A DNA stretch of 64,000 nucleotides, taken from NCBI GenBank assembly GCA_023205875.1, contig CP060754.1, positions 1,550,001 through 1,614,000 of the forward strand, given 5' to 3'. The notes below the pieces were generated by a model. The model saw only the letters and a list, made by a program, of their open reading frames with translations, made no database searches and was not told where the DNA came from. Position numbers and translations under genes: made by a program. Shown here one piece after another: positions 1 through 64,000 of this stretch; position 1 is the first letter of the stretch, and each line of letters begins with the position of its first letter. This DNA is from Chloropicon primus. Its lineage: Eukaryota > Chlorophyta > Chloropicophyceae > Chloropicales > Chloropicaceae.

Positions 1-691
1 AGGCCCCCGTGGCCAGCGACTCCGTCAGCCAATTGTGTCCAGGCGATCCAGGGTCCGTGTGAGTCGGGTAGAAGTCGTAGTTCCCCAAGACAGGGAAAAT
101 CTTTCCCGTAAACTCTTCCCCTCCTTCGTTTCCGGGCTGCAGTTCCCCTTGGCCAACACCAAAGTAATCGGAGAATGCGGCACGAAAGGCCCCCGTGGCA
201 TTCGATATCGTCGCGAGAGCTCGCTCCCTGCCAAGCTCCCGCCCCAAATTCTCCTTCCCCGAGTCGTGTGGAAGGGTGTCCCCCGTCCAGACGATGATGT
301 CCGGCTTCACAGACCTGGCTGCACTCAAAGCAGAATGCAAAAGGGCCAAGGGGGAGTCGCAGTTCCAGCTCCCGAGCTTCCCGGCACCCACCCCTCCCTC
401 GGCCACTGCATTGGATGCACCTGCAGACGCCCTCCCCTCCCTCCCCCTGTCCCCCTCCCTCCTCTCTCCCCGTCCATCAACTTCGGCCCCCCCTGGCAGT
501 CCTCCACGCTGTCCCCCTCGCTTGCAGCATGGAGGTCTGGCGCAAAGCGCGTTCGAGCCGTGCGCGTAGTCAAGGTCGAGGTGGATGTCGGTGATGTGCA
601 GCACTCTCAATTCTCTTGCCTCGACGAGGGTCGAAGCAAGGAGCAGACTGAGCAAGCCCGCTGCCACCACCCGCAGCACCTCCATTCCCAT
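1..691 (-). CDS. Acid sphingomyelinase/endopolyphosphatase-like phosphoesterase (5' part, cut by window edge)
   Basis: The reverse strand is open from an ATG at 691 (a second in-frame ATG is at 685) to the window edge, so about 230 N-terminal residues are present and the rest lies outside. A hydrophobic signal peptide (AAGLLSLLLAS) precedes ITDIHLDLDY, which supplies the D-x-H metal motif of calcineurin-like phosphoesterases. VWTGDTLPHD gives the next metal ligand and VLGNYDFYP the third block, the layout of the ASM branch. A Gly/Arg-rich insert lies at about residues 60-95. The family cleaves phosphodiesters or polyphosphate in the secretory pathway or vacuole. The usual GNH reads GNY here, so the substrate is uncertain. 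Confidence 0.78.
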   Translation of the reverse strand, partial: MGMEVLRVVAAGLLSLLLASTLVEARELRVLHITDIHLDLDYAHGSNALCARPPCCKRGGQRGGLPGGAEVDGRGERREGDRGREGRASAGASNAVAEGGVGAGKLGSWNCDSPLALLHSALSAARSVKPDIIVWTGDTLPHDSGKENLGRELGRERALATISNATGAFRAAFSDYFGVGQGELQPGNEGGEEFTGKIFPVLGNYDFYPTHTDPGSPGHNWLTESLATGA

Positions 692-808
692 ATCTGGAGC
701 CCCTGGAGCTTGGAGGGAGGAGAGTGGAAAGGGAGGACAACCAAGTCCTTGGCAGACTGGATTACTGTTATTTTGCTCGGAGGAAAAAAAATAAGGGTTT
801 ATCATTAA

Positions 809-2903
809 TTACTTCTGCATGTACCAGCCAAGGACAACGACGATGAAAGCCAAGACCACGTACCACCTCGTGACTATGAAGTTGACGATCGCAGCAAGCA
901 TCTTGAGGAGGACGCTCACAAAGCGGGCGAATGTGGTCATCATTCGTGCCTGCTTCTCTGACATCTCATAGCCCATCTGCTTGGACACGCCCATGAAGCT
1001 CTCGGTGGACATTTCGGAGAGGACCTCCGTGGCCTTTGCAATCTTCTCGATTTTCGAGGAAGACTCCATATTCTCTGTCTGCTGTGCGAGCTTGGTCATG
1101 TTCTGTAAGTCTTCTGGAGTCATTTTCGACATGGCGTCAGCAGCAGCCTTCATCATCTCTGGGTTGAACTGTTCCTCTGGCATGCCAGACATCTTTGCCA
1201 TCTCCTTCAAGTCCTCCTCTGTCATGTTGCCCATCATTTCGGTTGCCTGCTTCATCATATTTGGGTTCTGCGAAAACAGCTTGTCCATTTTCTCTATATC
1301 AGAAGTGCTTGGCATGCCCCCTGGGGCGTGGCTCATCTGGTTCATCTGAGTCTGGGCCTTCTTGTACTCCATCAGCTCCTCGGGACTCATGTTGATCATA
1401 GCTTCGGTGGCCGCTCTCACCATGTCTGCGTTGAACATGCCTGGTGGCATTCCTGGCATCCTCTTTCCTATCTCCATGAGCTGCTCGTCGGTCATCGCCT
1501 CCATTTTCGCCCTGAGCTGCTCCTGCACCTTGGCCGCGTACTCTGGGTCCGTCTGTAACCTGTGCTCCTGCTCCGGCGTCCAGTTGCTGTTCCTGGGGCG
1601 AGGCATCTCCTGGACCTCCTCGAGGGGAGGGCAGTCCTCGTCCACCTCCTCGAGGGGGGGGCAGTCCTCGTCCACCTCCTCGAGGGGAGGGCAGTCCTCG
1701 TCCACCTCCTCGAGGGGAGGGCAGTCCTCGTCCACCTCCTCGAGGGGAGGGCAGTCCTCGTCCACCTCCTCGGGGGGAGGGCAGTCCTCGTCCACCTCCT
1801 CCACAACCGGCTCTGCCTTCGCCTCCGTCTTCACCTCACCCCCCTGCTCATTCTCCTTCGCAAGCGCTTCCTTTGCCAACTTCAAAGCAGCTTTCACTCC
1901 CTCGTCCTGTGGAGCAATGCCGTGCGCACTCATCAAGTCCTGGTAGGCCTCAGAATACCTTCCGAGGTGGTGCAAGGCCTGCCCCTTCCTGTAGTAAGTC
2001 TTCAGACCCTGTCCGGCCGTCAAGACGTTCTGGGGATCAGACTCGGCGTTCTTCACGATGGCGGTGGTCAGCCTGGCGCACTCCTCCCACATCTCAAGGC
2101 TGAGGCAGCACGCCGCCTCGTTGAGCATGCAGGTCCTGTGAAGCTTTCTGGCCGCGAGGGAGCTCAAGCCGTTCAAGTTCTTCTTGGCGCGCGTGTACTT
2201 CTCCTTGGCCTCTTCGTACTGTCCAGCAGTAAAGAATTTGTTTCCCTCTGCCTTGAGCTGCATGGACGCGTTGTACTTGTAGTCGTGCTGCCATTGTTGA
2301 GAGAAAGAGATAGAGATAGAGTCAGTCGTCAAAGTCCTGAGGAGGGTTCTTCCCAGAAGATTCTCCTGCTTACCGAATCCTTCTGGTGCTGCGTGTAAGC
2401 TTCCATCTGCCTCCTCATCTCCGCGGGATCCTCGGGCAATGGCGCCCCCTTCATCTGCTCCTTGATCTCCTCCGGGTTCGAGTTCTTCACCACGTTCATG
2501 GCCTCCTCAATTGCTTCGGGAGACATTTCGGCGACCTGCTTCTTCATCTCCTCCATCTGCTCAGGAGTCTGCACAACGACACAGCAACAAACAGACAGCA
2601 ACAAAAAAATCGAGGCGAGAAAACCCCGCGAACGCAACGCGTCAGCAAAACGACGAAGGAGAGAGCAGAGTCGCGCGAGCCGGGGAGGGGAAGGGCGCGA
2701 GCGAAGCGACACCCCGCGTCTTCCTCACGGGTGTCGCCTCCGCGCGCGAAAGACGTGTGTTGGTTTTTCCTTGGGAAAGTGATTCTCTCTCGTCTCTCGG
2801 TCCCGTGGTTCTTCCTCCGAGCTAAGCGCGCGAGCGCGAGACTTACCAAGTTCTTCATTTGCTCCATCGCGAGCTTCATCATCTCTGGATCCATGCCCTC
2901 CAT
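809..2903 (-). CDS. TPR tail-anchored envelope/ER receptor, OEP61-like
   Basis: Three exons, 2903..2847, 2568..2374 and 2287..809, joined in phase 0 at GT-AG sites, give about 576 residues. The start MEGMDPEMMKLAMEQMKNL matches the N-terminus of plant OEP61. Met-rich STI1-like helices follow, then a TPR block (AEGNKFFTAGQYEEAKEKY) at about residues 95-210, an acidic six-copy repeat, and more Met-rich segments. A C-terminal membrane anchor (WYVVLAFIVVVLGWYMQK) ends the protein. In plants OEP61 is a tail-anchored chaperone (Hsp70) receptor at the ER or plastid surface. That role is inferred here from domain order. Upstream of the ATG there is a probable leader intron. Confidence 0.85.
1621..1800 (-). 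repeat. In-frame 30 bp minisatellite, six copies
   Basis: Six consecutive 30 bp units, nearly identical, encode the ten-residue motif EEVDEDCPP(L/P) inside the OEP61-like gene, between the TPRs and the Met-rich region. Each unit carries five acidic residues and one Cys-Pro-Pro. The length keeps the reading frame. Confidence 0.95.
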
Positions 2904-3573
2904 CTTGGCCACCTCTCTTCTCTCTCTCTCGTTTACCGGACCAGTTGAGTCTAGGACGAACAAAGAAACTCGAGGTGTCAGTGTCCCTCCATCCTCCGCA
3001 GGGCGTCTAACCTCTCGAAAGACGCGTCAAACGAAAGAGCGAGAGGCGAGTCATCGACCTGCGCCCCTTCCTCGGCCCTTCCCACGCCCTCGTCGCCGAC
3101 AGGGGTCGTCCAAACACTCACCTCTTCGCCGTGTCCCGCGCTCTCTTTACGTCACTTTTGGGGGGACCGAAAAACCTAGTCTGGAGGTCCAGCAGACTGA
3201 CTTGGCCGGAGGATGCCATTGGCCTCGGCATGGCGAGGGCGAGGGTGGTGGGTGATGGGGGAGTGGGGAGTGGGGACGGGGATTACGATTCTCCGATCCG
3301 AGGATTGGCCACCGTTGGGGTCCATCTCGGCTTGTGGCTCAGCCAGCAGCAGCAGAGAGAGAAAAAGGGATGGATGGATGGATGGATGATGAGAAAGGGG
3401 AAGGACGAGGAGTAGGATTAGGAGGCACCTCTTGCAGGATCGGCAGCGCCCTCCCCGTCCCCTCCTCCCAAGGTGCCTGCTTCTCCCTTGGGGAGCATTC
3501 CTTCCAATGCTTTCTTTTTGTTTCTGTTTTTGACTGAATAAAAAACACTTATACCTCTTTTTTGTGAGCCTTA
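2904..3573 (-). promoter_or_regulatory. OEP61-like leader and upstream region; 3' flank of the C2 gene
   Basis: On the reverse strand a donor (GAAGAG|GTGAGT, 3121) and an acceptor (CGTCCTAG, ending 2951) mark a likely 171 bp leader intron. The leader exon contains ATGs at 3231 and 3219 that open a short frame which does not join the main frame. The rest holds purine-rich sequence and a short GATG repeat near 3370. I see no other gene. Confidence 0.45.
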
Positions 3574-4724
3574 CTACTTTTTCATTCCCTTGACGATAGC
3601 GATGGCACCCCCTGCCGCGGCAAGCAAGATGAGCTTGAGAGGAAACGCTGCTGCGCCCTTCTTGGCCTTCTTGGACAGGACTGGTGCCTCCGGTGCTGGA
3701 GCGGCGGCCGGAGCCTTGGCGCTCGCCTCGACCTTTTTGCTCTCGGTATCCCCATTTCCTTCGCTAACTGTCATGCTCAGCTTCACCTTTCCGCCGAACC
3801 CAGCTCCGTACTGGCGAGACGAGGGGAGGAGGGAAGACAGGATCATCACGCAAGTCAGGGCTCGTTGCGTCCTGGGCGGCGACACACCACTCAAGCAAGA
3901 GAGAAAACTTACGGATTTGAACAAGTCAAAGTACTTGACGATCGGGGCGGCCTTCAAGATGTCTTTCACGTAGATGCCTGCCGCGGAAAGAACCGTGTTC
4001 TGGGTGGCCACTCCGTCCTTCTTCTTGCAGAGAAGAAGCCTAAGCTCGCTGGCGTCGTCTGTGAGCTCACTGCCGGGACCAAAACGAGGAAAAGTGGGAG
4101 ATCTTTGGGAGTCAGACACGTCTCCCGTTTTGGGAAGGCGAGGAGGGGCGGCAATCGGCCACCCACCCGATCAAAGGCCCACAGGCGCCCGGCGATCAAC
4201 TTACAGAGTAACCTTCGCATCGAAGTTAAGCGTGTCCTTCTTCAGCTTGGTCGAAGGAGTCGAGACCTTTTGGCTGGCACCTCCCCGAAGCTCCACTGCA
4301 CCCAAACGTTTTTGATCAGAAAGAAGGCGTGAAAGCGAAACAAGAAGCCAAAGAAGGACCCGGTCAGCTCGAAGGGAACTCGGCAACCGGACCGCCAACA
4401 GAAGCTTTCCCTCTCCCCCCAGCTCTTGCGTTGAGGGGAGGCCTCGGGTAAGCGACTTCACGGGCAAGGTGACCTCGCGAGACAATGCCGGCACCGGGTG
4501 CCGCCCGATCACTCGTCTCTCATTAGGAGCGGGACAGGCCAAGCCCTGGAGTTCCTTTCCCACCCATCTTGCTTCCTCTTCTAGATGTCTTGTCCTGCGT
4601 CTCGTGCTCACGTACCTCGAACGAAAGCTTCACCGCTTTGCAGCCCAGGCAGTGCTATCTCTCCCTCCTTGTTGGTACAGACGACTTTCTCTATCGAGAT
4701 GTTCAAGACCTTCTTGTCCTCCAT
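3574..4724 (-). CDS. Tail-anchored C2-like domain protein of unknown function
   Basis: Four exons (4724..4616, 4295..4205, 4069..3913, 3810..3574) with clean GT-AG borders and matching phases give 161 residues. The start MEDKKVLNISIEKV begins a beta-rich C2-like domain of about 105 residues (FVRVELRGG, LNFDAKVTLELTDD, LRLLLCKKKDG, GGKVKLSMTV). An Ala/Pro/Lys linker follows, then a C-terminal membrane helix (FPLKLILLAAAGGAIAIV) with a basic tail. This suggests a tail-anchored membrane adaptor. I cannot name an orthologue. The C2 call rests on strand pattern only, and the acidic calcium-binding loops are not obvious. The first intron (320 bp) holds no other feature. Confidence 0.65.
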
Positions 4725-5090
4725 GTTGCCCTGACTCTCAATAAGAACCGAACCACCTGGCACTTGAAGTCGTCCCTGTCTCTTGCCGCTCTCCCGCGCC
4801 CGCTCGACTCGACTGTCCCCACCTCTCTTCATTTCCGTCTTATCTTACGACAACTTGATCCATTTCAAAATATTGGGTTGGGTTGGGCGATCATGGATGG
4901 AGGACGGGAAGGGGAAGCTAGCTCCATGGTCTTGCCCAAGGGGCCCAAGGTGGCTGGTCCTTCCTTGTCACGGGGTTTGGAACATCAAGCTTGAAAAGTG
5001 AAGGAGGAGGAGGTGGAAGCCCACAAAACTTAGAATTACAAAAATAATGATTTCCCCTCACCCCCGACCTTCTTATCCCCCCCCCTGACA
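4725..5090. other. Gap between C2 gene and EXS gene
   Basis: 366 bp holding the C2 gene upstream region and the 3' flank of the EXS gene, both minus strand. It is AT-richer near 5020-5060. No ORF or RNA gene is supported. Confidence 0.5.
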
Positions 5091-6344
5091 TCAGACCCTC
5101 TGCTCGGGGTAAGCCTTCTTGAGGTCCTTCAAGAGCGCGACTTCGATCCGGATGAACATCCACTGAAACCTCCTGAAGACCTCGAGGAGGGAGAGCAGCA
5201 AAGACAAGCCGTACATGTGCCGCAGCTGGGCCGAGAGCTTGCACGTCCAGCTGATCCTGAGGAGGAAGTTCAAGACTATCGCCAACTTGTAGCCCCTCTT
5301 GTCCGAGTACACCAGGTCGTTCCTCAAGATGGTGTTGCTCCCCACGTTGAATAGCTGGAACTCCCAGTCCCTCGCTATGTCCCAGTAGAAGGAGAAACCC
5401 GAGTTCACAATCGCGCAGGCGATCCAGATCGGCTTGTAGAACCCCAACCAGTTCTCCCTCGAGGTGCGAAACTTCAAGTTGGAGAAGTAAATCACCGGGA
5501 ACGCGGTGAAGTACTTGAGAGCGTTCGCCAGCTGCGCTTTCTCCCCCTTCGAGACATATATCTTCACGCACTGGATCAGCCTCCACAAGTAAGGCAGGGC
5601 CAGGGCCACTGCGTACATCCAGGATCGAGCGTTGCACAACTCGCTCAGCTCGCTCTTCCCGAGACCCGTGTAGTTCGATGCGATCCTGCACCCCACGACA
5701 GCTGTGTCGGCCAGAGGCCTGGCCAGGGAAGTGACCACATCGGCGAGCAAGAAGTCGGCGAAGGAGACCTCCCAGAAAGGCAAGGCGATCCTCCACAGGG
5801 TCGAGACGAAGAACCTCCTCTGCTTGCCGAACACCCGGTTCCCGGGAAAGATCATGAGGATCACGAGGGTGAAGAACAGCGCCTCGGCTTGCCTGACGGC
5901 CAGGATCTCGAACTCAAACAGGGTGCAGAACAGGAAGAAGGAGGAGCTCCCGAGGATTATGAGGCTCGAGAAGTGCGCCATCTTGAACACGTCGTCGTGG
6001 CACGGCAGAACCACCCTGTCGTCCACCTCGAAGACTTTGAGGTAGTTCATCCGGAACTGCGTCCAGACCTGCACGTTCACCCCCCACAGCCAAAGCATCG
6101 CGACCAGGGGCAGAAGCGGGAAGTAGAACACCCTGAAGATGACGACGTACTCGTCGTCCCTCGGCATGTACCACAGGCAGAGGAGGGTCACCAGGAAGGT
6201 GAAGGCCTCCGACACGACGACCAGGCGCAGGGTCTGCGGCTTCATCTTCCACCCCGGCGTCAGCTCGTGGGGTTGCTTGTAGAGCTCCCTCCTCGCCTCC
6301 TTCGAGTCCAGGAGGGAGCCGTAGGATCCCTCTCGCAACATCAT
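5091..6344 (-). CDS. EXS-domain multi-pass membrane protein (ERD1/XPR1/SYG1 family, no SPX domain)
   Basis: A single exon of 417 residues from MMLREGSYGS at 6344. The body has about eight hydrophobic segments and the EXS hallmarks NALKYFTAFPVIY, WLGFYKPIWIACAIVNSGFSFYWD (quoted in part), ARDWEF, LRNDLVYSDKRGYKLAIVLNFLLR-type sequence and a C-terminal FRRFQWMFIRIE. XPR1/SYG1/PHO1 proteins export phosphate and carry an N-terminal SPX sensor. This protein lacks SPX and so resembles the short ERD1 branch, which works in the Golgi in phosphate recycling and retention of glycosylation enzymes. The Golgi role is inference from architecture. Confidence 0.85.
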   Translation of the reverse strand: MMLREGSYGSLLDSKEARRELYKQPHELTPGWKMKPQTLRLVVVSEAFTFLVTLLCLWYMPRDDEYVVIFRVFYFPLLPLVAMLWLWGVNVQVWTQFRMNYLKVFEVDDRVVLPCHDDVFKMAHFSSLIILGSSSFFLFCTLFEFEILAVRQAEALFFTLVILMIFPGNRVFGKQRRFFVSTLWRIALPFWEVSFADFLLADVVTSLARPLADTAVVGCRIASNYTGLGKSELSELCNARSWMYAVALALPYLWRLIQCVKIYVSKGEKAQLANALKYFTAFPVIYFSNLKFRTSRENWLGFYKPIWIACAIVNSGFSFYWDIARDWEFQLFNVGSNTILRNDLVYSDKRGYKLAIVLNFLLRISWTCKLSAQLRHMYGLSLLLSLLEVFRRFQWMFIRIEVALLKDLKKAYPEQRV

Positions 6345-6817
6345 CACCTCCCGCCTCACACTCTATCGTCCTGAGATTTATTTCGCCGACTCGCATCTAC
6401 TCGCCTCCTCACTCTCTGCTCCGCGTGCGCGCAAGGTACCCCTTCCCTTCGGCGTCATGCCATCCATGCACGCAGCAGCCATCACCTCTCCTCCTCGTCG
6501 TCGGTCGTCGGCTCTCGCTCTCGCTCCCTCCTGCCGCTCCCGAACCTGGAGGAGGGAAGGGCATCATCTGCGCATCTGGAGAGGGAGAGGGAGGACGAGA
6601 TCGAGAATGGCGAGATGGCGAGATGGCGAGATGGGGGTTGGTTGTGTGTGTGTGTGTGGGTAATGTAATGACCGGGTAGGGCTTCTCTCTTTACACATCA
6701 TTGTATAAAGAAAGAAGCACTTGCATGCAAAAACCCAGCTCTTCTGTTCAAAATTTGGTCCATGCGCGCGCTACAGAGAAGACTGAGGGATCAATAATCT
6801 CGGGGCCAAGCGGACTA
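6345..6817. other. Gap between EXS gene and FMN oxidase gene
   Basis: 473 bp: upstream region of the EXS gene and 3' flank of the next minus-strand gene. It contains short simple repeats (GAGATGGC copies near 6608, a GT run near 6645) and no supported gene. Confidence 0.5.
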
Positions 6818-8155
6818 CTACGTCGCGTTGGCCGCGAACTTGCTCTCTGGTTGGTGGACAGGCTTCCTGGATGGAAGCGAGTACTCGAATCCCTCCGGGG
6901 GCCACTGGGCGGTGTTGCGCCTCCTGATGAGCTCCGGGCCCCTCTCCTTGAGCTCCTGGACGCTGGCCGCGCCCAGGAGGCCCATGGCGCGCTCCAGCTC
7001 GTCCTCAAGAATGTCGATGGCCTTGACCACCCCGGGCTTCCCGCCGGCCGCCAGGCCGTAGAGGTAAGCCTTGCCGCAGCCCACGGCGTCGGCCCCCATG
7101 GCGATGGCCTTGGCGATGTCCGTGCCCCTCATCACGCCCCCGTCCAGGATGATCTCCACGTCGGGCCCCACCGCCTGCCTGATGCCCGGCAGGGCGTCGA
7201 TGGTCGGCACGCTCGTCTCGAGCTGGCGGCCGCCGTGGTTGGACACCCAGAGCGACGTGAACCCGTGGTCGAGGGCCTTGACGGCGTCGTCCTGCCTCAC
7301 GACCCCCTTGAGCGCGAGCTCGCCCCCCCACTCGTTCGCGAGCCACTCGGCGTCCTGCCAGTTGAAATCCGGGCACAGCTGCTTGTTGATGAAGGCGGCC
7401 ATGGACTCCGCGGGCACGTCCTTGTCGATGTTGGCGTAGGTGTACACGTCGTTGCAGAGGAGGTCCCAGGTCCACGCGGGCCTCTTGACGGCCCCGTAGA
7501 TCTGGGCGAACGAGTAGTTGGGCGGGACGCTGAACCCGTTGCGGATGTCCCTCTCCCTCTTGCCGAACCACGTGAAGTCCGCCGTGAGGGCCACGGCGTC
7601 GTACCCGTACTCCCTGGCCTGCTGCAGCAGGGCCCTGTTCAGGCCCTTGTCCTTCCACAGGTAGAGCTGGAACACCTTGGGCAGGGACTTGGGGAAGATC
7701 TTGCCGATGTCCTCCACGGAGGTCGTGGCGAGGGACGAGAGGCCGAAGAGGATGCCCTTCTCGGCCGCCGCCGCCGCGGTGGCCTTCTCCCCCATGTTGT
7801 GGAACATCCTGTGCCCCGCGGTCGGGCAGCAGAAGAACGGAAGCCTCACGTCCCTCCCGAAGATCGTGGTCGACATGTCAAGGGTCTCCGGCGAGTTCCC
7901 GGCAAGCACCCTGTAGTGACACTCGTACTCGGAGAACTGGGACCTTGACCTCCCGATCGCGATCTCGTCGTCCGCCCCGCTGTCCAGGTAACCGAAGCAC
8001 ATCTGGTGCGTCCTCTTCTCCGCCGCCTTCCTCAGGTCCCACGTGTTGCAGCACTTGGCCAGCCTCGCCTTGGCCGGGGCGTTCACAATCGGCTCCACGA
8101 TGGGGTTGAACAGCCTGAAGAACTTGTTCAGGCCAAGCTTGTGGATGAACGCCAT
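6818..8155 (-). CDS. FMN-dependent L-2-hydroxyacid oxidase/dehydrogenase (lactate/glycolate type)
   Basis: Single exon, 445 residues from ATG 8155. It is a complete alpha/beta barrel of the glycolate oxidase/L-lactate dehydrogenase family. The active-site pair lies in SNHGGRQLE (His about 307, Arg about 310). QLYLWKDKG and ADFTWFGKRERDIRN carry the other substrate residues, and LDGGVMRGTDIAKA with GADAVGCGKAYLYG binds FMN phosphate. The position of spinach GOX Trp108 reads SSLATTS (Leu142), as in yeast flavocytochrome b2, which favours L-lactate over glycolate. The C-terminus (KFAANAT) lacks a peroxisomal PTS1. It is divergent from the Fe-S glycolate/D-lactate dehydrogenase gene. Confidence 0.93.
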   Translation of the reverse strand: MAFIHKLGLNKFFRLFNPIVEPIVNAPAKARLAKCCNTWDLRKAAEKRTHQMCFGYLDSGADDEIAIGRSRSQFSEYECHYRVLAGNSPETLDMSTTIFGRDVRLPFFCCPTAGHRMFHNMGEKATAAAAAEKGILFGLSSLATTSVEDIGKIFPKSLPKVFQLYLWKDKGLNRALLQQAREYGYDAVALTADFTWFGKRERDIRNGFSVPPNYSFAQIYGAVKRPAWTWDLLCNDVYTYANIDKDVPAESMAAFINKQLCPDFNWQDAEWLANEWGGELALKGVVRQDDAVKALDHGFTSLWVSNHGGRQLETSVPTIDALPGIRQAVGPDVEIILDGGVMRGTDIAKAIAMGADAVGCGKAYLYGLAAGGKPGVVKAIDILEDELERAMGLLGAASVQELKERGPELIRRRNTAQWPPEGFEYSLPSRKPVHQPESKFAANAT

Positions 8156-8879
8156 GACGTGATACTATGCGTGATACTATGCGTCGTAGAGAGGACAGAG
8201 CGGTGGCGGTGTTGTCGTTGGAGAAGAAGAGAAACAGGATAGGATGATGTTGTGTGTGTGTCGTCACAGCCTGTCTAACGCCCCCAAGCGGAGCGAGCGA
8301 GCGCCTCTCTCTCGTATCCCTCCGAAAAAGAAAAAGAAAAAAAAATGCTCAACGTCGCCAAGCAACCAAACGACGCACGCCGCGGACGCAACAAAAGCAC
8401 GAGGGCACCGACCGATCGATCGGAAGCCGAGTGAAGCGTCAGAGCGTCAGCTGCTGGGAGAAGCGCGCGAAGCGATCTTCTGCTTTTGCGATCGTGTTTC
8501 CATCGCTCTGGCTGGGACACTAATCTCTCTTTGAGAAGAGAGCCACGACCACAAAATCGAAGATCAAGAAGAGACAGGTTATCTGGATCATAAGCTGCAG
8601 TTTTCTACACAAGAATGGGGAAAACGTTTTTTTTTCAGCCTGAGCGATCGATCGCGATCGATCGTGCGGAGCGGAACGCAAACGCACGTCAGCGGATTGC
8701 GATCGATCGGAGAGCGAACGGGTACGGGGTACGGCACAACCCCATCCGAGGGTCTTGCGGAGAGGGTGCGACCGAGCGGGCGTCTTGTTCCACTTGCTCC
8801 TCGCGCTTTCTTCTTTTCGTTTTGTTTTGTTTTGCCTCTTCTTTGGGACCAAAACTGACCTTGGTTTTTTTCTCTCCAA

Positions 8880-8911
<32 letters not shown>

Positions 8912-8958
8912 GTCATCTTTCGTCGTTTGCAGTTGCGAAGAGAAGGTATAGAGGAGGC
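8156..8958. promoter_or_regulatory. 803 bp divergent promoter between the two 2-hydroxyacid oxidase genes
   Basis: Both flanking genes are transcribed outward. The gap holds a perfect 20 bp palindrome CGATCGATCGCGATCGATCG at 8645-8664, further GATCGATC copies near 8402 and 8701, and a GTC/GTT-rich tract just before the plus-strand start. A possible acceptor (TTTGCAG, about 8925-8931) may end a leader intron of the plus gene. No coding gene is supported. Confidence 0.6.
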
Positions 8959-11900
8959 ATGTCGAGGGTGGGAGGGAACGGGGCGAGGCTCGTGGCCGCC
9001 CTGCTGAAGAGGGGCCTCGTGGTCGGCCAGGGTTCTGTCGCCCCCGCCACCACCAGCGCCTCCTCGACGACGACGACGTCATCATCCTCGTTGTCCTGGC
9101 TTGGCGCAGCAGCCGCGGCCAACGCTTCTCCCGCTTCTTCTTCTTCTTCTTGGCATCGTCGCGCGTCGTCTTCCTCGTCCGCGGACGTGGACCCCCTGGA
9201 GTACTCGCCTTCCTCGTCGTCGTCGTCCTCGACGACGGACTGGAGGCAGAACAACCGGTTCTACGACATGGCGAGGGAGAACGCGGGGGGCAGGAAGCTG
9301 GAGGAGAACTTGGTGGGAGCGCTGAGTCTGGAGCCCAAGGAGGGGGACGAGTGGGACCAGGAGACCTTCGAGAACGTCGACGGGAGGCGCGTGGAGGACG
9401 GGAGGTACAAGCAGTTCATAGGGAGGCTGGAGCAGGAGGACATCGTGTCCGGGAACCGCGTGCTTTCGGACCCCGTCAGGACGTTCGCGTACGGGACGGA
9501 CGCGTCCTTCTACAGGCTGAACCCCAAGTACGTGCTCAAGGTGGCGAACGAGGACGAGGTGAGGAGGCTCCTGCCCATCGCCAGCGAGCTGAGGGTGCCG
9601 GTCACGTTCCGCGCGGCGGGGACGTCCCTGAGCGGCCAGGCCATCACGGACAGCGTCCTGGTGAAGATCAGCCACCACGGCAAGAACTTCAGGGGCTACG
9701 AGATCAGGAACGGGGGGAAGGAGGTCACGGTGGAGCCCGGGCTCATCGGGGGGGAGGTCAACAGGCTCCTCGCGAGGTACAAGCACGTGCACAAGCTCGT
9801 GGACCAGTACAAGATCGGGCCGGACCCCGCCAGCATCGAGTCGTGCATGATCGGTGGAATCGTGTCCAACAACTCGAGCGGGATGTGCTGCGGGGTGGCG
9901 ATGAACTCGTACCACACGGTCAAGGACCTCAGGCTCGTGTTCGTGGACGGCACCGTCCTGGACACGAGCGACCCGGAGAGCGTCGCGGCCTTCGAGGCGT
10001 CTCACGGGGACCTCCTCAGGAAGGTGAGCGACCTGGCCGCCGAGGTGCAGTCCGACCCCACCCTCGTCGCTCTCATCAAGAAGAAGTTCGCGATCAAGTG
10101 CACGACCGGGTACTCGATCAACGCGCTCGTGGACTCCCCCCCGGACGAGCCCATGAAGATTCTCAAGAAGCTAATGATCGGGTCCGAGGGGACCCTCGCC
10201 TTCGTGTCCAAGGTGACCTTCAACACGGTCCCCGAGTACCCGGACAAGGCGAGCTGCTTCGTCCTCTTCCCGGACATCGAGATGGCCTGCGAGGCGGCCT
10301 TTAGGCTCAGGGAGCAGGGCGTCGCCTCGGCCGTCGAGCTCTTCGACAGGGCGAGCCTGAGGGAGTTCGAGAATGACGACAAGATGCTCAAGCTCGTCAA
10401 GGGCCTCGACTGCTGCGGGGACGGGGCGGCCAGCCTCCTCATCGAGTGCTGCGGCCCGGACGACGCCGACCTCGACAAGAAGTTGAAGGCGGTCACCGAC
10501 CTCCTCAAGCAGGAGAAGATGATCGGGCCGAAGGAGGACACCAAGATGAAGCTGGAGGACTACCCATTCACCAAGGTCGCGGACGAGTACAAGTGCTACT
10601 GGAATGCCAGGAAGGGCCTCATCCCCGTGGTCGGCGGGGCGAGGCCCAACGGGACCTCCATGCTCATCGAGGACGTGGCTTGCCCGGTGGAGAGCCTGGG
10701 AAAGATGACCAAGGACTTGATCAAGATGTTCCAGAAGTACGGCTACGACGACGCCTCGGCGTTCGGCCACGCCCTCGAGGGGAATCTTCACCTGGTGTTC
10801 TCCCAGGGGTTCAGGAGCACCGCGGAGATCGAGAGGTTCGACGCCATGATGCAGGAGATGGCCTACATCGTCGCCACCAAGCACAAGGGAAGCTTGAAGG
10901 CGGAGCACGGAACGGGGAGGAACATGGCCCCGTTCGTGGAGATGGAGTGGGGGACCAGGGCGTACGACATCATGTGGAAGCTCAAGGCGATCTTTGACCC
11001 TGACAACATCCTGAACCCCGGAGTGATCTTGAACAAGGACCCGGAGATTCACATGAAGTCCCTGAAGCAGTCCCCCGTCGCGGACAGCTCTTACGACGTT
11101 GCCAACAAGTGCATCGAGTGCGGGTTCTGCGAGAGTAACTGCCCGGCCAAGGACGTCACCCTGACGCCAAGGCAGAGGGTCACCGTGTACAGGGAGATCA
11201 GCAGACTGAAGGCGAAGGGCAACAGGTCCATGGAGGAGGAGGAGAGGCTCGAGCAGATGGTCGAGGCCTTTGACTACATGGGGAACTCCACGTGCGCCGC
11301 GGACGGCATGTGCCAGGAGAAGTGCCCCGTGAAGATCAATACGGGTGAGCTCATCAAGGACCTGAGGGAGAGGGAGATGGGCGAGGCCAAGAACACTCTT
11401 GCGATGTACGCCGCCAACAACTTTGGGATGGTGAACACGGTGGTTCCTCCGCTCCTAAACACGGTCGACCTCGCTCACGGAGTCCTCGGCTCTTCCATGC
11501 TGGAGGGAACCTCCAGGCTGCTGAACAAGGTCAGTGGCAACATGATCCCGGTGTGGAACAAGTACATGCCAAGGGGCGCGAAGAAGCTCGACACTTCGGA
11601 CTGCGTGAGCAGCCCGGAGGACGCTGACGTCAGGAACTCTGTGGTCTACATCCCCTCGTGCGTGACGAGGATGATGGGACCTGCCAGGGGGGACACGGTG
11701 ACCGAGTCGGTGCACGAGAAGATGATCTCCATCTTGAAGAAGGCGAACTACAACGTGATCGTGCCGGAGGACATCAACAGCATGTGCTGCGGCATGATGT
11801 TCGACAGCAGGGGAAACAGGCCCGCCGCGAACTCCAAGGCCCACGATCTCGAGGGCGTGATGAAGGAGCTCTCCCTCAACGGAAGGGTGCCCATCATTTG

Positions 11901-12357
11901 CGACACCAGTCCCTGCACCCAGACGATGAAGAACAAGCTTCAGGACAAGATGTTGGGCTTCTCCATCTACGAGCCGGTGGAGTTCATCAACCACTTCCTT
12001 CTCGAGAGGCTGGAGTTCAACAAGGTGAAGGACGACATCACCATCCACGTGCCCTGCTCGTCTAAGAAGATGGGAGTGGAGTCCAACTTCAGGAAGTTGG
12101 CTGGCATGTGCGCCGAGACTGTGCACGAGAGCGGCATTCCTTGCTGCGGAATGGCAGGGGACAGGGGCATGAGGTACGAGGAGTTGACCAAGGGAAGCTT
12201 GCAGCACTTGGAGGTTCCCAGCACCTGCACGGATGGGTACTCCACGAGCAGGACTTGTGAGATGTCCCTGTCCCGTCAGAGCGACGTCAACTTCAGGGGA
12301 TTGCTGTACCTGGTCGACGAGGCGACCTCTGCGAAGGTTGACGCAAGACAAAAGTAG
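8959..12357 (+). CDS. Mitochondrial FAD/Fe-S D-2-hydroxyacid dehydrogenase (glycolate/D-lactate dehydrogenase, GlcD-GlcF fusion)
   Basis: Single exon, 1132 residues from MSRVGGNGAR. The Ser/Ala/Arg-rich first 80 residues look like a mitochondrial presequence. A GlcD-type FAD-binding domain starts near residue 170 (RAAGTSLSGQ at about 217-226, GGIVSNNSSGMCCG) with its C-terminal cap. A GlcF-like part follows: CIECGFCESNCP (Cys718 onward) and CAADGMCQEKCP (779 onward), then CCG motifs near 943 and 1062. Length and order match Chlamydomonas GYD1, the respiratory-chain-linked glycolate dehydrogenase of algal photorespiration. The same family includes bacterial D-lactate dehydrogenases, so the substrate could be either. 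It is convergent with an aminotransferase gene 151 bp away. Confidence 0.9.
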   Translation: MSRVGGNGARLVAALLKRGLVVGQGSVAPATTSASSTTTTSSSSLSWLGAAAAANASPASSSSSWHRRASSSSSADVDPLEYSPSSSSSSSTTDWRQNNRFYDMARENAGGRKLEENLVGALSLEPKEGDEWDQETFENVDGRRVEDGRYKQFIGRLEQEDIVSGNRVLSDPVRTFAYGTDASFYRLNPKYVLKVANEDEVRRLLPIASELRVPVTFRAAGTSLSGQAITDSVLVKISHHGKNFRGYEIRNGGKEVTVEPGLIGGEVNRLLARYKHVHKLVDQYKIGPDPASIESCMIGGIVSNNSSGMCCGVAMNSYHTVKDLRLVFVDGTVLDTSDPESVAAFEASHGDLLRKVSDLAAEVQSDPTLVALIKKKFAIKCTTGYSINALVDSPPDEPMKILKKLMIGSEGTLAFVSKVTFNTVPEYPDKASCFVLFPDIEMACEAAFRLREQGVASAVELFDRASLREFENDDKMLKLVKGLDCCGDGAASLLIECCGPDDADLDKKLKAVTDLLKQEKMIGPKEDTKMKLEDYPFTKVADEYKCYWNARKGLIPVVGGARPNGTSMLIEDVACPVESLGKMTKDLIKMFQKYGYDDASAFGHALEGNLHLVFSQGFRSTAEIERFDAMMQEMAYIVATKHKGSLKAEHGTGRNMAPFVEMEWGTRAYDIMWKLKAIFDPDNILNPGVILNKDPEIHMKSLKQSPVADSSYDVANKCIECGFCESNCPAKDVTLTPRQRVTVYREISRLKAKGNRSMEEEERLEQMVEAFDYMGNSTCAADGMCQEKCPVKINTGELIKDLREREMGEAKNTLAMYAANNFGMVNTVVPPLLNTVDLAHGVLGSSMLEGTSRLLNKVSGNMIPVWNKYMPRGAKKLDTSDCVSSPEDADVRNSVVYIPSCVTRMMGPARGDTVTESVHEKMISILKKANYNVIVPEDINSMCCGMMFDSRGNRPAANSKAHDLEGVMKELSLNGRVPIICDTSPCTQTMKNKLQDKMLGFSIYEPVEFINHFLLERLEFNKVKDDITIHVPCSSKKMGVESNFRKLAGMCAETVHESGIPCCGMAGDRGMRYEELTKGSLQHLEVPSTCTDGYSTSRTCEMSLSRQSDVNFRGLLYLVDEATSAKVDARQK

Positions 12358-12360
12358 GTA

Positions 12361-12398
12361 GGGATAGAAGTGTTGTTTCGGGATAGAAGTGTTGTTTC
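12361..12398 (+). repeat. 19 bp tandem duplication in the 3' UTR
   Basis: GGGATAGAAGTGTTGTTTC occurs twice head to tail directly after the stop codon of the dehydrogenase gene. A TGTAA poly(A)-like signal follows at 12413. Confidence 0.9.
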
Positions 12399-12508
12399 GG
12401 GAGGTGTACTTATGTAATTCATTTGATTTGATAAACATTACTTTATTCCCAAGGGAAGTGAACAAAGTGGGTAAGAGAGAAGGGTACAGCAGATGATGGT
12501 GACGATGT

Positions 12509-13921
12509 TCACGACGAGTACTTCTTCATGAATTCCTCGTGGAACTCCGTCAGGCCCTTGACAATGGTGGGGAAGTCCTCCTCGCTTGGCAGGAACGTGG
12601 TCCTGAAGTGGAAGGTTCCCTCCTTCTGGCCGAATCCCGATCCAGCCACAACGCAAACACCAGTCTTCTTGAGGAGCTCGATGCAGTAGAAGACGTCGGG
12701 CTTCTTGCCCAGCGCCTCGGCGGCCTGAACAGCCTTTGGGGGAAGGGTTATGGAGGGGAAGGCGTACATGGCCCCCTCGGCGTCGTTGCACGAGACTCCC
12801 TCGAGGCTGTTCAGGCAGGACACGATCATCTTGGCCCGCCTCTTGAGGGACGACAGGATCGCGTCCCTCTCCTCGCTGTACAGGGCGTAGGAAGGGTCTC
12901 CCTGCTTTGGGGGCTCCATCACCAAGGACATCAGGATCTGCCCGGCAGTGTTGGAGCACAGGTTGACGCTCGCGATCTTGTTCATCAGTCCGCCCACCTT
13001 GTCGTCGAAGCCGACCATCTCCATGTAGCCGCCTCTGCGCCCGCACTCGCCATAGAAGCCCTTGGAGGTGGACTGGAAGCTGACCAGCTGCACCGAGTTG
13101 TACTCGTCCCCCATGCTCCTCAAAACCTTCTTGAAGCTGTTGAACTCCTTTCCCTCGGCGTAGATGTTGTCCTGGTAGACCTCGTCCGCGAGGAGAATGA
13201 GGCCCTCGTCCTTGCAGAACTTGATGATCTCCTTCTGGTTCTCCATGGAGAGCACCTGGCCGGTTGGGTTGCCCGGGTTGATGACGACGAGGGCTCTCAC
13301 CGTCTTTCCCGCGGCCCTGGCCTTGGCGATGCTGGCGGAGAGCTCCTCCACGCCCATGCTCCAGCCCTTGGACTCGTCAAGGTAGTAGGGCGCGAGGGAA
13401 CCCCCGTAGAGGGTCAGGGTCGCCGAGTAGAGGGGGTACTGTGGGATCGGGGTGAGGATCGCATCGCTGTCGTTCCTCAGGAGGACCTTCATGCACATGT
13501 GCACGCCTGGGGAGGCCCCGTCCGTGATGAAGATGGAGTTGGGGTCGCTCGGGAAGCCGTCCCTCGCCTCGATTCCTCTGGCGATGGCCTCCCTGCAGAC
13601 CTGGATGCCCTTGCTCTGGGAGTACGCCCCCGTTCCTCCGGGGCAGGCCGCGAGGAGCGCCCTGGCCCGAGCGATGGCGTCCGAGGGAAACAGCTTCTCC
13701 ACCTCGGGCGACTCGAGCAGGACGGGGCAGTCGCACAGCGCGAGGACCTGCCTGAAGAAGGTGATGGGCTTCTGTCCCAAGCTCTGCGGGTTTCCGATGT
13801 TGCAGTAGATGATCTTCCTCCCCTCGCTCGCCAACTGCGCCGCGATCTGCACGATCTCGCCTCTCACCGCATACTGAGTGTTCACCACGTTCTCGTTCGC
13901 AGTCTCCACCGTCAGTGTCAT
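12509..13921 (-). CDS. Alanine/glutamate:glyoxylate-type aminotransferase (class I PLP enzyme)
   Basis: Single coding exon, 470 residues from ATG 13921. It shows the alanine aminotransferase signature: GNPQSLGQKPITFFRQVLAL, a PLP-phosphate contact in TDGASPGVH, NPGNPTG, LADEVYQDNIY, and the PLP Schiff-base lysine in STSKGFYGECGRRGG (about Lys287). Plants use paralogues of this family both as cytosolic or mitochondrial alanine aminotransferase and as peroxisomal glutamate:glyoxylate aminotransferase. The C-terminus KKYSS is not a PTS1, so a peroxisomal site is not supported. Its place beside a glycolate dehydrogenase suggests it may convert glyoxylate to glycine; that is inference. A leader intron ends exactly at the start codon. 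Confidence 0.92.
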   Translation of the reverse strand: MTLTVETANENVVNTQYAVRGEIVQIAAQLASEGRKIIYCNIGNPQSLGQKPITFFRQVLALCDCPVLLESPEVEKLFPSDAIARARALLAACPGGTGAYSQSKGIQVCREAIARGIEARDGFPSDPNSIFITDGASPGVHMCMKVLLRNDSDAILTPIPQYPLYSATLTLYGGSLAPYYLDESKGWSMGVEELSASIAKARAAGKTVRALVVINPGNPTGQVLSMENQKEIIKFCKDEGLILLADEVYQDNIYAEGKEFNSFKKVLRSMGDEYNSVQLVSFQSTSKGFYGECGRRGGYMEMVGFDDKVGGLMNKIASVNLCSNTAGQILMSLVMEPPKQGDPSYALYSEERDAILSSLKRRAKMIVSCLNSLEGVSCNDAEGAMYAFPSITLPPKAVQAAEALGKKPDVFYCIELLKKTGVCVVAGSGFGQKEGTFHFRTTFLPSEEDFPTIVKGLTEFHEEFMKKYSS

Positions 13922-14225
13922 CTACGCCACGACGACGATGACGACGACGACGAGAAAAGAAGGTTCGAGCGGACGAAAAGGAGCGAGCGGAAGGCGTCAG
14001 CTTTCGACGAGAGCGAACAAGCAAAGGGAGGAGGAGGAGGATTTTGGTCGTCGTGGGTGATTTTCGCGATAAGATACGCAAAGGCCCGTGTCGTATTCTC
14101 GTGTTTTGTCCCGTTCGTTTTCGTCGTCGTCGTCAGTGCCACCCGTCGCGACGACGACGAAAGCGCACGTGCGGTGAGGGCCGCGAGCAACCTCGAAAAC
14201 GCACCGGGGGTGCGTGACACCTTAC
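13922..14225 (-). other. Likely leader intron of the aminotransferase gene
   Basis: Donor GCAAG|GTAAGG at 14225 and acceptor GGCGTAG ending at 13922, immediately before the ATG. The inferred leader exon (above 14226) has no ATG, so it would be untranslated. Confidence 0.55.
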
Positions 14226-14844
14226 CTTGCCTCTCTCTGTCTCGTGTGGTCGCGCGTCTCTCCGTCTTCCTCCTGCCTTGTGCTCCCCGAGAGCCACTTT
14301 CGCTCTGGCGAATTGAGGGCCACAGGATTAGGATTTAGATCTTGGCACGTTTTGAAACGGGAGAGGAGGAAGAGAGGAGGAGGAGGATTGCTCGACATCG
14401 CTTCCTCGGCGGTGGAAAACCGGAGGAAGAAAAGTCGCAGCGAGAATTCCCTTGGCCATCCCCCACAACCAACGACAGCCTCCCCCCGTCCCCCCCCCCC
14501 CTCTCTCTCTCTCTCTGTGTCTCTCTAGGACTCGAGGGGAGACCACCGGTGTGGCCTTGGCGAGCAGAGGAAAAGGAGGAGACGGCCGGGGTTCCGGCGT
14601 GCGTGCACAAGGCGGCTCCTTGGTCTTCTCGACGAGGCAATCGACCGATTCAATGGATTTTGTTTTGGACCTTGGTCCACAACGCCTCGCTCGCTCGCGT
14701 CGAAACCAAGAACTGTTACGTTATAATGATTGGAGAAGGGAACACCCACACAAACACACACACAGACATATGTGTTTTATTGATAGAATAGGCATTATAC
14801 ATGACGCACGCACGCACGCACGCACGCACGCATGTATTTGGTTT
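14226..14844. other. Aminotransferase leader/promoter and MCTS1 3' flank
   Basis: 619 bp with pyrimidine runs (CT repeats near 14500), a short AC run near 14750-14765, and an ACGC microsatellite at 14804-14832 just beyond the MCTS1 stop. No gene is supported. Confidence 0.55.
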
Positions 14845-15627
14845 TTAATCCAAAACGTTGTTCTTCCACAGGCCGTCGTTCAAACAGTGAATGTTCTCGA
14901 CCCCCACCCCTTGGTTCACCGTCCTTATCTCTTCCGTGGACATTGTGGTGAAGCCTATCGCTAGTGCGCACTCCTTGTTCTCGGCGTAGATCGCCACCGG
15001 AGTTTCCTTGTCCACCTCGTCGTGGATGGTGGCCCCCGGACTCGTCAGACCAGGGCACATGATGTTGGCACCGGAGAGGACAAACTTGATGGCACCCGTG
15101 TCGACCCGAAGCTTTGGCATCATCTGTGGGTATTGGTGCAAAAGCCTCAAGGTCGGGAAGTACGGCGTGTCCCTCGTCTTGTAGAACAGAGGGACGTTGT
15201 TCACGCAGACTATCTCCACCTTTCCCTCGCTACAAGCCGTTTTCGCGGCGCGCCACAGGGCACAAGAGTCAGAGCAAGCAGAGCCCGGACCGCGACGGAG
15301 GGCAGAGAGAGAGAGAGAGAGAGAGAGGAATTCGTGTCAGACAAAGAGCAAGAACGCAAGCCAGCCCGCAGCACAGACCGCTAAGACACCCTCGGGGAGC
15401 CAAAAGGAAGCCAAAAAAGGAGGAGGCCCAGCACTTTCGGAACTTTCGAAGACTCACCATTTCGCGATGACCACGTTCTCCTTCTTCGGTATCAGGACGT
15501 CAATCGTCCCTCCCTCTTCCAGCATCGGGTACTGCTCCACTATCTTCGCCCGAATCCCGCGCTGCACCGAAGTCTTCACCTGGGCGAAGGAGCTCACGCT
15601 CTCCTGCTTGGAGAATTTCCTGAACAT
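14845..15627 (-). CDS. MCTS1: MCTS1/Tma20 translation re-initiation and ribosome recycling factor
   Basis: Two exons, 15627..15458 and 15229..14845, join in phase (TG|C) to give 184 residues; human MCTS1 has 181. The N-terminal domain begins MFRKFSKQESVSSFAQVKTS. The PUA domain carries GAIKFVLSGANIMCPGLTSP, a near-invariant family block, and the end has VENIHCLNDGLW. MCTS1 pairs with DENR on the 40S subunit to release deacylated tRNA and to help initiation and re-initiation. No DENR gene is in the window. The gene is divergent from eIF1A, another 40S factor, across 524 bp. Confidence 0.95.
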
Positions 15628-16151
15628 CTTGCGTTGTCTCGTCCTCCTGTTCAATTTCAAGGTTACTTTCTGAGAACCACTCTCAACAACGCCCCTTAAT
15701 CAAGCCAGAAGAGAGCTCCCTCGATCGAAAGAGTCCCCGTCTGTCCGTCTCACGAAAACCCAAACACACCACCACCTTTGTTCTCTCCTCCTCCTTTTGT
15801 CTCCCTCTCCCTCTCGCACTTGCTCGACCCTGGCTGCCCTCCTCCAGCACCAAAACCAAAACCCAAAACCCTAACACACAATCGACAACCCCAAGCCAAA
15901 CTCTCTCCCTCTCCCTCTCTCCTCTCTCCCTCTCTCTCCCTCTCTCTCCTCGGTCTCCTCGGTCTCTCTCTCTTTCTTCCCCTTCCACAACGCAACGCAA
16001 CGCACAGACGCCTCCTTCGTGTTCGTTACTAGAGGTTAATTATACATGTTATGTTTGTGTTGGGATAATTAACGTCGTGTGATGAATGTCTTGAGGCGGC
16101 GCGCGCGAGAGAAACGGGGAGAACACACTGCTTGACTCTTGACGACGCGCC
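15628..16151. promoter_or_regulatory. Divergent MCTS1/eIF1A promoter with telo-box
   Basis: 524 bp. A telo-box AAAACCCTAA lies at 15865-15874 and GATCGAAAG at 15723-15731. CT-rich tracts fill 15900-15970. Telo-boxes are known in plant promoters of translation genes. Confidence 0.6.
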
Positions 16152-16916
16152 ATGCCGAAGAACAAAGGTAAGGGTGACGTTCACGAGGACGAGAGGAAGG
16201 GGGGAGGACACGGGAGGGAAGGGGAAACATCTGGCTGCCTCCTCTCTCTCTCTCTCTCTCTCCAGCTCTCTCTTTTTCTCTTTCTCTCCTCCTCCTGAGA
16301 GAGTGGCCGCGAAGTGGGGTCTCTTTGGTTTTTTGTTTGTCTTCTTTCGGGAGGGGAACAAGGACCTCGAGCCGGGACCTCGCGGTCTCCATGGACTGGC
16401 CTCGGCGCGACTCTGTTCTGACTCCTTCTCTTCGTCGCCGTCGTCTTCGTCTCGCGTGAACGTGACGACTCGTCTCTGTCTCTCTGTCTCTGTCTCTCAG
16501 GGAAGGGAGGAAAGAACAGGAGGAGAGGAAAGAATGAGGGAGAGGAGAAGCGTGAGCTGATATTTAAGGAGGATGGGCAGGAGTACGCCCAGGTCCTTCG
16601 GATGCTGGGTAACGGAAGGCTCGACGCCCAGTGCATAGACGGAGTGAAGAGGTTGTGCCACATCCGTGGCAAGATGAGAAAGAAGGTGTGGGTGAGCACC
16701 GGTGATATCATCCTCGTGGGTCTGAGAGACTTCCAGGACGAGAAGGCCGACGTCATCCTGAAGTACAACGCCGACGAGGCCAGAAGCCTCAAGGCTTATG
16801 GAGAGCTCCCAGACAACATCCGTGTCAACGACGCTGAGCCTCTTGACGCCGAGGAGAACGAGAACGACGCCTTCTTCGACTTCGAGGACATCGAGAACGT
16901 CATCGAGGAGATCTAA
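16152..16916 (+). CDS. EIF1A: Translation initiation factor eIF1A
   Basis: Two exons, 16152..16167 and 16501..16916, give 143 residues, the usual eIF1A size. The first coding exon holds only MPKNK plus one base; the 333 bp intron ends in a strong polypyrimidine tract. The basic N-terminal tail ([13 protein letters not shown]) is followed by the OB fold ([40 protein letters not shown]) and an acidic C-terminal tail ending [18 protein letters not shown]. eIF1A binds the ribosomal A site, promotes scanning and binds eIF5B through its C-terminus. Those tails are intact here. A TGTAA signal follows at 17005. Confidence 0.97.
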
Positions 16917-17063
16917 AGAGGCGAGGCGAGAGCGCTGCTGCTGCCTCTGTCTCCCGGTTGGGCCGATAAAGAGGATGCGTATATGTTTCACCGACTCGGT
17001 AAAATGTAACAAAAGAAAACCCCCACTTTTACACACACACACACACACAAAGTCTCACCTGAA

Positions 17064-20000
17064 TCAAAAGTTGGGGAGGCTCTTCAAGTCAAGCAAGCCG
17101 CCGGGCAAGGAGGCGATGTCCCTCATCATCGCCAGCCTGTTCTTCCGCGTGTCGTCGTCCTCGTCCATCACGAAGACGGAGTTGAAAAAGTTCTCCAGAG
17201 GGGTCTCCAGAGTCCTCGAGGCCGCGACAAACGTCCCAACGCTCACGGCGGACCTGGATCCAGGCCTGGGCTTCATGGCGGCCTCCACCTCCTTGTAGGC
17301 CGCCCACAGCGCCTTCTCTTCCTCTTGCTGGAACAAGCTTTCGTCCACCGCCCAATCCCTGTCCACCTCCTTGCCTGAAACGATCTTGGTCGGCCTGGAG
17401 TAGGAGGCCAACACGCCTGCGAATTCATCCGTCTTGTACAGACCAGCCAGCTCCTTGACGGTGGCGACTGCGAGGTGAGGGTTCTCGTTCCTCTCGGCTA
17501 GAACGGACCTGATGACCTCCCTGGGCGCCCCGTCGTCCGCGAGTAGCTGCTCCAGGCGCCTCACGATGAACTCGTGCGCCTGGCCCCTCTGCTCGCCGGT
17601 GACTTGAATCGGCTGCTTCTCCGCCGCCGCGTCAATGGATTGCTTCAAGTCCAGATCGACCTCGTTCTGTATCAGCGTCTGGAGCATCCCATTCGCGATG
17701 CGCCTGAGGCCGTAAGGATCCGCAGTCGCAGTAGGAGCGCAGCCAGCGGCCACGAGGCCGACCAGGGAGTCCAACCTGTCCGCTACCGCCACGACAATTC
17801 CTGCTTCAGACTTCGGCACAACGTCCGACGCGTTCCTTGGGAGGACTGATTCGAAGACGGCTTCCGCGACGTCTATGGACAAGCCGTCCTTCAGGGCATA
17901 GTGCTTCCCCATCACCCCGGCGAGGGCCGTGAACTCCATCACGACCGAGGTGGCCAGGTCAGCCCTCGAGAGGTGGGAGGCCTGTAGCGCGACTTCCTTG
18001 GCATGGGTTAAATCCATCGCTTCCGCCAGCTCCCCCACCAACGCGTCCGTCCTGTCTGCCTTGTCCAGCATGGTCCCCAAATCCTTCTGGAACATGGTGC
18101 CCTCCAGCAGTGGCCTGAAATCAGAAAGTTTCTTCTCCATGTCGAGCTTGTAAAAGAAGTCGGCATCCTCAAACCTCGCCGTGAGCACGGACTCGTTTCC
18201 TGCCCGCACAGTGTCCTCGTCGATCTCCCCATTCGCGACCGTCACAAACACGGGGAGGAGCTGGCCAGTGTCCCCATCCTCCACGGGGAAGTACCTCTGA
18301 TGCTTCTTCATCACAGTGACAAGGATGTCCTTGGGCAGCTTGAGGAAGTCCTTGTCAAAACCCCCCAAGATGGCGCTCGGATACTCCACCAAGTTGGTCA
18401 CCTCCGGAAGAAGCCCTTCCTTCATGCTCTCAGGGATCTGCCCCCCGCTGGCCCTTGCAAGGTCCTGGGCGTCATCCCATATCACGCCCTGCCTCTCTTC
18501 CATGTCCACCATGATGCGGTTGCTCTCCATCTGCGCGAGGTAGCTCGCGGCAGTTGGAATGTCGATGGACGGGACGTGGAAGCCGTCCCTCAGGCCAAGA
18601 GAGATTCTGCCGCTTGTGACTCCGCAGGCCGTGAAGGGGACCACCTGGCCCCCGTGGATGGCAACAATCCACCTCAGGGGACGGGAGTAGGTGGCCTTGG
18701 AGTTCCATCTCATGCTCTTCTTGAATTGCAGCTTGCTGACGACGTCGGGCAGCCTCGACGAGAGCAACTCGCCGGTCACCTCACCCTGCACTTTCTTCGT
18801 CACCCAGCAGTATTCCGTGCCCTTCTTGTCCGCTTTCAGCTCTATGTCCTCAACGCTCACTCCGTTCTTCTTGCAGTAGCCAAGAACCGCCTTGGTTGGA
18901 TTGCCCTCGCCATCAAAGGCAATGCTCGCCGGAGGCCCTCTCACCTCCTCCACTCGGTCCTCCTGCTTGGGAGCCAGGTTCTTTACGACCACGAAGACTC
19001 TTCTTGGCGCCCCCGACGCCACAACCTCGTCGTAGTCCAAGTGCAAGTCGCCCAGGAGCTCGGTAAGCTTGGAGACGACCTGTTTGCTGACACTGGAGAT
19101 CTCGTCTGCGGGCAGCTCTTCTGACCCGAGCTCCAGCAGGAAGTCATCAGCTCCCAGCAGGGGCTCAAGCTTGCTCGAGCCGCGGGCCTCTTCTCCCTTC
19201 GTGTCAGCCAGCCTGGACTCGCCCAGAGGGAAGCCCAGCTCCTCCCTTCTTTCCACCCAAAGCTCCGCGCAATCCCTGGACAAGTTTCTCATCTGGGCAA
19301 ACAGCTTGGCTCTCTCCGTCACCCCGACGGCCCCCCTCGCGTCGAGGACGTTGAACGCGTGCGAGGCCTTGAGCAAGTTGTCGTACGCGGGGACCGGAAG
19401 ATTTTTCTCGATGAGCTCCTTCCCCTCCTTGTAGAAAAGCTGGAACCGCTGCCTGGTGTCCTCGATCGACGCCTCGTTGATGTTGTAGCAGCTCATCTCG
19501 TACTCGTTCTGAAGAAAGAGCTCTCCGTACGTCACATCAGCGTTGTATCTTATGTCCTTGAAGTGGCTCACGCCCTGAAGGGACATGAGAATCCTCTCCA
19601 AGCCGTACGTTATCTCGACGGACACCGGGTCGGTCTGCATGCCCCCCGCCTGCTGAAAGTACGTGAACTGGGTGATCTCCATTCCATCCAACCAGACCTC
19701 CCAGCCCAGCCCCCAAGAGCCCAACGCCGGGCTCTCCCAGTTGTCCTCCACGAAGCGGACGTCGTGCTTCTTCACGTCTATTCCGAGTGTCTCCAAGCTC
19801 CCCAGCAGCAGCTCTTGCGCGTTCCCTGGCTCGGGTTTCAAGATGACTTGGAACTGGGTGTGCCTCTGCACCCTGTTTGGATTGTCCCCGAAACGCGAGT
19901 CGTCCGGCCTGATGCTCGGCTCGGGATAGCACACGTGCCAAGGCTCCGGCCCGAGGACCCTCAAAAACGTGGCCGGGTTCATCGTTCCCGCGCCCACCTC

Positions 20001-20330
20001 CGTGCTGTGCGGCAACCAGACCACGCACTTGGTCTTCTCGCTCCAGTAGGTCTGCAGCCTCTGTATCGCTTGCTGGAACGTCGGGGCTGCCGCGGCCTTC
20101 CCCGCCGAGCTGCTCGCCTGGCTCAAGCCCCTCTCCTGCCTGATCGCCCTCATCCCCCAACAACCCAACGCCCTCCCCCTCTTCAGACCATCACCAGACC
20201 CTCCGCCGTGCAAGTGGTTGGGCTGCCTCCTCAAGCACTTGGCTGCCACCGACGCTGAAGTCGCCGCCTTGAGGCCACCCCTCGGTCCACTGAACCGTAT
20301 CGCGGGGAACCATGTCTTTCCCGTCAACAT
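17064..20330 (-). CDS. Organellar glycyl-tRNA synthetase, fused alpha-beta type (EDD1-like)
   Basis: Single exon, 1088 residues from ATG 20330. An Arg/Ala/Ser-rich region of about 80 residues fits a dual plastid/mitochondrial transit peptide. The bacterial-type alpha subunit follows (FQQAIQRLQTYWSEKTKCVV, STEVGAGTMNPATFLRVLG, NPNRVQRHTQFQVILKP). The beta subunit starts near residue 395 (DFLLELGSEELPADEI) and runs to the C-terminus with a DALR-like tail. Plants carry the same fusion as EDD1, which charges organellar tRNA-Gly. The cytosolic enzyme is an unrelated dimeric type. All segments appear complete. Confidence 0.96.
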   Translation of the reverse strand: MLTGKTWFPAIRFSGPRGGLKAATSASVAAKCLRRQPNHLHGGGSGDGLKRGRALGCWGMRAIRQERGLSQASSSAGKAAAAPTFQQAIQRLQTYWSEKTKCVVWLPHSTEVGAGTMNPATFLRVLGPEPWHVCYPEPSIRPDDSRFGDNPNRVQRHTQFQVILKPEPGNAQELLLGSLETLGIDVKKHDVRFVEDNWESPALGSWGLGWEVWLDGMEITQFTYFQQAGGMQTDPVSVEITYGLERILMSLQGVSHFKDIRYNADVTYGELFLQNEYEMSCYNINEASIEDTRQRFQLFYKEGKELIEKNLPVPAYDNLLKASHAFNVLDARGAVGVTERAKLFAQMRNLSRDCAELWVERREELGFPLGESRLADTKGEEARGSSKLEPLLGADDFLLELGSEELPADEISSVSKQVVSKLTELLGDLHLDYDEVVASGAPRRVFVVVKNLAPKQEDRVEEVRGPPASIAFDGEGNPTKAVLGYCKKNGVSVEDIELKADKKGTEYCWVTKKVQGEVTGELLSSRLPDVVSKLQFKKSMRWNSKATYSRPLRWIVAIHGGQVVPFTACGVTSGRISLGLRDGFHVPSIDIPTAASYLAQMESNRIMVDMEERQGVIWDDAQDLARASGGQIPESMKEGLLPEVTNLVEYPSAILGGFDKDFLKLPKDILVTVMKKHQRYFPVEDGDTGQLLPVFVTVANGEIDEDTVRAGNESVLTARFEDADFFYKLDMEKKLSDFRPLLEGTMFQKDLGTMLDKADRTDALVGELAEAMDLTHAKEVALQASHLSRADLATSVVMEFTALAGVMGKHYALKDGLSIDVAEAVFESVLPRNASDVVPKSEAGIVVAVADRLDSLVGLVAAGCAPTATADPYGLRRIANGMLQTLIQNEVDLDLKQSIDAAAEKQPIQVTGEQRGQAHEFIVRRLEQLLADDGAPREVIRSVLAERNENPHLAVATVKELAGLYKTDEFAGVLASYSRPTKIVSGKEVDRDWAVDESLFQQEEEKALWAAYKEVEAAMKPRPGSRSAVSVGTFVAASRTLETPLENFFNSVFVMDEDDDTRKNRLAMMRDIASLPGGLLDLKSLPNF

Positions 20331-20790
20331 GATCCCTCCCTCTCCCCCAACCCAACCCTACCCCTCTCCAACTCCCCTCCTCTCTCCTCAATGACACCTT
20401 CACCTTATCCTCTGTGATCTCTCTCTCCCTCTGTGAGGTCGAGAATGAGGGACAGGGAGGAGGCGCACGAACTGGGCTTGGAGAGCAGGTTGGAGGGCAA
20501 GGACGACGGAGGAGATTGCACAGAGGGAAAGCGCGTCTTGTGATCTTTCCATAGAGCCCTCGCTTGAAAGAAACGCGTGGGATTTGGACCACCTTTGAGG
20601 GGAGATACTGTGCAGCACCAACTCCTCGAGGGGGTGATCCGGGTGCGGCTTGTTCTCGACGAGGGAGAGGGCGGAGGGGTGGGAAAGGGGGCAAGGGGTT
20701 GGCATCAGGTGGAATAACGTCTTCTTTCTCTTTTGGTGGTCCGAGGCGTCTGTGAGGTCGGAGGGAAGGGATCCCAGGGACCCAAAGGAA
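20331..20790. promoter_or_regulatory. Divergent promoter, GlyRS / beta-rich protein
   Basis: 460 bp between outward genes. It contains CT-rich stretches near 20340-20440 and a GCTTGAAAG sequence near 20570. No other gene is supported. Confidence 0.45.
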
Positions 20791-21702
20791 ATGGAACTTG
20801 GTTTCGGGAAGAGGGAGGGGAGGGGGAAAGGGGCGTCGACGTCGTCGTCGCCGTCGTCGGTGTCACGGATGCTGGCCTTGCAAGCCGTGTCCCCCGGCCT
20901 GGGGAGGGGGGTGGAGTCCAACGTGACGAGAACAACAAGGGATGGTGAAGGCTCGTTCGACCCCCTGGAGCTGGAGGACGAGAGCGGGCTGGGGTACGGG
21001 GCCCAAAGGAGCGTGAACTTGAGCCCGACTTTGGACTGGGTCGAGTTCCGCCAAGCCGTCCAGGTGAACCCGGGTCTCGTGGTGGAGACGACCGCGAAGG
21101 GGGACAAGGAAACCGTGGTCGACTTTCACGTGAAAGCGAAGAGGACGGACACGTTCAACGGAAGCATGTCTGTGGTGGACCTGGCGAGCAATCTGGACAA
21201 CTCCCATCGCCTGACCCTGGAAACGACCAACTTCACGGACGACCACGGCTCAAGCATTCAGTGCACAGTCTCCACGCCGCTCCCTGTGAAGGTGAGAGGG
21301 CGAGCGGAGGGGGAGCCCACGTCCCTCCTTCCTTCGCTCGATTGGGGGCTCTCCACTCACACGAGGATGGGCAAGAACACGACCCTGTTCTCGAGGCTGT
21401 TCTGCGATGACGTGTTCGGGCAGCAGCTGGTGGTGCAGGCTTCGTACCACGTCAGAGATAGAGGAGGGGGAAAGGGGAAGGGGAAGGGGAAGGGGAAGAA
21501 GAGCCAACTTCTCGTGAGCGGCTTGGGTGCGCTCAACTTTGGGTCTGATGTGGGTGCGGGTTTCTCCATCACGAAGCTCTTTCCAGGGGAGGGAAAGCAG
21601 GGCCTGGACTCCTCGGACTCCCTGGAGCTCAGGGGGCTGTGCGCGAGAAGCGGCAACCACTCCTTGTCCCTGAACGCTAACTTTGGGGTGGTCGTGCCTT
21701 AA
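20791..21702 (+). CDS. Beta-strand-rich protein, possible outer-envelope/outer-membrane barrel
   Basis: From ATG 20791 the frame encodes 303 residues. After a Gly/Ser-rich start the protein alternates polar and hydrophobic residues in short strands (ETVVDFHVKAKR, HRLTLETTNFTDD, GQQLVVQASYHV, SQLLVSGLGALNF, HSLSLNANFGVVV), the pattern of an outer-membrane beta-barrel. It ends in a strand with no membrane helix. A run of GGGGAA units encodes GKGKGKGKK near residue 230. The strand pattern and the phrase FCDDVFGQQLVV recall the plastid channel OEP24 only weakly. No function can be assigned firmly. The gene has a TGTAA signal at 21795. Confidence 0.55.
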   Translation: MELGFGKREGRGKGASTSSSPSSVSRMLALQAVSPGLGRGVESNVTRTTRDGEGSFDPLELEDESGLGYGAQRSVNLSPTLDWVEFRQAVQVNPGLVVETTAKGDKETVVDFHVKAKRTDTFNGSMSVVDLASNLDNSHRLTLETTNFTDDHGSSIQCTVSTPLPVKVRGRAEGEPTSLLPSLDWGLSTHTRMGKNTTLFSRLFCDDVFGQQLVVQASYHVRDRGGGKGKGKGKGKKSQLLVSGLGALNFGSDVGAGFSITKLFPGEGKQGLDSSDSLELRGLCARSGNHSLSLNANFGVVVP

Positions 21703-21818
21703 CTTTGGGGTGGTCCGGTGTAGATTCATATATGATGGAAAAGGGGAACGAGACCTCGTCATTGTTTTTTATTACTATATACGGACGCCTTCGTTGTAAC
21801 TGCACCCCCCCATACCTG

Positions 21819-22022
21819 TCACCTTCCCTCCCTCTGCTTCCTGATCCTCTCTCGCTTCACAGCGTCGAGGGCCTCCTGCTTGCAGGCCTTGTACCTATCA
21901 AAATACTCTTGGCAGATCGTTTGCCTGTTTGGATCCTTGTAGTTCTTCTCAATGCACTTGAGGGAGGCCTTGCTCTCCGCTTGGCACCCAAAGTGGCGCA
22001 ACCTCTCCGCGTTTGGATCCAT
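21819..22022 (-). CDS. Twin CX9C mitochondrial protein, Cox23/CHCHD7-like
   Basis: A 67-residue single-exon gene. Two CX9C motifs, Cys13-x9-Cys23 (CQAESKASLKC) and Cys37-x9-Cys47 (CQEYFDRYKAC), form a CHCH helical hairpin. The tail is basic (KRERIRKQREGR). Such proteins are imported into the intermembrane space by Mia40; Cox23/CHCHD7 is linked to cytochrome c oxidase assembly. No presequence is expected or seen. It is divergent from MPC1, another mitochondrial gene. A different CX9C family member cannot be excluded on so short a protein. Confidence 0.85.
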   Translation of the reverse strand: MDPNAERLRHFGCQAESKASLKCIEKNYKDPNRQTICQEYFDRYKACKQEALDAVKRERIRKQREGR

Positions 22023-22036
22023 CCCTCAACCAGATC

Positions 22037-22075
<39 letters not shown>

Positions 22076-22594
22076 GGCGTTTGGTTGCTCTCCTTCCAGC
22101 ACCAGTAGTCCTCGCTTCCTTCAACCCTCACCCGTGCGGCATTTGTTCCAAGCGAGGGCTCGTTCGAAAGAGGAGGAGGAGCAGGAGGAGGAAAAGACGG
22201 ACGCCTGTTCGATCTCTTCACCAAGTGCCTCACCGCCTTCGGTGCCTTTCCAACACTCCCCTAGCCACCGTCCTCAAGAGCAGCGACAGAGCGCTTCGAG
22301 TGAATCTCTCTCTCTCTCTCTCTCTCTCTCTTGCAAATCTCAGGAGAGGGAGAGGGAGGAGTTGAGGTGAGTGGTGACGGATCGAAGTACTTTGTGTCAA
22401 CGAGGGGCGAAGAGGCGAGGCGAGGCGGGGCGACCGATTGAAGTATTGTGTCGTCCTCTTTCGAAAGAGCCCTCTCTCGAAAAGATTGACGTCCTGTGGA
22501 GGATGCGACGACAGAGGGACAGAGAGAGAGACAGAGAGAGAGAGGACTGAGTGAAGGTCTTGCGTGTTTTTGTTTTCTTGAAGGGCGTTGGGGT
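22023..22594. promoter_or_regulatory. Divergent Cox23/MPC1 promoter
   Basis: 572 bp. A TCAA microsatellite lies at 22039-22074. CTCTTTCGAAAGAG, a perfect 14 bp palindrome, is at 22456-22469, and TTCGAAAGAG is at 22163-22172. A CT run lies at 22306-22330. No gene is supported. Confidence 0.6.
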
Positions 22595-23147
22595 ATGAGT
22601 GGAACGAGGGTGGTGAAGGCGGCAGCCAAGGCGGCAGAGGCTGCCGGTGCTGGGTCCAAGTTCATGCGGTGGGTCAACAGCGAGACGGGGCCGAAGACGA
22701 CGCACTTTTGGGGACCGGTAGCGAACTGGGGTTTTGTCATCGCGGTAAGTCCACACGCTTGCACAGGGAGGGAGGGGGGCGAGTGAGGGAAGGTGTTTTC
22801 TTTCCCTGGACTGGGGAGTCTGTGGCTGACCTCTCCTTTTGCTTCTCTGTCTTTCTGCCGATCTATCGCTTGGCGTGCCTTGTCTCCGTTCCTCGCCGTC
22901 CGCGAAGGGTTTGAACGACACGGTAACGAAGGATCCCAGCTCGATATCGCCGAAGATGACCACCATGCTTTGCATGTACAGTGCCCTCTTCATGCGCTTT
23001 GCTTGGGTCATTGAGCCGAGGAATAAGATCCTCTTCGCGTGCCACCTTTCGAACGAGTGTGTCCAGCTCAACCAGCTCAGGAGGTGGGGGACCTGGGCCT
23101 ACCTGGAAGACCAAGAGGGAAAACAGGAGCAGAGCCAGAAAGCGTAA
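22595..23147 (+). CDS. MPC1: Mitochondrial pyruvate carrier subunit MPC1
   Basis: Two exons, 22595..22744 and 22908..23147, join in phase 0 to give 129 residues. The family core is present: THFWGPVANWGFVIAGLNDT, MTTMLCMYSALFMRFAWVIE, PRN, LLFACH-type sequence (ILFACHLSNECVQL) and QLRRW. These form the amphipathic helix and transmembrane helices of MPC1, which pairs with MPC2 in the inner membrane to import pyruvate. MPC2 is not in the window. The short C-terminal tail is charged. Confidence 0.96.
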
Positions 23148-23237
23148 TGTGGAGGTGCTGCTACAAACTTATATATACATTTTTTTGCTTCAAAGCAAGG
23201 CGTCGCGTGCTGCTCCCACTTGCTGCTTCGCGGTCCG

Positions 23238-24521
23238 TCACTCCCGACTCGCCATCTGCAAGACTGACTTTAAATCCAGGTAGTTGCACACGTGGTGCGT
23301 GTTCACGCCACTGGCCTGCAAAATTTCTTGGAGCCTCCCGGCAAAGTGATCTTTGCTTACGAGGACGACGCTCTTGACCCTGCTCCCTGGTGATCCAATA
23401 TCCTTGGCCATGACGCCGGCCTCAAAGACCATCAAAATGTCCGCGGCATCTCTGTCCATTGAATGGGCCCTCCTGTGATCAACAAAGTTGGGAAGGGGTC
23501 TCCCAGGGTTGTAGGCTTTCGAAGAATAGCCGCGGACCTCGCAAACTCCGTGGTCCCCTCTTTCGACCATGTACTCCTCCAAGGCTTCCAAGGTTTGGGG
23601 CATGTTGTCCAAATCGATCATGCAGAGCGTCCCACTCTCGGAGAGCGCAACACTCCTTTTCTCATTTTTTCTTTTCTTTCCTTCGTTTTCAATGACGGTG
23701 TTCTCGGTTGCCGCGCCGCCTGGCCCATACAACCACACTGACGCTGCCGCCTCTTGAGCCAGGCGTTTTTTGGGAAGCTGGCCTAAGCCTTCGGCCACCC
23801 TTCCTTGGAAGTTCACCGCATACCGGAACAAGGGCGCGTGCGATGGCCCCGAATGCTCGATCAAAGTGTACGCAGGCGGGGCCACGCCATCCTTCTGTGC
23901 CATCTCGTTCATCAGTTGAAGCGCCCCCATGGCGTCCACGCGATTGCTCTCCTCACCTCGGCCTCCCGCAGCGGAAGCTCTGACACCTCCCATTTTTTCG
24001 TCAACAACGGTAGCACCATCTGGCCCATACAACCACACTGACGCTGCCGCCTCTTGAGCCAGGCGTTTTTTGGGAAGCTGGCCTAAGCCTTCGGCCACCC
24101 TTCCTTGGAAGTTCACCGCATACCGGAACAAGGGCGCGTGCGATGGCCCCGAATGCTCGATCAAAGTGTACGCAGGCGGGGCCACGCCATCCTTCTGTGC
24201 CATCTCGTTCATCAGTTGAAGCGCCCCCATGGCGTCCACGCGATTGCTCTCCTCACCTCGGCCTCCCGCAGCGGAAGCTCTGACACCTCTCGAGTGCAAC
24301 GGTCTCGCTCTCGCCCGATGTTTGCCTCTTGCCCCCAAGTTGCCACGCCTCACCACACAGCACCTGGCTTCCCTCGCTGCCACGAGAGCTCCGTGCACGG
24401 CTCTTCCAGTGCCACGCCTTCCAAAATTCTGGAACACCCCCGGAGCAGCAGAGCAACTCTGCGTGAGGGGGAGACTGTAGCGACTGTGACCCTTTAAATC
24501 ATCCGCTACTCTCCCTGTCAT
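23238..24521 (-). CDS. Tandem dsRBD plus NYN/PIN-like domain protein (putative dsRNA-directed nuclease)
   Basis: Single exon, 427 residues from ATG 24521. The N-terminal 75 residues are Arg/Ala/Ser-rich and could be an organelle transit peptide. Two dsRNA-binding domains follow, about residues 85-165 and 185-265. Each has the fold order ALQLMNEMAQ, AYTLIEHSGP, HAPLFRYAVNFQG and LPKKRLAQEAAASVW, with the diagnostic KKxxAxxxAA. After a Lys-rich linker (GKKRKNEKR) comes a 130-residue NYN-like domain: CMIDLDNMPQ, SMDRDAADILMVFEAG and VVLVSKDHFAGRL hold the acidic residues expected in the PIN/NYN active site. The protein is likely an RNA nuclease or decoy aimed at dsRNA. I know of no characterised protein with this order. 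Confidence 0.75.
   Translation of the reverse strand: MTGRVADDLKGHSRYSLPLTQSCSAAPGVFQNFGRRGTGRAVHGALVAAREARCCVVRRGNLGARGKHRARARPLHSRGVRASAAGGRGEESNRVDAMGALQLMNEMAQKDGVAPPAYTLIEHSGPSHAPLFRYAVNFQGRVAEGLGQLPKKRLAQEAAASVWLYGPDGATVVDEKMGGVRASAAGGRGEESNRVDAMGALQLMNEMAQKDGVAPPAYTLIEHSGPSHAPLFRYAVNFQGRVAEGLGQLPKKRLAQEAAASVWLYGPGGAATENTVIENEGKKRKNEKRSVALSESGTLCMIDLDNMPQTLEALEEYMVERGDHGVCEVRGYSSKAYNPGRPLPNFVDHRRAHSMDRDAADILMVFEAGVMAKDIGSPGSRVKSVVLVSKDHFAGRLQEILQASGVNTHHVCNYLDLKSVLQMASRE
23720..23989 (-). repeat. 270 bp perfect direct repeat, copy A
   Basis: Identical base for base to 24020-24289, with an exact offset of 300 bp. It encodes the second dsRBD. Confidence 0.97.
24020..24289 (-). repeat. 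270 bp perfect direct repeat, copy B
   Basis: Identical to 23720-23989; encodes the first dsRBD. A 30 bp spacer separates the copies. Third codon positions are also identical. Confidence 0.97.
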
Positions 24522-25201
24522 CCACTTTTTGTCTCGAGAAATTCTTATCAAACTTTGGGCTGAAGACGTCCCAGCGACCGAGCGACGTGCAACCGAAAGA
24601 TCGTCAGATTAGCTTTCGCCTCGCACCCCACGCCTCCTCCTACCCTTCCCCTCCCTCGGCCACTCCCAACTCCACCCGCCTCGCTCGAGCCTTGCCAGCA
24701 CCCCTTGGCACTCGCTCCTAGTCGTCTGAATCCCCTCTTCCGGCGTCCAAATCCTTTCGAACTGGTACCAATCGAAAGCTCTCGAAACAAGGATTCTCCT
24801 GGTCCCTCCTCCCACTCCCTTGTTGTCCCCTCCCGCCCTCCACCTCTCCAGAGAACCCCTCTCCTCCCCCTCGCCCCCCTCGCCTCGACGCGCTTCGCCT
24901 CGCCTTGTGTCTGTTGGAGCTCTCGAGAGATAAAGCGGAGGGCTTCCGCTTTCGCTTTCGCTTCTCTTTGGAGGACAGGACACGGAGGACGACGACGAAG
25001 ACGAGGCGAGACGTCCTCAGTGAATGGAAAGATCTTCTTCTCTTGCTCTTGCTCTTTCTGTGGACACCTCTCTTGTGTCGTGTCTTGAGGGACAAAGGAG
25101 GGGAAGACTCAAAGGTTGGTTTGTTGTTGTGGATCGTGGCATCTTGGTCAGCGAGAGGAGGAGGACAAGGTTTGGTGGGTCCGCTCCGGTGGTCTGCGAG
25201 G
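24522..25201. promoter_or_regulatory. Divergent dsRBD-NYN / PLD3-like promoter
   Basis: 680 bp. GGTACCAATCGAAAG lies at 24764-24778 and a second CGAAAC directly follows; CCGAAAGATCG is at 24593-24603. The rest is C-rich with GAC/GAG repeats near 24970-25010. No gene is supported. Confidence 0.55.
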
Positions 25202-26833
25202 ATGAACGTGAACCAAGTGAGTGTGGTGCCGGACGACAGCGTGGAGGCGATCGAGAACCGGAGTTTGCTCTACGATGACGAGTCCGAGGCGAAGAGGCGG
25301 AGCAGGACGAGGATGATGAAGTACGTGGCGGCAGGCTTGACCGTGGCGTCCGTGGTGCTTGTCATCTCGCTTGTGGTGATGTATCCGCACAAGGGAGGGG
25401 TGCCTGCGGACGAGATATGCAGCGCGGAGGTCGTCGAGTCCATACCTTTCAACACGACGGGTCTGTACTCCGGGGCCATGTCCACGTACAAGGCTTTCAT
25501 GACTCTGATAGACAACGCGCAGGAGAGCATAGACTTGACCGCGTTGTACTGGACGCTCGACTCGCCGGCGAGGAATGCGATGAAGAACTGCACGGACTAC
25601 TACTCGCAGAACTGTCCGGACGACGCCCACTTCAACCAGACCCAGCTGGAGGAGTTCGGCGTGTACCAGGGACACGAGGTGTACGAGGCCATAAAGAGAG
25701 CGGCGAGCAGGGGGATCAAGATCAGGATAGTGCAGAGCCCCGGACTCGGGAACGGCTTCGAGGAGCCGGAGACCATCCAGTCCCTCTCCAAGAAGGTTGA
25801 AATCCGAACGATGGACTTCTCAAAGTGGTACAGGAGTGGAATCATGCACGCCAAGGTCTGGGTGGTCGACGGGAAGCACGGGTACATCGGCAGCGCGAAC
25901 ATGGACTGGCGGTCTCTCACCCAAACCAGGGAGACGGGCGTCTTCATTCACTCGTGCGACCCGGTGATACGCGACATATCCAACATCTTTGAGTCCTTCT
26001 GGGAGTTTGCGAGGCTCGAGGGCCAAGCGTCCAAGATGACGACGAACATCATTGACCCGCACTTGCAGATCAACAGGATCGTTCCTTGCTGGTCACACCT
26101 CGTCGAGGAGGGCAAGAGGTGCAAGCACCCGTTTTCCATGTTCGAGACCCAGCCCATGCACGTGAAGATGAACGGGGTGGAGTCTAAAGTCAGGCTGAGC
26201 TTGAGCCCTCCAGAGATTTGTGGCAGGAACAGAATCTCTGATGGTAACATGCTGGTGGAAACGATAGAGTCTGCATCGGTGGGCGGGTTCGTTTACGTCT
26301 CCGTCATGGATTTTCAGCCCGTCACACGATTCCTTTGCAGGGAGGGAGCGAGTTGCCCTCCGTACGAGCAATTTTACTGGCCATCCTTGCTCCACGCGCT
26401 CCTCGGCGCCGCAACAGGCAAAGGAGCAGATGTCAGACTTCTGGTGTCTAGGTGGTGGTACGACAGCGAGGACGCCCAGGACGTCCTGCGAAAGTACCTC
26501 GAGTATTCCGACATCATCTGCAACAAGAACGCTTCGGAGTTCAAAGGCGCTTGCAAGGGATCCTTTGAAGTGAGGCTGGTTGAGATTCCAGGGTGGTTTT
26601 CTGTTCAAGGTCCGGACAGAGCGTACCCAGGGCACTCAAGAGTGAGTCACAGCAAGTTCATCGTTTCGGACAATCTCGTCAACATTGGGACTTCAAACAT
26701 GGAGTGGAGTTACTTTCATTCCACCGCAGGCGTGAGCTTCAACACCGATAACCAGGCCATGATCAACCAGGTCAAGAACATGTTTGAAGTGGCTTGGGAC
26801 CACCCGAACTACACGCACCCAATCTGGTGGTGA
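25202..26833 (+). CDS. Phospholipase D3/D4-like type II membrane protein
   Basis: Single exon, 543 residues from MNVNQVSVVP. A cytosolic tail of about 40 residues precedes one signal-anchor helix (YVAAGLTVASVVLVISLVVM). The lumenal part has two HKD motifs: HAKVWVVDGKHGYIGSANMD and HSKFIVSDNLVNIGTSNME. Spacing and the surrounding DLTALYWTL and WRSLTQTRETG match PLD3/PLD4, which in animals are lysosomal 5' exonucleases and lipid transphosphatidylases rather than classic phospholipases. Several NxT/NxS sites fit a glycosylated lumenal domain. The substrate in algae is unknown. Confidence 0.93.
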   Translation: MNVNQVSVVPDDSVEAIENRSLLYDDESEAKRRSRTRMMKYVAAGLTVASVVLVISLVVMYPHKGGVPADEICSAEVVESIPFNTTGLYSGAMSTYKAFMTLIDNAQESIDLTALYWTLDSPARNAMKNCTDYYSQNCPDDAHFNQTQLEEFGVYQGHEVYEAIKRAASRGIKIRIVQSPGLGNGFEEPETIQSLSKKVEIRTMDFSKWYRSGIMHAKVWVVDGKHGYIGSANMDWRSLTQTRETGVFIHSCDPVIRDISNIFESFWEFARLEGQASKMTTNIIDPHLQINRIVPCWSHLVEEGKRCKHPFSMFETQPMHVKMNGVESKVRLSLSPPEICGRNRISDGNMLVETIESASVGGFVYVSVMDFQPVTRFLCREGASCPPYEQFYWPSLLHALLGAATGKGADVRLLVSRWWYDSEDAQDVLRKYLEYSDIICNKNASEFKGACKGSFEVRLVEIPGWFSVQGPDRAYPGHSRVSHSKFIVSDNLVNIGTSNMEWSYFHSTAGVSFNTDNQAMINQVKNMFEVAWDHPNYTHPIWW

Positions 26834-27171
26834 GGGCAAAGGTGTGTGGGTAAAGGAAAACGAGGCGACGTCTCGCGGGCTGTCGATTGACCCCCGCTCA
26901 CACTCACACCCAAAATTTTTGGTGGTAACGAATTAAGGAAAGGAGCCCACGAAAGACTCGGCATGGGCCTCCATTGTATCATTAACTGATTAACTTATTT
27001 GGAATTACAAATACCTCTCAAACCAACCACTTTCTTCATGGAGTCACTCGCCCAACACTCTCTCCCGAGTCTCCCATCCCATCCCATCCTTCCGCACAAG
27101 GAATCAAATCAGAGAAACACCGAAACCTGCTGCTCCGGGTTTGGACATCGTAAGCGGGAAGGCAAGGCAAC
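26834..27171. other. Gap between PLD3-like and golgin genes
   Basis: 338 bp: 3' UTR of the PLD3-like gene, AT-richer near 26920-27010, and the promoter of the next gene. Nothing else is seen. Confidence 0.5.
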
Positions 27172-29178
27172 ATGGCGACCTTCTTTGCCGACTTGAGCGC
27201 CGCGGTGAAGGACGGCGTGAAGGAATTCTCCCAGACGGCCATTCACGAAGTGACTGAGACCGTCAAGGAGGGGACACAAACCGTTGTGTCAGCACCGCAA
27301 AAGATCATAAACACTGCGAGCACAAACGACGAGGAGGACCTCGAGGAGGAGTCCACAGTTCAAGTGGAAGCGAGTCACTTGGCGAAGGATGGCGATGCCA
27401 AGTCTCTCAAGCGCTTCAGATCACCCAGAAGGTCGGCAAACGCCAAGGAATCGGTTGCCGGGGCGAGAAGCAGCCCAGCGTCGACGTCAAGAACGGAGAC
27501 TTCTCTGGAGGAGCTAGGAACCAAGGTTCGAGCTTTGTTCGTTGATGAGGGACAAGGGGCTTCCCCTGATAAGGTGAAGCTCCAAGGAGAGTGCGAGAGC
27601 CTTCTCAAGGTGCTGAGAGCGAATGCAAGGAAGAAACAGTCGGAGTGCGCGAGTCTCCAACGAAAGCTTGCCCAGTTGAAGAAAGAGAAGGAGGCCCTGA
27701 CCCAGGACAGTGATGCCTTGACCTTGCAAGTGCAGGACATCACTGCCTCTTTGGAGGCCAAGCTCTCGAACTTGAAGAAGGAGACGAGAAAGGCTGTGGC
27801 AGAGAAAGAAGCAGGGGAGGCGTCCTTGAAGGAGATGAAGGCTCTGATGAAGCAGACAAGCGAGGAGAGAAATCAGCTCGCGGCGAGGGTGACCGAACTC
27901 GAACAGGAAGCCGTGGAGACGGAGGCGATGTCAAAGGCGTCAAGCGCAGCCCAAAAGGAGGAGCTCCACGGTCGGGTAATAGCGGCTGAGCAACTGGCAT
28001 CCGAAGTCGAGAAGAAGTGGAAGGAGGCAGAGGAGAGAGCAACGGATGCCGAGAGGGAAAAGGAGAAGGCCAACGAGGCGTGCGCCAAGGCAGAGGCCTC
28101 GGCACTGGAATCTGCAAAGAGGGCAGAGGATTCGCTCGCACAGCTAGAGATCGAGAGGGGAAGTCGCGAAGAGGCCCAAGGCCAGCAGGAGCAACTCCAC
28201 AAGGATTCGGAGAGGCGGAAAGCTGCATTCCAGCAAGCATTGCAAGCGGCGGTCGGAGGCATCGAGAGGAAGCTGGAGGCAGAGAACGAGAAGCTGTACC
28301 ACAGGCTGAAGGAAGCGGAGGAGAATCTGGTCGCATCGGAGGAAAGCTGTGCCGACCTCAAGAAGCTTAGGCTCACGGCTGAGCAGGAGAGCGAGGAGAG
28401 AGGCAGGGTCGCCAATGCCGCGGAGCTGTCAAAGGAGGCGGCAGAGAAGGCGGCAGCGGAAGCCATCCAGGGCAAGCTGGACGCTCTCCAAAGAGCCGAA
28501 GATCTGGAAAGTGAGCTCGAGAAGGCCGGGAGCGAGTCGCAGAGCCACAAGACTAGTGTGAGGAAGCTAGAGGCGAAGGAGAAAGAAATGAAGGGGCAGC
28601 TCGAAGATTATGAGAAGGAGTTGGAAGCCTGCAAGAAGGAAAGCACCTCTTTGCAAGACAGGGTCCAGTCCAAGATCAGCAGCTTAGAGAGGGATCTGGA
28701 GAGAGCGAGAAAGGCGCTCCAGGAATCGAGGCAGTCGGAACAGAACGCCCTGAGAGAGATCGAAGTCAACCAAGCAAAACAGTCCACGGCCCCTTCCATG
28801 AATCACCACGACTCGTCTGAGCGGGTCAAGGAACTTGAAAGGCGATTATTCGAAGCGGAGGCGAAGATTTCGGAGAAGAACAGCGCCAGCAGCACGAGCA
28901 AAGGGTCCGGGCCATTTAACTCCCTTCAGTCCTTCAGCCTCGAAAAGATTGGCCTGGGCAAGCTCGGCGGTTCCAAGGAGAAGTCCCTGCCGATGCCCCT
29001 GACCTCGAGGAGGCCTGCCACAAAGAAGGGTCAGATCTCCCTGAGAACCTGGCTGCTGGTCATCTACCTGGTCGTTGTGCACATCGCTGTCATGCGCACT
29101 GTCACCCAGGAGCACGAACTCGAGATCCAGTGCGACTCTCGGTCCCACATCGGCCAGAGCCTCTCGGCACCGAGTTAG
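27172..29178 (+). CDS. Golgin-84-like coiled-coil protein with C-terminal membrane anchor
   Basis: Single exon, 668 residues. The N-terminal 35 residues could form an amphipathic helix (FFADLSAAVKDGVKEF). A region of low order follows, then almost continuous coiled coil from about residue 135 to 565 with regular heptads. A single C-terminal anchor (LRTWLLVIYLVVVHIAVM) and a short lumenal tail resemble golgin-84 (GOLGA5) and its plant relatives, which tether vesicles at the Golgi. The anchor and length support the family; coiled-coil sequence alone does not prove orthology. TGTAA lies at 29195. Confidence 0.75.
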   Translation: MATFFADLSAAVKDGVKEFSQTAIHEVTETVKEGTQTVVSAPQKIINTASTNDEEDLEEESTVQVEASHLAKDGDAKSLKRFRSPRRSANAKESVAGARSSPASTSRTETSLEELGTKVRALFVDEGQGASPDKVKLQGECESLLKVLRANARKKQSECASLQRKLAQLKKEKEALTQDSDALTLQVQDITASLEAKLSNLKKETRKAVAEKEAGEASLKEMKALMKQTSEERNQLAARVTELEQEAVETEAMSKASSAAQKEELHGRVIAAEQLASEVEKKWKEAEERATDAEREKEKANEACAKAEASALESAKRAEDSLAQLEIERGSREEAQGQQEQLHKDSERRKAAFQQALQAAVGGIERKLEAENEKLYHRLKEAEENLVASEESCADLKKLRLTAEQESEERGRVANAAELSKEAAEKAAAEAIQGKLDALQRAEDLESELEKAGSESQSHKTSVRKLEAKEKEMKGQLEDYEKELEACKKESTSLQDRVQSKISSLERDLERARKALQESRQSEQNALREIEVNQAKQSTAPSMNHHDSSERVKELERRLFEAEAKISEKNSASSTSKGSGPFNSLQSFSLEKIGLGKLGGSKEKSLPMPLTSRRPATKKGQISLRTWLLVIYLVVVHIAVMRTVTQEHELEIQCDSRSHIGQSLSAPS

Positions 29179-29378
29179 TCATAACTTTTTTTGTTGTAAT
29201 GACAGAATCCCAATCGAATCGAATTCCAGCCGGGAAGCGCGCGGAGGCATGAGGACGACGCGGCAGAGGGCAGGGAGAGTGTTGGTCAAGGCATGCGAGG
29301 CACGGGGCATCCCCTTCTCTTGGCAAGATAGGATCTTTGGCACGCACGAAGCCTCGCTTTGAGAAAGGGGCCAGAGAG

Positions 29379-32117
29379 ATGTACGACGAGGAAGACGAGT
29401 TTTGGAGACAACGAAGGGAGATGCTGAGCAGCCTGGGAAGGGATGCCGGGGCCCCATCGAGCTCGACAAGGCGTGGTGCGGAAGAGGAGGGAAGCGCAAA
29501 AGGTAACGCGAGGTTTCTGGACGAGGACTTTCTCGTGGATTCCTTGCTGGACACCAGGGTGAATGGGAGTGAGGAGATTAGAAACCAAAAGCTCCAGGTC
29601 CACAAGTGGTTGGTGTCCCTGGCGACGTTTCGGGATGAGCTCTCCCTCATCGTCGACTCGGTCTACCAGCAGAAGGGGAAGATGGTGGAGCAGAAGCTCA
29701 AGGAGCAGAACAACCAGATCAAGTACTTGGACATGGTGCTGCACGAAGGAAAGGAGAAACTCGCGGAGAAGACGGCGGAACTGGTCCAGTTGAGCGACTA
29801 CGTCAAAACTTTCATGTCACAGATAGCGGCCGTCATATACGGGACGTGTGAGTGGAGCAACGGGCTGGAGGAAACGTTCGGCGAGCTGTGCGAGCTGAGA
29901 GACGAGTTGAACAAATGTTACCTCCCGCGCGAAGGAGAATCCAAAGTGGCAAGGCAGGACTTTTACCACTTCCTGCAACAGGGGGCGAAGAGCCAGTCCA
30001 AGCTCCTGAAGAGCTTCCACGGCCCCCTATTGCAGAGCAAGGGGGAGGGCTCCCGAGGCAGCCCAGGGCTTAATAAGAACGACGTTAGCTTTGGCCTGCT
30101 GGGTGGAAAGTTGGCCGAGGAGATGGAAAGCATTTACCGGTGGCTTGAGCTCCGGCACGTCAAGGAGATCAAGGAGTTGCGAGAGCAGCTGTCCTCCCAC
30201 TTGGGGATCGAGCTCCCTGCGGTCGAGGGGGAAGGTCGAGACGTTGGCGGTGGATCATTGGTAGACCCGTTCCGTCACCCTGCAAGCAATGCAGGCGTCT
30301 ACGATCTGTTGAATCGTGTTGCGGGCGGAGACTCGTTTCCCATGAGCGGCCAAGATCATCACAAGGGGAAACAGGACGTGGCTACATTCTTTCACGCAGC
30401 GTACAAGAGCGTCGTTGCCGCGATACAGAATGCTCACCAACGCGAGAAGTCTGTCCTTCACACCACGGTACAGGGCCTGGGTCACAAGAATAGAGAGCTG
30501 CAAGAGCGGCTACAGGCGCAGTCGTCCGCCACCAAGGACCGGGAGAGAAAGATCCAAACTCTGGTGGAGCAGGGCGAGGTGGTCAGTCTGGAAAGGGAGC
30601 GAGAGAAGCTTCAGATGATAGACGCGCTGAAGAAGATGGACGTGATCCGAGCCAGGGAGCGGGAGATTGCTGAGCAGAAGGAGAAGGAGAGGGAGGAGGA
30701 GAGGGCCTTGGAGAGCGTGAGGGCGAAGAAGCGATCGGAGGCGAGGGCCCTGGAAGCGGAGAGGGAGAGCTCAAGGCAAAGGGAGAGGGAGATCGAGGCC
30801 ATGAGGGAGAAGAAGCGCGAGGAGGAGCGAAAGGCGGAAAGGGAACGGGAGAGGAAGAGGGAGAAGGAGAGGGAGAAGGAGAGATCCCTCTCCAGGCAAA
30901 GGGAGTCTAAGATGAAGTCGGAATTAGAGAGAGAGAAGGAAGCCCAAAGGATGAAAGACAGGAAGAGGGAGGAGGAGAAGCACGCCGAGATACTTGCAAA
31001 GAAGGCCAGGGAAATGGAGAAGGAGCTTGGCGAGAGGAAGATAAGGATGCTGGAGTCAGAAATCGAGAGGCAGAGAAAAGACTTGGAGGCTGAGAAGTCG
31101 AGAGTCCAGGACATCAGAAAGGAGACCGAGCAGTCGCTTGAGAAGAAGTTCGCGAAAGACTGTCAGCTGCAGAAGGAGAGGCTGGAGAGAGAAAAGGAGA
31201 AGTTCTTTCTGATGAATCCGAACAAGGAGGCCCTCGATGCCCGTTTGAAGGCCCTCCAGGAAAAGCTAAGAGAAGCGGAAGACGAGGCCGACAATGCCAA
31301 GATGGAGGTCGCGGGGCTTCAGTTGGAGAAGGAAAAGGCCGAGACCGCGAGGGAGTACTCCTTGTTCCTTCAACGATGCGAATACGAGGAAAAGTTGCAG
31401 GACTTGCAAGAGAAGCTGGGGCAACTGGAGAGCACATTCAGCCAGCTACCTCCTCTGATGGTCTTTCCTCAAGACAAGCAACAGCGAAGCTTCCCGGGCC
31501 CTCGAAGCTTTCAGGCACCTCACCAGAGGGAGGCGGAGGCCTTTGAACCGAGCCACGAGGGCCACGTTGGCGATCCCATGATGGACGAACCCATGATGGA
31601 CGATGAGGACGGTGCGTACATGAGGCTGCTGGGCGACTTGAAGGGCCTCAAGTCCACGATTGCATCGCAAGGCACGAAATCTAGTGGATTCGCCTCGCTG
31701 TCCTCCAGCCCGGCCACAGACGCATCGAGTCTCTCCCCCCGTGGTGGTGAGGGCGCTGGACTCGCATCGTGGGACGAGGTCCAAGATTCCAAGGGCGCGA
31801 AGGCGGGGGGGGACCCGAGCAATGCAATGGCGGACAGACTCAAAAACATTGCATCCACCTTGTCCATGCCCCTCGCCTCGGGGGAGGAGGATAACCCGGC
31901 CCAACTCTCTTCCAAGGTGGTGGATCTCGTCAAAACAATCAATGAGATATCTCCCCAGGTATGGCGAGACACCGCAAAGGAAGCCTCGATCTCTTCCACC
32001 GATGTTTTGGACCAGCTCCTCGCAAAAGAGCAGAGGTCTTCAAAGGAGTTGGCACAGGTCAAGGCAGAGAAGAATGCGCACGTCATCCGCAAAGCCTTTG
32101 AGCTGATGAAGTACTAA
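29379..32117 (+). CDS. Long charged coiled-coil protein, function unknown
   Basis: From the in-frame ATG at 29379 (MYDEEDEFWRQRREML) the protein has 912 residues. The first 350 residues include helical segments with conserved-looking Trp, Cys and Tyr (CEWSNGLEETFGELCELRDE). Residues of about 420-640 form a highly charged Arg/Glu/Lys stretch with few hydrophobic positions, the mark of a stable single alpha-helix rather than a coiled coil. The C-terminus has a further conserved-looking helical domain (VVDLVKTINEISPQVWRD). I recognise no family. A cytoskeletal or centrosomal spacer is possible. Upstream non-ATG in-frame codons were ignored. Confidence 0.75.
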   Translation: MYDEEDEFWRQRREMLSSLGRDAGAPSSSTRRGAEEEGSAKGNARFLDEDFLVDSLLDTRVNGSEEIRNQKLQVHKWLVSLATFRDELSLIVDSVYQQKGKMVEQKLKEQNNQIKYLDMVLHEGKEKLAEKTAELVQLSDYVKTFMSQIAAVIYGTCEWSNGLEETFGELCELRDELNKCYLPREGESKVARQDFYHFLQQGAKSQSKLLKSFHGPLLQSKGEGSRGSPGLNKNDVSFGLLGGKLAEEMESIYRWLELRHVKEIKELREQLSSHLGIELPAVEGEGRDVGGGSLVDPFRHPASNAGVYDLLNRVAGGDSFPMSGQDHHKGKQDVATFFHAAYKSVVAAIQNAHQREKSVLHTTVQGLGHKNRELQERLQAQSSATKDRERKIQTLVEQGEVVSLEREREKLQMIDALKKMDVIRAREREIAEQKEKEREEERALESVRAKKRSEARALEAERESSRQREREIEAMREKKREEERKAERERERKREKEREKERSLSRQRESKMKSELEREKEAQRMKDRKREEEKHAEILAKKAREMEKELGERKIRMLESEIERQRKDLEAEKSRVQDIRKETEQSLEKKFAKDCQLQKERLEREKEKFFLMNPNKEALDARLKALQEKLREAEDEADNAKMEVAGLQLEKEKAETAREYSLFLQRCEYEEKLQDLQEKLGQLESTFSQLPPLMVFPQDKQQRSFPGPRSFQAPHQREAEAFEPSHEGHVGDPMMDEPMMDDEDGAYMRLLGDLKGLKSTIASQGTKSSGFASLSSSPATDASSLSPRGGEGAGLASWDEVQDSKGAKAGGDPSNAMADRLKNIASTLSMPLASGEEDNPAQLSSKVVDLVKTINEISPQVWRDTAKEASISSTDVLDQLLAKEQRSSKELAQVKAEKNAHVIRKAFELMKY

Positions 32118-32178
32118 TTACTGGATGTCATCGTATACTACATGTTTGTACAACAAGCATGGGACCCTTCAACCACCA

Positions 32179-33081
32179 TCAATGGCTTTGTTCCGAGGCA
32201 AAGAACCTCTCGCTGCCGTCCCCGCAGTGCAGAAGATTCAAAGTCTGGAGCATTTCCTCCATTTCCTCCTCAGTTTTGTATTCTAAAGCCTCGAAGCCCG
32301 CGAAGAACGGGACCTTACCCTCCCCCTCCTTCACGTCCCCTGGGCGCCGGTTCGCCAAGACCTTGGACATTCGCTCCTTGCACTTGTTGCCTTGGTAGTC
32401 CACGTCCACGTACTCGGTACGAAGCCGGTTTCCGAACATCGAAATGGCACCTGGGGTCCCGGACAAACATATAAAAATGTTTTCGACACCCTTGGGCCTC
32501 TTCTTGCCGCCAGACCGATAGAACAGCCTCGTTCCCAGACCGAGGTCAAGGCTCCACTTCCTCAGCAGCTTCATGTACTTTCCGCTCTCGTTCATGTGGT
32601 CCACGTAAATCACGCAGTTGTGCGGCTCATCGCCAGCCCCGAAGCCCCTCGCTTCCTCGGCCCTCTTCGCCCTCTCTCTCTCCCTGGCCTCGAGGTCCCA
32701 CCTCTCCCTCGCGAGCTCCTCCAACCCCGCTCTCACCACTTCCAGCACGGCCTCGCACGCGCTCCACAGGCTCTCCACCCCCGGAACCTCCTCGCTCGCC
32801 GCGCCCTCGCTCAGCACCTCGTTCCCCGCAGCCATGGCCTCCGCGGCCTTGCTCGGGGCGTTCACGTTCAGCACTTCCGCCCCCAGCTTCAGAGGATACA
32901 ACGAGGGCACATGGAACGTGATTCCCACGACATCCGAGTCCTCTTCGTCCTCGACCAGTCGAAGCGTCACCACCAGGACTTCCTCCTTCGTCCAAGCGAT
33001 GCCGTCCCCATCTTCCAGGCCGTACACGCCCTTCAGAGCCTCGATCTCCTCCGCCTGGCGCTCCTCGCACTCCTGCGTCAT
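32179..33081 (-). CDS. RWD-domain protein with C-terminal DUF1115-like domain (RWDD2-like)
   Basis: Single exon, 300 residues from MTQECEERQAEEIEALKGVY. The N-terminal RWD domain has the typical start (E-E-I-E-A-L-K-G-V-Y) and the FHVPSLYPL turn. The C-terminal half begins VIYVDHMNESGKYMKLLRKW and contains RLFYRSGGKKRPKGVENIFI and MFGNRLRTEYVDVD, resembling the DUF1115 domain of RWDD2 proteins. Function is unknown; RWD domains bind partners such as GCN1 or Ubc9. The gene starts 56 bp from the divergent TMEM135 gene. Confidence 0.8.
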   Translation of the reverse strand: MTQECEERQAEEIEALKGVYGLEDGDGIAWTKEEVLVVTLRLVEDEEDSDVVGITFHVPSLYPLKLGAEVLNVNAPSKAAEAMAAGNEVLSEGAASEEVPGVESLWSACEAVLEVVRAGLEELARERWDLEARERERAKRAEEARGFGAGDEPHNCVIYVDHMNESGKYMKLLRKWSLDLGLGTRLFYRSGGKKRPKGVENIFICLSGTPGAISMFGNRLRTEYVDVDYQGNKCKERMSKVLANRRPGDVKEGEGKVPFFAGFEALEYKTEEEMEEMLQTLNLLHCGDGSERFFASEQSH

Positions 33082-33137
33082 CCCAACAACGATCACGGAG
33101 CTGGAACGAGTCCTGGAGCAACACCTCGAAGGCTACG
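33082..33137. promoter_or_regulatory. 56 bp bidirectional promoter
   Basis: Only 56 bp separate the two divergent start codons, so leaders and promoters must overlap each other or the coding regions. Confidence 0.6.
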
Positions 33138-34631
33138 ATGAAGGAGAGAGGGGAGAGAGAGAGCGGGACGAGTGGGAGGAAGGGGGGGATATGGGAGGCG
33201 CTGGACAAGGTGACGACGATGAAGTTTGAGGAGGAGGATCGGCGTGCGCTGGAGCGTTTGCAGAACGCAACGGTGAGGGGTGCGGCCATTGGGTTCATAC
33301 TGAGGGGAGGGTATGTGTCCTTCAGCATGTTGACGTCGGCGTTGCTGCGGAGGAAGAAGCATCGGGAGGCGGGGGTGACGAATGCGAATAGCTTGGTCTC
33401 CGTCGTGCGCTGGACGGCCTTCCTCGGGTCCCTGGGAGGGTCGTACGTCGCGCTTGACGAGGGGTTGCTTCGTTTCGTGGGGAAGAAGAAGTCAAGGAAG
33501 TGGAGGGGCCTGGTGTCGGGCACGGTCGCAGGATCGTCCGTCTGCATGCTGGGGAGGAAGGATCCGCAGTACACCATCGCAATCTACGTCGTCCTTCGCG
33601 CGCTTTGGCTGTTCTTGAGGAGGTCGAGGCGGAGCACCAGCAAGCTCTTGCGCACTGTCTCCGCTCCGCTGGCTCTTCCCCACGCAGATGTCCTCGTCAT
33701 GTGCACGGCGTGCACGCAGATCCTCTTCGCTTGGCTGATGGAGCCGAAGACTCTGCCGAACACGTACAGGAAGTTCCTGGACAAGCACTGCGGCAAGCCC
33801 GAGTGGATGATCCAGAGCATCAGCGAGATGATAAGGCACAACCACACGAAGGGCACGGGCAGGAAAGGCCCGGCGTTCCAGGAGTGGCACAGGCTGGTCC
33901 CCCCCGGGGAGGACTACCTCAAGAAGTGCAGGACGCCCTACGGCCTCGTGATGCAGAACAGGTACCAGATCCTGCACCACATCCAGTTCTTCCTGTCCGA
34001 GTACAAGAGGAAGATTCCGGTGTACATCCCGGTCTACTTCCTCCCCGCGCTTGTGGTTCACAGGTGGAACCTTTTCACAAAGCCCAGGCTTGGCAAGAGC
34101 ATCTTGTACAAGTGCGTCAAGGGAACGATGCAGAGCGCGCTGTTCCTCACGACCTTCTGCACTTTTGCCTGGACCTTCACCTGCGGCTCGGCGTATTTCC
34201 TCGTCCCCTTCGTGGGCAAGGAGGGCCTGGGCATGAAGTGGCTCGCCGGCAGCTTCTTCCCCATCGGGAGCTCCATCATCTGCGAGAAGAAGAGTCGCAG
34301 GAAGGAGATCGCCGTGTACTGCAGTGCTAGGGCCCTGGAGTCCTTTGCTCTGTGCGCTCTCACTTGGGGTTGGATCCCCAAGAAGCTCCAGTTCAAGAGG
34401 TTCGACGTCGTGCTCTTCAGCGTCGGCGTCGGCCTTATCATGCACTGTTACACGGACTCCGAGGGAGACTACAGGCACACTTTGCGGGGCAAGTACCTCA
34501 ACGTTTTGGACTTTGTCTTCGGGAACACGGGTCACACGAAGTCCAAAATTCGCCACGTTCCGAGCACGAGCGACCTGGCCAGAGGCTTCTTTGCGAAAAA
34601 GAGAAAGGAGCAGCTCACCGATAAGGATTGA
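33138..34631 (+). CDS. TMEM135-family multi-pass membrane protein
   Basis: Single exon, 497 residues. The N-terminal half has a Tim17-like glycine-rich helix pattern (GGYVSFSMLTSALLRRKK, FLGSLGGSYVALDE). The body has conserved features of TMEM135: MCTACTQILFAWLMEPKTLP, a basic loop, and FVGKEGLGMKWLAGSFFPIGS (quoted in part). The family is linked to peroxisome and mitochondrial lipid metabolism and mitochondrial fission in animals. Here the role is inferred. The ending LARGFFAKKRKEQ is basic. Two TGTAA signals lie at 34666 and 34672. Confidence 0.85.
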   Translation: MKERGERESGTSGRKGGIWEALDKVTTMKFEEEDRRALERLQNATVRGAAIGFILRGGYVSFSMLTSALLRRKKHREAGVTNANSLVSVVRWTAFLGSLGGSYVALDEGLLRFVGKKKSRKWRGLVSGTVAGSSVCMLGRKDPQYTIAIYVVLRALWLFLRRSRRSTSKLLRTVSAPLALPHADVLVMCTACTQILFAWLMEPKTLPNTYRKFLDKHCGKPEWMIQSISEMIRHNHTKGTGRKGPAFQEWHRLVPPGEDYLKKCRTPYGLVMQNRYQILHHIQFFLSEYKRKIPVYIPVYFLPALVVHRWNLFTKPRLGKSILYKCVKGTMQSALFLTTFCTFAWTFTCGSAYFLVPFVGKEGLGMKWLAGSFFPIGSSIICEKKSRRKEIAVYCSARALESFALCALTWGWIPKKLQFKRFDVVLFSVGVGLIMHCYTDSEGDYRHTLRGKYLNVLDFVFGNTGHTKSKIRHVPSTSDLARGFFAKKRKEQLTDKD

Positions 34632-34800
34632 ACGGTAGGCTTGGAGGGAAGGAGAGTCCATTCCCTGTAATTGTAATTCACAACAAATATCTACTACATT
34701 GTTTTGGTCGCACTGATGTCCTCCCTCCTCCCCCTCCCTCCCTTCCCCTTCAGTCCCCTCATCCCAAGGACAGGGAGAGAAAATCGGAAAAGAGCCGCCA

Positions 34801-35733
34801 ATGGAGTTGCTTTGGTGGGACGAGCGTTCACAGTTCTCTTCGTGCGACTGGAGCAGGAAAGGTTGCGCGAGCAAAGCTAGCGAAGGAGAGGCCGCGGCGA
34901 AAGCGAAGACCCAGCACAAGCCGAAGGAGATGACCGCGACAGCCGAGGTGGAGCAGCGCTTGGCGGCAGTGAAAATTGTGGACGAGGGTGGCATGAAGTT
35001 TGGAGACCTGTACTCTGCGTTCTCGGCCTTCGAGCAGAGCAGCGCTACATCCGCGGCGGCGGGTGGGAAGGGCGGGGACAAGGGCAAGGACAAGGGAGCG
35101 AAGGAGAAGGGGGCTGATCAAGCTCCTGCTGGAGGAAAGGACAAGGGAGGAAAGGGCGGAGACAAGGAGAAGGGGAAGAAGGAGAAGGGGAAGAAGGAGG
35201 AGAAGGGGAAGAAGAAGAAGGCCGCGGCCGCTCCTGCTGCCGAAGTGGACGTCAGCATCCTCGACATCCGAGTGGGCAAAATCGTCGAGGTCAAGCCTCA
35301 CCCAGAGGCGGACGGCTTGTACTTGGAGCAGATTGACATGGGAGAGGGTGCCCCCAGGCAGATCATTAGCGGGCTGAGGAAGTTCGTGGCCATTGAGGAC
35401 ATGCAGGACAGAGAAGTTGTTGTTATATTGAACCTCAAACCTGCGAAGATGAGGGGAATCATGTCCAACGGAATGGTCCTGTGCGCCTCCAACGACGACC
35501 ACACCAAGGTGGACCCTCTGAGGCCTCCCGCTGGGGTGCCTCTGGGCGAAAAGGTCACCTTCGAGGGCTTCGAAGGAGAGCCCATCGAAGTCATCAACCC
35601 AAAGAAGAAGTTGCTCGAGAAGCTCTTCCCGGACCTTAAGACTGACGCCGACGGAGTGGCCAAGTACAAGCAAGCCGCCTTCACGACCAGCAAGGGCGTG
35701 TGCACTTCCTTCGGGGGAGCCTGGGTGAAGTGA
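34801..35733 (+). CDS. EMAPII-type tRNA-binding protein (AIMP1/Arc1-like)
   Basis: 310 residues from ATG 34801; an alternative start at 34930 (MTATAEVEQRL) is equally plausible and would give 267. A Lys/Gly/Glu-rich linker (KGKKEKGKKEEKGKKKK) precedes the C-terminal EMAPII domain: LDIRVGKIVEVKPHPEADGL, APRQIISGLRKFV, LKPAKMRGIMSNGMVLCAS. This OB fold binds the tRNA elbow in trans. Relatives are human AIMP1, yeast Arc1p and the C-terminal part of plant MetRS. No synthetase domain is fused here, so it is a stand-alone cofactor for aminoacylation. Which synthetase it serves cannot be told. Confidence 0.9.
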   Translation: MELLWWDERSQFSSCDWSRKGCASKASEGEAAAKAKTQHKPKEMTATAEVEQRLAAVKIVDEGGMKFGDLYSAFSAFEQSSATSAAAGGKGGDKGKDKGAKEKGADQAPAGGKDKGGKGGDKEKGKKEKGKKEEKGKKKKAAAAPAAEVDVSILDIRVGKIVEVKPHPEADGLYLEQIDMGEGAPRQIISGLRKFVAIEDMQDREVVVILNLKPAKMRGIMSNGMVLCASNDDHTKVDPLRPPAGVPLGEKVTFEGFEGEPIEVINPKKKLLEKLFPDLKTDADGVAKYKQAAFTTSKGVCTSFGGAWVK

Positions 35734-35827
35734 TACTGCCTTCACTCTGGTCACGCTCTAAAGATGAAGATATTATTTTGTTATATACAAGAGCTCACAC
35801 CCCATTCCTTTACTGTTATACAACCAT

Positions 35828-36923
35828 CTAAAAGCCGCGCCCTCGCGATACCTTGAAGTCCTTCAGTGTCGCCGCGACCCGCTCGACGGCAAGTGAAAAC
35901 CCCGTTGCGATCTCTTCGGAGGGGTACCTCTGCAAGTCCTCGATCGTCTGCATGGGGTGCGAGTGCGAAACTTCTTGGCTTTCTGTCTGGTTCAGCCTTT
36001 TCACGGTGTCTTCCACCCCGAGCCTTCTCTCCAGAAAGGAATTGACGTGCGTCATGAGATCCTTCGCTACAATCATCTCCTTCAAAAGGTGCGAATACTT
36101 TGTGGCGAAGTCCTTGACGACCCCTTCGCTCTCCGCCAATCTACAAAGAGAGAGAGAGAGAGAGAGCTTTGGTGAGACGAAAGAGAATTGAAAGCGAAAA
36201 GCGTTCCAAGTCGTACCTCTTCTTCAGCACTGCGTTTGTGTTTTGGAAGCAGTGTAGCTGGTCTTTCTGACTTCTCACTTGGATGGTGAGGTCCTCGACT
36301 TGCCGCCTCAAATCGTCGGAGACGCTGTGACCACCCCCCAATCCCCCTACCGCACTCTGCTGCCGCACTTGCAGCGGAGACCGTGGTTTGGACGCACCGG
36401 GTGACTCGTTGTCCCTGGCAGCGGTGGCGTCCGCCTGAGCCGAGGACAGAGCCTGTGGGAAAATATTCTCCGGCAACGGAGCGGGCTCAGGGCAGGAGCT
36501 CCAGTCCTCGTCGACATCTTCGGGATTCTCTTTCGCTTCCTCTTCTTTGGGTCCATCCGACACGCAAGAGGGGCCTTCCACCCCCCTCCCCCCTGCTGCT
36601 GTGCTGCTCCTCTCCCCCCCCAACGCGCTCATCACTTCCACAGACTTCCTCTTCTTGTACGCCTCCACCTTCTCCTGGAACAGAGAGACTAGAGGGTTCC
36701 GCATCGACGCATCGGATGAGTAGGAAGCACCGTGAGCAGCCCTCCTGAAGCTGGCGAGCTCTTTCATCACGTCTTTCCGCCTGTGCTGCAAGATCTTGGC
36801 AACGCTCCTGGACATCTTGGAGTCATCTTGGAGTTTGGACAACTCTTCCACCCATCGTGGTGGCCTTCCGAGAAAAGAGTCCACTCGATCGGCAAGTGGC
36901 CTCTGGCATCCCGTACTCGCCAT
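35828..36923 (-). CDS. Two-exon helical protein, function unknown
   Basis: Exons 36923..36217 and 36140..35828 join in phase (AG|A) to give 339 residues from MASTGCQRPL. The N-terminal 100 residues are basic helices (SVAKILQHRRKDVMKELASF). A Ser/Glu/Pro-rich linker follows. A coiled coil (LRRQVEDLTIQVRSQKDQL) spans the splice site and continues into a C-terminal helical bundle (TKYSHLLKEMIVAKDLMTHV). Splicing is supported by a 13-dinucleotide CT acceptor tract. I recognise no family. Confidence 0.7.
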
Positions 36924-37127
36924 GGCGGCGGCGAAGACCAAGGCGAAGAGGTCGAGAACAAGACCAACGCTTTGGTTGGACTGTCCTTCCTGACAGAAGC
37001 AGCAGAGACCTTTGTGTTGAGGGACAGAGGGCGCGAAAAATGGATGGATTCTATGAAGTTAGAAAGAGAGGGGACAAGGGATGGATGGGATGGCACGAAC
37101 AAAAGAGGTTGAGCTCGATTGGTTTTA

Positions 37128-38092
37128 CTACAATTTGCACAAGACGTCTGACTCGTTGATGATGTTGAAAGTTTCGCCGGCTGGGGTATCCACCGCGTCT
37201 CCCGCCCACTTGAAGAAGGAGACCTTGTCCCCAACCTTGAGCTTCATTTCGGAAACCTCTCCCGTCTCCTCGTTCAGCCTCCCCGGGCCAAGGGCCTTGA
37301 CCACCCCGGTCGTTGGCTTCTCCTGCCCGTCGTCCGTGAGCAAGACTCCGCCGGCGGTCTCCTCCTCCGCGGAATCAACTTGAATGAGCACTCTGTCCCC
37401 CAGGGGCTTGATATCTTTGATGTCGTCAACACTGGCGTTGCTCCTTGGCATAACGCCAATGCAGTCCCTCTCGAAAAGGATGGCGTACTCCTGCCCCTTC
37501 ACGACCACGTCGGTCACGCCCAACCCGAACTTGCTGTAAAGGACGGTGTTGCCCTCCTTCAGCGTCAGGTCGTAGTTCTTGCCCTTTCCGACGGCCACGA
37601 CGTCGCCTATTTTTTTTTGCCCCACCGAAAGAGCGAGTGGAAGCCAAGAGGGACACAGCAGTCAGCCAGCTTGTTGGTGCGAGAGGGAGAAGGGCAGGGG
37701 GCAGTGGGGCGGAGGGTCCCGCCTCGGTGGATGCAAGTCCCAACGCGTCCTTACCTGAAGTGGGCTTCTTCTGTGAAGAGTCTGGAAGGAGAATGCCTCC
37801 AAGGGTCTTCTTCTCGAGCTCCGCCACTTTCACAACCACCCTCGGGCCCACAGGTGTCACCTTCGGAAGCGATAACACGCGCGCGTCAGTCCCCTAACCA
37901 TCGAAGCGAGCAGGGAAGCAGAGCCTCCAACACACACACACGCACACACACACACAAAAGGAGCCCACTCACCTTTGACACGTGCGAAGCCAACTCGGTC
38001 GCGTCCGCCCTGACGACGAGCCTCGCGCTTCTCTGTCGTCGCGATCCCATTCGTCTCCCTCCCAACCCCCTCGCTGCTATCGCCACCGCCAT
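37128..38092 (-). CDS. CPN20: Plastid co-chaperonin CPN20 (double Cpn10)
   Basis: Three exons, 38092..37973, 37860..37755 and 37606..37128, give 234 residues. The first exon encodes a plastid transit peptide (MAVAIAARGLGGRRMGSRRQ) ending near RADATELASHVSK. Two GroES domains follow: VTPVGPRVVVKVAELEKKT with a mobile loop GGILLPDSSQKKPTSG, and IKPLGDRVLIQVDSAEEETA with GGVLLTDDGQEKPTTG. The double-Cpn10 form is special to plastids, where it caps CPN60 and assists Rubisco folding. The third exon is reached through an A-rich acceptor. The gene is divergent from RPB12. Confidence 0.95.
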
Positions 38093-38642
38093 GCCTATCT
38101 CTGTGCCAAGGAGAAACAGGAACAATCAGAAACCAAAAAATCGAGCTCGCCTCTTCAGTCCCTCCATCCTCCACACCGCGCCATTCCTTTCGAGCGAGCG
38201 CTCGAACGAAAGCTCTTGAGACGCGTTTTCGACCCATCACGGTTTACTTTCACGAAACTCCCTTCCCCTTGGTCAAAATCGTTGCCATCACTCACCTTTC
38301 TCTCCTCTTCGGCCGTCACCTTATCCAGTACGGCTCTTCTTCTCAATTTAGGGTTTCAGTTCAGTTTTAGGGTTTTGGGAACGTCACAAAATGAAAAGGG
38401 GACGGCGGCCAGAACGAGATCGCGACTGGCGACCCTCCATTAAGAGAGAGTTGAGAGAGAGAGAGAGGTTTAGAGGGTGAGGTGGCGTCGATTGGTTGGA
38501 GTAGGCTTCGTATCACGAAGCGTCGTCTCACGGGCTTTCGATTGAGGCCTCGTTTGAGGGATTTGACCTCGGGGGTCGTGTGGTTTGGGAGCATTGGAGA
38601 GGGAGGAGGGCACTCGAGTGTGTTCAAGGGAGGAGGGGAGCG
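38093..38642. promoter_or_regulatory. Divergent CPN20/RPB12 promoter with two telo-boxes
   Basis: 550 bp. TTTAGGGTTT lies at 38347-38356 and TTTTAGGGTTTT at 38365-38376. CTTTCGATTG, the reverse of CAATCGAAAG, is at 38535-38544, and an imperfect inverted repeat with CTTTCG and CGAAAG arms is at 38188-38212. No other gene is supported. Confidence 0.6.
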
Positions 38643-38834
38643 ATGAACCAGGGGGGCACGGCTGCGAGGTATGGCTACAACGCGGCGACGGGGGAGGGCG
38701 TGTGGTACGTGTGCGGAGAGTGTGGAGCGGAGAACAAAGTGAAGCCCGGGGACACGATCCAATGCAGGGAGTGTGGATACAGGATCCTTTACAAGAAGAG
38801 GACGAGGCGCGTCGTGCAATACGAAGCGAGGTGA
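38643..38834 (+). CDS. RPB12: RNA polymerase I/II/III shared subunit RPB12 (ABC10-alpha)
   Basis: A 63-residue single-exon gene. The zinc ribbon has [11 protein letters not shown] and [10 protein letters not shown], two CxxC pairs 17 residues apart, followed by the basic tail [14 protein letters not shown] that is nearly invariant in eukaryotes. The protein bridges RPB2 and RPB3 in all three nuclear polymerases. Start choice: the ATG at 38643 gives the normal size; no upstream ATG is needed. TGTAA lies at 39059. Confidence 0.97.
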
Positions 38835-39077
38835 CCCGAGGTCCACGGAGAGGGGACTCGGCGGGCCGTGTGAGCGGGCGCCCAACCCGAAGCCCGCGGA
38901 GGACTTGGAGACGGAAAGTGAAGGAGGCACGCGCGCGAGCAACCAGTGAGCTGTGGTGGATGGACTCGGTGGTGGATGGACTCGAGTGCGTCACAAGAGC
39001 GCGAGGGAATAATAATAATAACAGGGAAACAAGGGGGCGGCGGAACTGTGCTTCACTATGTAAAAAGATTCTTTTTC

Positions 39078-40880
39078 TCAGACGTAGTACATTCTCGGCT
39101 TCGACTTTCCTTTCCCTCTTCCGCCCCGAGACGCGGGAGGAGGGGTCCTCGCCGCCTGCTGAGCGGTGGATTTCCTCGACGAGGAGGAGGCCATAGACTG
39201 CTGCAGGACGCTCTGGGCGTTCTGGAGCTTTTGCGTTGCCAGGCGAATCTCCGCAAAGGGGTCGTCTGGCTGCACGGCCAGGGAGAAAGGCACCGGCTGG
39301 ATGCTTGGCTCGGCCTGCCCAGCGCCGGGGCTCTTCCAAGGCTGCTGCTGGTCCAAGCCCGGGCTCTGGTCCGTTGGGCTGTGCGGGTAGGCTCCAGGAC
39401 TTGAGGACGTCGCCTGCATCGCCTGGCTGAACGCTGAGGCGAGGGCACTCGCGTCCTGCACCCCAACTTCCCCGCCGGCTTTGCCACCGCCAGCGGTCAA
39501 GGAGAGAATCTGCTGCAGCGTCGATGTCAGCGCTTGCAGGTCCTCCTCCTTCTTCCTCACCTCGCTCTGCAGCTTCTCCTCCCTCTCGCTCCTGCCAGCG
39601 TCTGCCTTGGCCTTCGACTTGAGCATCAGGTCGTCCAGCGTCGAGCTCATCGCGCTGATCACCTCCTCCTTCTTCGAAAGCTCCAATTCCAAATTTTTCT
39701 CCCTCGGAGTTTTCCCGCCCTGTCCCATCGACCCGAAGAGCCCCGCACCCCCCCTCTCGCTGCTCAGGTTTTCCAAAGTATCGCTCATGGCGCTCAGCTC
39801 CCTGTTCTTCTTGATCAGCTCGGACTCCAAGAACCTCTCCCGGACGCGGGGGGCAGGGCTGCTCACCACCCCCCGTGCGGGACTCAAGTGGCTGCTCAGA
39901 GTCGCATCCCTCAGCGACGGGCTCTTGGCCTCACCTCCAAACAAATCTTTGGGCGATTTCCTCTCCGAAAAGGTGGTCGGAGTGTCCAGGAAACCCGTTC
40001 TCGCACGCCTCTCCCTTTCTTGCTTGAACCCGCTGAACCCGCTTTGCAGCGGGCTCCTCAGCTTTGACGGTGAGTACGACGACTGCTTCTCGGTGTTGAA
40101 ACCCCAGCGCTGCAAAATCCTGGAGTCCTCGTCGAGGCCTGCGGCCGCGCGGGAAGGCGTGAAGCCGTGACCCTTGGCTGGTGCAGACGAAGAGGGGATA
40201 GGCGAGGCGAAGACTGAGGCTGCCTTTGGAGTCTTGTGACCCCCTGGAGTCGATAAGCCAAACGGGGTGGCCGCCGCGGCTTGAGCTGGTGGCAGGCCGT
40301 CACCCTCAAGGGCGGCCTTCCTCTCGAGAGCCGCACACTTTTGTTTCAGCTGGTAAATTTCGACCTCCTGCTTCGCCATCCTGTTTGTAGCGTGCTCCAG
40401 CTCCACGTTGTTCGTGTACAGCTTCTGCTGGTACTCGGTTCTTGTGGTGAGAACGTCGTCGGGGTCATCCACAGCCATGACTTGCCCCCCGCGGACGGAT
40501 CTGCTGGCAGGCATGGAGTTGGCCGTGTACATCCCATCCCCATGAAAGTGCAGCTTCCTTTGACTATAGGGGCTGCTTGCCGAGTACGCCCGGGATGGCG
40601 GAACCGAACCCAAACTGTTGATGAACTGGTTGAGAGTTCTCTCCTGATTCTCCAGCACCGGGTCGCGCATCGAGGGAGTTGACGACGTGGAAGCCCGAGC
40701 ATCGCCATGGCTATATTGAGGCGCGTTGACGACGACCTGTTTCTTGTGAAGCTTGAGCGTCTCAATCGATTTGTCCAGCCTGTTCTGCAGCTCCATGAGC
40801 ACAGCGCTCTCCTCTTTCAACTCCTTCAGCTGCTCCTTCAGGACACCCGCCCCAACCTTCCTTTGACCCGAACGCTCCAT
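39078..40880 (-). CDS. Ser/Pro-rich coiled-coil protein with three 24-residue repeats
   Basis: 600 residues from MERSGQRKVG at 40880; earlier in-frame codons lack an ATG. An N-terminal coiled coil (LKEQLKELKEESAVLMELQN), a Ser/Pro-rich middle with many SP/TP sites (likely kinase substrates), then three related segments: ESELIKKNRELSAMSDTLEN, ELELSKKEEVISAMSSTLDD and QSEVRKKEEDLQALTSTLQQ. The C-terminus is a Lys/Arg/Gly tail ending RMYYV. I recognise no family. The pattern suggests a cytoskeletal or centrosomal scaffold regulated by phosphorylation. That is inference only. Confidence 0.7.
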   Translation of the reverse strand: MERSGQRKVGAGVLKEQLKELKEESAVLMELQNRLDKSIETLKLHKKQVVVNAPQYSHGDARASTSSTPSMRDPVLENQERTLNQFINSLGSVPPSRAYSASSPYSQRKLHFHGDGMYTANSMPASRSVRGGQVMAVDDPDDVLTTRTEYQQKLYTNNVELEHATNRMAKQEVEIYQLKQKCAALERKAALEGDGLPPAQAAAATPFGLSTPGGHKTPKAASVFASPIPSSSAPAKGHGFTPSRAAAGLDEDSRILQRWGFNTEKQSSYSPSKLRSPLQSGFSGFKQERERRARTGFLDTPTTFSERKSPKDLFGGEAKSPSLRDATLSSHLSPARGVVSSPAPRVRERFLESELIKKNRELSAMSDTLENLSSERGGAGLFGSMGQGGKTPREKNLELELSKKEEVISAMSSTLDDLMLKSKAKADAGRSEREEKLQSEVRKKEEDLQALTSTLQQILSLTAGGGKAGGEVGVQDASALASAFSQAMQATSSSPGAYPHSPTDQSPGLDQQQPWKSPGAGQAEPSIQPVPFSLAVQPDDPFAEIRLATQKLQNAQSVLQQSMASSSSRKSTAQQAARTPPPASRGGRGKGKSKPRMYYV

Positions 40881-41222
40881 GATGGCACCGCCGCCTCTTC
40901 CTTGGATTGCGCCCTCTGTCGGTCTCTCTCTTGCGCCCTTCTCTTCTTCTAGGCACCCCTTGTTCGAACGCAATGTATCAATGCGTCAACCTGAAACCCC
41001 AAATTCAGAGACACGCTGCGCCCCTTTCGGCAGAACGGGCGGGTGAGAGATGGACAGAGGCCTCGTCTCGTTGCCCCCCTTCCCATTTACCAGCCCCTTG
41101 CTCCACCCCACCTTGAGCACGTTGTCCCCGTAGCAAGGACACCTCTTTTTTCCCTCTGTCCTCTGTCCTCTCCCCAAGGTGGATCCAATCGATTCTTAAT
41201 TCAGATTAATAGCCGGTCAAGT
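40881..41222. other. Gap between coiled-coil gene and pseudokinase gene
   Basis: 342 bp: upstream region of the coiled-coil gene and 3' flank of the kinase-like gene, both minus strand. Nothing else is seen. Confidence 0.5.
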
Positions 41223-42638
41223 CTAATATCGTGGTGAAGCAGGCTCGGAGAAGATGCCGCCCTGGGGATGCTCTTTCCATCTCGCGATGACAAACCTGCT
41301 GAAAGCACCCATTCTCAAGTATCTGTTGACGTCCAAGTCAGCCGCCTGGAGTTTCACTCCTCCGTGACTAAAGTACTCTTTGAAGTCCGCGTTCAGTTTG
41401 TCGTTGCAGTGCTTGTGAACGTAACGCACGAGGCTTTGCTCTATCTTTCCTTGGTCAGAGGTGCTGAGGAGCCCGGAATAAACCTCCTTGAGCATGAGGA
41501 AGCAGTTCTCCACGTCCCTGCTGGACTGCTGCCTCGCCTCCTCGTCCAGCAGGGCCCCAGCCCCAGCCAAAATGCTTCGAGTCATCTGTGCGGAGAGCCT
41601 GTCCAAGGTCCCCAGGACCACATTCTCCTCCTTTTCAGACTTAGCTTCGAAGTCCCAGCGAAGTTCTTCGCGGTGCGTGCTGCTCTGCTCCGGCACATTG
41701 ATCCCAAACCTCGGGGTGAGGGCCAGGATTCTCTGCTGCGCACGTAGCTTGGACACGTAGGCGCTCAGTCTCGCGCCCTTCTTCGGCTTTGTGATGAACT
41801 TGTGGTCCAGAAGATCCTGGACGGTGGGCCTCCTCCGCGGGTCCCGCTTCAAGCACAGAGAAACAAAGTCCCGAAAAGCCTCGCTCAGATTCTTTGGGAT
41901 GGGCACGGGGCTCCCCCCCTCCAGCGAAGAGGCGGGCCGCTCGGGAGGTGGAGGCCCCCCCGTCGCCATCTCCAGTGCCGTCATGCCCACCGACCAAATG
42001 TCCTGGCTCGTGGAGCTCGGATCCTCTTGGTCGCCCCTCGAAGCGTAAGGTGACCCCGCCTCCCCGTCGTCCTCCTCCCCGGGCACGTCCGGCCTCGTCC
42101 TCCTCCCGAGGACCTCAGGCGCAGCCCAGTAGGGAAGCTCCGCGGGAACGGGGTGGCCATCCTCCCACGTGAAGAGGGTGTCGAAGATCCTCGGCTGCCC
42201 GAGCTTCATCACGTTGCCCGACTTGCTCAACAGGACACTCGCTGCCTTGACGTTCCTGTGGGCAACGCTCCTGCCGTGCAGGTAGCGGAGACCCGCGAGC
42301 ACCACGCGGATGGCCTCGCTCACCGCGGCCTCGCTCATGGGCTGCGCAGAAGCCTGCAGAACGTCGCTCATCGAGTGGTCCAAGTACTCCGACACGATGC
42401 AGAGCTTCGTGGTCCGAGGAAGAACGTACGAGCTCACGAAGGCCTTGACGTGCGGACTCCTGCACTGCGAGTACTGCGCGATCCGTTTCGAACCTGATCC
42501 AAGCGACTTGCGGTCCACGTTCTCGACATCCACGACGTGAATGGCGACCGTCCTCCCCGTTTGGTCGTCCTCGCCCAGGAACACGTCCCCCGTCCCCGAG
42601 TGCGCGATGCACCGGACCAGCGTGTACGTGCTTCTCAT
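41223..42638 (-). CDS. Ste20/GCK-family pseudokinase
   Basis: 471 residues from MRSTYTLVRCIAHSGTGDVF. The fold is complete: glycine loop SGTGDVFLG, catalytic-loop block HRNVKAASVLL, PYWAAPEVLG (APE), DIWSVGMTALEMATGGPP, and RDPRRRPTVQDLLDHKFI. All key catalytic positions are changed: VAIK lysine is His34 (VAIH), HRD is HRN (127-129), the Mg-binding Asn is Ser134, and DFG is QPR (148-150). It should not transfer phosphate and probably acts as an allosteric scaffold, as STRAD does in animals. A C-terminal helical region of about 150 residues follows. The subdomain XI sequence and APE loop place it near STRAD/MST/OSR1 kinases. Confidence 0.88.
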   Translation of the reverse strand: MRSTYTLVRCIAHSGTGDVFLGEDDQTGRTVAIHVVDVENVDRKSLGSGSKRIAQYSQCRSPHVKAFVSSYVLPRTTKLCIVSEYLDHSMSDVLQASAQPMSEAAVSEAIRVVLAGLRYLHGRSVAHRNVKAASVLLSKSGNVMKLGQPRIFDTLFTWEDGHPVPAELPYWAAPEVLGRRTRPDVPGEEDDGEAGSPYASRGDQEDPSSTSQDIWSVGMTALEMATGGPPPPERPASSLEGGSPVPIPKNLSEAFRDFVSLCLKRDPRRRPTVQDLLDHKFITKPKKGARLSAYVSKLRAQQRILALTPRFGINVPEQSSTHREELRWDFEAKSEKEENVVLGTLDRLSAQMTRSILAGAGALLDEEARQQSSRDVENCFLMLKEVYSGLLSTSDQGKIEQSLVRYVHKHCNDKLNADFKEYFSHGGVKLQAADLDVNRYLRMGAFSRFVIARWKEHPQGGIFSEPASPRY

Positions 42639-42904
42639 CGCCGTCGTCGTCCCAACCAACCAACCAACCAACCCCCTTCCTCCTCCGACGACCGCCCCAC
42701 CTGTCTGTCGCCGCAAAAAAAAATAACGCTCGAGGAGCGATCTCATCTCGACGACGACGAGGAGGAGGAGGATGGGGAAGCACCACCAAGGTCGGCGGTC
42801 CAAGGCGGCGTGGCGGGTAGTGCGGGGCTTGCTCAAGTCAATTGTAAGTCGTATGATACACTTTTATTCTCCTATTTATTGCCCCGTTCGCTGCTCGTTT
42901 GCGA

Positions 42905-44575
42905 TCAGCAACCGTAGATGCGGAGGTTGTGATCCGAGTTGGAGCCCACGTAGAGGTTCTTGGCCAGGGTGCCAAAGTTCAGGCAGCTGACCCCCTTGGT
43001 CGTGGTGCTGGGAACGTCCTGGAAGCCGCCCTCCTGTCCCAGGAGGGGGGACCAGCTCTGCTTCGAGCCGTAGACCTGCACCGCGCCGCCGACGCCGACG
43101 CCGAGGTAGGCACCGCTCGAGTCAAACGTGGCCACGACCTTTGGCGGCTTCTTGCCGAACTTCTTGCCGGACACCAGGGGGGCCAGGTCTATCGTGTGCA
43201 CGTTGGCCAGCTTCCTGAGGTCCCAGATCTTGCAGCCCTCGGAGTGGTCCGAGCTCGCCGTCGCCATGTAGTAGCCGTTCTCCGAGAAGCACAAGGACGA
43301 TACGCTCCCCTTGTGGCCCTGCATCTTCGCCACGCTCTTCTGCGTCTTTACGTCCCAGATGAGAACATCTCCGCCGCTCTCCGCGCTGGTCCCGGTGCCC
43401 AGGAGGATGCCATCCGGGTGGAAGGTGCCGCACGTGAAGCCCACACCCTCGCCCGCGGTCGTGGTGCTCAGCTTCAGTCCCTCGAGGAGATCGTAGAAGA
43501 TCCAGCTCCCGTCCTTGCCAAAGGTCACCAAGTAGTCTCCGCAGGCCTGCTTGTCCACCCCCACGACCTCGCTGGAGTGGTCGCTCAGGGTGTAGAGGAG
43601 GTCGTACGAGTACGCCTTGGTCTTGCTCTCACCTGCGTTCTTCCACACCTTGCAAGTCTTGTCGACGGAGCAGGTGCCGACCAAATCGAGGGAAGACAGG
43701 AGCTTGATCGACGTGATGGCCTTTCCGTGGGCCTTGACCGCGTCGCTCGACGCTTTCCTCGCGCTCATGTCGAAGACTTTGAACTTTCCGTCAGCTCCCC
43801 CGGTGACCAAGTTCCCGCTCTCGCCGTCCGTGTCCATGCACGTGATACCTCGGGTGGGCCCGCTCGTGGTGTGGAGCGGGAACTTCCCGACGAGCTCGTA
43901 GCTCGAGCTCAGGCTCTCGAGGCTCGTCAGCCCATCGGGCAGGGGCCTCTTCTTCCTGGTCTTCGCCAGAGCCTTCGCAGTCGTCATGATCTTTTCCACC
44001 ACCTCCTTCGTGATCCCGCTCTTGGAGACCTTCTTCGCCTCCTCGCCGTCCTCCTCCCCCCTCTCGCGCTTCCCAGAAGCGTTTCCCGCGTTGTTCTCCA
44101 CCTCCATGGCCTGCGACGGCGCCGCCCCGGCACTCGAGTGCCCCCCAGCCCCGGCCTTAAGGCTCGACAGGGCCGCCTTCGCCTCGTCCCTCTCTTTGAT
44201 CAACCTCGCCACCACCCTGCACGCCGCGTCGTGCATGTAAAGCGTCTGGCTCAGCTCCTCACGCGTCGAGTAGTTCTCCTTCCTCAATTTGTGAGCCTCA
44301 AGCATCACGGCGTCCCACTCGTTCTGAAGCAGGCTCAAGAGACCAGGCACGCTCGCCGTCTGCGTCGTCCTCGGCTTCAGGTTCCCTGCACCCGGCGCGG
44401 CGCGCAACTCCAAGACGTTCTCCTTCGGGTCGTACGCCTCACCCGTCGTCGGACAGACGTACCCATGCTCCTGCGCGTACTTCTCCAACAAGTCTTTGTC
44501 GTACGTGTACCCACTCGTCGTTATCACCACCCCCTTTCCCGTCAACTCTCCGCTTATGCCGCACAACGCCGTCAT
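42905..44575 (-). CDS. PRP19: Pre-mRNA processing factor 19 (U-box E3 ligase, splicing)
   Basis: Single exon, 556 residues from MTALCGISGELTGKG. The N-terminal U-box has YTYDKDLLEKYAQEHGYVCP and TTGEAYD. The coiled-coil tetramerisation region follows (SLLQNEWDAVMLEAHKLRKE, YMHDAACRVVARLIKERDEA). A seven-blade WD40 propeller occupies residues of about 240-556 (GKFKVFD, KTCKVWK, GDVLIWD, CKIWDL). This order is unique to PRP19, the core of the NineTeen complex, which activates the spliceosome by ubiquitination. It is divergent from the PSMB3 gene. Confidence 0.96.
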   Translation of the reverse strand: MTALCGISGELTGKGVVITTSGYTYDKDLLEKYAQEHGYVCPTTGEAYDPKENVLELRAAPGAGNLKPRTTQTASVPGLLSLLQNEWDAVMLEAHKLRKENYSTREELSQTLYMHDAACRVVARLIKERDEAKAALSSLKAGAGGHSSAGAAPSQAMEVENNAGNASGKRERGEEDGEEAKKVSKSGITKEVVEKIMTTAKALAKTRKKRPLPDGLTSLESLSSSYELVGKFPLHTTSGPTRGITCMDTDGESGNLVTGGADGKFKVFDMSARKASSDAVKAHGKAITSIKLLSSLDLVGTCSVDKTCKVWKNAGESKTKAYSYDLLYTLSDHSSEVVGVDKQACGDYLVTFGKDGSWIFYDLLEGLKLSTTTAGEGVGFTCGTFHPDGILLGTGTSAESGGDVLIWDVKTQKSVAKMQGHKGSVSSLCFSENGYYMATASSDHSEGCKIWDLRKLANVHTIDLAPLVSGKKFGKKPPKVVATFDSSGAYLGVGVGGAVQVYGSKQSWSPLLGQEGGFQDVPSTTTKGVSCLNFGTLAKNLYVGSNSDHNLRIYGC

Positions 44576-44896
44576 CCCTCTCTGCTCTCTCTCCGCGACC
44601 ACTCCACAACTCCGCGCACAAAATTGGGCAACCGACCCGTCGATCGAAAGCCCGCGAGAAGACGCTTCGATCTGTCCAAACCTTCCTCACCCAATCCCTC
44701 GTCCTCGTCCTCCGTTCCCGTCCTCTTCCTCTCAGCACCAGCTACGACACCTCCACCGATCGATCGATCTCCTCTCAAGGGTTTCAGAAAAAAACAGAGC
44801 GCAGAGGAAGCGAGCGAGAGACAGAGAGAGAGACAGAGGGAGAGACAGAGGGAGAGACAGAGGGAGAGACAGAGGGAGAGAAGGGGAAGGGAAGCC
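44576..44896. promoter_or_regulatory. Divergent PRP19/PSMB3 promoter
   Basis: 321 bp. GATCGAAAG is at 44642-44650, and CGATCGATCGAT near 44758. AGACAGAGGG tandem units fill 44820-44880 just before the PSMB3 start. Confidence 0.6.
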
Positions 44897-45977
44897 ATGT
44901 CGGTAAGTGCGAGGGGAGGACCAGGAATCGCGTGTCATCGCCCGCGTCGGACCGTGCAAGCGTCCAGGACGAGACAGAGGCAGAGACAGACGGAGAGGGA
45001 GAGAGAGAGAGATCTACCTTACGTCGTTGTCATTGTCGTCGTCGGTGTTTTGTTTCGCTTTGTTTTGCTTCGTGGGAGGCCGATCTCTCAGAAGGGGAGG
45101 AGGGGTGTGCTGACGTGACGTCTGTTTTCCGCGTTCTGCGTCTTTCAAAAGATTTCCACGTACAACGGTGCTGCTATTATTGCCATGAGCGGGAAGGACT
45201 GTGTCGCGATCGGATGCGATCTTCGGCTCGGTATTCAGAACCAGACGCTGGCAACAGACTTCAAGAAGGTGTACAAGATCCACGACAGGTACGAGGATCG
45301 AAGCAAGTGCCGAGCTGCTCCCTCTTTCTTCCGCTCGTGTATCGATCTCTGACGCGTCGAAACCCTTTCCCGTTGTTGTCTTTTTGTCTCACCGATAACA
45401 ATAGGCTTTACTTGGGTCTCGCCGGGCTGGCGACCGACGCCCTCACGCTGAACCAGAGGTTTCAATTCAAGCACAACATGTACAAGCTCAGGGAGGAGAG
45501 AAACATGAACCCGGCCACGTTTGCACACATGGTTTCCAAGACTCTGTACGAGAAGCGGTTCGGCCCTTACTTTGTCGAGCCCGTGATCGCTGGGATCGAC
45601 GACGACGGAACGCCTTACATCACCGGCATGGACTCCCTCGGCGCCATGGAGACCAGCAAGGACTTCATGGTGGCGGGAACGGCGCCAAATTCTTTGTGGG
45701 GTGTCTGCGAGTCCTTCTACAGGCCAAACTTGGGTCCCGAGGAGCTCTTTGAGACCATCTCCCAGTGCCTCCTGAGCGGAGTGGACAGAGACGCCCTCTC
45801 GGGTTGGGGTGCGGTGGTCTACGTCATGTAAGTTTCAAGGGCAACGGCGCGCAACGGGTTTTGGTGTTCTGGATCGACCCTTTTCTGACTCTCTGCCTTT
45901 TCTTTCATGCGCGCGCACACACACACAGAGCCAAGGACAAGTCATTCGTGAAAACGTTGAAGGGGAGGATGGACTAG
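44897..45977 (+). CDS. PSMB3: 20S proteasome subunit beta-3
   Basis: Four exons, 44897..44902, 45152..45288, 45405..45827 and 45929..45977, give 204 residues; human PSMB3 has 205. The first coding exon is only ATG TCG. The protein starts MSISTYNGAAIIAMSGKDCV with no propeptide, as expected for this non-catalytic subunit that lacks the N-terminal Thr. Matches continue through RLYLGLAGLATDALTL, GMDSLGAMETSKDFMVAGTA and a C-terminus IAKDKSFVKTLKGRMD. The subunit sits in the two inner rings of the 20S core. The last intron ends in an AC repeat. Confidence 0.96.
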
Positions 45978-46391
45978 ATTGGGATGGTGGTAGCGAGGGT
46001 GCGGAAGGGGGGGAGCGCGAAAGAAAGGCCTTCCGCGTCCCCCCTCTTCCTCGTCCTTGGGGAATGATGAGCGTCGTCCCGTGTACTGTCTTCCTAGTCG
46101 ATTCTAAAGAAAAAATATATTCTGCTGTACCATATGCGAGGAGAGCCCTTGTTTCTGCAACGCAAAGAGCAATTGTTTCTATATCGTGTTTTGAATTACA
46201 ATCTTATTTCCAAAGATGATGCCGCTTCCCTGCCCGCCCAACTGGTTCTCCGCGCAGTGTGTCTCATATAATTACTCTACGCTTTGAACGTCAAGAGCCA
46301 CGTCACACAAAAGAGAACGCGCGGCGGACAGAGAAAGAGAAAAGAATAATCGCTTTCTCCTGGGCACGACCCCCTGTCACCATCGTCGAGC
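45978..46391. other. Convergent gap, PSMB3 / RPS18
   Basis: 414 bp between two convergent 3' ends. It is AT-richer in 46090-46290. No gene or clear hairpin terminator is seen. Confidence 0.5.
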
Positions 46392-47130
46392 TTATCTCCT
46401 TCCTCTCCTTCTGGAGGTCTTGGTGTGCTGACCCCTGACCTTGAGTCCCCACCAGTGCCTAATACCTCTGTGGGACCTGATCTTCTTCAGGCGCTCCAAG
46501 TCCTCACGAAGCTTGTTGTCCAAAGTGGACGAGATGATCTGGCCGTACCTGCCGTCCTTGAAGTCCTTTCTTCTGTTCAGGACGTAGTCAGGGATCTTGA
46601 AGGTCCTTGGGTTGGAGACGACAACCATGAACTGGTCAATCTCCTCCTGGGACAGCTCTCCCGCTCTCTTCGTTGGGTCGATCTCGGCCTTCTTAAGAGC
46701 TATGTTGCAGAAACGTCTTCCGATACCCTTGATGGACGTGAGGGCGAATCCGGCCTTCTGCTTTCCGTCAATGTTCGTGTTAGCAACACGAATCATGTGC
46801 TGGAAGCTCTCCTTGTTTGCTATGAGGGTCTGGAAAAAAGAAAGAAATCAAAAAGCAAAACCGTCAGCACGAGTGGTCACCACCCACACGAAACACGCGG
46901 AACGGTCCCGGGCGCGGACCGCCAGGCTTCCCGACAACGACGGCGTCCTTCTCCTTCCCTTCTTCCTCCCCACCCCTAGGACAGAGAGAGAGAAAGAAAG
47001 ACGCCTCGTCGTCGTCTCCCGACGGAAAGGCGCACGAAAAAAAAAAGAGGCGCTCCGTCGGATTCCGCTCCGTCCGTTCCTCCTCTCCCTCTCCCTCGCC
47101 CTCGTCCCTCGTCCCTCCACTTACCGCCAT
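46392..47130 (-). CDS. RPS18: 40S ribosomal protein S18 (uS13)
   Basis: Two exons, 47130..47125 and 46829..46392, give 147 residues. The first coding exon is ATG GCG only, followed by GTAAGT and a 295 bp intron. The body has the uS13 features: [66 protein letters not shown] and [18 protein letters not shown]. uS13 lies in the 40S head near the P-site tRNA and the B1 bridge. All conserved parts are intact; the extreme C-terminal tail is a few residues shorter than the human one. Confidence 0.97.
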
Positions 47131-47625
47131 GGTCTCTCTCTTCTTCACTCCGTCGTCGACCTCTCTCTCTCCTTTCTGGTTGCTCCTCTCTTTTCCCTTT
47201 CCGCCGTCGTTCCTCCGCCGCCGCCTTTCGAAATTGAAATTTGAAATTTCACATTTCACATTTCATGTAGTACACCCCAAAATAACCCCCGTGTGGATAA
47301 GCTTTTTGCTCACGAGGAAAGATCAATCATTGGACGCTTCGTCGTCGCGATCGTCACGTCAGGTTCGACTCGATCGAGTCCTTGACCGCGTTGGGTTGGA
47401 AGGCTTCGCTTCCGAGGACCTCACCTTCACCTCGTTTGGTTTGGCTTCACTTCACTTGGCCTCGCCTCGCTTCACTCTTTTCAATAGAAATAGAATAGGG
47501 TCGAGCTCTTGCCTCTTCTCGGAGGACACACACACGCACACACACACACACTTGGTCTGGTTTGGCTTTCTCTTGTCGTCGTCGTTGTTGCTGCTGTCGT
47601 CGTTGTTGTTGTTTGGATTGGGGTC
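47131..47625. promoter_or_regulatory. Divergent RPS18 / photodecarboxylase promoter
   Basis: 495 bp. CCTTTCGAAATTG lies at 47224-47236 with repeats of AATTTGAAATTTCAC nearby. A CA repeat (47527-47550) and GTC/GTT-rich tract precede the plus-strand ATG. No gene is supported. Confidence 0.55.
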
Positions 47626-49607
47626 ATGATGGCGACGACGTCGTACAGGCTTTGGGCTCAGGCGTCCAGCAAGTTGTTGTCGTCGTCGAAGGCGGGGGGG
47701 TTGGGATCGAGGCTGCAGGGGGTCTCGAGGAGGCTGCTGTCGACGGCGACGACTGCGGGGGAGTACAACTACATTCTCGTAGGCGGGGGGACTGCGTCTT
47801 GCGTCCTCGCCAAGAGGCTCCTCGAGGCGAATCCGGACAACAAGATCTTAGTTTTAGAGGCGGGATCGGACGACTACGAGCACAAGTACATCAAGGTCCC
47901 TGCAGGTAAGTCGCGTGGTGAAGGGGGTGTTGTGAGGGGGGGTCTCTTATTACAACAGAAAATCTTAGACGGCGACGGCATTGGCGTCGTCGTCGGTCGC
48001 CTTACTATTACTACTCCTACTCCTACTCCTACTCCTTGGGTTTGCTAACTTTTTCTTGAAATTTGTTTCCTCTCTCTCTCTCTCTCTCTCTCTCAGCCAT
48101 CGGCCGGCTCTTCAAGTCCGACAAGGACTGGGACTACACATCGAGCAGCAGCACCGAGGCGGGCCTGAGCCCGACCCACGAGGGCGTGTACCTGTGCAGG
48201 GGCAAAGTGCTCGGCGGGTCCTCGTGCACGAACGTTCTCTTGTACAACAGGGGTTCGGCTAGAGATTACGATGGCTGGAAAGTGCCGGGCTGGAGCTCGA
48301 GGGATGTCTTGCAGTACTTCAAGAAGTCGGAGAACAACCACGCGGTGTCGAACGACAAGTTCCACGGCAAAGACGGGCCCTTCGACGTGGGAAACGTGCA
48401 GTACACCAACCCCCTGGTCGACACGTTCTTGGACGCCAGCGTCAAGATGGGGTTCAGGAGGAACAGCGACTTCAACGACTGGGATAACGGCCAGGACGGC
48501 GTGGGACCCTTTCACGTGGCCCAGAACAACGGGGTGAGGTCGAGCGCCGCCTCGAGCTACCTGTCCGGGGTCCAGGGGAAGCCCCGCCTGGAGGTGGTGA
48601 CGGGCGCCCACGTGTCCAAGCTGGACATCGACGCGGAGAACAAGGCAGCGAGGGGCGTCAACTACGTCAAGGACGGCAAGCAGCTCTCGGCGGGCATCAA
48701 GGAGGGGGGGGAGGTCATCCTCGCCGCGGGCTCGGTGGGATCGCCGCACCTCCTGATGCTGAGCGGCATCGGGCCGAAGAAGCACCTCGAGGAGCACGGG
48801 ATAGACTGTGTCGCCGATCTCCCGGTGGGAGAAAGCCTGCAAGATCACCCCGCCGCTGTCGTCGTGTACACCGTGGACCAGAAGGTCTCCGTCACGGACG
48901 AGTTCAAGCTCTTCGGAATCTCCAACCTCCCGAGCCCGATGCCTCTGCTCAAGTATCTGCTGAGCGGGACGGGGCCCATGACGTCGGTTGGTTGCGATTA
49001 CGGCGGGTTCTTCAAGACAAGCGAAGAGAAGGAGGACCCGGATCTGCAAATGAGGTTCATCGGTGCCCGAGCTCAGTCTCCCCTCGGAATCAGCAACTAC
49101 AGGGAGTATGCAGCCAAGTGGCTGAGCTGGCCCTCTGGATATACTTTCCAAAACATCTGCGTGAGACCCAAAAGCACTGGCCACGTCCGGCTGAAAAGCA
49201 GCAGCTACAAGGACAAGCCAGAGATCTCGACCGGTTACCTTTCCTCCGACGAGGATGTCAAGTCCCTCAGAAACGGAATCAAGCTGTCGAGAAAACTTGG
49301 AACGAGCGAGGAATTCAAGAAGTACAACCCCGTCGAGCTGTTCCCGGGGGCCCACGTCCAGACCGACGAGGAAATCGACGAGTACATCAGGAACTCTGCG
49401 CACAGTGGGAATGCTGTAGTGGGTTCCTGCAGAATGGGGGTCAACCCCAAGAGCGCTGTTGTCGACCCAGAGCTCAGGGTAATGGGCATCAAGGCATTGA
49501 GGGTTGTGGACTCGTCGGTTATGCCCGTTCTACCAGGGGGGCAGACGTGCTCCTCCACGCTGATGATCGCGGAGAAGGGAGCTGACTTGCTTGCCGACCA
49601 TGCATAA
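47626..49607 (+). CDS. FAP: Fatty acid photodecarboxylase-like GMC flavoprotein
   Basis: Two exons, 47626..47905 and 48097..49607, give 596 residues. A Ser/Arg-rich transit peptide of about 45 residues precedes the FAD-binding [19 protein letters not shown]. The match to Chlorella variabilis FAP runs throughout ([50 protein letters not shown]). The two residues tied to photodecarboxylation are present: Cys393 in [10 protein letters not shown] (CvFAP Cys432) and Arg413 in [11 protein letters not shown] (CvFAP Arg451). FAP uses blue light to turn plastid fatty acids into alkanes or alkenes. An ordinary GMC alcohol oxidase is less likely. The gene begins with ATG ATG. Confidence 0.9.
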
Positions 49608-49724
49608 GAGGTACAAGACAAGGGGGCAAAAATACAAAGTTCTCCTTTTAATACAAGTATAATTCGCGCTATACCCACCCGCCCACTCGGATCGGACCCC
49701 TGCTCCGCCCTTCTCTAACTAGCT

Positions 49725-51848
49725 TTACATGTGACGTCTGTGCGGGGGCATGTGTTGGAAATTCCCTCTGTTGTTGTTCCCCATCCCGCCGTTCACGACC
49801 CCTGGCCGAAACTGTTGCCCCTGCCCTGGTGGTGGGAACTGTTGCCCCTGCCCCGGTGGTGGGAACTGTTGCGGGGGGCCCCTCTGCACATTCTGCGTTT
49901 GCATCCATTGCGCCTGGAAAGGTGGAAGCTTGGGTGGCTGGCCCACAGGCATTTGCATCGGAGCATTTGGCCTGAAGCCGTACCCGCCTCCGTTGGCACC
50001 CTGGTGGTGCTGACCCTGCATAGGCATCGGGGGGAGGTGTGGAGGCCTTCCCTGAAACCCCATGACCCCTCCGACCAGCGGCCCCGGGGGCTGCTGGCCG
50101 TAAAACTGTGGAATCACTTGGTTCTGCTGCTGATGGTGCAGCTGGAGGGGGGGTTGCATCTGGATTCCAGGTCGAGCCGGTTGGTGCATCGGCATGGAAG
50201 GGTGCATCGGCATGGGGGGACGCATTGGAGGGTGCACGTTGTGCCCCCCCTGCGGCAAGGGATTCTGCTGGTACGCTTGGTTGGGAACGGCGCGGGGTGC
50301 CTGCTGGGATGATGTCATGCTCTGGATATTTTGGAGATTCCTCATGAGGTCCTTGCTTGCCAACAGGTTCTTCAGCTGGTTGGACATAGCAGCGGACAGA
50401 GGCTTCATCTCGGGCTCGGACGGGGAGCTCCCGTACGACGCGTTCCTAAACGCCATTCGCTTCACTTTCCTGTTCCTCTCCTCTAGCTTGGGCTTCTCCT
50501 TCGAGTCCAAAGGTTTCGCCGGCACGTTAGCAAGCGAAGATGCCCTGATCCTCTTCGGTGTGCTCCATTCGATCTTCGCCTGCCAAAGCTTGCTCTTCTG
50601 CTTCAATTCGTCCCTCTTCTGCTTCTTGAGGTTGTGGATCCTCTCCTTCTCTAGCCTCTCCTCTTCCTTCCGTTTCTGTGCAGCACTCTTCTCCCTCTCC
50701 TTCTCCATCTCCTTCTTTGAGTTCAGCTGAGCCCTGTTTGGGATCTCAAAGTACTGGCAGAGGTAGTCGTCAGGCATCCAAGTCACTTTCTTCTTCCTCT
50801 TTGATGACGGCATACTGGCGGACTTCTCTCCCGCCGCCGGCATTCCCGGCTCTGAGGCACCCGATGCCTTGGGGGAGCCCTGCCTGCCCATGGCCGACCT
50901 GCCTTGCATGGCTACAGTGGTCACAGCCTTTGCCTCCTTCCCTGGCCCCTGCCCACCAGCCTCAGAAGCCTTCTCTGCCTTGGCAGGCTCCTGCTTTTGC
51001 CCGTCCCCCGCGGCGACCACCTCGCTGGTGTCACCTTCAGGCTTTGGAGAGGTGGGTGGGGAGGTGGTTTCTGCTCGTGGGGAGGTGGTTTGTGCTCTTG
51101 GTGATCCTGGCTTCTCAGCTGGATCCGTGGTTTGGCTCGCTGAGCCTGACACCTCGCTGTCGGTGTCCTTGGCTTTCTTCTTCGTCTGCATGCCTTTCCA
51201 CTGGCTCTTCCACTGGGAGTAGATCTTCTTCCCCAGGGCAGCCAAGTCCTCTTCCCCACACTTCTTGGCCTTGTCCAAGGAACCTAGCAGGACCTTCAAC
51301 TCGGCCGAAGGGACTTTCTCTGGGTGGAAGGGCATTTTCAGCAAGAGTTTTAGTAGATGTTTAGCTTTAACATGGAACTGATCGTCAAAGGCTTGGGAGA
51401 CCATGTAAGCAACAGTCTCCAGGAAGCCAACCCTCTGCATCAGCTCCTCCTTGACCTCCTCACTGCTCTTGGTGATCACCAGAGTGAGCAAAAACGTGTT
51501 GGGCAGGGAGTCCTTGTGCTTCTTCACCTGCTTCACCAGCTTATCCACCTGCTCTGCGGACAGCAGCCCCATGTGCTTCCCCACTCTCAGGCCCTTGTAG
51601 CCCTCCTCCTCAGACTTTTTCAGCAGGGTCATCATCAATTCCTTTGCAGTGGCCATGGCCTTCTCCTGCTCCTCCTCGGCCTTGACCTCCCGCTCCCACT
51701 TCTCTCTCATGGTGATGCACGCCCTATGAGACTTGGGGTTCGTGCACGTCGCGCAATGACCGCAACGCTCCGTTCGGGCCACGCGAGGATAACGGTCTTG
51801 CCGCTTCGTCACCCTCTCCGCGGGGTCACTCGAAGCAGGGCGCTTCAT
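49725..51848 (-). CDS. PNUTS (PPP1R10)-like PP1 nuclear targeting subunit with Cys-rich N-terminus
   Basis: Single exon, 707 residues from MKRPASSDPAERV. Near residue 28 RCGHCATCTNPKSHRACI holds four Cys and a His, like half of a CXXC zinc finger. A TFIIS N-terminal-like helical domain spans about 100-220 (LLTLVITKSSEEV, LLKLLLKMPF, LGKKIYSQWKSQWK). KKVTWMPDDYLCQYFEIP near residue 360 is an RVxF-type PP1 docking motif in the context seen in PNUTS (TVTW). A Met/Pro/Gln/Gly-rich tail with GQGQQFPPP repeats completes the layout. In animals PNUTS-PP1 dephosphorylates Pol II and Spt5 at transcription ends. The plant relative with a TFIIS-N domain is LUMINIDEPENDENS. Confidence 0.72.
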   Translation of the reverse strand: MKRPASSDPAERVTKRQDRYPRVARTERCGHCATCTNPKSHRACITMREKWEREVKAEEEQEKAMATAKELMMTLLKKSEEEGYKGLRVGKHMGLLSAEQVDKLVKQVKKHKDSLPNTFLLTLVITKSSEEVKEELMQRVGFLETVAYMVSQAFDDQFHVKAKHLLKLLLKMPFHPEKVPSAELKVLLGSLDKAKKCGEEDLAALGKKIYSQWKSQWKGMQTKKKAKDTDSEVSGSASQTTDPAEKPGSPRAQTTSPRAETTSPPTSPKPEGDTSEVVAAGDGQKQEPAKAEKASEAGGQGPGKEAKAVTTVAMQGRSAMGRQGSPKASGASEPGMPAAGEKSASMPSSKRKKKVTWMPDDYLCQYFEIPNRAQLNSKKEMEKEREKSAAQKRKEEERLEKERIHNLKKQKRDELKQKSKLWQAKIEWSTPKRIRASSLANVPAKPLDSKEKPKLEERNRKVKRMAFRNASYGSSPSEPEMKPLSAAMSNQLKNLLASKDLMRNLQNIQSMTSSQQAPRAVPNQAYQQNPLPQGGHNVHPPMRPPMPMHPSMPMHQPARPGIQMQPPLQLHHQQQNQVIPQFYGQQPPGPLVGGVMGFQGRPPHLPPMPMQGQHHQGANGGGYGFRPNAPMQMPVGQPPKLPPFQAQWMQTQNVQRGPPQQFPPPGQGQQFPPPGQGQQFRPGVVNGGMGNNNRGNFQHMPPHRRHM

Positions 51849-52641
51849 GCTTCCCACGGTTCAAGCGAGCACGGCGGCGGTGCACTCGCCGTTCTTCGAT
51901 CGGCGAGAAACGGATCCCCTCCCAGCCTCGGAACGTGCGTCACCAAAGCGGAGGAGGAGGGATTCCAGTCCCGCCGTCGTCGGAACGTCGCTTCACCTTC
52001 TAGAATGAAAGCGCACGCACGCACGGCTTGGAACTCTTTTTCTTCGAGGGGGAACGTCACGAAAGGTAGCAGGTATCGGAAACGAAGAAGAAGTAGGGGA
52101 TGGGACCACCAGGTGCTCTTTCGTGTTCTTTTTTTTTTTTTTCTCTCTCTCTCTGTTCGATGACTCTCTCTCTCGGGACTAGGTCAAGAAGAAAAAAAAA
52201 AGAGTCAGCGTCGTCGTCGCGCCAAAAGAAAAAAAAAAAGAAAAAAGAGAAAGGCGGGCGTGACGCGGTACGCCGCAGGCGCCTTCGGGCGCGGCTTCCC
52301 TCGTCCCGTCCTCGCTCCGCCTCCTCTCTCTCTCTCTGTCTCGCGCGCGAGCTTCTCGCCCTTACCTCGTGGGCGCCGAGCGCCGGTGAATTTTGGTGGC
52401 TCATCTCGAGGGGACGGATGTTGGACGGACGTCTCGGCCTCGGGTGATGGGACTCCTGGACGAGGGTTGCTTGTGTGGGGGAGGGAGAGGGAGAGGGCGT
52501 GGCGGTGGCCCGTCTCTCCCGAAGGGTTTGTGGAAAGACACGTTTCTTTCGTTTCGTTTCGTTGCCAATCATATTTATATAATTCATAAATTTATATATC
52601 GTCAGTCCTCGTCTAGCTCTTCCTAGCTCACACTAGCTCTT
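51849..52641. other. PNUTS-like promoter and TLC gene 3' flank
   Basis: 793 bp. The segment 52125-52260 alternates T-rich, CT and A-rich runs; 52330-52350 is CT repeat; 52550-52610 is AT-rich and lies just beyond the TLC stop. No ORF with family support was found on either strand. Confidence 0.5.
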
Positions 52642-53517
52642 CTAGTTCTTCTTCTTCTTCTTCTTGCCCCCGATCAAGTACTTGCTCACCCACTGGCTGA
52701 ACCAGTGCAAGTGCAGCAGCAAGGAAACCACCCCGAACCACGCTTGCCCCCGCGCGCCGTGGCCCTTGGGCGCGATGCAAGCGTTGTACACCCCGACGAT
52801 GTGCCACAGCAGCCTGGTCAGGAAGAACGCCGCGCCGAACCCCATGTCCGTCCTTAGTCGAGGGTCGATGGTGCCCAGGCCCAAGAGCAGCGTGGGGAGC
52901 TCCTCCACGCTGAAAAAGGCGAAGACGGGCGACAGGCCGGAGAGGTACCACTTGATCAGAATCGCTATGTAGACGCCGTGGTGGACCCACCCCTCGAGCA
53001 AGTGGAAGTGCTTGGCGTAAAAAAGGACCCCCATGACCACGTCAGACACGAGGAAGGACAGGAAGTTCAGGCAAAGGAACTTCGACAAGGGCGTCTCCGT
53101 CACCCAGAACTCGACGTTCAACTTGGGCAGGACGAGCGCGCCCACGTCCCCGGGCTCCCAGTAGTTTTTCAAGGCGTCCAGCCCCACGACGGCACCAGCC
53201 GTGGTCGACAGGGTGGCTGTCAGGCACGTGAGAACCCAAGCCCGACCCTTTGACTCCTGTGCACCGAGAGCAGAGCGTGTTTTTTTTTCGGTCGTTGCGC
53301 GGAGCGGGAGAGAGCACGGTCAGCAAAGCTACTGGTGGTGTTGGCGTGTGTCCGGAGCTGCAGAACGACAGTGCGGACCGCTTACCTTGACGTAGCGCGA
53401 GGCGCAGGTATAAAAGCCGCAGTAGGCCGTGATCCCCACGGCCAGTCCCGCCAGAAGCTCACTACCCTTCCCAGGCGTCAAGCCCAAAACATGAATCAGA
53501 CCATCCAACAACCGCAT
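52642..53517 (-). CDS. TLC-domain membrane protein (TMEM56/TLCD4-like)
   Basis: Two exons, 53517..53386 and 53256..52642, join in phase 0 to give 248 residues from MRLLDGLIHVLG. About six or seven hydrophobic helices are present. The TLC core has LSFLVSDVVMGVLFYAKHFH, EGWVHHGVYIAILIK with the paired His, and a FSVEELPTLLLGLG block with the Glu conserved in TLCD/TMEM56 proteins. The C-terminus ends in GGKKKKKKN, which may act as an ER-retrieval dilysine-rich tail. TLC proteins include ceramide synthases and lipid regulators; this short branch lacks the ceramide synthase Lag motif. Function is probably lipid handling at the ER or plasma membrane. Confidence 0.82.
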
Positions 53518-53945
53518 CCTCCTGGATGCTTGGTCTCGGAGGTGCTGTGCTGTGCTGTGCTGTGCTGTGATACCAGGCCAGGGTTCGAGCTCGAGATACG
53601 CAACAATGGAAGGAGGGCCCCGTGTGCTCAACACAAGCCGTCGCCGTTTCCGTCGCCGCTAGCTTATAGTTCCCCTCTCTCCCCTCTCCCTCCAACAGGA
53701 AAGGCCAGGACCCTCTCCTCGCCTCTCGAGCCAAACCCAGCGACCCCGGTACCAATCGAAAGAGCAAGAGACAGAGACGACGAATAAGGCAGTCCCTGTC
53801 CAAGAGAAGAGAAGAGAAGAGAAGAGACCAAACCTTACGCCCTCTCTCCAACCTTACGCCCATTAAGCGTCACTTCGACGGTTTTTTCGCGCGAAACCAG
53901 AGCCCCCCAAGTTTCCGCATGGAAAAGTTCATTCCCGATTTGAAA

Positions 53946-54018
<73 letters not shown>

Positions 54019-54263
54019 GAGGACGACGAGGAGGAGGAGGCGTAGAAGCGTAGCACCCTGGAGAGCGGAAGGTAGCGGCGCAACCGAAGCACCGCCAAGG
54101 CTTTGCGTTTCGGCGTGAAGGAGACAGACGAGAGAGAGAGAGAGAGAGGAAGAGAGAGGAGAGCGATCGAGCGTTCGAGCGATCGAGGCGACGTGACGTG
54201 AGGCGAGGGTAGGGGCTTGCGTTTGTGTTTGTGTTTGAGTGTGTTTGAGTGTGTTTGTGTAGG
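53518..54263. promoter_or_regulatory. Divergent TLC/RPN3 promoter
   Basis: 746 bp. It contains a TGCTG tandem run (53538-53568), GGTACCAATCGAAAG at 53748-53762, an AGAAG run near 53800-53825 and the long GA microsatellite listed separately. No gene is supported. Confidence 0.55.
53949..54015 (+). repeat. GA dinucleotide microsatellite, 67 bp uninterrupted
   Basis: A pure (GA)n tract of 67 bp, the longest simple repeat in the window, about 250 bp before the RPN3 start. Confidence 0.97.
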
Positions 54264-55859
54264 ATGGGGAAGGGGAGCGATGCGATGGAGGTGGACAAGA
54301 AGGAGGAGGCGTTGGTCACGGAGGGAGGGAAGGGGAAGGGTCCAGAAAAGGTGATCGAGATCTTGTGTCAGAACGTGTTTTTGCTCGAGGAGGCCGTGGT
54401 GGCCAAGGAGACGAGCTTGTGCATGGGTCGCCTGATGAGGCAGACTGCCGCGGCGAGGAAGAGGCTGACGGAGCACGACATCGTGAGGCTCCTGAGGGCG
54501 AAGATCCCCAACAGCGCCGAGGTGGAGAAGACGCTCGGCGTGTTTCTTGACCTGAGCGGTCCCGACGAGAACAAGGAGGACGAGGCCATGGAGACGGACG
54601 AGAACAAGGAGAACGGCGGAGCCGAAGGGATGGCGAACGGAGCCGCGGAGTCGGAGGCGGCGCCGGAGGAAAAGAAGGAGGCAGCGGAGGCGAAGGTCGC
54701 GTACAACAAACCGACGAGGGCGTCAGCCGTGCCGGAGTGCGAGATCTACGTGCTCCTGCTGGCCATCCTGAGGCTTCTCGACGCGGGGACGCACGAGAAG
54801 GCCCGGGAGCTGAGCGTGCTGGTCGTCGAGAGGCTCGAGGGCTTCAACAGGCGAACCATGGACAGCTTGGCGGCGCGAGTGTACGCGTACTACTCTTGGA
54901 GCCACGAGAAGTGCGGGGACGAGAAGCTGAAGGGCATCAGGTCCAAGCTCCTGCAGCTGCAGAGGACGGCGATCCTCCGCCACGACGAGGTCGGCCAGGA
55001 GACCCTCCTCAACCTCCTCCTCCACAACTACCTCCACTTCAGCCTGTACGACCACGCGGAGAAGCTCAGGTCGAAGACTCAAGTGGGGAACGGCCAGCAC
55101 AGGAACATGCACCAGTTCTGCAGGTACTTGTACTACGTGGGGAGGATCAGAGCGATCCAGTTGGACTACACGGAGTCCAAGGAGAAGCTTCAGCAGGCGC
55201 TGAGGAAGGTCCCTGTGAGCGCCAAGGGCTTCAGGATAACCTTGCACAAGTGGCTCTGCATGGTGCACTTGCTCCTGGGAGAGATCCCGGAGAGGACGCA
55301 CTTCACCACCCCCGGCATGAGGAGGGCCCTCAAGCCCTACTTCTCCCTCACCCAGGCGATCAGGAAGGGAGACTTGAAGACCTTCCAGCAGGTGGCTCAG
55401 GAGCACTGGGACCAGTTCATGGAGGACAAGACCCACAACCTCATCGTGAGGCTGCAGCACAACGTCATAAGGACGGGGTTGAGGAACATCAGCAAGGCCT
55501 ACAGCAGGGTGAGCCTACAGGACGTTTCGCAGATGCTGGGACTCAGCGGAGGCGTCGAGGAGGTAGAGTGCATCGTAGCAAAGGCGGTGAGAGACGGGGC
55601 TATTGATGCTAAGATCGACCACACCAACCAGTGGATGAGCACGAGCGAGGCGAGTGACATTTACTCCACGTTGGAGCCCCAGCAAGCCTTCCACTCCAGG
55701 ATCATGTTCTGCTTGAACCTGCACAACGAGGCCGTGAAGGCCATGAGATATAGCCCAAACGAGCACAAGGACAGCGCCGAGACGGAGGAGGCCAGGAAGG
55801 AGAGGCTGCAACAGGAGCAGGAGCTCGCGAGCGCGCTCCAGGAGGAGGATGAGTTCTGA
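54264..55859 (+). CDS. RPN3: 26S proteasome non-ATPase subunit 3 (RPN3/PSMD3)
   Basis: Single exon, 531 residues from MGKGSDAMEVDKKEEAL; a further in-frame codon upstream is not an ATG. A TPR-like helical solenoid (YVLLLAILRLLDAG, LLNLLLHNYLHFSLYDHAEK) leads to a PCI domain (FSLTQAIRKGDLKTFQQVAQ, RNISKAYSRVSLQDVSQMLG, AKAVRDGAIDAKIDHTNQWM). The C-terminus has a conserved helix (HSRIMFCLNLHNEAVKAMRY). The acidic insert near residue 105-140 is less conserved. RPN3 is a lid scaffold subunit. The gene is convergent with UBLCP1 across 159 bp. Confidence 0.96.
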   Translation: MGKGSDAMEVDKKEEALVTEGGKGKGPEKVIEILCQNVFLLEEAVVAKETSLCMGRLMRQTAAARKRLTEHDIVRLLRAKIPNSAEVEKTLGVFLDLSGPDENKEDEAMETDENKENGGAEGMANGAAESEAAPEEKKEAAEAKVAYNKPTRASAVPECEIYVLLLAILRLLDAGTHEKARELSVLVVERLEGFNRRTMDSLAARVYAYYSWSHEKCGDEKLKGIRSKLLQLQRTAILRHDEVGQETLLNLLLHNYLHFSLYDHAEKLRSKTQVGNGQHRNMHQFCRYLYYVGRIRAIQLDYTESKEKLQQALRKVPVSAKGFRITLHKWLCMVHLLLGEIPERTHFTTPGMRRALKPYFSLTQAIRKGDLKTFQQVAQEHWDQFMEDKTHNLIVRLQHNVIRTGLRNISKAYSRVSLQDVSQMLGLSGGVEEVECIVAKAVRDGAIDAKIDHTNQWMSTSEASDIYSTLEPQQAFHSRIMFCLNLHNEAVKAMRYSPNEHKDSAETEEARKERLQQEQELASALQEEDEF

Positions 55860-56018
55860 GCACAACCCCTGCAAGAGACGGCGCTTCTTTTGTACGATAA
55901 ATGAGCTAAATCACTTGTGTGGCGTTGGTTGTGGAAAAAAACTGTATATACTTCAAACTTGTTATGTTCGTACGACGCGTCGCCCCCCCCCCATCCCAGT
56001 GACAACCAGCCCCCCGGC

Positions 56019-57203
56019 TCAGCCCTCCCCCCTGCTGGTAGACCCCTGGGACCTCTTTCGCATCAGGCTCTCCCACCTTTTGTGGTCCAGCTTCGAGATG
56101 TCCTTCACCTTCCGTATTACCCGCAAATAGTTCGTGAGCTTCAGGAGCTCTCTGTCCGTGTGCCTGCTTTGGTACGCTCGCTTGAACGGCTTTATCTTAA
56201 GGCCGTTCCTCGGATTCATCACGAAGTTCCTCCTCAGGTCGTCAAACATGATGGTGTTCTCCTTGCTATACACGCCCTTGAACCCGGGGTGTTGCCACAG
56301 AACTCCAAGCGGCTTGCAATCGATCGTGCCGTACTTGGCCGTCGTCACCGATATCATCGCCGTGTAATCCACAAAGGCGAGAATCTTAAAGTCTTGGTTC
56401 TCCACGTGGCGCATCACGCCAAGCTCCTTCATCTTCAGCTCGATCCACTTCATCGAGGTGGCGCTCCAGATCACGATGTCGTAGTTCTCGTAAGACTTGG
56501 TCAGAAAGTCGATCAGAAAGGGCCTTCTCAGCTCCTCCGGGGTCTCTGCCGTGCTCCTGTGGTCGAAGAGCGTGTAATCTATGTCCAAGACCAGCAGCTT
56601 CTTCCCCTCCCTCGGCTCACAGCCTTCCATGAACTTGATCTTGGCCTGGTCCACGCGTCTCTTCACCTTATCCAAGTTCTCGGGAAGAAGGTGAACCTTC
56701 AGCTCCACGTCCTCGCCGTCCCCTATGTCGAAATCGTCGACGACCTAGAAAAGGGCGAGCAAGAACGAGGTGTCGAGGGTCAGCGAAGCTGTAACAGGCA
56801 ACAAAAAAGAGCGCGAAACTGGCCTGCGCTTACTTACGTTATCCGAGAGCCCGAGCTTGAGCTCCTCCTCCTTCCGGTGAGACTCGATGACAGCCTCGGC
56901 TGTGCCTATCATCATGACACTCTTCCCGGGCTTCATGCCGACGAGGAGGTCTCTCAGAGTCACAGTCTTCTCCTGCTCCTCGCTCAGGCCATTCGCCTTT
57001 ACCCCTTTACCCCCGATGCCCACGAGCTTTTGCCGTTTCGGCAAAACGCTCGTTCGCTTCTCCAGCTCCCTCTTGAAGTCGTGCAGCGAGAACTCCTCCA
57101 CTTTCTCTGCAGCGAAGTTCAAGGTGAAGTTCTGCTTGCCCCAGCGGACGGTGACGCTCACGCCCTCCCCGCCCCCCTCCGCGCTTGAACCCGGGGTCGC
57201 CAT
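56019..57203 (-). CDS. UBLCP1: UBLCP1-type ubiquitin-like domain phosphatase of the proteasome
   Basis: Two exons, 57203..56838 and 56744..56019, join in phase 0 to give 363 residues; human UBLCP1 has 318. The N-terminal ubiquitin-like domain (SVTVRWGKQNFTLNFAAEKV, KRQKLVGIGGKG) is followed by the FCP/SCP phosphatase domain with LLVLDIDYTLFDHRS carrying the catalytic DxDxT. Further blocks are DIVIWSATSMKWIELKM and IMFDDLRRNFVMNPRNGLKI. In animals UBLCP1 binds RPN1 through its UBL domain and dephosphorylates nuclear 26S proteasomes. The gene lies 159 bp from the lid subunit gene RPN3. Confidence 0.95.
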
Positions 57204-57330
57204 CTTCGAAACAACCTTGACACCCGCCCTGTCAGCCTGCCAGGGTTGCAGAGGATATTCCCAGATGATAAAGGTGGTTCAAGGTGGTTGGTGGACTAAT
57301 AAATAGATAATAGTAGGTGTTACTTCTTGC

Positions 57331-59670
57331 CTAGTGAGTTTTGTAGGCCTCCAAGGATACGTACTTGGACAGTATTCTTAGCTCCTCCTCGCTCTCGCTC
57401 TCCTCGTCAGAGAGCGGGATGTACCGGACTTTGGGGAAAGAGTGCTCAGGAGAGGCCCTCGTATCGGGCAAGGGGGCGACGGGGTTTCCGCCCCGTGACG
57501 TGACGTGCTCCTCCACAAGCATCACGATGTCGTCCTCGGATGTCGAGCTCGCGTCGCCGTCGTCCCGACCTGCCTCCCCCTCAGCCAAGGCTTTCTCCGC
57601 GCCGGGAAGGTCCTCCGTAACGGCCCCCTCGGTCGCTCTTTCGGTTTCTGGTTTGGATTCCGCGACAGGCTCGTCTTCTTCCATGGTGTCCCCGGCCCCC
57701 CGAGCCTGCCGCAAGCTTGCCTCCACGCCCTCTTCCACGGTTTGGGTGCTTGGATTCGCAACAGGTGTTCCGTTCACTTCCTCGTTGCCCTGCTCTTCGA
57801 CGGACTTCGTTGCCTGGCTCTCCTCGCTCGCCCCAGCCGCTGCGGAGACCGCGACGTGGCTCTTGAGCTGCTTCTCGAGCTCCCTCATCTGGTTCTGGAG
57901 CATGCTGAGCTGCTGCTGCTGCTGGGAGATCAAGGCACTTGCGGCGCTTTCCTGGAGCTTGCTGTTCACGCCTCCTCCGCCCATCGCCGCCGGGAAAGGA
58001 GTCCAGTAACCTGCACCAATGGTTGGCTCGGGAGGACCTGGTGCCCTCTCCCCGGTACCGCTTGGTGCTTGAGCGACATCTGAACCCAAACCCAAGCCAT
58101 CTCCCCCCGAGTCGTCCGTGGTGATTCCAAAAGTCTGCAGATTTGCCCAGCGCTCGAACTGCTTCTCTTCTTCGCCCGCCGGGGTTTCCGTTACGGGACG
58201 GTTCATCACTTTGGACGGGGTGGGGGCGCTGGGCCTCGGCTCCTCGGGAATTTCGTCCGCCTCGGTCACGAAGGCTGGGCTCGTCCCGGTTCCCGAAGAA
58301 GGCGCCCTCTTGGTCGACTCGCATGCGCTGAACTGTATGGATTTGCTTGTGATGTCGCCAGAATACACCTTCCAGTCGAAGGAGTACTCGAGGCACTCTG
58401 GGAGATCTGCGTACTGCTTCTTCCCTGCGTCAACATCTTCTGAGGGAGAAAAGGAGCACTCGAAGCACTGCGGCGACCCGCTCCCGTGGGAGAAAAGGAG
58501 GAGGAGGAAGTGACCATTCTGCAAGGTCCTCTCCACGACGACCTTGGGGCTGCTGTACATGAACCTCAAGCAGGCGCTGTACACCAAGGCAGACCTCACT
58601 CCGCTCGGCCCACAAGTCACCCAAACGCCCACGAGCGGCATCTCCTTCGACAGTGGCTCGTTCTCTAGAAGAGGCAGGAGCCTGTGGCCCTGGTCCATGG
58701 TCATGAAGCCTGTCCTCTCCGAGGAGACCGCCTTCTGGTGCATGTAGCTCCTTGCGTTTTCCCTCCTCAGCACAGAGAACAGGGACTGGGACAAGGTCGT
58801 GTCTCTCGTGAGCAAGGGGTAGATGGGCCTCAACTTCAAGTGCGGCGAGGGAAGGAGCAGCGACCCTCTCAACATGAGCTCGCTCGACTTCGAACCTTTT
58901 GTCGTGCAGCAGCGGCAGAGAGTCGGAAGCAGTGCCCCTGGTCCGAACCCTTGGAGAGAGTCCAGCCTCTCTCTCAGCCTCTCCATGAGGCTGGAGTGCA
59001 TCTCTTCGGGAAGCTTCACCTCCGACATGTCGTCCTCGCTGTTGTAGCACACCAGCTCGACGGACACGGACTTGCTGGCCCCAGACACGCTCGCAAAGTT
59101 CTTGGGCTCGCCCTTCCTCTCCTTCCCGCTGACCTCGCCCTCCGACTCCAGCACGAGCTTCTGCTCGACCCCGCTGCTTCCTTCGAGCGCCCCCTCCAGC
59201 ACAAACGAATCGGCCCCCCTCCTCACCTCGTCCAGGACGTCCTCCACCACCCCCTCGGAGAGGTGGACTCGGGGAACGAAGTCCGTTGGACTGATGTCGA
59301 CCACGTCGCCAAAGGCCGTCCTGTCCCAAAGGACAAGCCTCGACAAGGGGAAGCGGGGCGGCCGGGCGAGCCTGCGCAGGCCCTGCGCCGACGTCGCCCT
59401 CATAATCTCCGCCGTCGAGTTCGTCGACGCGAGGTACGCTTCCGGATTCGTCCACTTGGGCGACTTGAAGAAGGGCTTCGGGGCGGAGCTCGCCGCCCTC
59501 CTCTCCACGAAGTGCTCCTCCGTCGAGCCCTCCGACACCTCCCCTGCCAGGATGTCCATCGACGTCGCCCCAGGGCCACGCTCCTCGACGCCATCGCCCC
59601 CACCATCACCCCGTCCCCCCGTGGGAAAGAACGAAGACGCCTCCTCCTCCGAGTCCGTCTCCAGCACCAT
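57331..59670 (-). CDS. STIL/Ana2/SAS-5-like centriole duplication protein
   Basis: Single exon, 779 residues from ATG 59670. The N-terminal half matches the STIL N-terminal region: FPLSRLVLWDRTAFGDV, TGFMTMDQGHRLLPLLENEP, EMPLVGVWVTCG, ACLRFMYSS, NGHFLLLLFS and PQCFECSFSP (human: GYLTMDETRKLLLLLESDP, LPLVGIWLSG, ACCLRY, GNFIIVLYS, PEFYECFP). A disordered linker is followed by a short coiled coil (ISQQQQQLSMLQNQMRELEK) where STIL has its Plk4-binding coil. The last 180 residues are acidic. STIL recruits SAS-6 and Plk4 to start a new centriole. I could not find a clear STAN motif by eye. Confidence 0.75.
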   Translation of the reverse strand: MVLETDSEEEASSFFPTGGRGDGGGDGVEERGPGATSMDILAGEVSEGSTEEHFVERRAASSAPKPFFKSPKWTNPEAYLASTNSTAEIMRATSAQGLRRLARPPRFPLSRLVLWDRTAFGDVVDISPTDFVPRVHLSEGVVEDVLDEVRRGADSFVLEGALEGSSGVEQKLVLESEGEVSGKERKGEPKNFASVSGASKSVSVELVCYNSEDDMSEVKLPEEMHSSLMERLRERLDSLQGFGPGALLPTLCRCCTTKGSKSSELMLRGSLLLPSPHLKLRPIYPLLTRDTTLSQSLFSVLRRENARSYMHQKAVSSERTGFMTMDQGHRLLPLLENEPLSKEMPLVGVWVTCGPSGVRSALVYSACLRFMYSSPKVVVERTLQNGHFLLLLFSHGSGSPQCFECSFSPSEDVDAGKKQYADLPECLEYSFDWKVYSGDITSKSIQFSACESTKRAPSSGTGTSPAFVTEADEIPEEPRPSAPTPSKVMNRPVTETPAGEEEKQFERWANLQTFGITTDDSGGDGLGLGSDVAQAPSGTGERAPGPPEPTIGAGYWTPFPAAMGGGGVNSKLQESAASALISQQQQQLSMLQNQMRELEKQLKSHVAVSAAAGASEESQATKSVEEQGNEEVNGTPVANPSTQTVEEGVEASLRQARGAGDTMEEDEPVAESKPETERATEGAVTEDLPGAEKALAEGEAGRDDGDASSTSEDDIVMLVEEHVTSRGGNPVAPLPDTRASPEHSFPKVRYIPLSDEESESEEELRILSKYVSLEAYKTH

Positions 59671-60205
59671 CACCACCAAATTCTTCGACCGAGGTGTCCA
59701 CGGAAAGCCCTTGAGTCGTAGCCTGCTTCTGTGGGCCTTCCTTCTCCCTCCAGCCTTCGTCTCCTCCCTCGATTCCTTCCCAAACCCCTCTCAAACCTGC
59801 CCTTCTCCTCCCCCCTCGCTCTGCTCTCGTTATTTTTCTGGCGCGAGACGCTGGTTTGGCGGGAAAACCGGAACGAACGGCGAAGCGGAGCGCCAGAGGA
59901 GCGAGCGCCAGAGGAGAGGCATTAGGGGGGCATTAGGGGGCATTAGGGGAGGGCGTTGGCACGGCAGGCCGCCTCTGATGCGAGCGCGTTTGAGTATTGA
60001 AGGGGCAGACGGACGAAGGATGACGCGGTAGGAGAAGAACCAGGACCAGGGGGAGAGGCGTCTGGGAAGAAGGGACGAGTGGTGTTCGTCTAAGAGTGGG
60101 TTCGGGGTTTCGGTTTCGGTGTTGGTGGTGATGGGAGGGGTGCATCGGTAGCGTGCCCTGCGTGGTTGCGGGACATCTCGGAGGGGTCGGCGAGGGATCG
60201 CGGAC
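59671..60205. promoter_or_regulatory. Divergent STIL-like / SLC25 promoter with G-quadruplex motif
   Basis: 535 bp. G-runs at 59925-59953 (G6, G5, G4, G3 with loops of five, five and one base) make a canonical quadruplex motif. GAGCGCCAGAGGA repeats at 59888-59900 and 59903-59915. No gene is supported; open frames here have no family match. Confidence 0.6.
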
Positions 60206-61408
60206 ATGCCGAGGTGCCGAGGCGTGGTGGCGTCGGAGGGACCGGCCTGCCTGCTGCTGGATGGGGGGGCTGCGACGGGGTTGTGGGAGGGGTCTTCGGG
60301 GCTTGGGTCGACATCGGTTGGGAGCGGGGCTCGACGGTCGACGGTGGAGGCGACCTTCGTGGACGGCGGGAGGGTGGTCCCGGGCGTTCTCCCCCCCCTG
60401 GGGCTCCGGGGAGGGGGGGCGAGGAGGGTGCTGGACAAGAAGTCTCGCGCGAGGGGGAGGGGCACGGTCAAGCTGCGTCGCCCGAAGCTCGACGCCGTGT
60501 CCGGAGCGGCGGCGGGGTGCCTGGTGAGCATTTTCCTCCATCCCGTCGACACCATCAAAGTTCTGGTGCAGACTGAAGTGGCTCTTGGGATGCGGTCGAG
60601 GAACCTTTTTCAGATCTGCAAGCAGCTGCTGGCGAAGTCCGGTGGGCCGCGAAGGCTTTACTACGGCCTGGCAGCGAACTTGGCCTCCACGGTGCCGATC
60701 TCGGCCATCTACACCTCGAGCTACGAGGCGGCGAAGCACGCCCTGACTCGGGTCTTGGGCGACGACCGGGCGAGGCCTGGGAGGCGAGAAGGGGGAGGGG
60801 GGAAGCCGGTGCCGTGGCTGGGGCACTGCCTCGCTGGGGCGGCCGCAAGCGTGTGCACGTCATTCGTCTACACCCCCAGCGAGTGCGTCAAGAACAGGGT
60901 GCAGGCGGGGCTTTACACCAACTCTTGGTCCGCTTTGTACCACATCGTGGCCAAGGAGGGGCCCATCCAGCTGTACAGGGCCTGGCCCGCGGTGGTGCTG
61001 AGAAACGTGCCCCAGTCCATCGTGAAATTCTTCGCGTACGAGCAGCTCAAGCTGCTGGTGGTCCGCTGCAGGGGCAGGGACCCCACCACGGGTGAGATGC
61101 TCGCGATCGGGGGCTTTGCCGGCGCCAGCGGCGCGCTTTTCTCGACCCCCTTCGACGTCGTGAAGACGAGAATGCAGACCCAAGTCGGGAAGCGGGCGCA
61201 GATGAGCCTCAGGAAAACAATGGGGTCCCTCGTCGCGAGGGAGGGCGTCCTGGGCCTGTACAGGGGCGTCGTTCCTCGGCTCTTCATCTACTTGAGCCAG
61301 GGGGCCATCTTCTTCACGACGTACGAGATCTTGAGGTCAGGTCTGTACAAGCTGGAGGAGGTCGACGCATTGCGGAGGTCTCCCGATGAGATCGACGCGA
61401 AATCCTGA
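60206..61408 (+). CDS. Mitochondrial carrier family protein (SLC25, SAM-carrier-like)
   Basis: Single exon, 400 residues from MPRCRGVVASEG. A Gly/Arg-rich extension of about 90 residues precedes three carrier repeats. The signature motifs are HPVDTIKVLVQ, TPSECVKNRVQ and TPFDVVKTRMQ, each followed by a matrix helix. The second motif has Glu in place of Asp, as in S-adenosylmethionine carriers and relatives. The long N-terminus may be a plastid or mitochondrial transit peptide. Substrate cannot be fixed from motifs alone; SAM or a related metabolite is a fair guess. Confidence 0.85.
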   Translation: MPRCRGVVASEGPACLLLDGGAATGLWEGSSGLGSTSVGSGARRSTVEATFVDGGRVVPGVLPPLGLRGGGARRVLDKKSRARGRGTVKLRRPKLDAVSGAAAGCLVSIFLHPVDTIKVLVQTEVALGMRSRNLFQICKQLLAKSGGPRRLYYGLAANLASTVPISAIYTSSYEAAKHALTRVLGDDRARPGRREGGGGKPVPWLGHCLAGAAASVCTSFVYTPSECVKNRVQAGLYTNSWSALYHIVAKEGPIQLYRAWPAVVLRNVPQSIVKFFAYEQLKLLVVRCRGRDPTTGEMLAIGGFAGASGALFSTPFDVVKTRMQTQVGKRAQMSLRKTMGSLVAREGVLGLYRGVVPRLFIYLSQGAIFFTTYEILRSGLYKLEEVDALRRSPDEIDAKS

Positions 61409-62273
61409 TCCTGGTCCCAACACCACCAGCAAAGCCATCCGTCGGGTTGGGTTTGGACACAGTGGTGTTGGAGGTTTTCCCCTGTTGGTGGGGTTCCAGT
61501 GTATATCAGTTTGGTCACACCCAAAGGACAACCCACTAAGCGTTTTCTCGTGTTCTCACTTGCTGGACAAGGCAAATCTATTGGAATGGGTGGCGCCTCT
61601 GTCTGTCAAGTCATGGGCAAGTCGAAGAGACGAGGCGTTTCTTTGAGAAGGCATAGTGAGAAGGGAGCTTAAAAGAAAGTAAGTATTCTAAGGAGTCCTG
61701 TCGACGTTGTTGATCGTCGAGTTGTTTATCTGCAATCTTATTGTTTTGCATACTTGCTGCCCTTGTTCAGTACTCAGCCAATACTTGCTTGGTCTGTAGT
61801 ACTTCACACTGTTGCACCTCTGTGTCTCGTTCGGTGAACTACACCTCGCGAGCGTTTCCCTTGAAGGTCTACCTTGTTTGTAGCCTTTAGAACTATCTTG
61901 GTTTGATCCGTGTTTCTCTCTTTCAGTGGAAAGGAGAACTTGCCTTTGTGCTTCCAGTATTGACTGTGATTATCTTACCGTCCTTTCGTGACTTTTCTGT
62001 GTGCTGTTTTTGATCTGATGTCTGAACACTATAACAAGTGGGAACAATAACTTTGTAACTCGAGATCGATGCTTGAGAAGCATTGGGGCCAGGGCATCGA
62101 GGAACCCTCCCGATGAGCTCAGCGCCAACATGCAAAGCAAGCCTTCCGCATTCATCCGTCATCCATTCATCATCATCATCATCATCATCATCGGCGGTTA
62201 CCAAAGCAAAGCTCCTTCCCCCAGGGAAACGAGAAGGGGAGCAATTCAAATCAGAGACAGAGAGACAGAGAGA
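61409..62273. other. 865 bp gene-free, AT-richer region with an intron-like segment
   Basis: Base composition is clearly more AT-rich than the flanks. On the plus strand AAAAGAAA|GTAAGT (donor at 61679) and TCTCTCTTTCAG (acceptor, ending about 61925) bound 246 bp in intron style, but no flanking ORF longer than 30 codons shows family resemblance. It may be a spliced noncoding transcript or the leader of the next gene. An ATC repeat lies near 62167-62190. Confidence 0.35.
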
Positions 62274-62861
62274 ATGGGGGGAAACACGAACGCGAACGCG
62301 GAGATGGGAGGGTCCTCGCCGTCCGGTGGAGGGAGGGTGGAGGTCGACGAGGCGAGCGTGGAACGCCTCGGGAACCAGATAAAGGATGTGATGCGCAAGG
62401 CCATGAGGGACCTGATCGATGAGGAGGTGTCCAAGGGGGAGTACGACCACGTCCTCCGCCTGTGGAAGGAGGTCCGCGAGAGACTGATGAGGCTTTCTCA
62501 GGGGTCGAAGGAGAGGGAAAAGACGAAAGCGGCGATAGACTGCGAGTACGCGGAGGAGCTCGTACGCGGAGGAGCCCTGGACAACACCATCCTTGCGGAC
62601 ATGGTGCAGCTCGCCTCAAGGCGGATCGGGGAGCTCGGGGCGGTAGCTTACGAGAGGCAGGTTCTGAACTGGGGGGTAAAGCTTGCGGACGAGCTGCGGT
62701 CATACACGGGGCAGGGCAACGGGGAGGGAGAGGCCCCAAGGTCTCCGGCGGAGCTGTTAGCCCACTTCTTCGACGAGTGCGACGTCCTGTTGACGAGGAT
62801 AGAGGCCGGGGTCGCGGCCCACCTGCTCTGCCAGGCCCTCCTGTCCGGAATCAGGGCTTGA
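62274..62861 (+). CDS. TCP11-domain-like protein, short
   Basis: Single exon, 195 residues from MGGNTNANAEMGG. The helical body has LWKEVRERLMRL, AIDCEYAEELVRGGALDNTI and LADMVQLASRRIGELG, which resemble the start of the T-complex 11 domain (KEV-E-L, HGALD). TCP11 proteins are normally 450 residues or more; this one ends after about 170 residues of that domain (LLCQALLSGIRA). It is either a short family member, a truncated copy, or another helical family. Function is unknown. Confidence 0.5.
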   Translation: MGGNTNANAEMGGSSPSGGGRVEVDEASVERLGNQIKDVMRKAMRDLIDEEVSKGEYDHVLRLWKEVRERLMRLSQGSKEREKTKAAIDCEYAEELVRGGALDNTILADMVQLASRRIGELGAVAYERQVLNWGVKLADELRSYTGQGNGEGEAPRSPAELLAHFFDECDVLLTRIEAGVAAHLLCQALLSGIRA

Positions 62862-62986
62862 AGGCGGGGATGTAGGAGCTCAAGACTTTTTTTAAAATTT
62901 ATTTATTGTATTTCCCTCGACGAGGTGCGCGCGGGCCCACCAAGGGCTGAGAGCGCGAGGCACGAGAGGGTTCAGTTCAACTTGCT

Positions 62987-63831
62987 TCACTTGGCGAGGA
63001 GGGCGCAGTCTGGCCAAGGGAACCCCACCCTGGTGAGGGTCGCCTCCGCTTGCCTCATCATCTCTTTCGTCCCGACCGTCAAAAACCTCGCTTGTGGGTT
63101 CCCCTTCCAGCTCCCGAAGACGTCTTCCAGAACGCGGGCTTCGACTCGGCCCCTCAAGCACCCCTCCCTGTCTTCCCGGCTCAGTATCCTGGTCACCTTA
63201 AAGGCCTCGTGAGCCGCTTGAAGCTCGGCAATCTCGTCGTGCCAGAACATGTCGGCGTACGTCCGAGCCGCCCACAAGAGGTGGACTTCATGGACACCCT
63301 TCTGCAGCTCGGCCGCGGCAATCGGCAGGGCCTCCGTGATCCCAACGCCGAAGGCCACCAAGCCGACGTGGCTCCCCCCAGGGCGCCGCTCCTTCTTGCC
63401 CTTCGCGAAGACTTCGACCGTTTCGCCAACCTTGACGCTGTCCAAGTACCCGGAGCACTTCCCGCCGGGGTAGACCTTCACAGTGAGGTCGAACTCGCCT
63501 GGTCTCGCGGCGGACATGGAGTAACTCTTCGGCTTGTACCCAGGAATCAAGACCTTGACGACGTCCCCGCGGTCGATTCGGCAGCCCAGCGAGGGCATGG
63601 TCTTGTCCTGCCCGGGGTTCTCGAACGTGAGCGTGTAAACGGGCAGGGTCCACCGCGAGGCCCCTTCCTTGGGAACCTCTCCCGCCACAACGGTGACCTT
63701 CCTGATGAGCTTCGCGGACTCAGTCACCCACTGCTTCATCGCGGCCTCCCTCAGCCAGACCAGCCCCTCCCTTAGCCTGTCAATCGTGCTTTCGGAGGAG
63801 GTTTGAGCTCCAATCAATCCCAGCAGCAGCA
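62987..63831 (-). CDS. FNR-like FAD/NAD(P)-binding oxidoreductase (5' end uncertain)
   Basis: The frame is open from the stop at 62987 to the window end without an ATG before about 63737, so the start is not settled. A C10-AG acceptor at 63832 is a likely exon border and upstream exons probably lie beyond the window. The flavin domain has the RxYS-type PKSYSMSAARPGEFDLTVKV and GKCSGYLDSVKVGETVEVFA. The NAD(P) domain has LVAFGVGITEALPIAAAEL, EVHLLWAARTYADMFWHDEI and RFLTVGTKEMM. It resembles plant plastid FNR-like proteins of the pKIWI502 kind. The electron donor and acceptor are unknown. Confidence 0.8.
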
Positions 63832-64000
63832 CTGGGGGGGGGGTCAATCCATCAAAACTTCTCGACCACAACCAAGGAGGAAAGAGGACAGACAAAGACT
63901 CGTTTGACCTTGCCAACTCGTTTGACCTTGGTCCCCTTGGTCCCCTTGGTCGCCAAGATAAGAAAAGATCCCAATGTCGACGCCGTTCTTGTCTCTTGGG

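Follow-up and report, generated by a model that had tools for sequence, protein, structure and literature searches.

Double-stranded RNA-binding domains (dsRBDs) are known mostly from proteins in which the partner is RNase III, a helicase, a kinase or a deaminase, and the locus described here raises the question whether an algal gene that joins them to a NYN/PIN-like domain encodes a nuclease aimed at duplex RNA. The gene occupies positions 23238..24521 on the minus strand of a 64,000-nucleotide stretch of Chloropicon primus DNA (contig CP060754.1, positions 1,550,001 to 1,614,000), hereafter the window, and forms one complete open reading frame of 427 aa plus stop, running from the ATG at 24521 to the stop codon at 23240-23238. 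No intron is needed, because a transcript-derived C. primus protein (P0002, 327 aa; sources jgi, uniref and mmetsp) coincides with the window protein in both start and end. The window lies on contig 1 (1,855,637 bases) of the genome searched (17,584,162 bases, 20 contigs), where the single match of the whole 427-aa protein was itself. The neighbouring genes are ordinary and encode a glycyl-tRNA synthetase whose alpha and beta parts are fused in 1088 aa (17064-20330, minus strand) and, at 25202-26833 on the plus strand, a phospholipase D-like protein. The synthetase is of bacterial type and is probably an organelle enzyme. Contamination was considered and rejected, given the 1.86-Mb contig, these two flanking genes and the existence of a transcript-derived C. 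primus protein. Third-position G+C equals 0.642 (23241-24521) versus 0.817 and 0.79 in two neighbours, too few genes for a conclusion on foreign origin. The locus is best explained as a nuclear gene encoding a small endoribonuclease, and the evidence is considered below domain by domain.

The initial annotation described two canonical dsRBDs and treated their doubling as part of the architecture. The domain type stood the examination: PF00035 is matched in two stretches of the protein (53.9 bits in all, cut-off 23) corresponding to 24039..24215 and 23739..23915 on the minus strand, the alpha-beta-beta-beta-alpha fold of the family was found, and KKRLAQEAAA is present in both. The doubling did not, as the two copies are one DNA repeat, with 3 mismatches in 277 bp and an exact stretch of 270 bp (24020..24289 and 23720..23989, minus strand, by DNA comparison). 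An in-frame spacer of 30 nt (23990..24019, minus strand) lies between the copies, and their starts are 300 bp, or 100 codons, apart, so that the reading frame is kept; the remaining exact repeats of at least 40 nt within the window are 41-54 nt long. P0002 equals the window protein minus 100 residues, with V29M, and P0003, 50% identical to the window protein, likewise has one dsRBD, while P0010 has its own pair of dsRBDs, which share 67% identity across 75 columns. Since P0002 and P0003 are single and P0010 is separately doubled, we read one dsRBD as the usual state, dsRBD-NYN as the usual plan, and the dsRBD number as having risen at least twice; the apparent second dsRBD of C. primus looks like a recent duplication. 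PF00035 was matched at E<=10 in 8 of the 11 proteins of the family alignment, and P0005, P0006 and P0012, which begin after or inside the dsRBD, look cut short. The single dsRBD of P0002 and the identity of the copies over 270 bp would also agree with an assembly error concealing a real gene with one dsRBD. We hold this to be unlikely: the spacer had no second occurrence in the rest of the genome by the search made, and it counts against misassembly because it would not arise from a simple collapse or expansion; moreover, PMC6731263 and PMC12301720 describe C. primus genomes as heterozygous diploids, in which alleles or strains may naturally differ.

For the C-terminal domain (about residues 293-427; 23241..23645, minus strand), no match to Pfam was obtained even at E 10, and its assignment as NYN/PIN-like was therefore tested through predicted structure and relatives. 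NYN (PF01936) gave no match to the window domain and, of six relatives, appeared in one, at E 0.12, so that its curated cut-off was not reached, and a search of the C. primus genome with this family returned 0 matches. PIN7 (PF18475) did not match the window domain at all; P0015 and P0017 scored 23.9 and 26.3 bits against it, below the curated cut-off of 34, and in the PIN7 family search no control gave a match. By sequence, Pfam, NCBIfam, PHROGs and PDB yielded only dsRBD or weak unrelated matches, and P0017 used as a query against the genome had 0 matches, an uninformative result as the window gene itself was missed. A Pfam search of the protein found no RNase III catalytic domain, and RNase III-type catalysis was rejected on this ground. 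The domain type proposed in the initial annotation nevertheless appears to be right, as judged from the predicted structure and from the relatives P0015 and P0017.

The acidic residues that had been pointed out in IDLDN, MDRDAAD and VSKDH are indeed present, and alignment places motif I (IDLDN; D303, D305) at 23604..23618, motif II (MDRDAAD; D356, D358, D361) at 23439..23459 and motif III (VSKDHF; D391) at 23343..23360, all on the minus strand. The active-site alignment comprised ten rows, namely the window domain, P0003, P0004, P0006, P0010, P0011, P0015, P0017, P0018 and P0019; omitted were P0002 (same domain), P0005, P0007, P0008, P0009 and P0012 (near the rows kept), and P0013, P0014 and P0016, each lacking one motif. 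Every one of the ten rows has D at D303, D361 and D391 and either D or E at D305 and D358; D356 is not kept beyond the six algal-type rows, and at E367 the residues of P0015, P0017, P0018 and P0019 are D, Y, E and I, respectively. P0019 is a weak member, having no dsRBD and an E of 0.15 in the database search. All three motifs carry the conserved acidic residues that characterize the NYN/PIN-like superfamily. In the predicted model D303 stands at the end of strand 1, D361 at the start of the helix that follows strand 3, and D391 behind the strand after that; PIN/NYN enzymes carry metal ligands at such strand and helix positions. Strict conservation of this triad in rows down to 22-26% identity with the window domain suggests catalysis. 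The acidic patch of MARF1 consists of D358, D426, D427 and D452, and changes of D426 and D427 strongly reduced its activity (PMC6294520).

The relatives P0017 (214 aa) and P0018 (201 aa) consist of a dsRBD followed by a PIN7-like domain and resemble the algal proteins in domain order and in the RDAADILMV and DHF motifs, although they are only about 25% identical to them and lack the N-terminal extension. A single hhalign comparison with the algal family covered 178 columns with a probability of 98.4, whereas the database search had returned them only at E 0.042 and 0.064. Close family members were found in C. primus, C. mariensis and sources naming no organism only; as the database searches need shared exact words, absence of the family from other algae does not follow. 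The relatives P0004, P0008, P0009 and P0010 are mosaic: an identical NYN core goes with different dsRBDs, and proteins that otherwise do not differ end in alternative C-terminal segments, a pattern such as gene conversion between tandem paralogues might leave. In P0012, P0013 and P0014 the segment ...DILMVFE runs, at the same point in each, into low-complexity Arg/Glu-rich sequence, as if an unspliced intron split a C. mariensis-like form, the C. primus gene having no such intron.

Structural comparison pointed to counterparts in giant viruses. When the C-terminal domain alone, with no dsRBD, was searched with Foldseek against predicted viral structures, 6 matches at E<=0.001 were obtained, all from giant viruses, and 4 of the 6 bear the name "Double-stranded RNA binding motif-containing protein". 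A second query, a model of dsRBD, linker and NYN (residues 191-427; pLDDT 79.2, pTM 0.58), gave 33 viral matches at E<=0.001, and the top 8 all belong to giant viruses: Pithovirus LCDPAC01, LCPAC103 and LCPAC304, Orpheovirus, Marseillevirus LCMAC103 and LCMAC201, Indivirus and mimivirus Kroon. These 8 (E 3.6e-14 to 7.3e-8; 6 named as dsRNA-binding) cover both domains over 228-292 columns including gaps, in targets of 205-299 aa, with low query TM-scores (0.33-0.47) and high rmsd (11.5-23), values to be expected of two domains joined by a flexible linker. Later rows mostly span about 60-130 columns, a length that the dsRBD by itself would account for; among the exceptions, a LabA-like protein of Tetraselmis virus 1 (150 columns), Pithovirus LCPAC101 (176) and a Megaviridae NYN protein (141) fit the NYN part by names or columns, while VP9 of Gierle tick virus (223 columns) and a mosquito-virus coat protein (234) give long low-ranking alignments that have no ready explanation. 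The entry from Tetraselmis virus 1, which infects algae, is a stand-alone LabA-like/DUF88 protein (A0A2P0VNQ4, 162 aa) matching the NYN domain at E 1.2e-3 and 4.0e-4 in the two Foldseek queries. A0A481YND2 (Pithovirus LCDPAC01), A0A2I2L4K6 (Orpheovirus) and A0A0G2Y2F5 (mimivirus Kroon) are alike in having a dsRBD and then a NYN-like domain. The giant-virus dsRBD proteins, about 200-300 aa long, are 12-22% identical to the query, and their lengths leave little room for an N-terminal extension of the C. primus type. Seven scans of the viral_contigs collection, to which the following negative results apply, gave 104, 153, 98 and 44 pattern stretches with profiles A3, A7, A6 and A8, none confirmed by tblastn, and 15, 44 and 32 loci with DNA patterns, none of these 91 rising above the inclusion threshold in six-frame HMMER (best E 0.019). 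A profile scan of genome_contigs with A6 produced 66 pattern matches, none confirmed, and among phage records P0017 hit 4, none relevant (best E 4). Judged from predicted structures, the dsRBD-NYN plan appears common to giant viruses and C. primus, and the gene may have passed from viruses to Chloropicophyceae or the other way.

This bears on the supposed novelty of the architecture, which holds insofar as no description of a dsRBD-NYN family was found in the literature searched (the PIN superfamily classification might mention one) and fails insofar as the plan appears to be that of giant-virus proteins as well. Among systems already described, VPA0982 (2qip; DUF88/LK-nuclease) is bacterial, unlike the algal protein, and to our knowledge has no dsRBD. 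PIN7 (PF18475) is approached by P0015 and P0017 beneath the curated cut-off and not by the window protein. RNase III and Dicer are alike in joining a nuclease to a dsRBD but differ in that their catalytic domain is unrelated to that of the C. primus protein. The NYN (LK-nuclease) domain of MARF1/Limkain b1 (PDB 6fdl, 5yaa) is 16-19% identical; MARF1 differs in carrying RRM and LOTUS domains, no dsRBD being reported in the abstracts on it. Named in PMC2848206 are dsRBD fusions of OST-HTH proteins. NYN/PIN nucleases with RNA-binding domains are already known, and the dsRBD-NYN pairing would be a variant of these.

We consider it fairly probable that the protein is a small endoribonuclease whose NYN/PIN-like domain binds metal and cuts RNA while a flexibly linked dsRBD docks on a duplex. 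A divalent metal would be held probably by D303, D361 and D391, with D305 and D358 assisting; the dsRBD would bring the domain onto double-stranded or stem-rich RNA, and the metal-loaded domain would cut unpaired RNA beside the duplex, or nick it. PIN/NYN enzymes typically cut single strands. Because the MARF1 NYN domain degrades single-stranded RNA in vitro (PMC6294520), junction cutting seems likelier than Dicer-like dicing. The role may be antiviral, in RNA quality control or in organelle RNA processing.

That the C-terminal part is an unrelated Rossmann-like domain, its resemblance to NYN being general fold similarity, appears very improbable in the face of the invariant acidic motifs and of an independent sequence chain leading via P0015 and P0017 to PIN7/NYN. 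Some viral dsRBD proteins sequester dsRNA, and a NYN-like fold that does not cut, the protein acting through its dsRBD as such a sink, would suit the naming of the viral counterparts as dsRNA-binding only; the strict retention of D303, D361 and D391 in distant rows speaks against it and makes it an unlikely account. Considerably more weight, while still short of an even chance, belongs to an organelle enzyme, chloroplast or mitochondrial, that trims structured organelle transcripts and serves no dsRNA defence. The N-terminus had been noted as basic, and residues 1-95 (24237..24521, minus strand) are Arg-rich in composition, which makes a targeting peptide possible; P0003 has an Arg-rich extension too, but that of P0004 is only short, and acidic residues occupy positions 7-8 of the C. 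primus protein.

Six-frame search detected no Piwi domain in the C. primus genome (among 14 control genomes only M. jannaschii matched) and one RNase III domain, on contig 11, in a frame which, judged by eye, we take to resemble mini-RNase III; PF00035 was found in the window gene and a DHX29-like gene on contig 3 only, and six-frame searches can miss intron-split genes. Canonical RNA interference may be absent from the alga. Since no Piwi and one RNase III domain were found, the protein may be a main dsRNA-directed nuclease there. A bolder and rather doubtful extension is that Chloropicophyceae took, or gave, a giant-virus dsRBD-NYN RNase and use it as an Argonaute-free, single-protein cutter of dsRNA or viral RNA, with dsRBD copies rapidly gained and lost. 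If the nuclease reading is true, two domains, a dsRBD and an NYN nuclease, would suffice as a minimal means of aiming RNA cutting at duplexes, and giant-virus proteins so far named only "double-stranded RNA binding motif-containing" would receive a testable function. The occurrence of the pairing in several kinds of giant viruses and in common ocean picoalgae points to gene exchange and possibly to an arms race over dsRNA.
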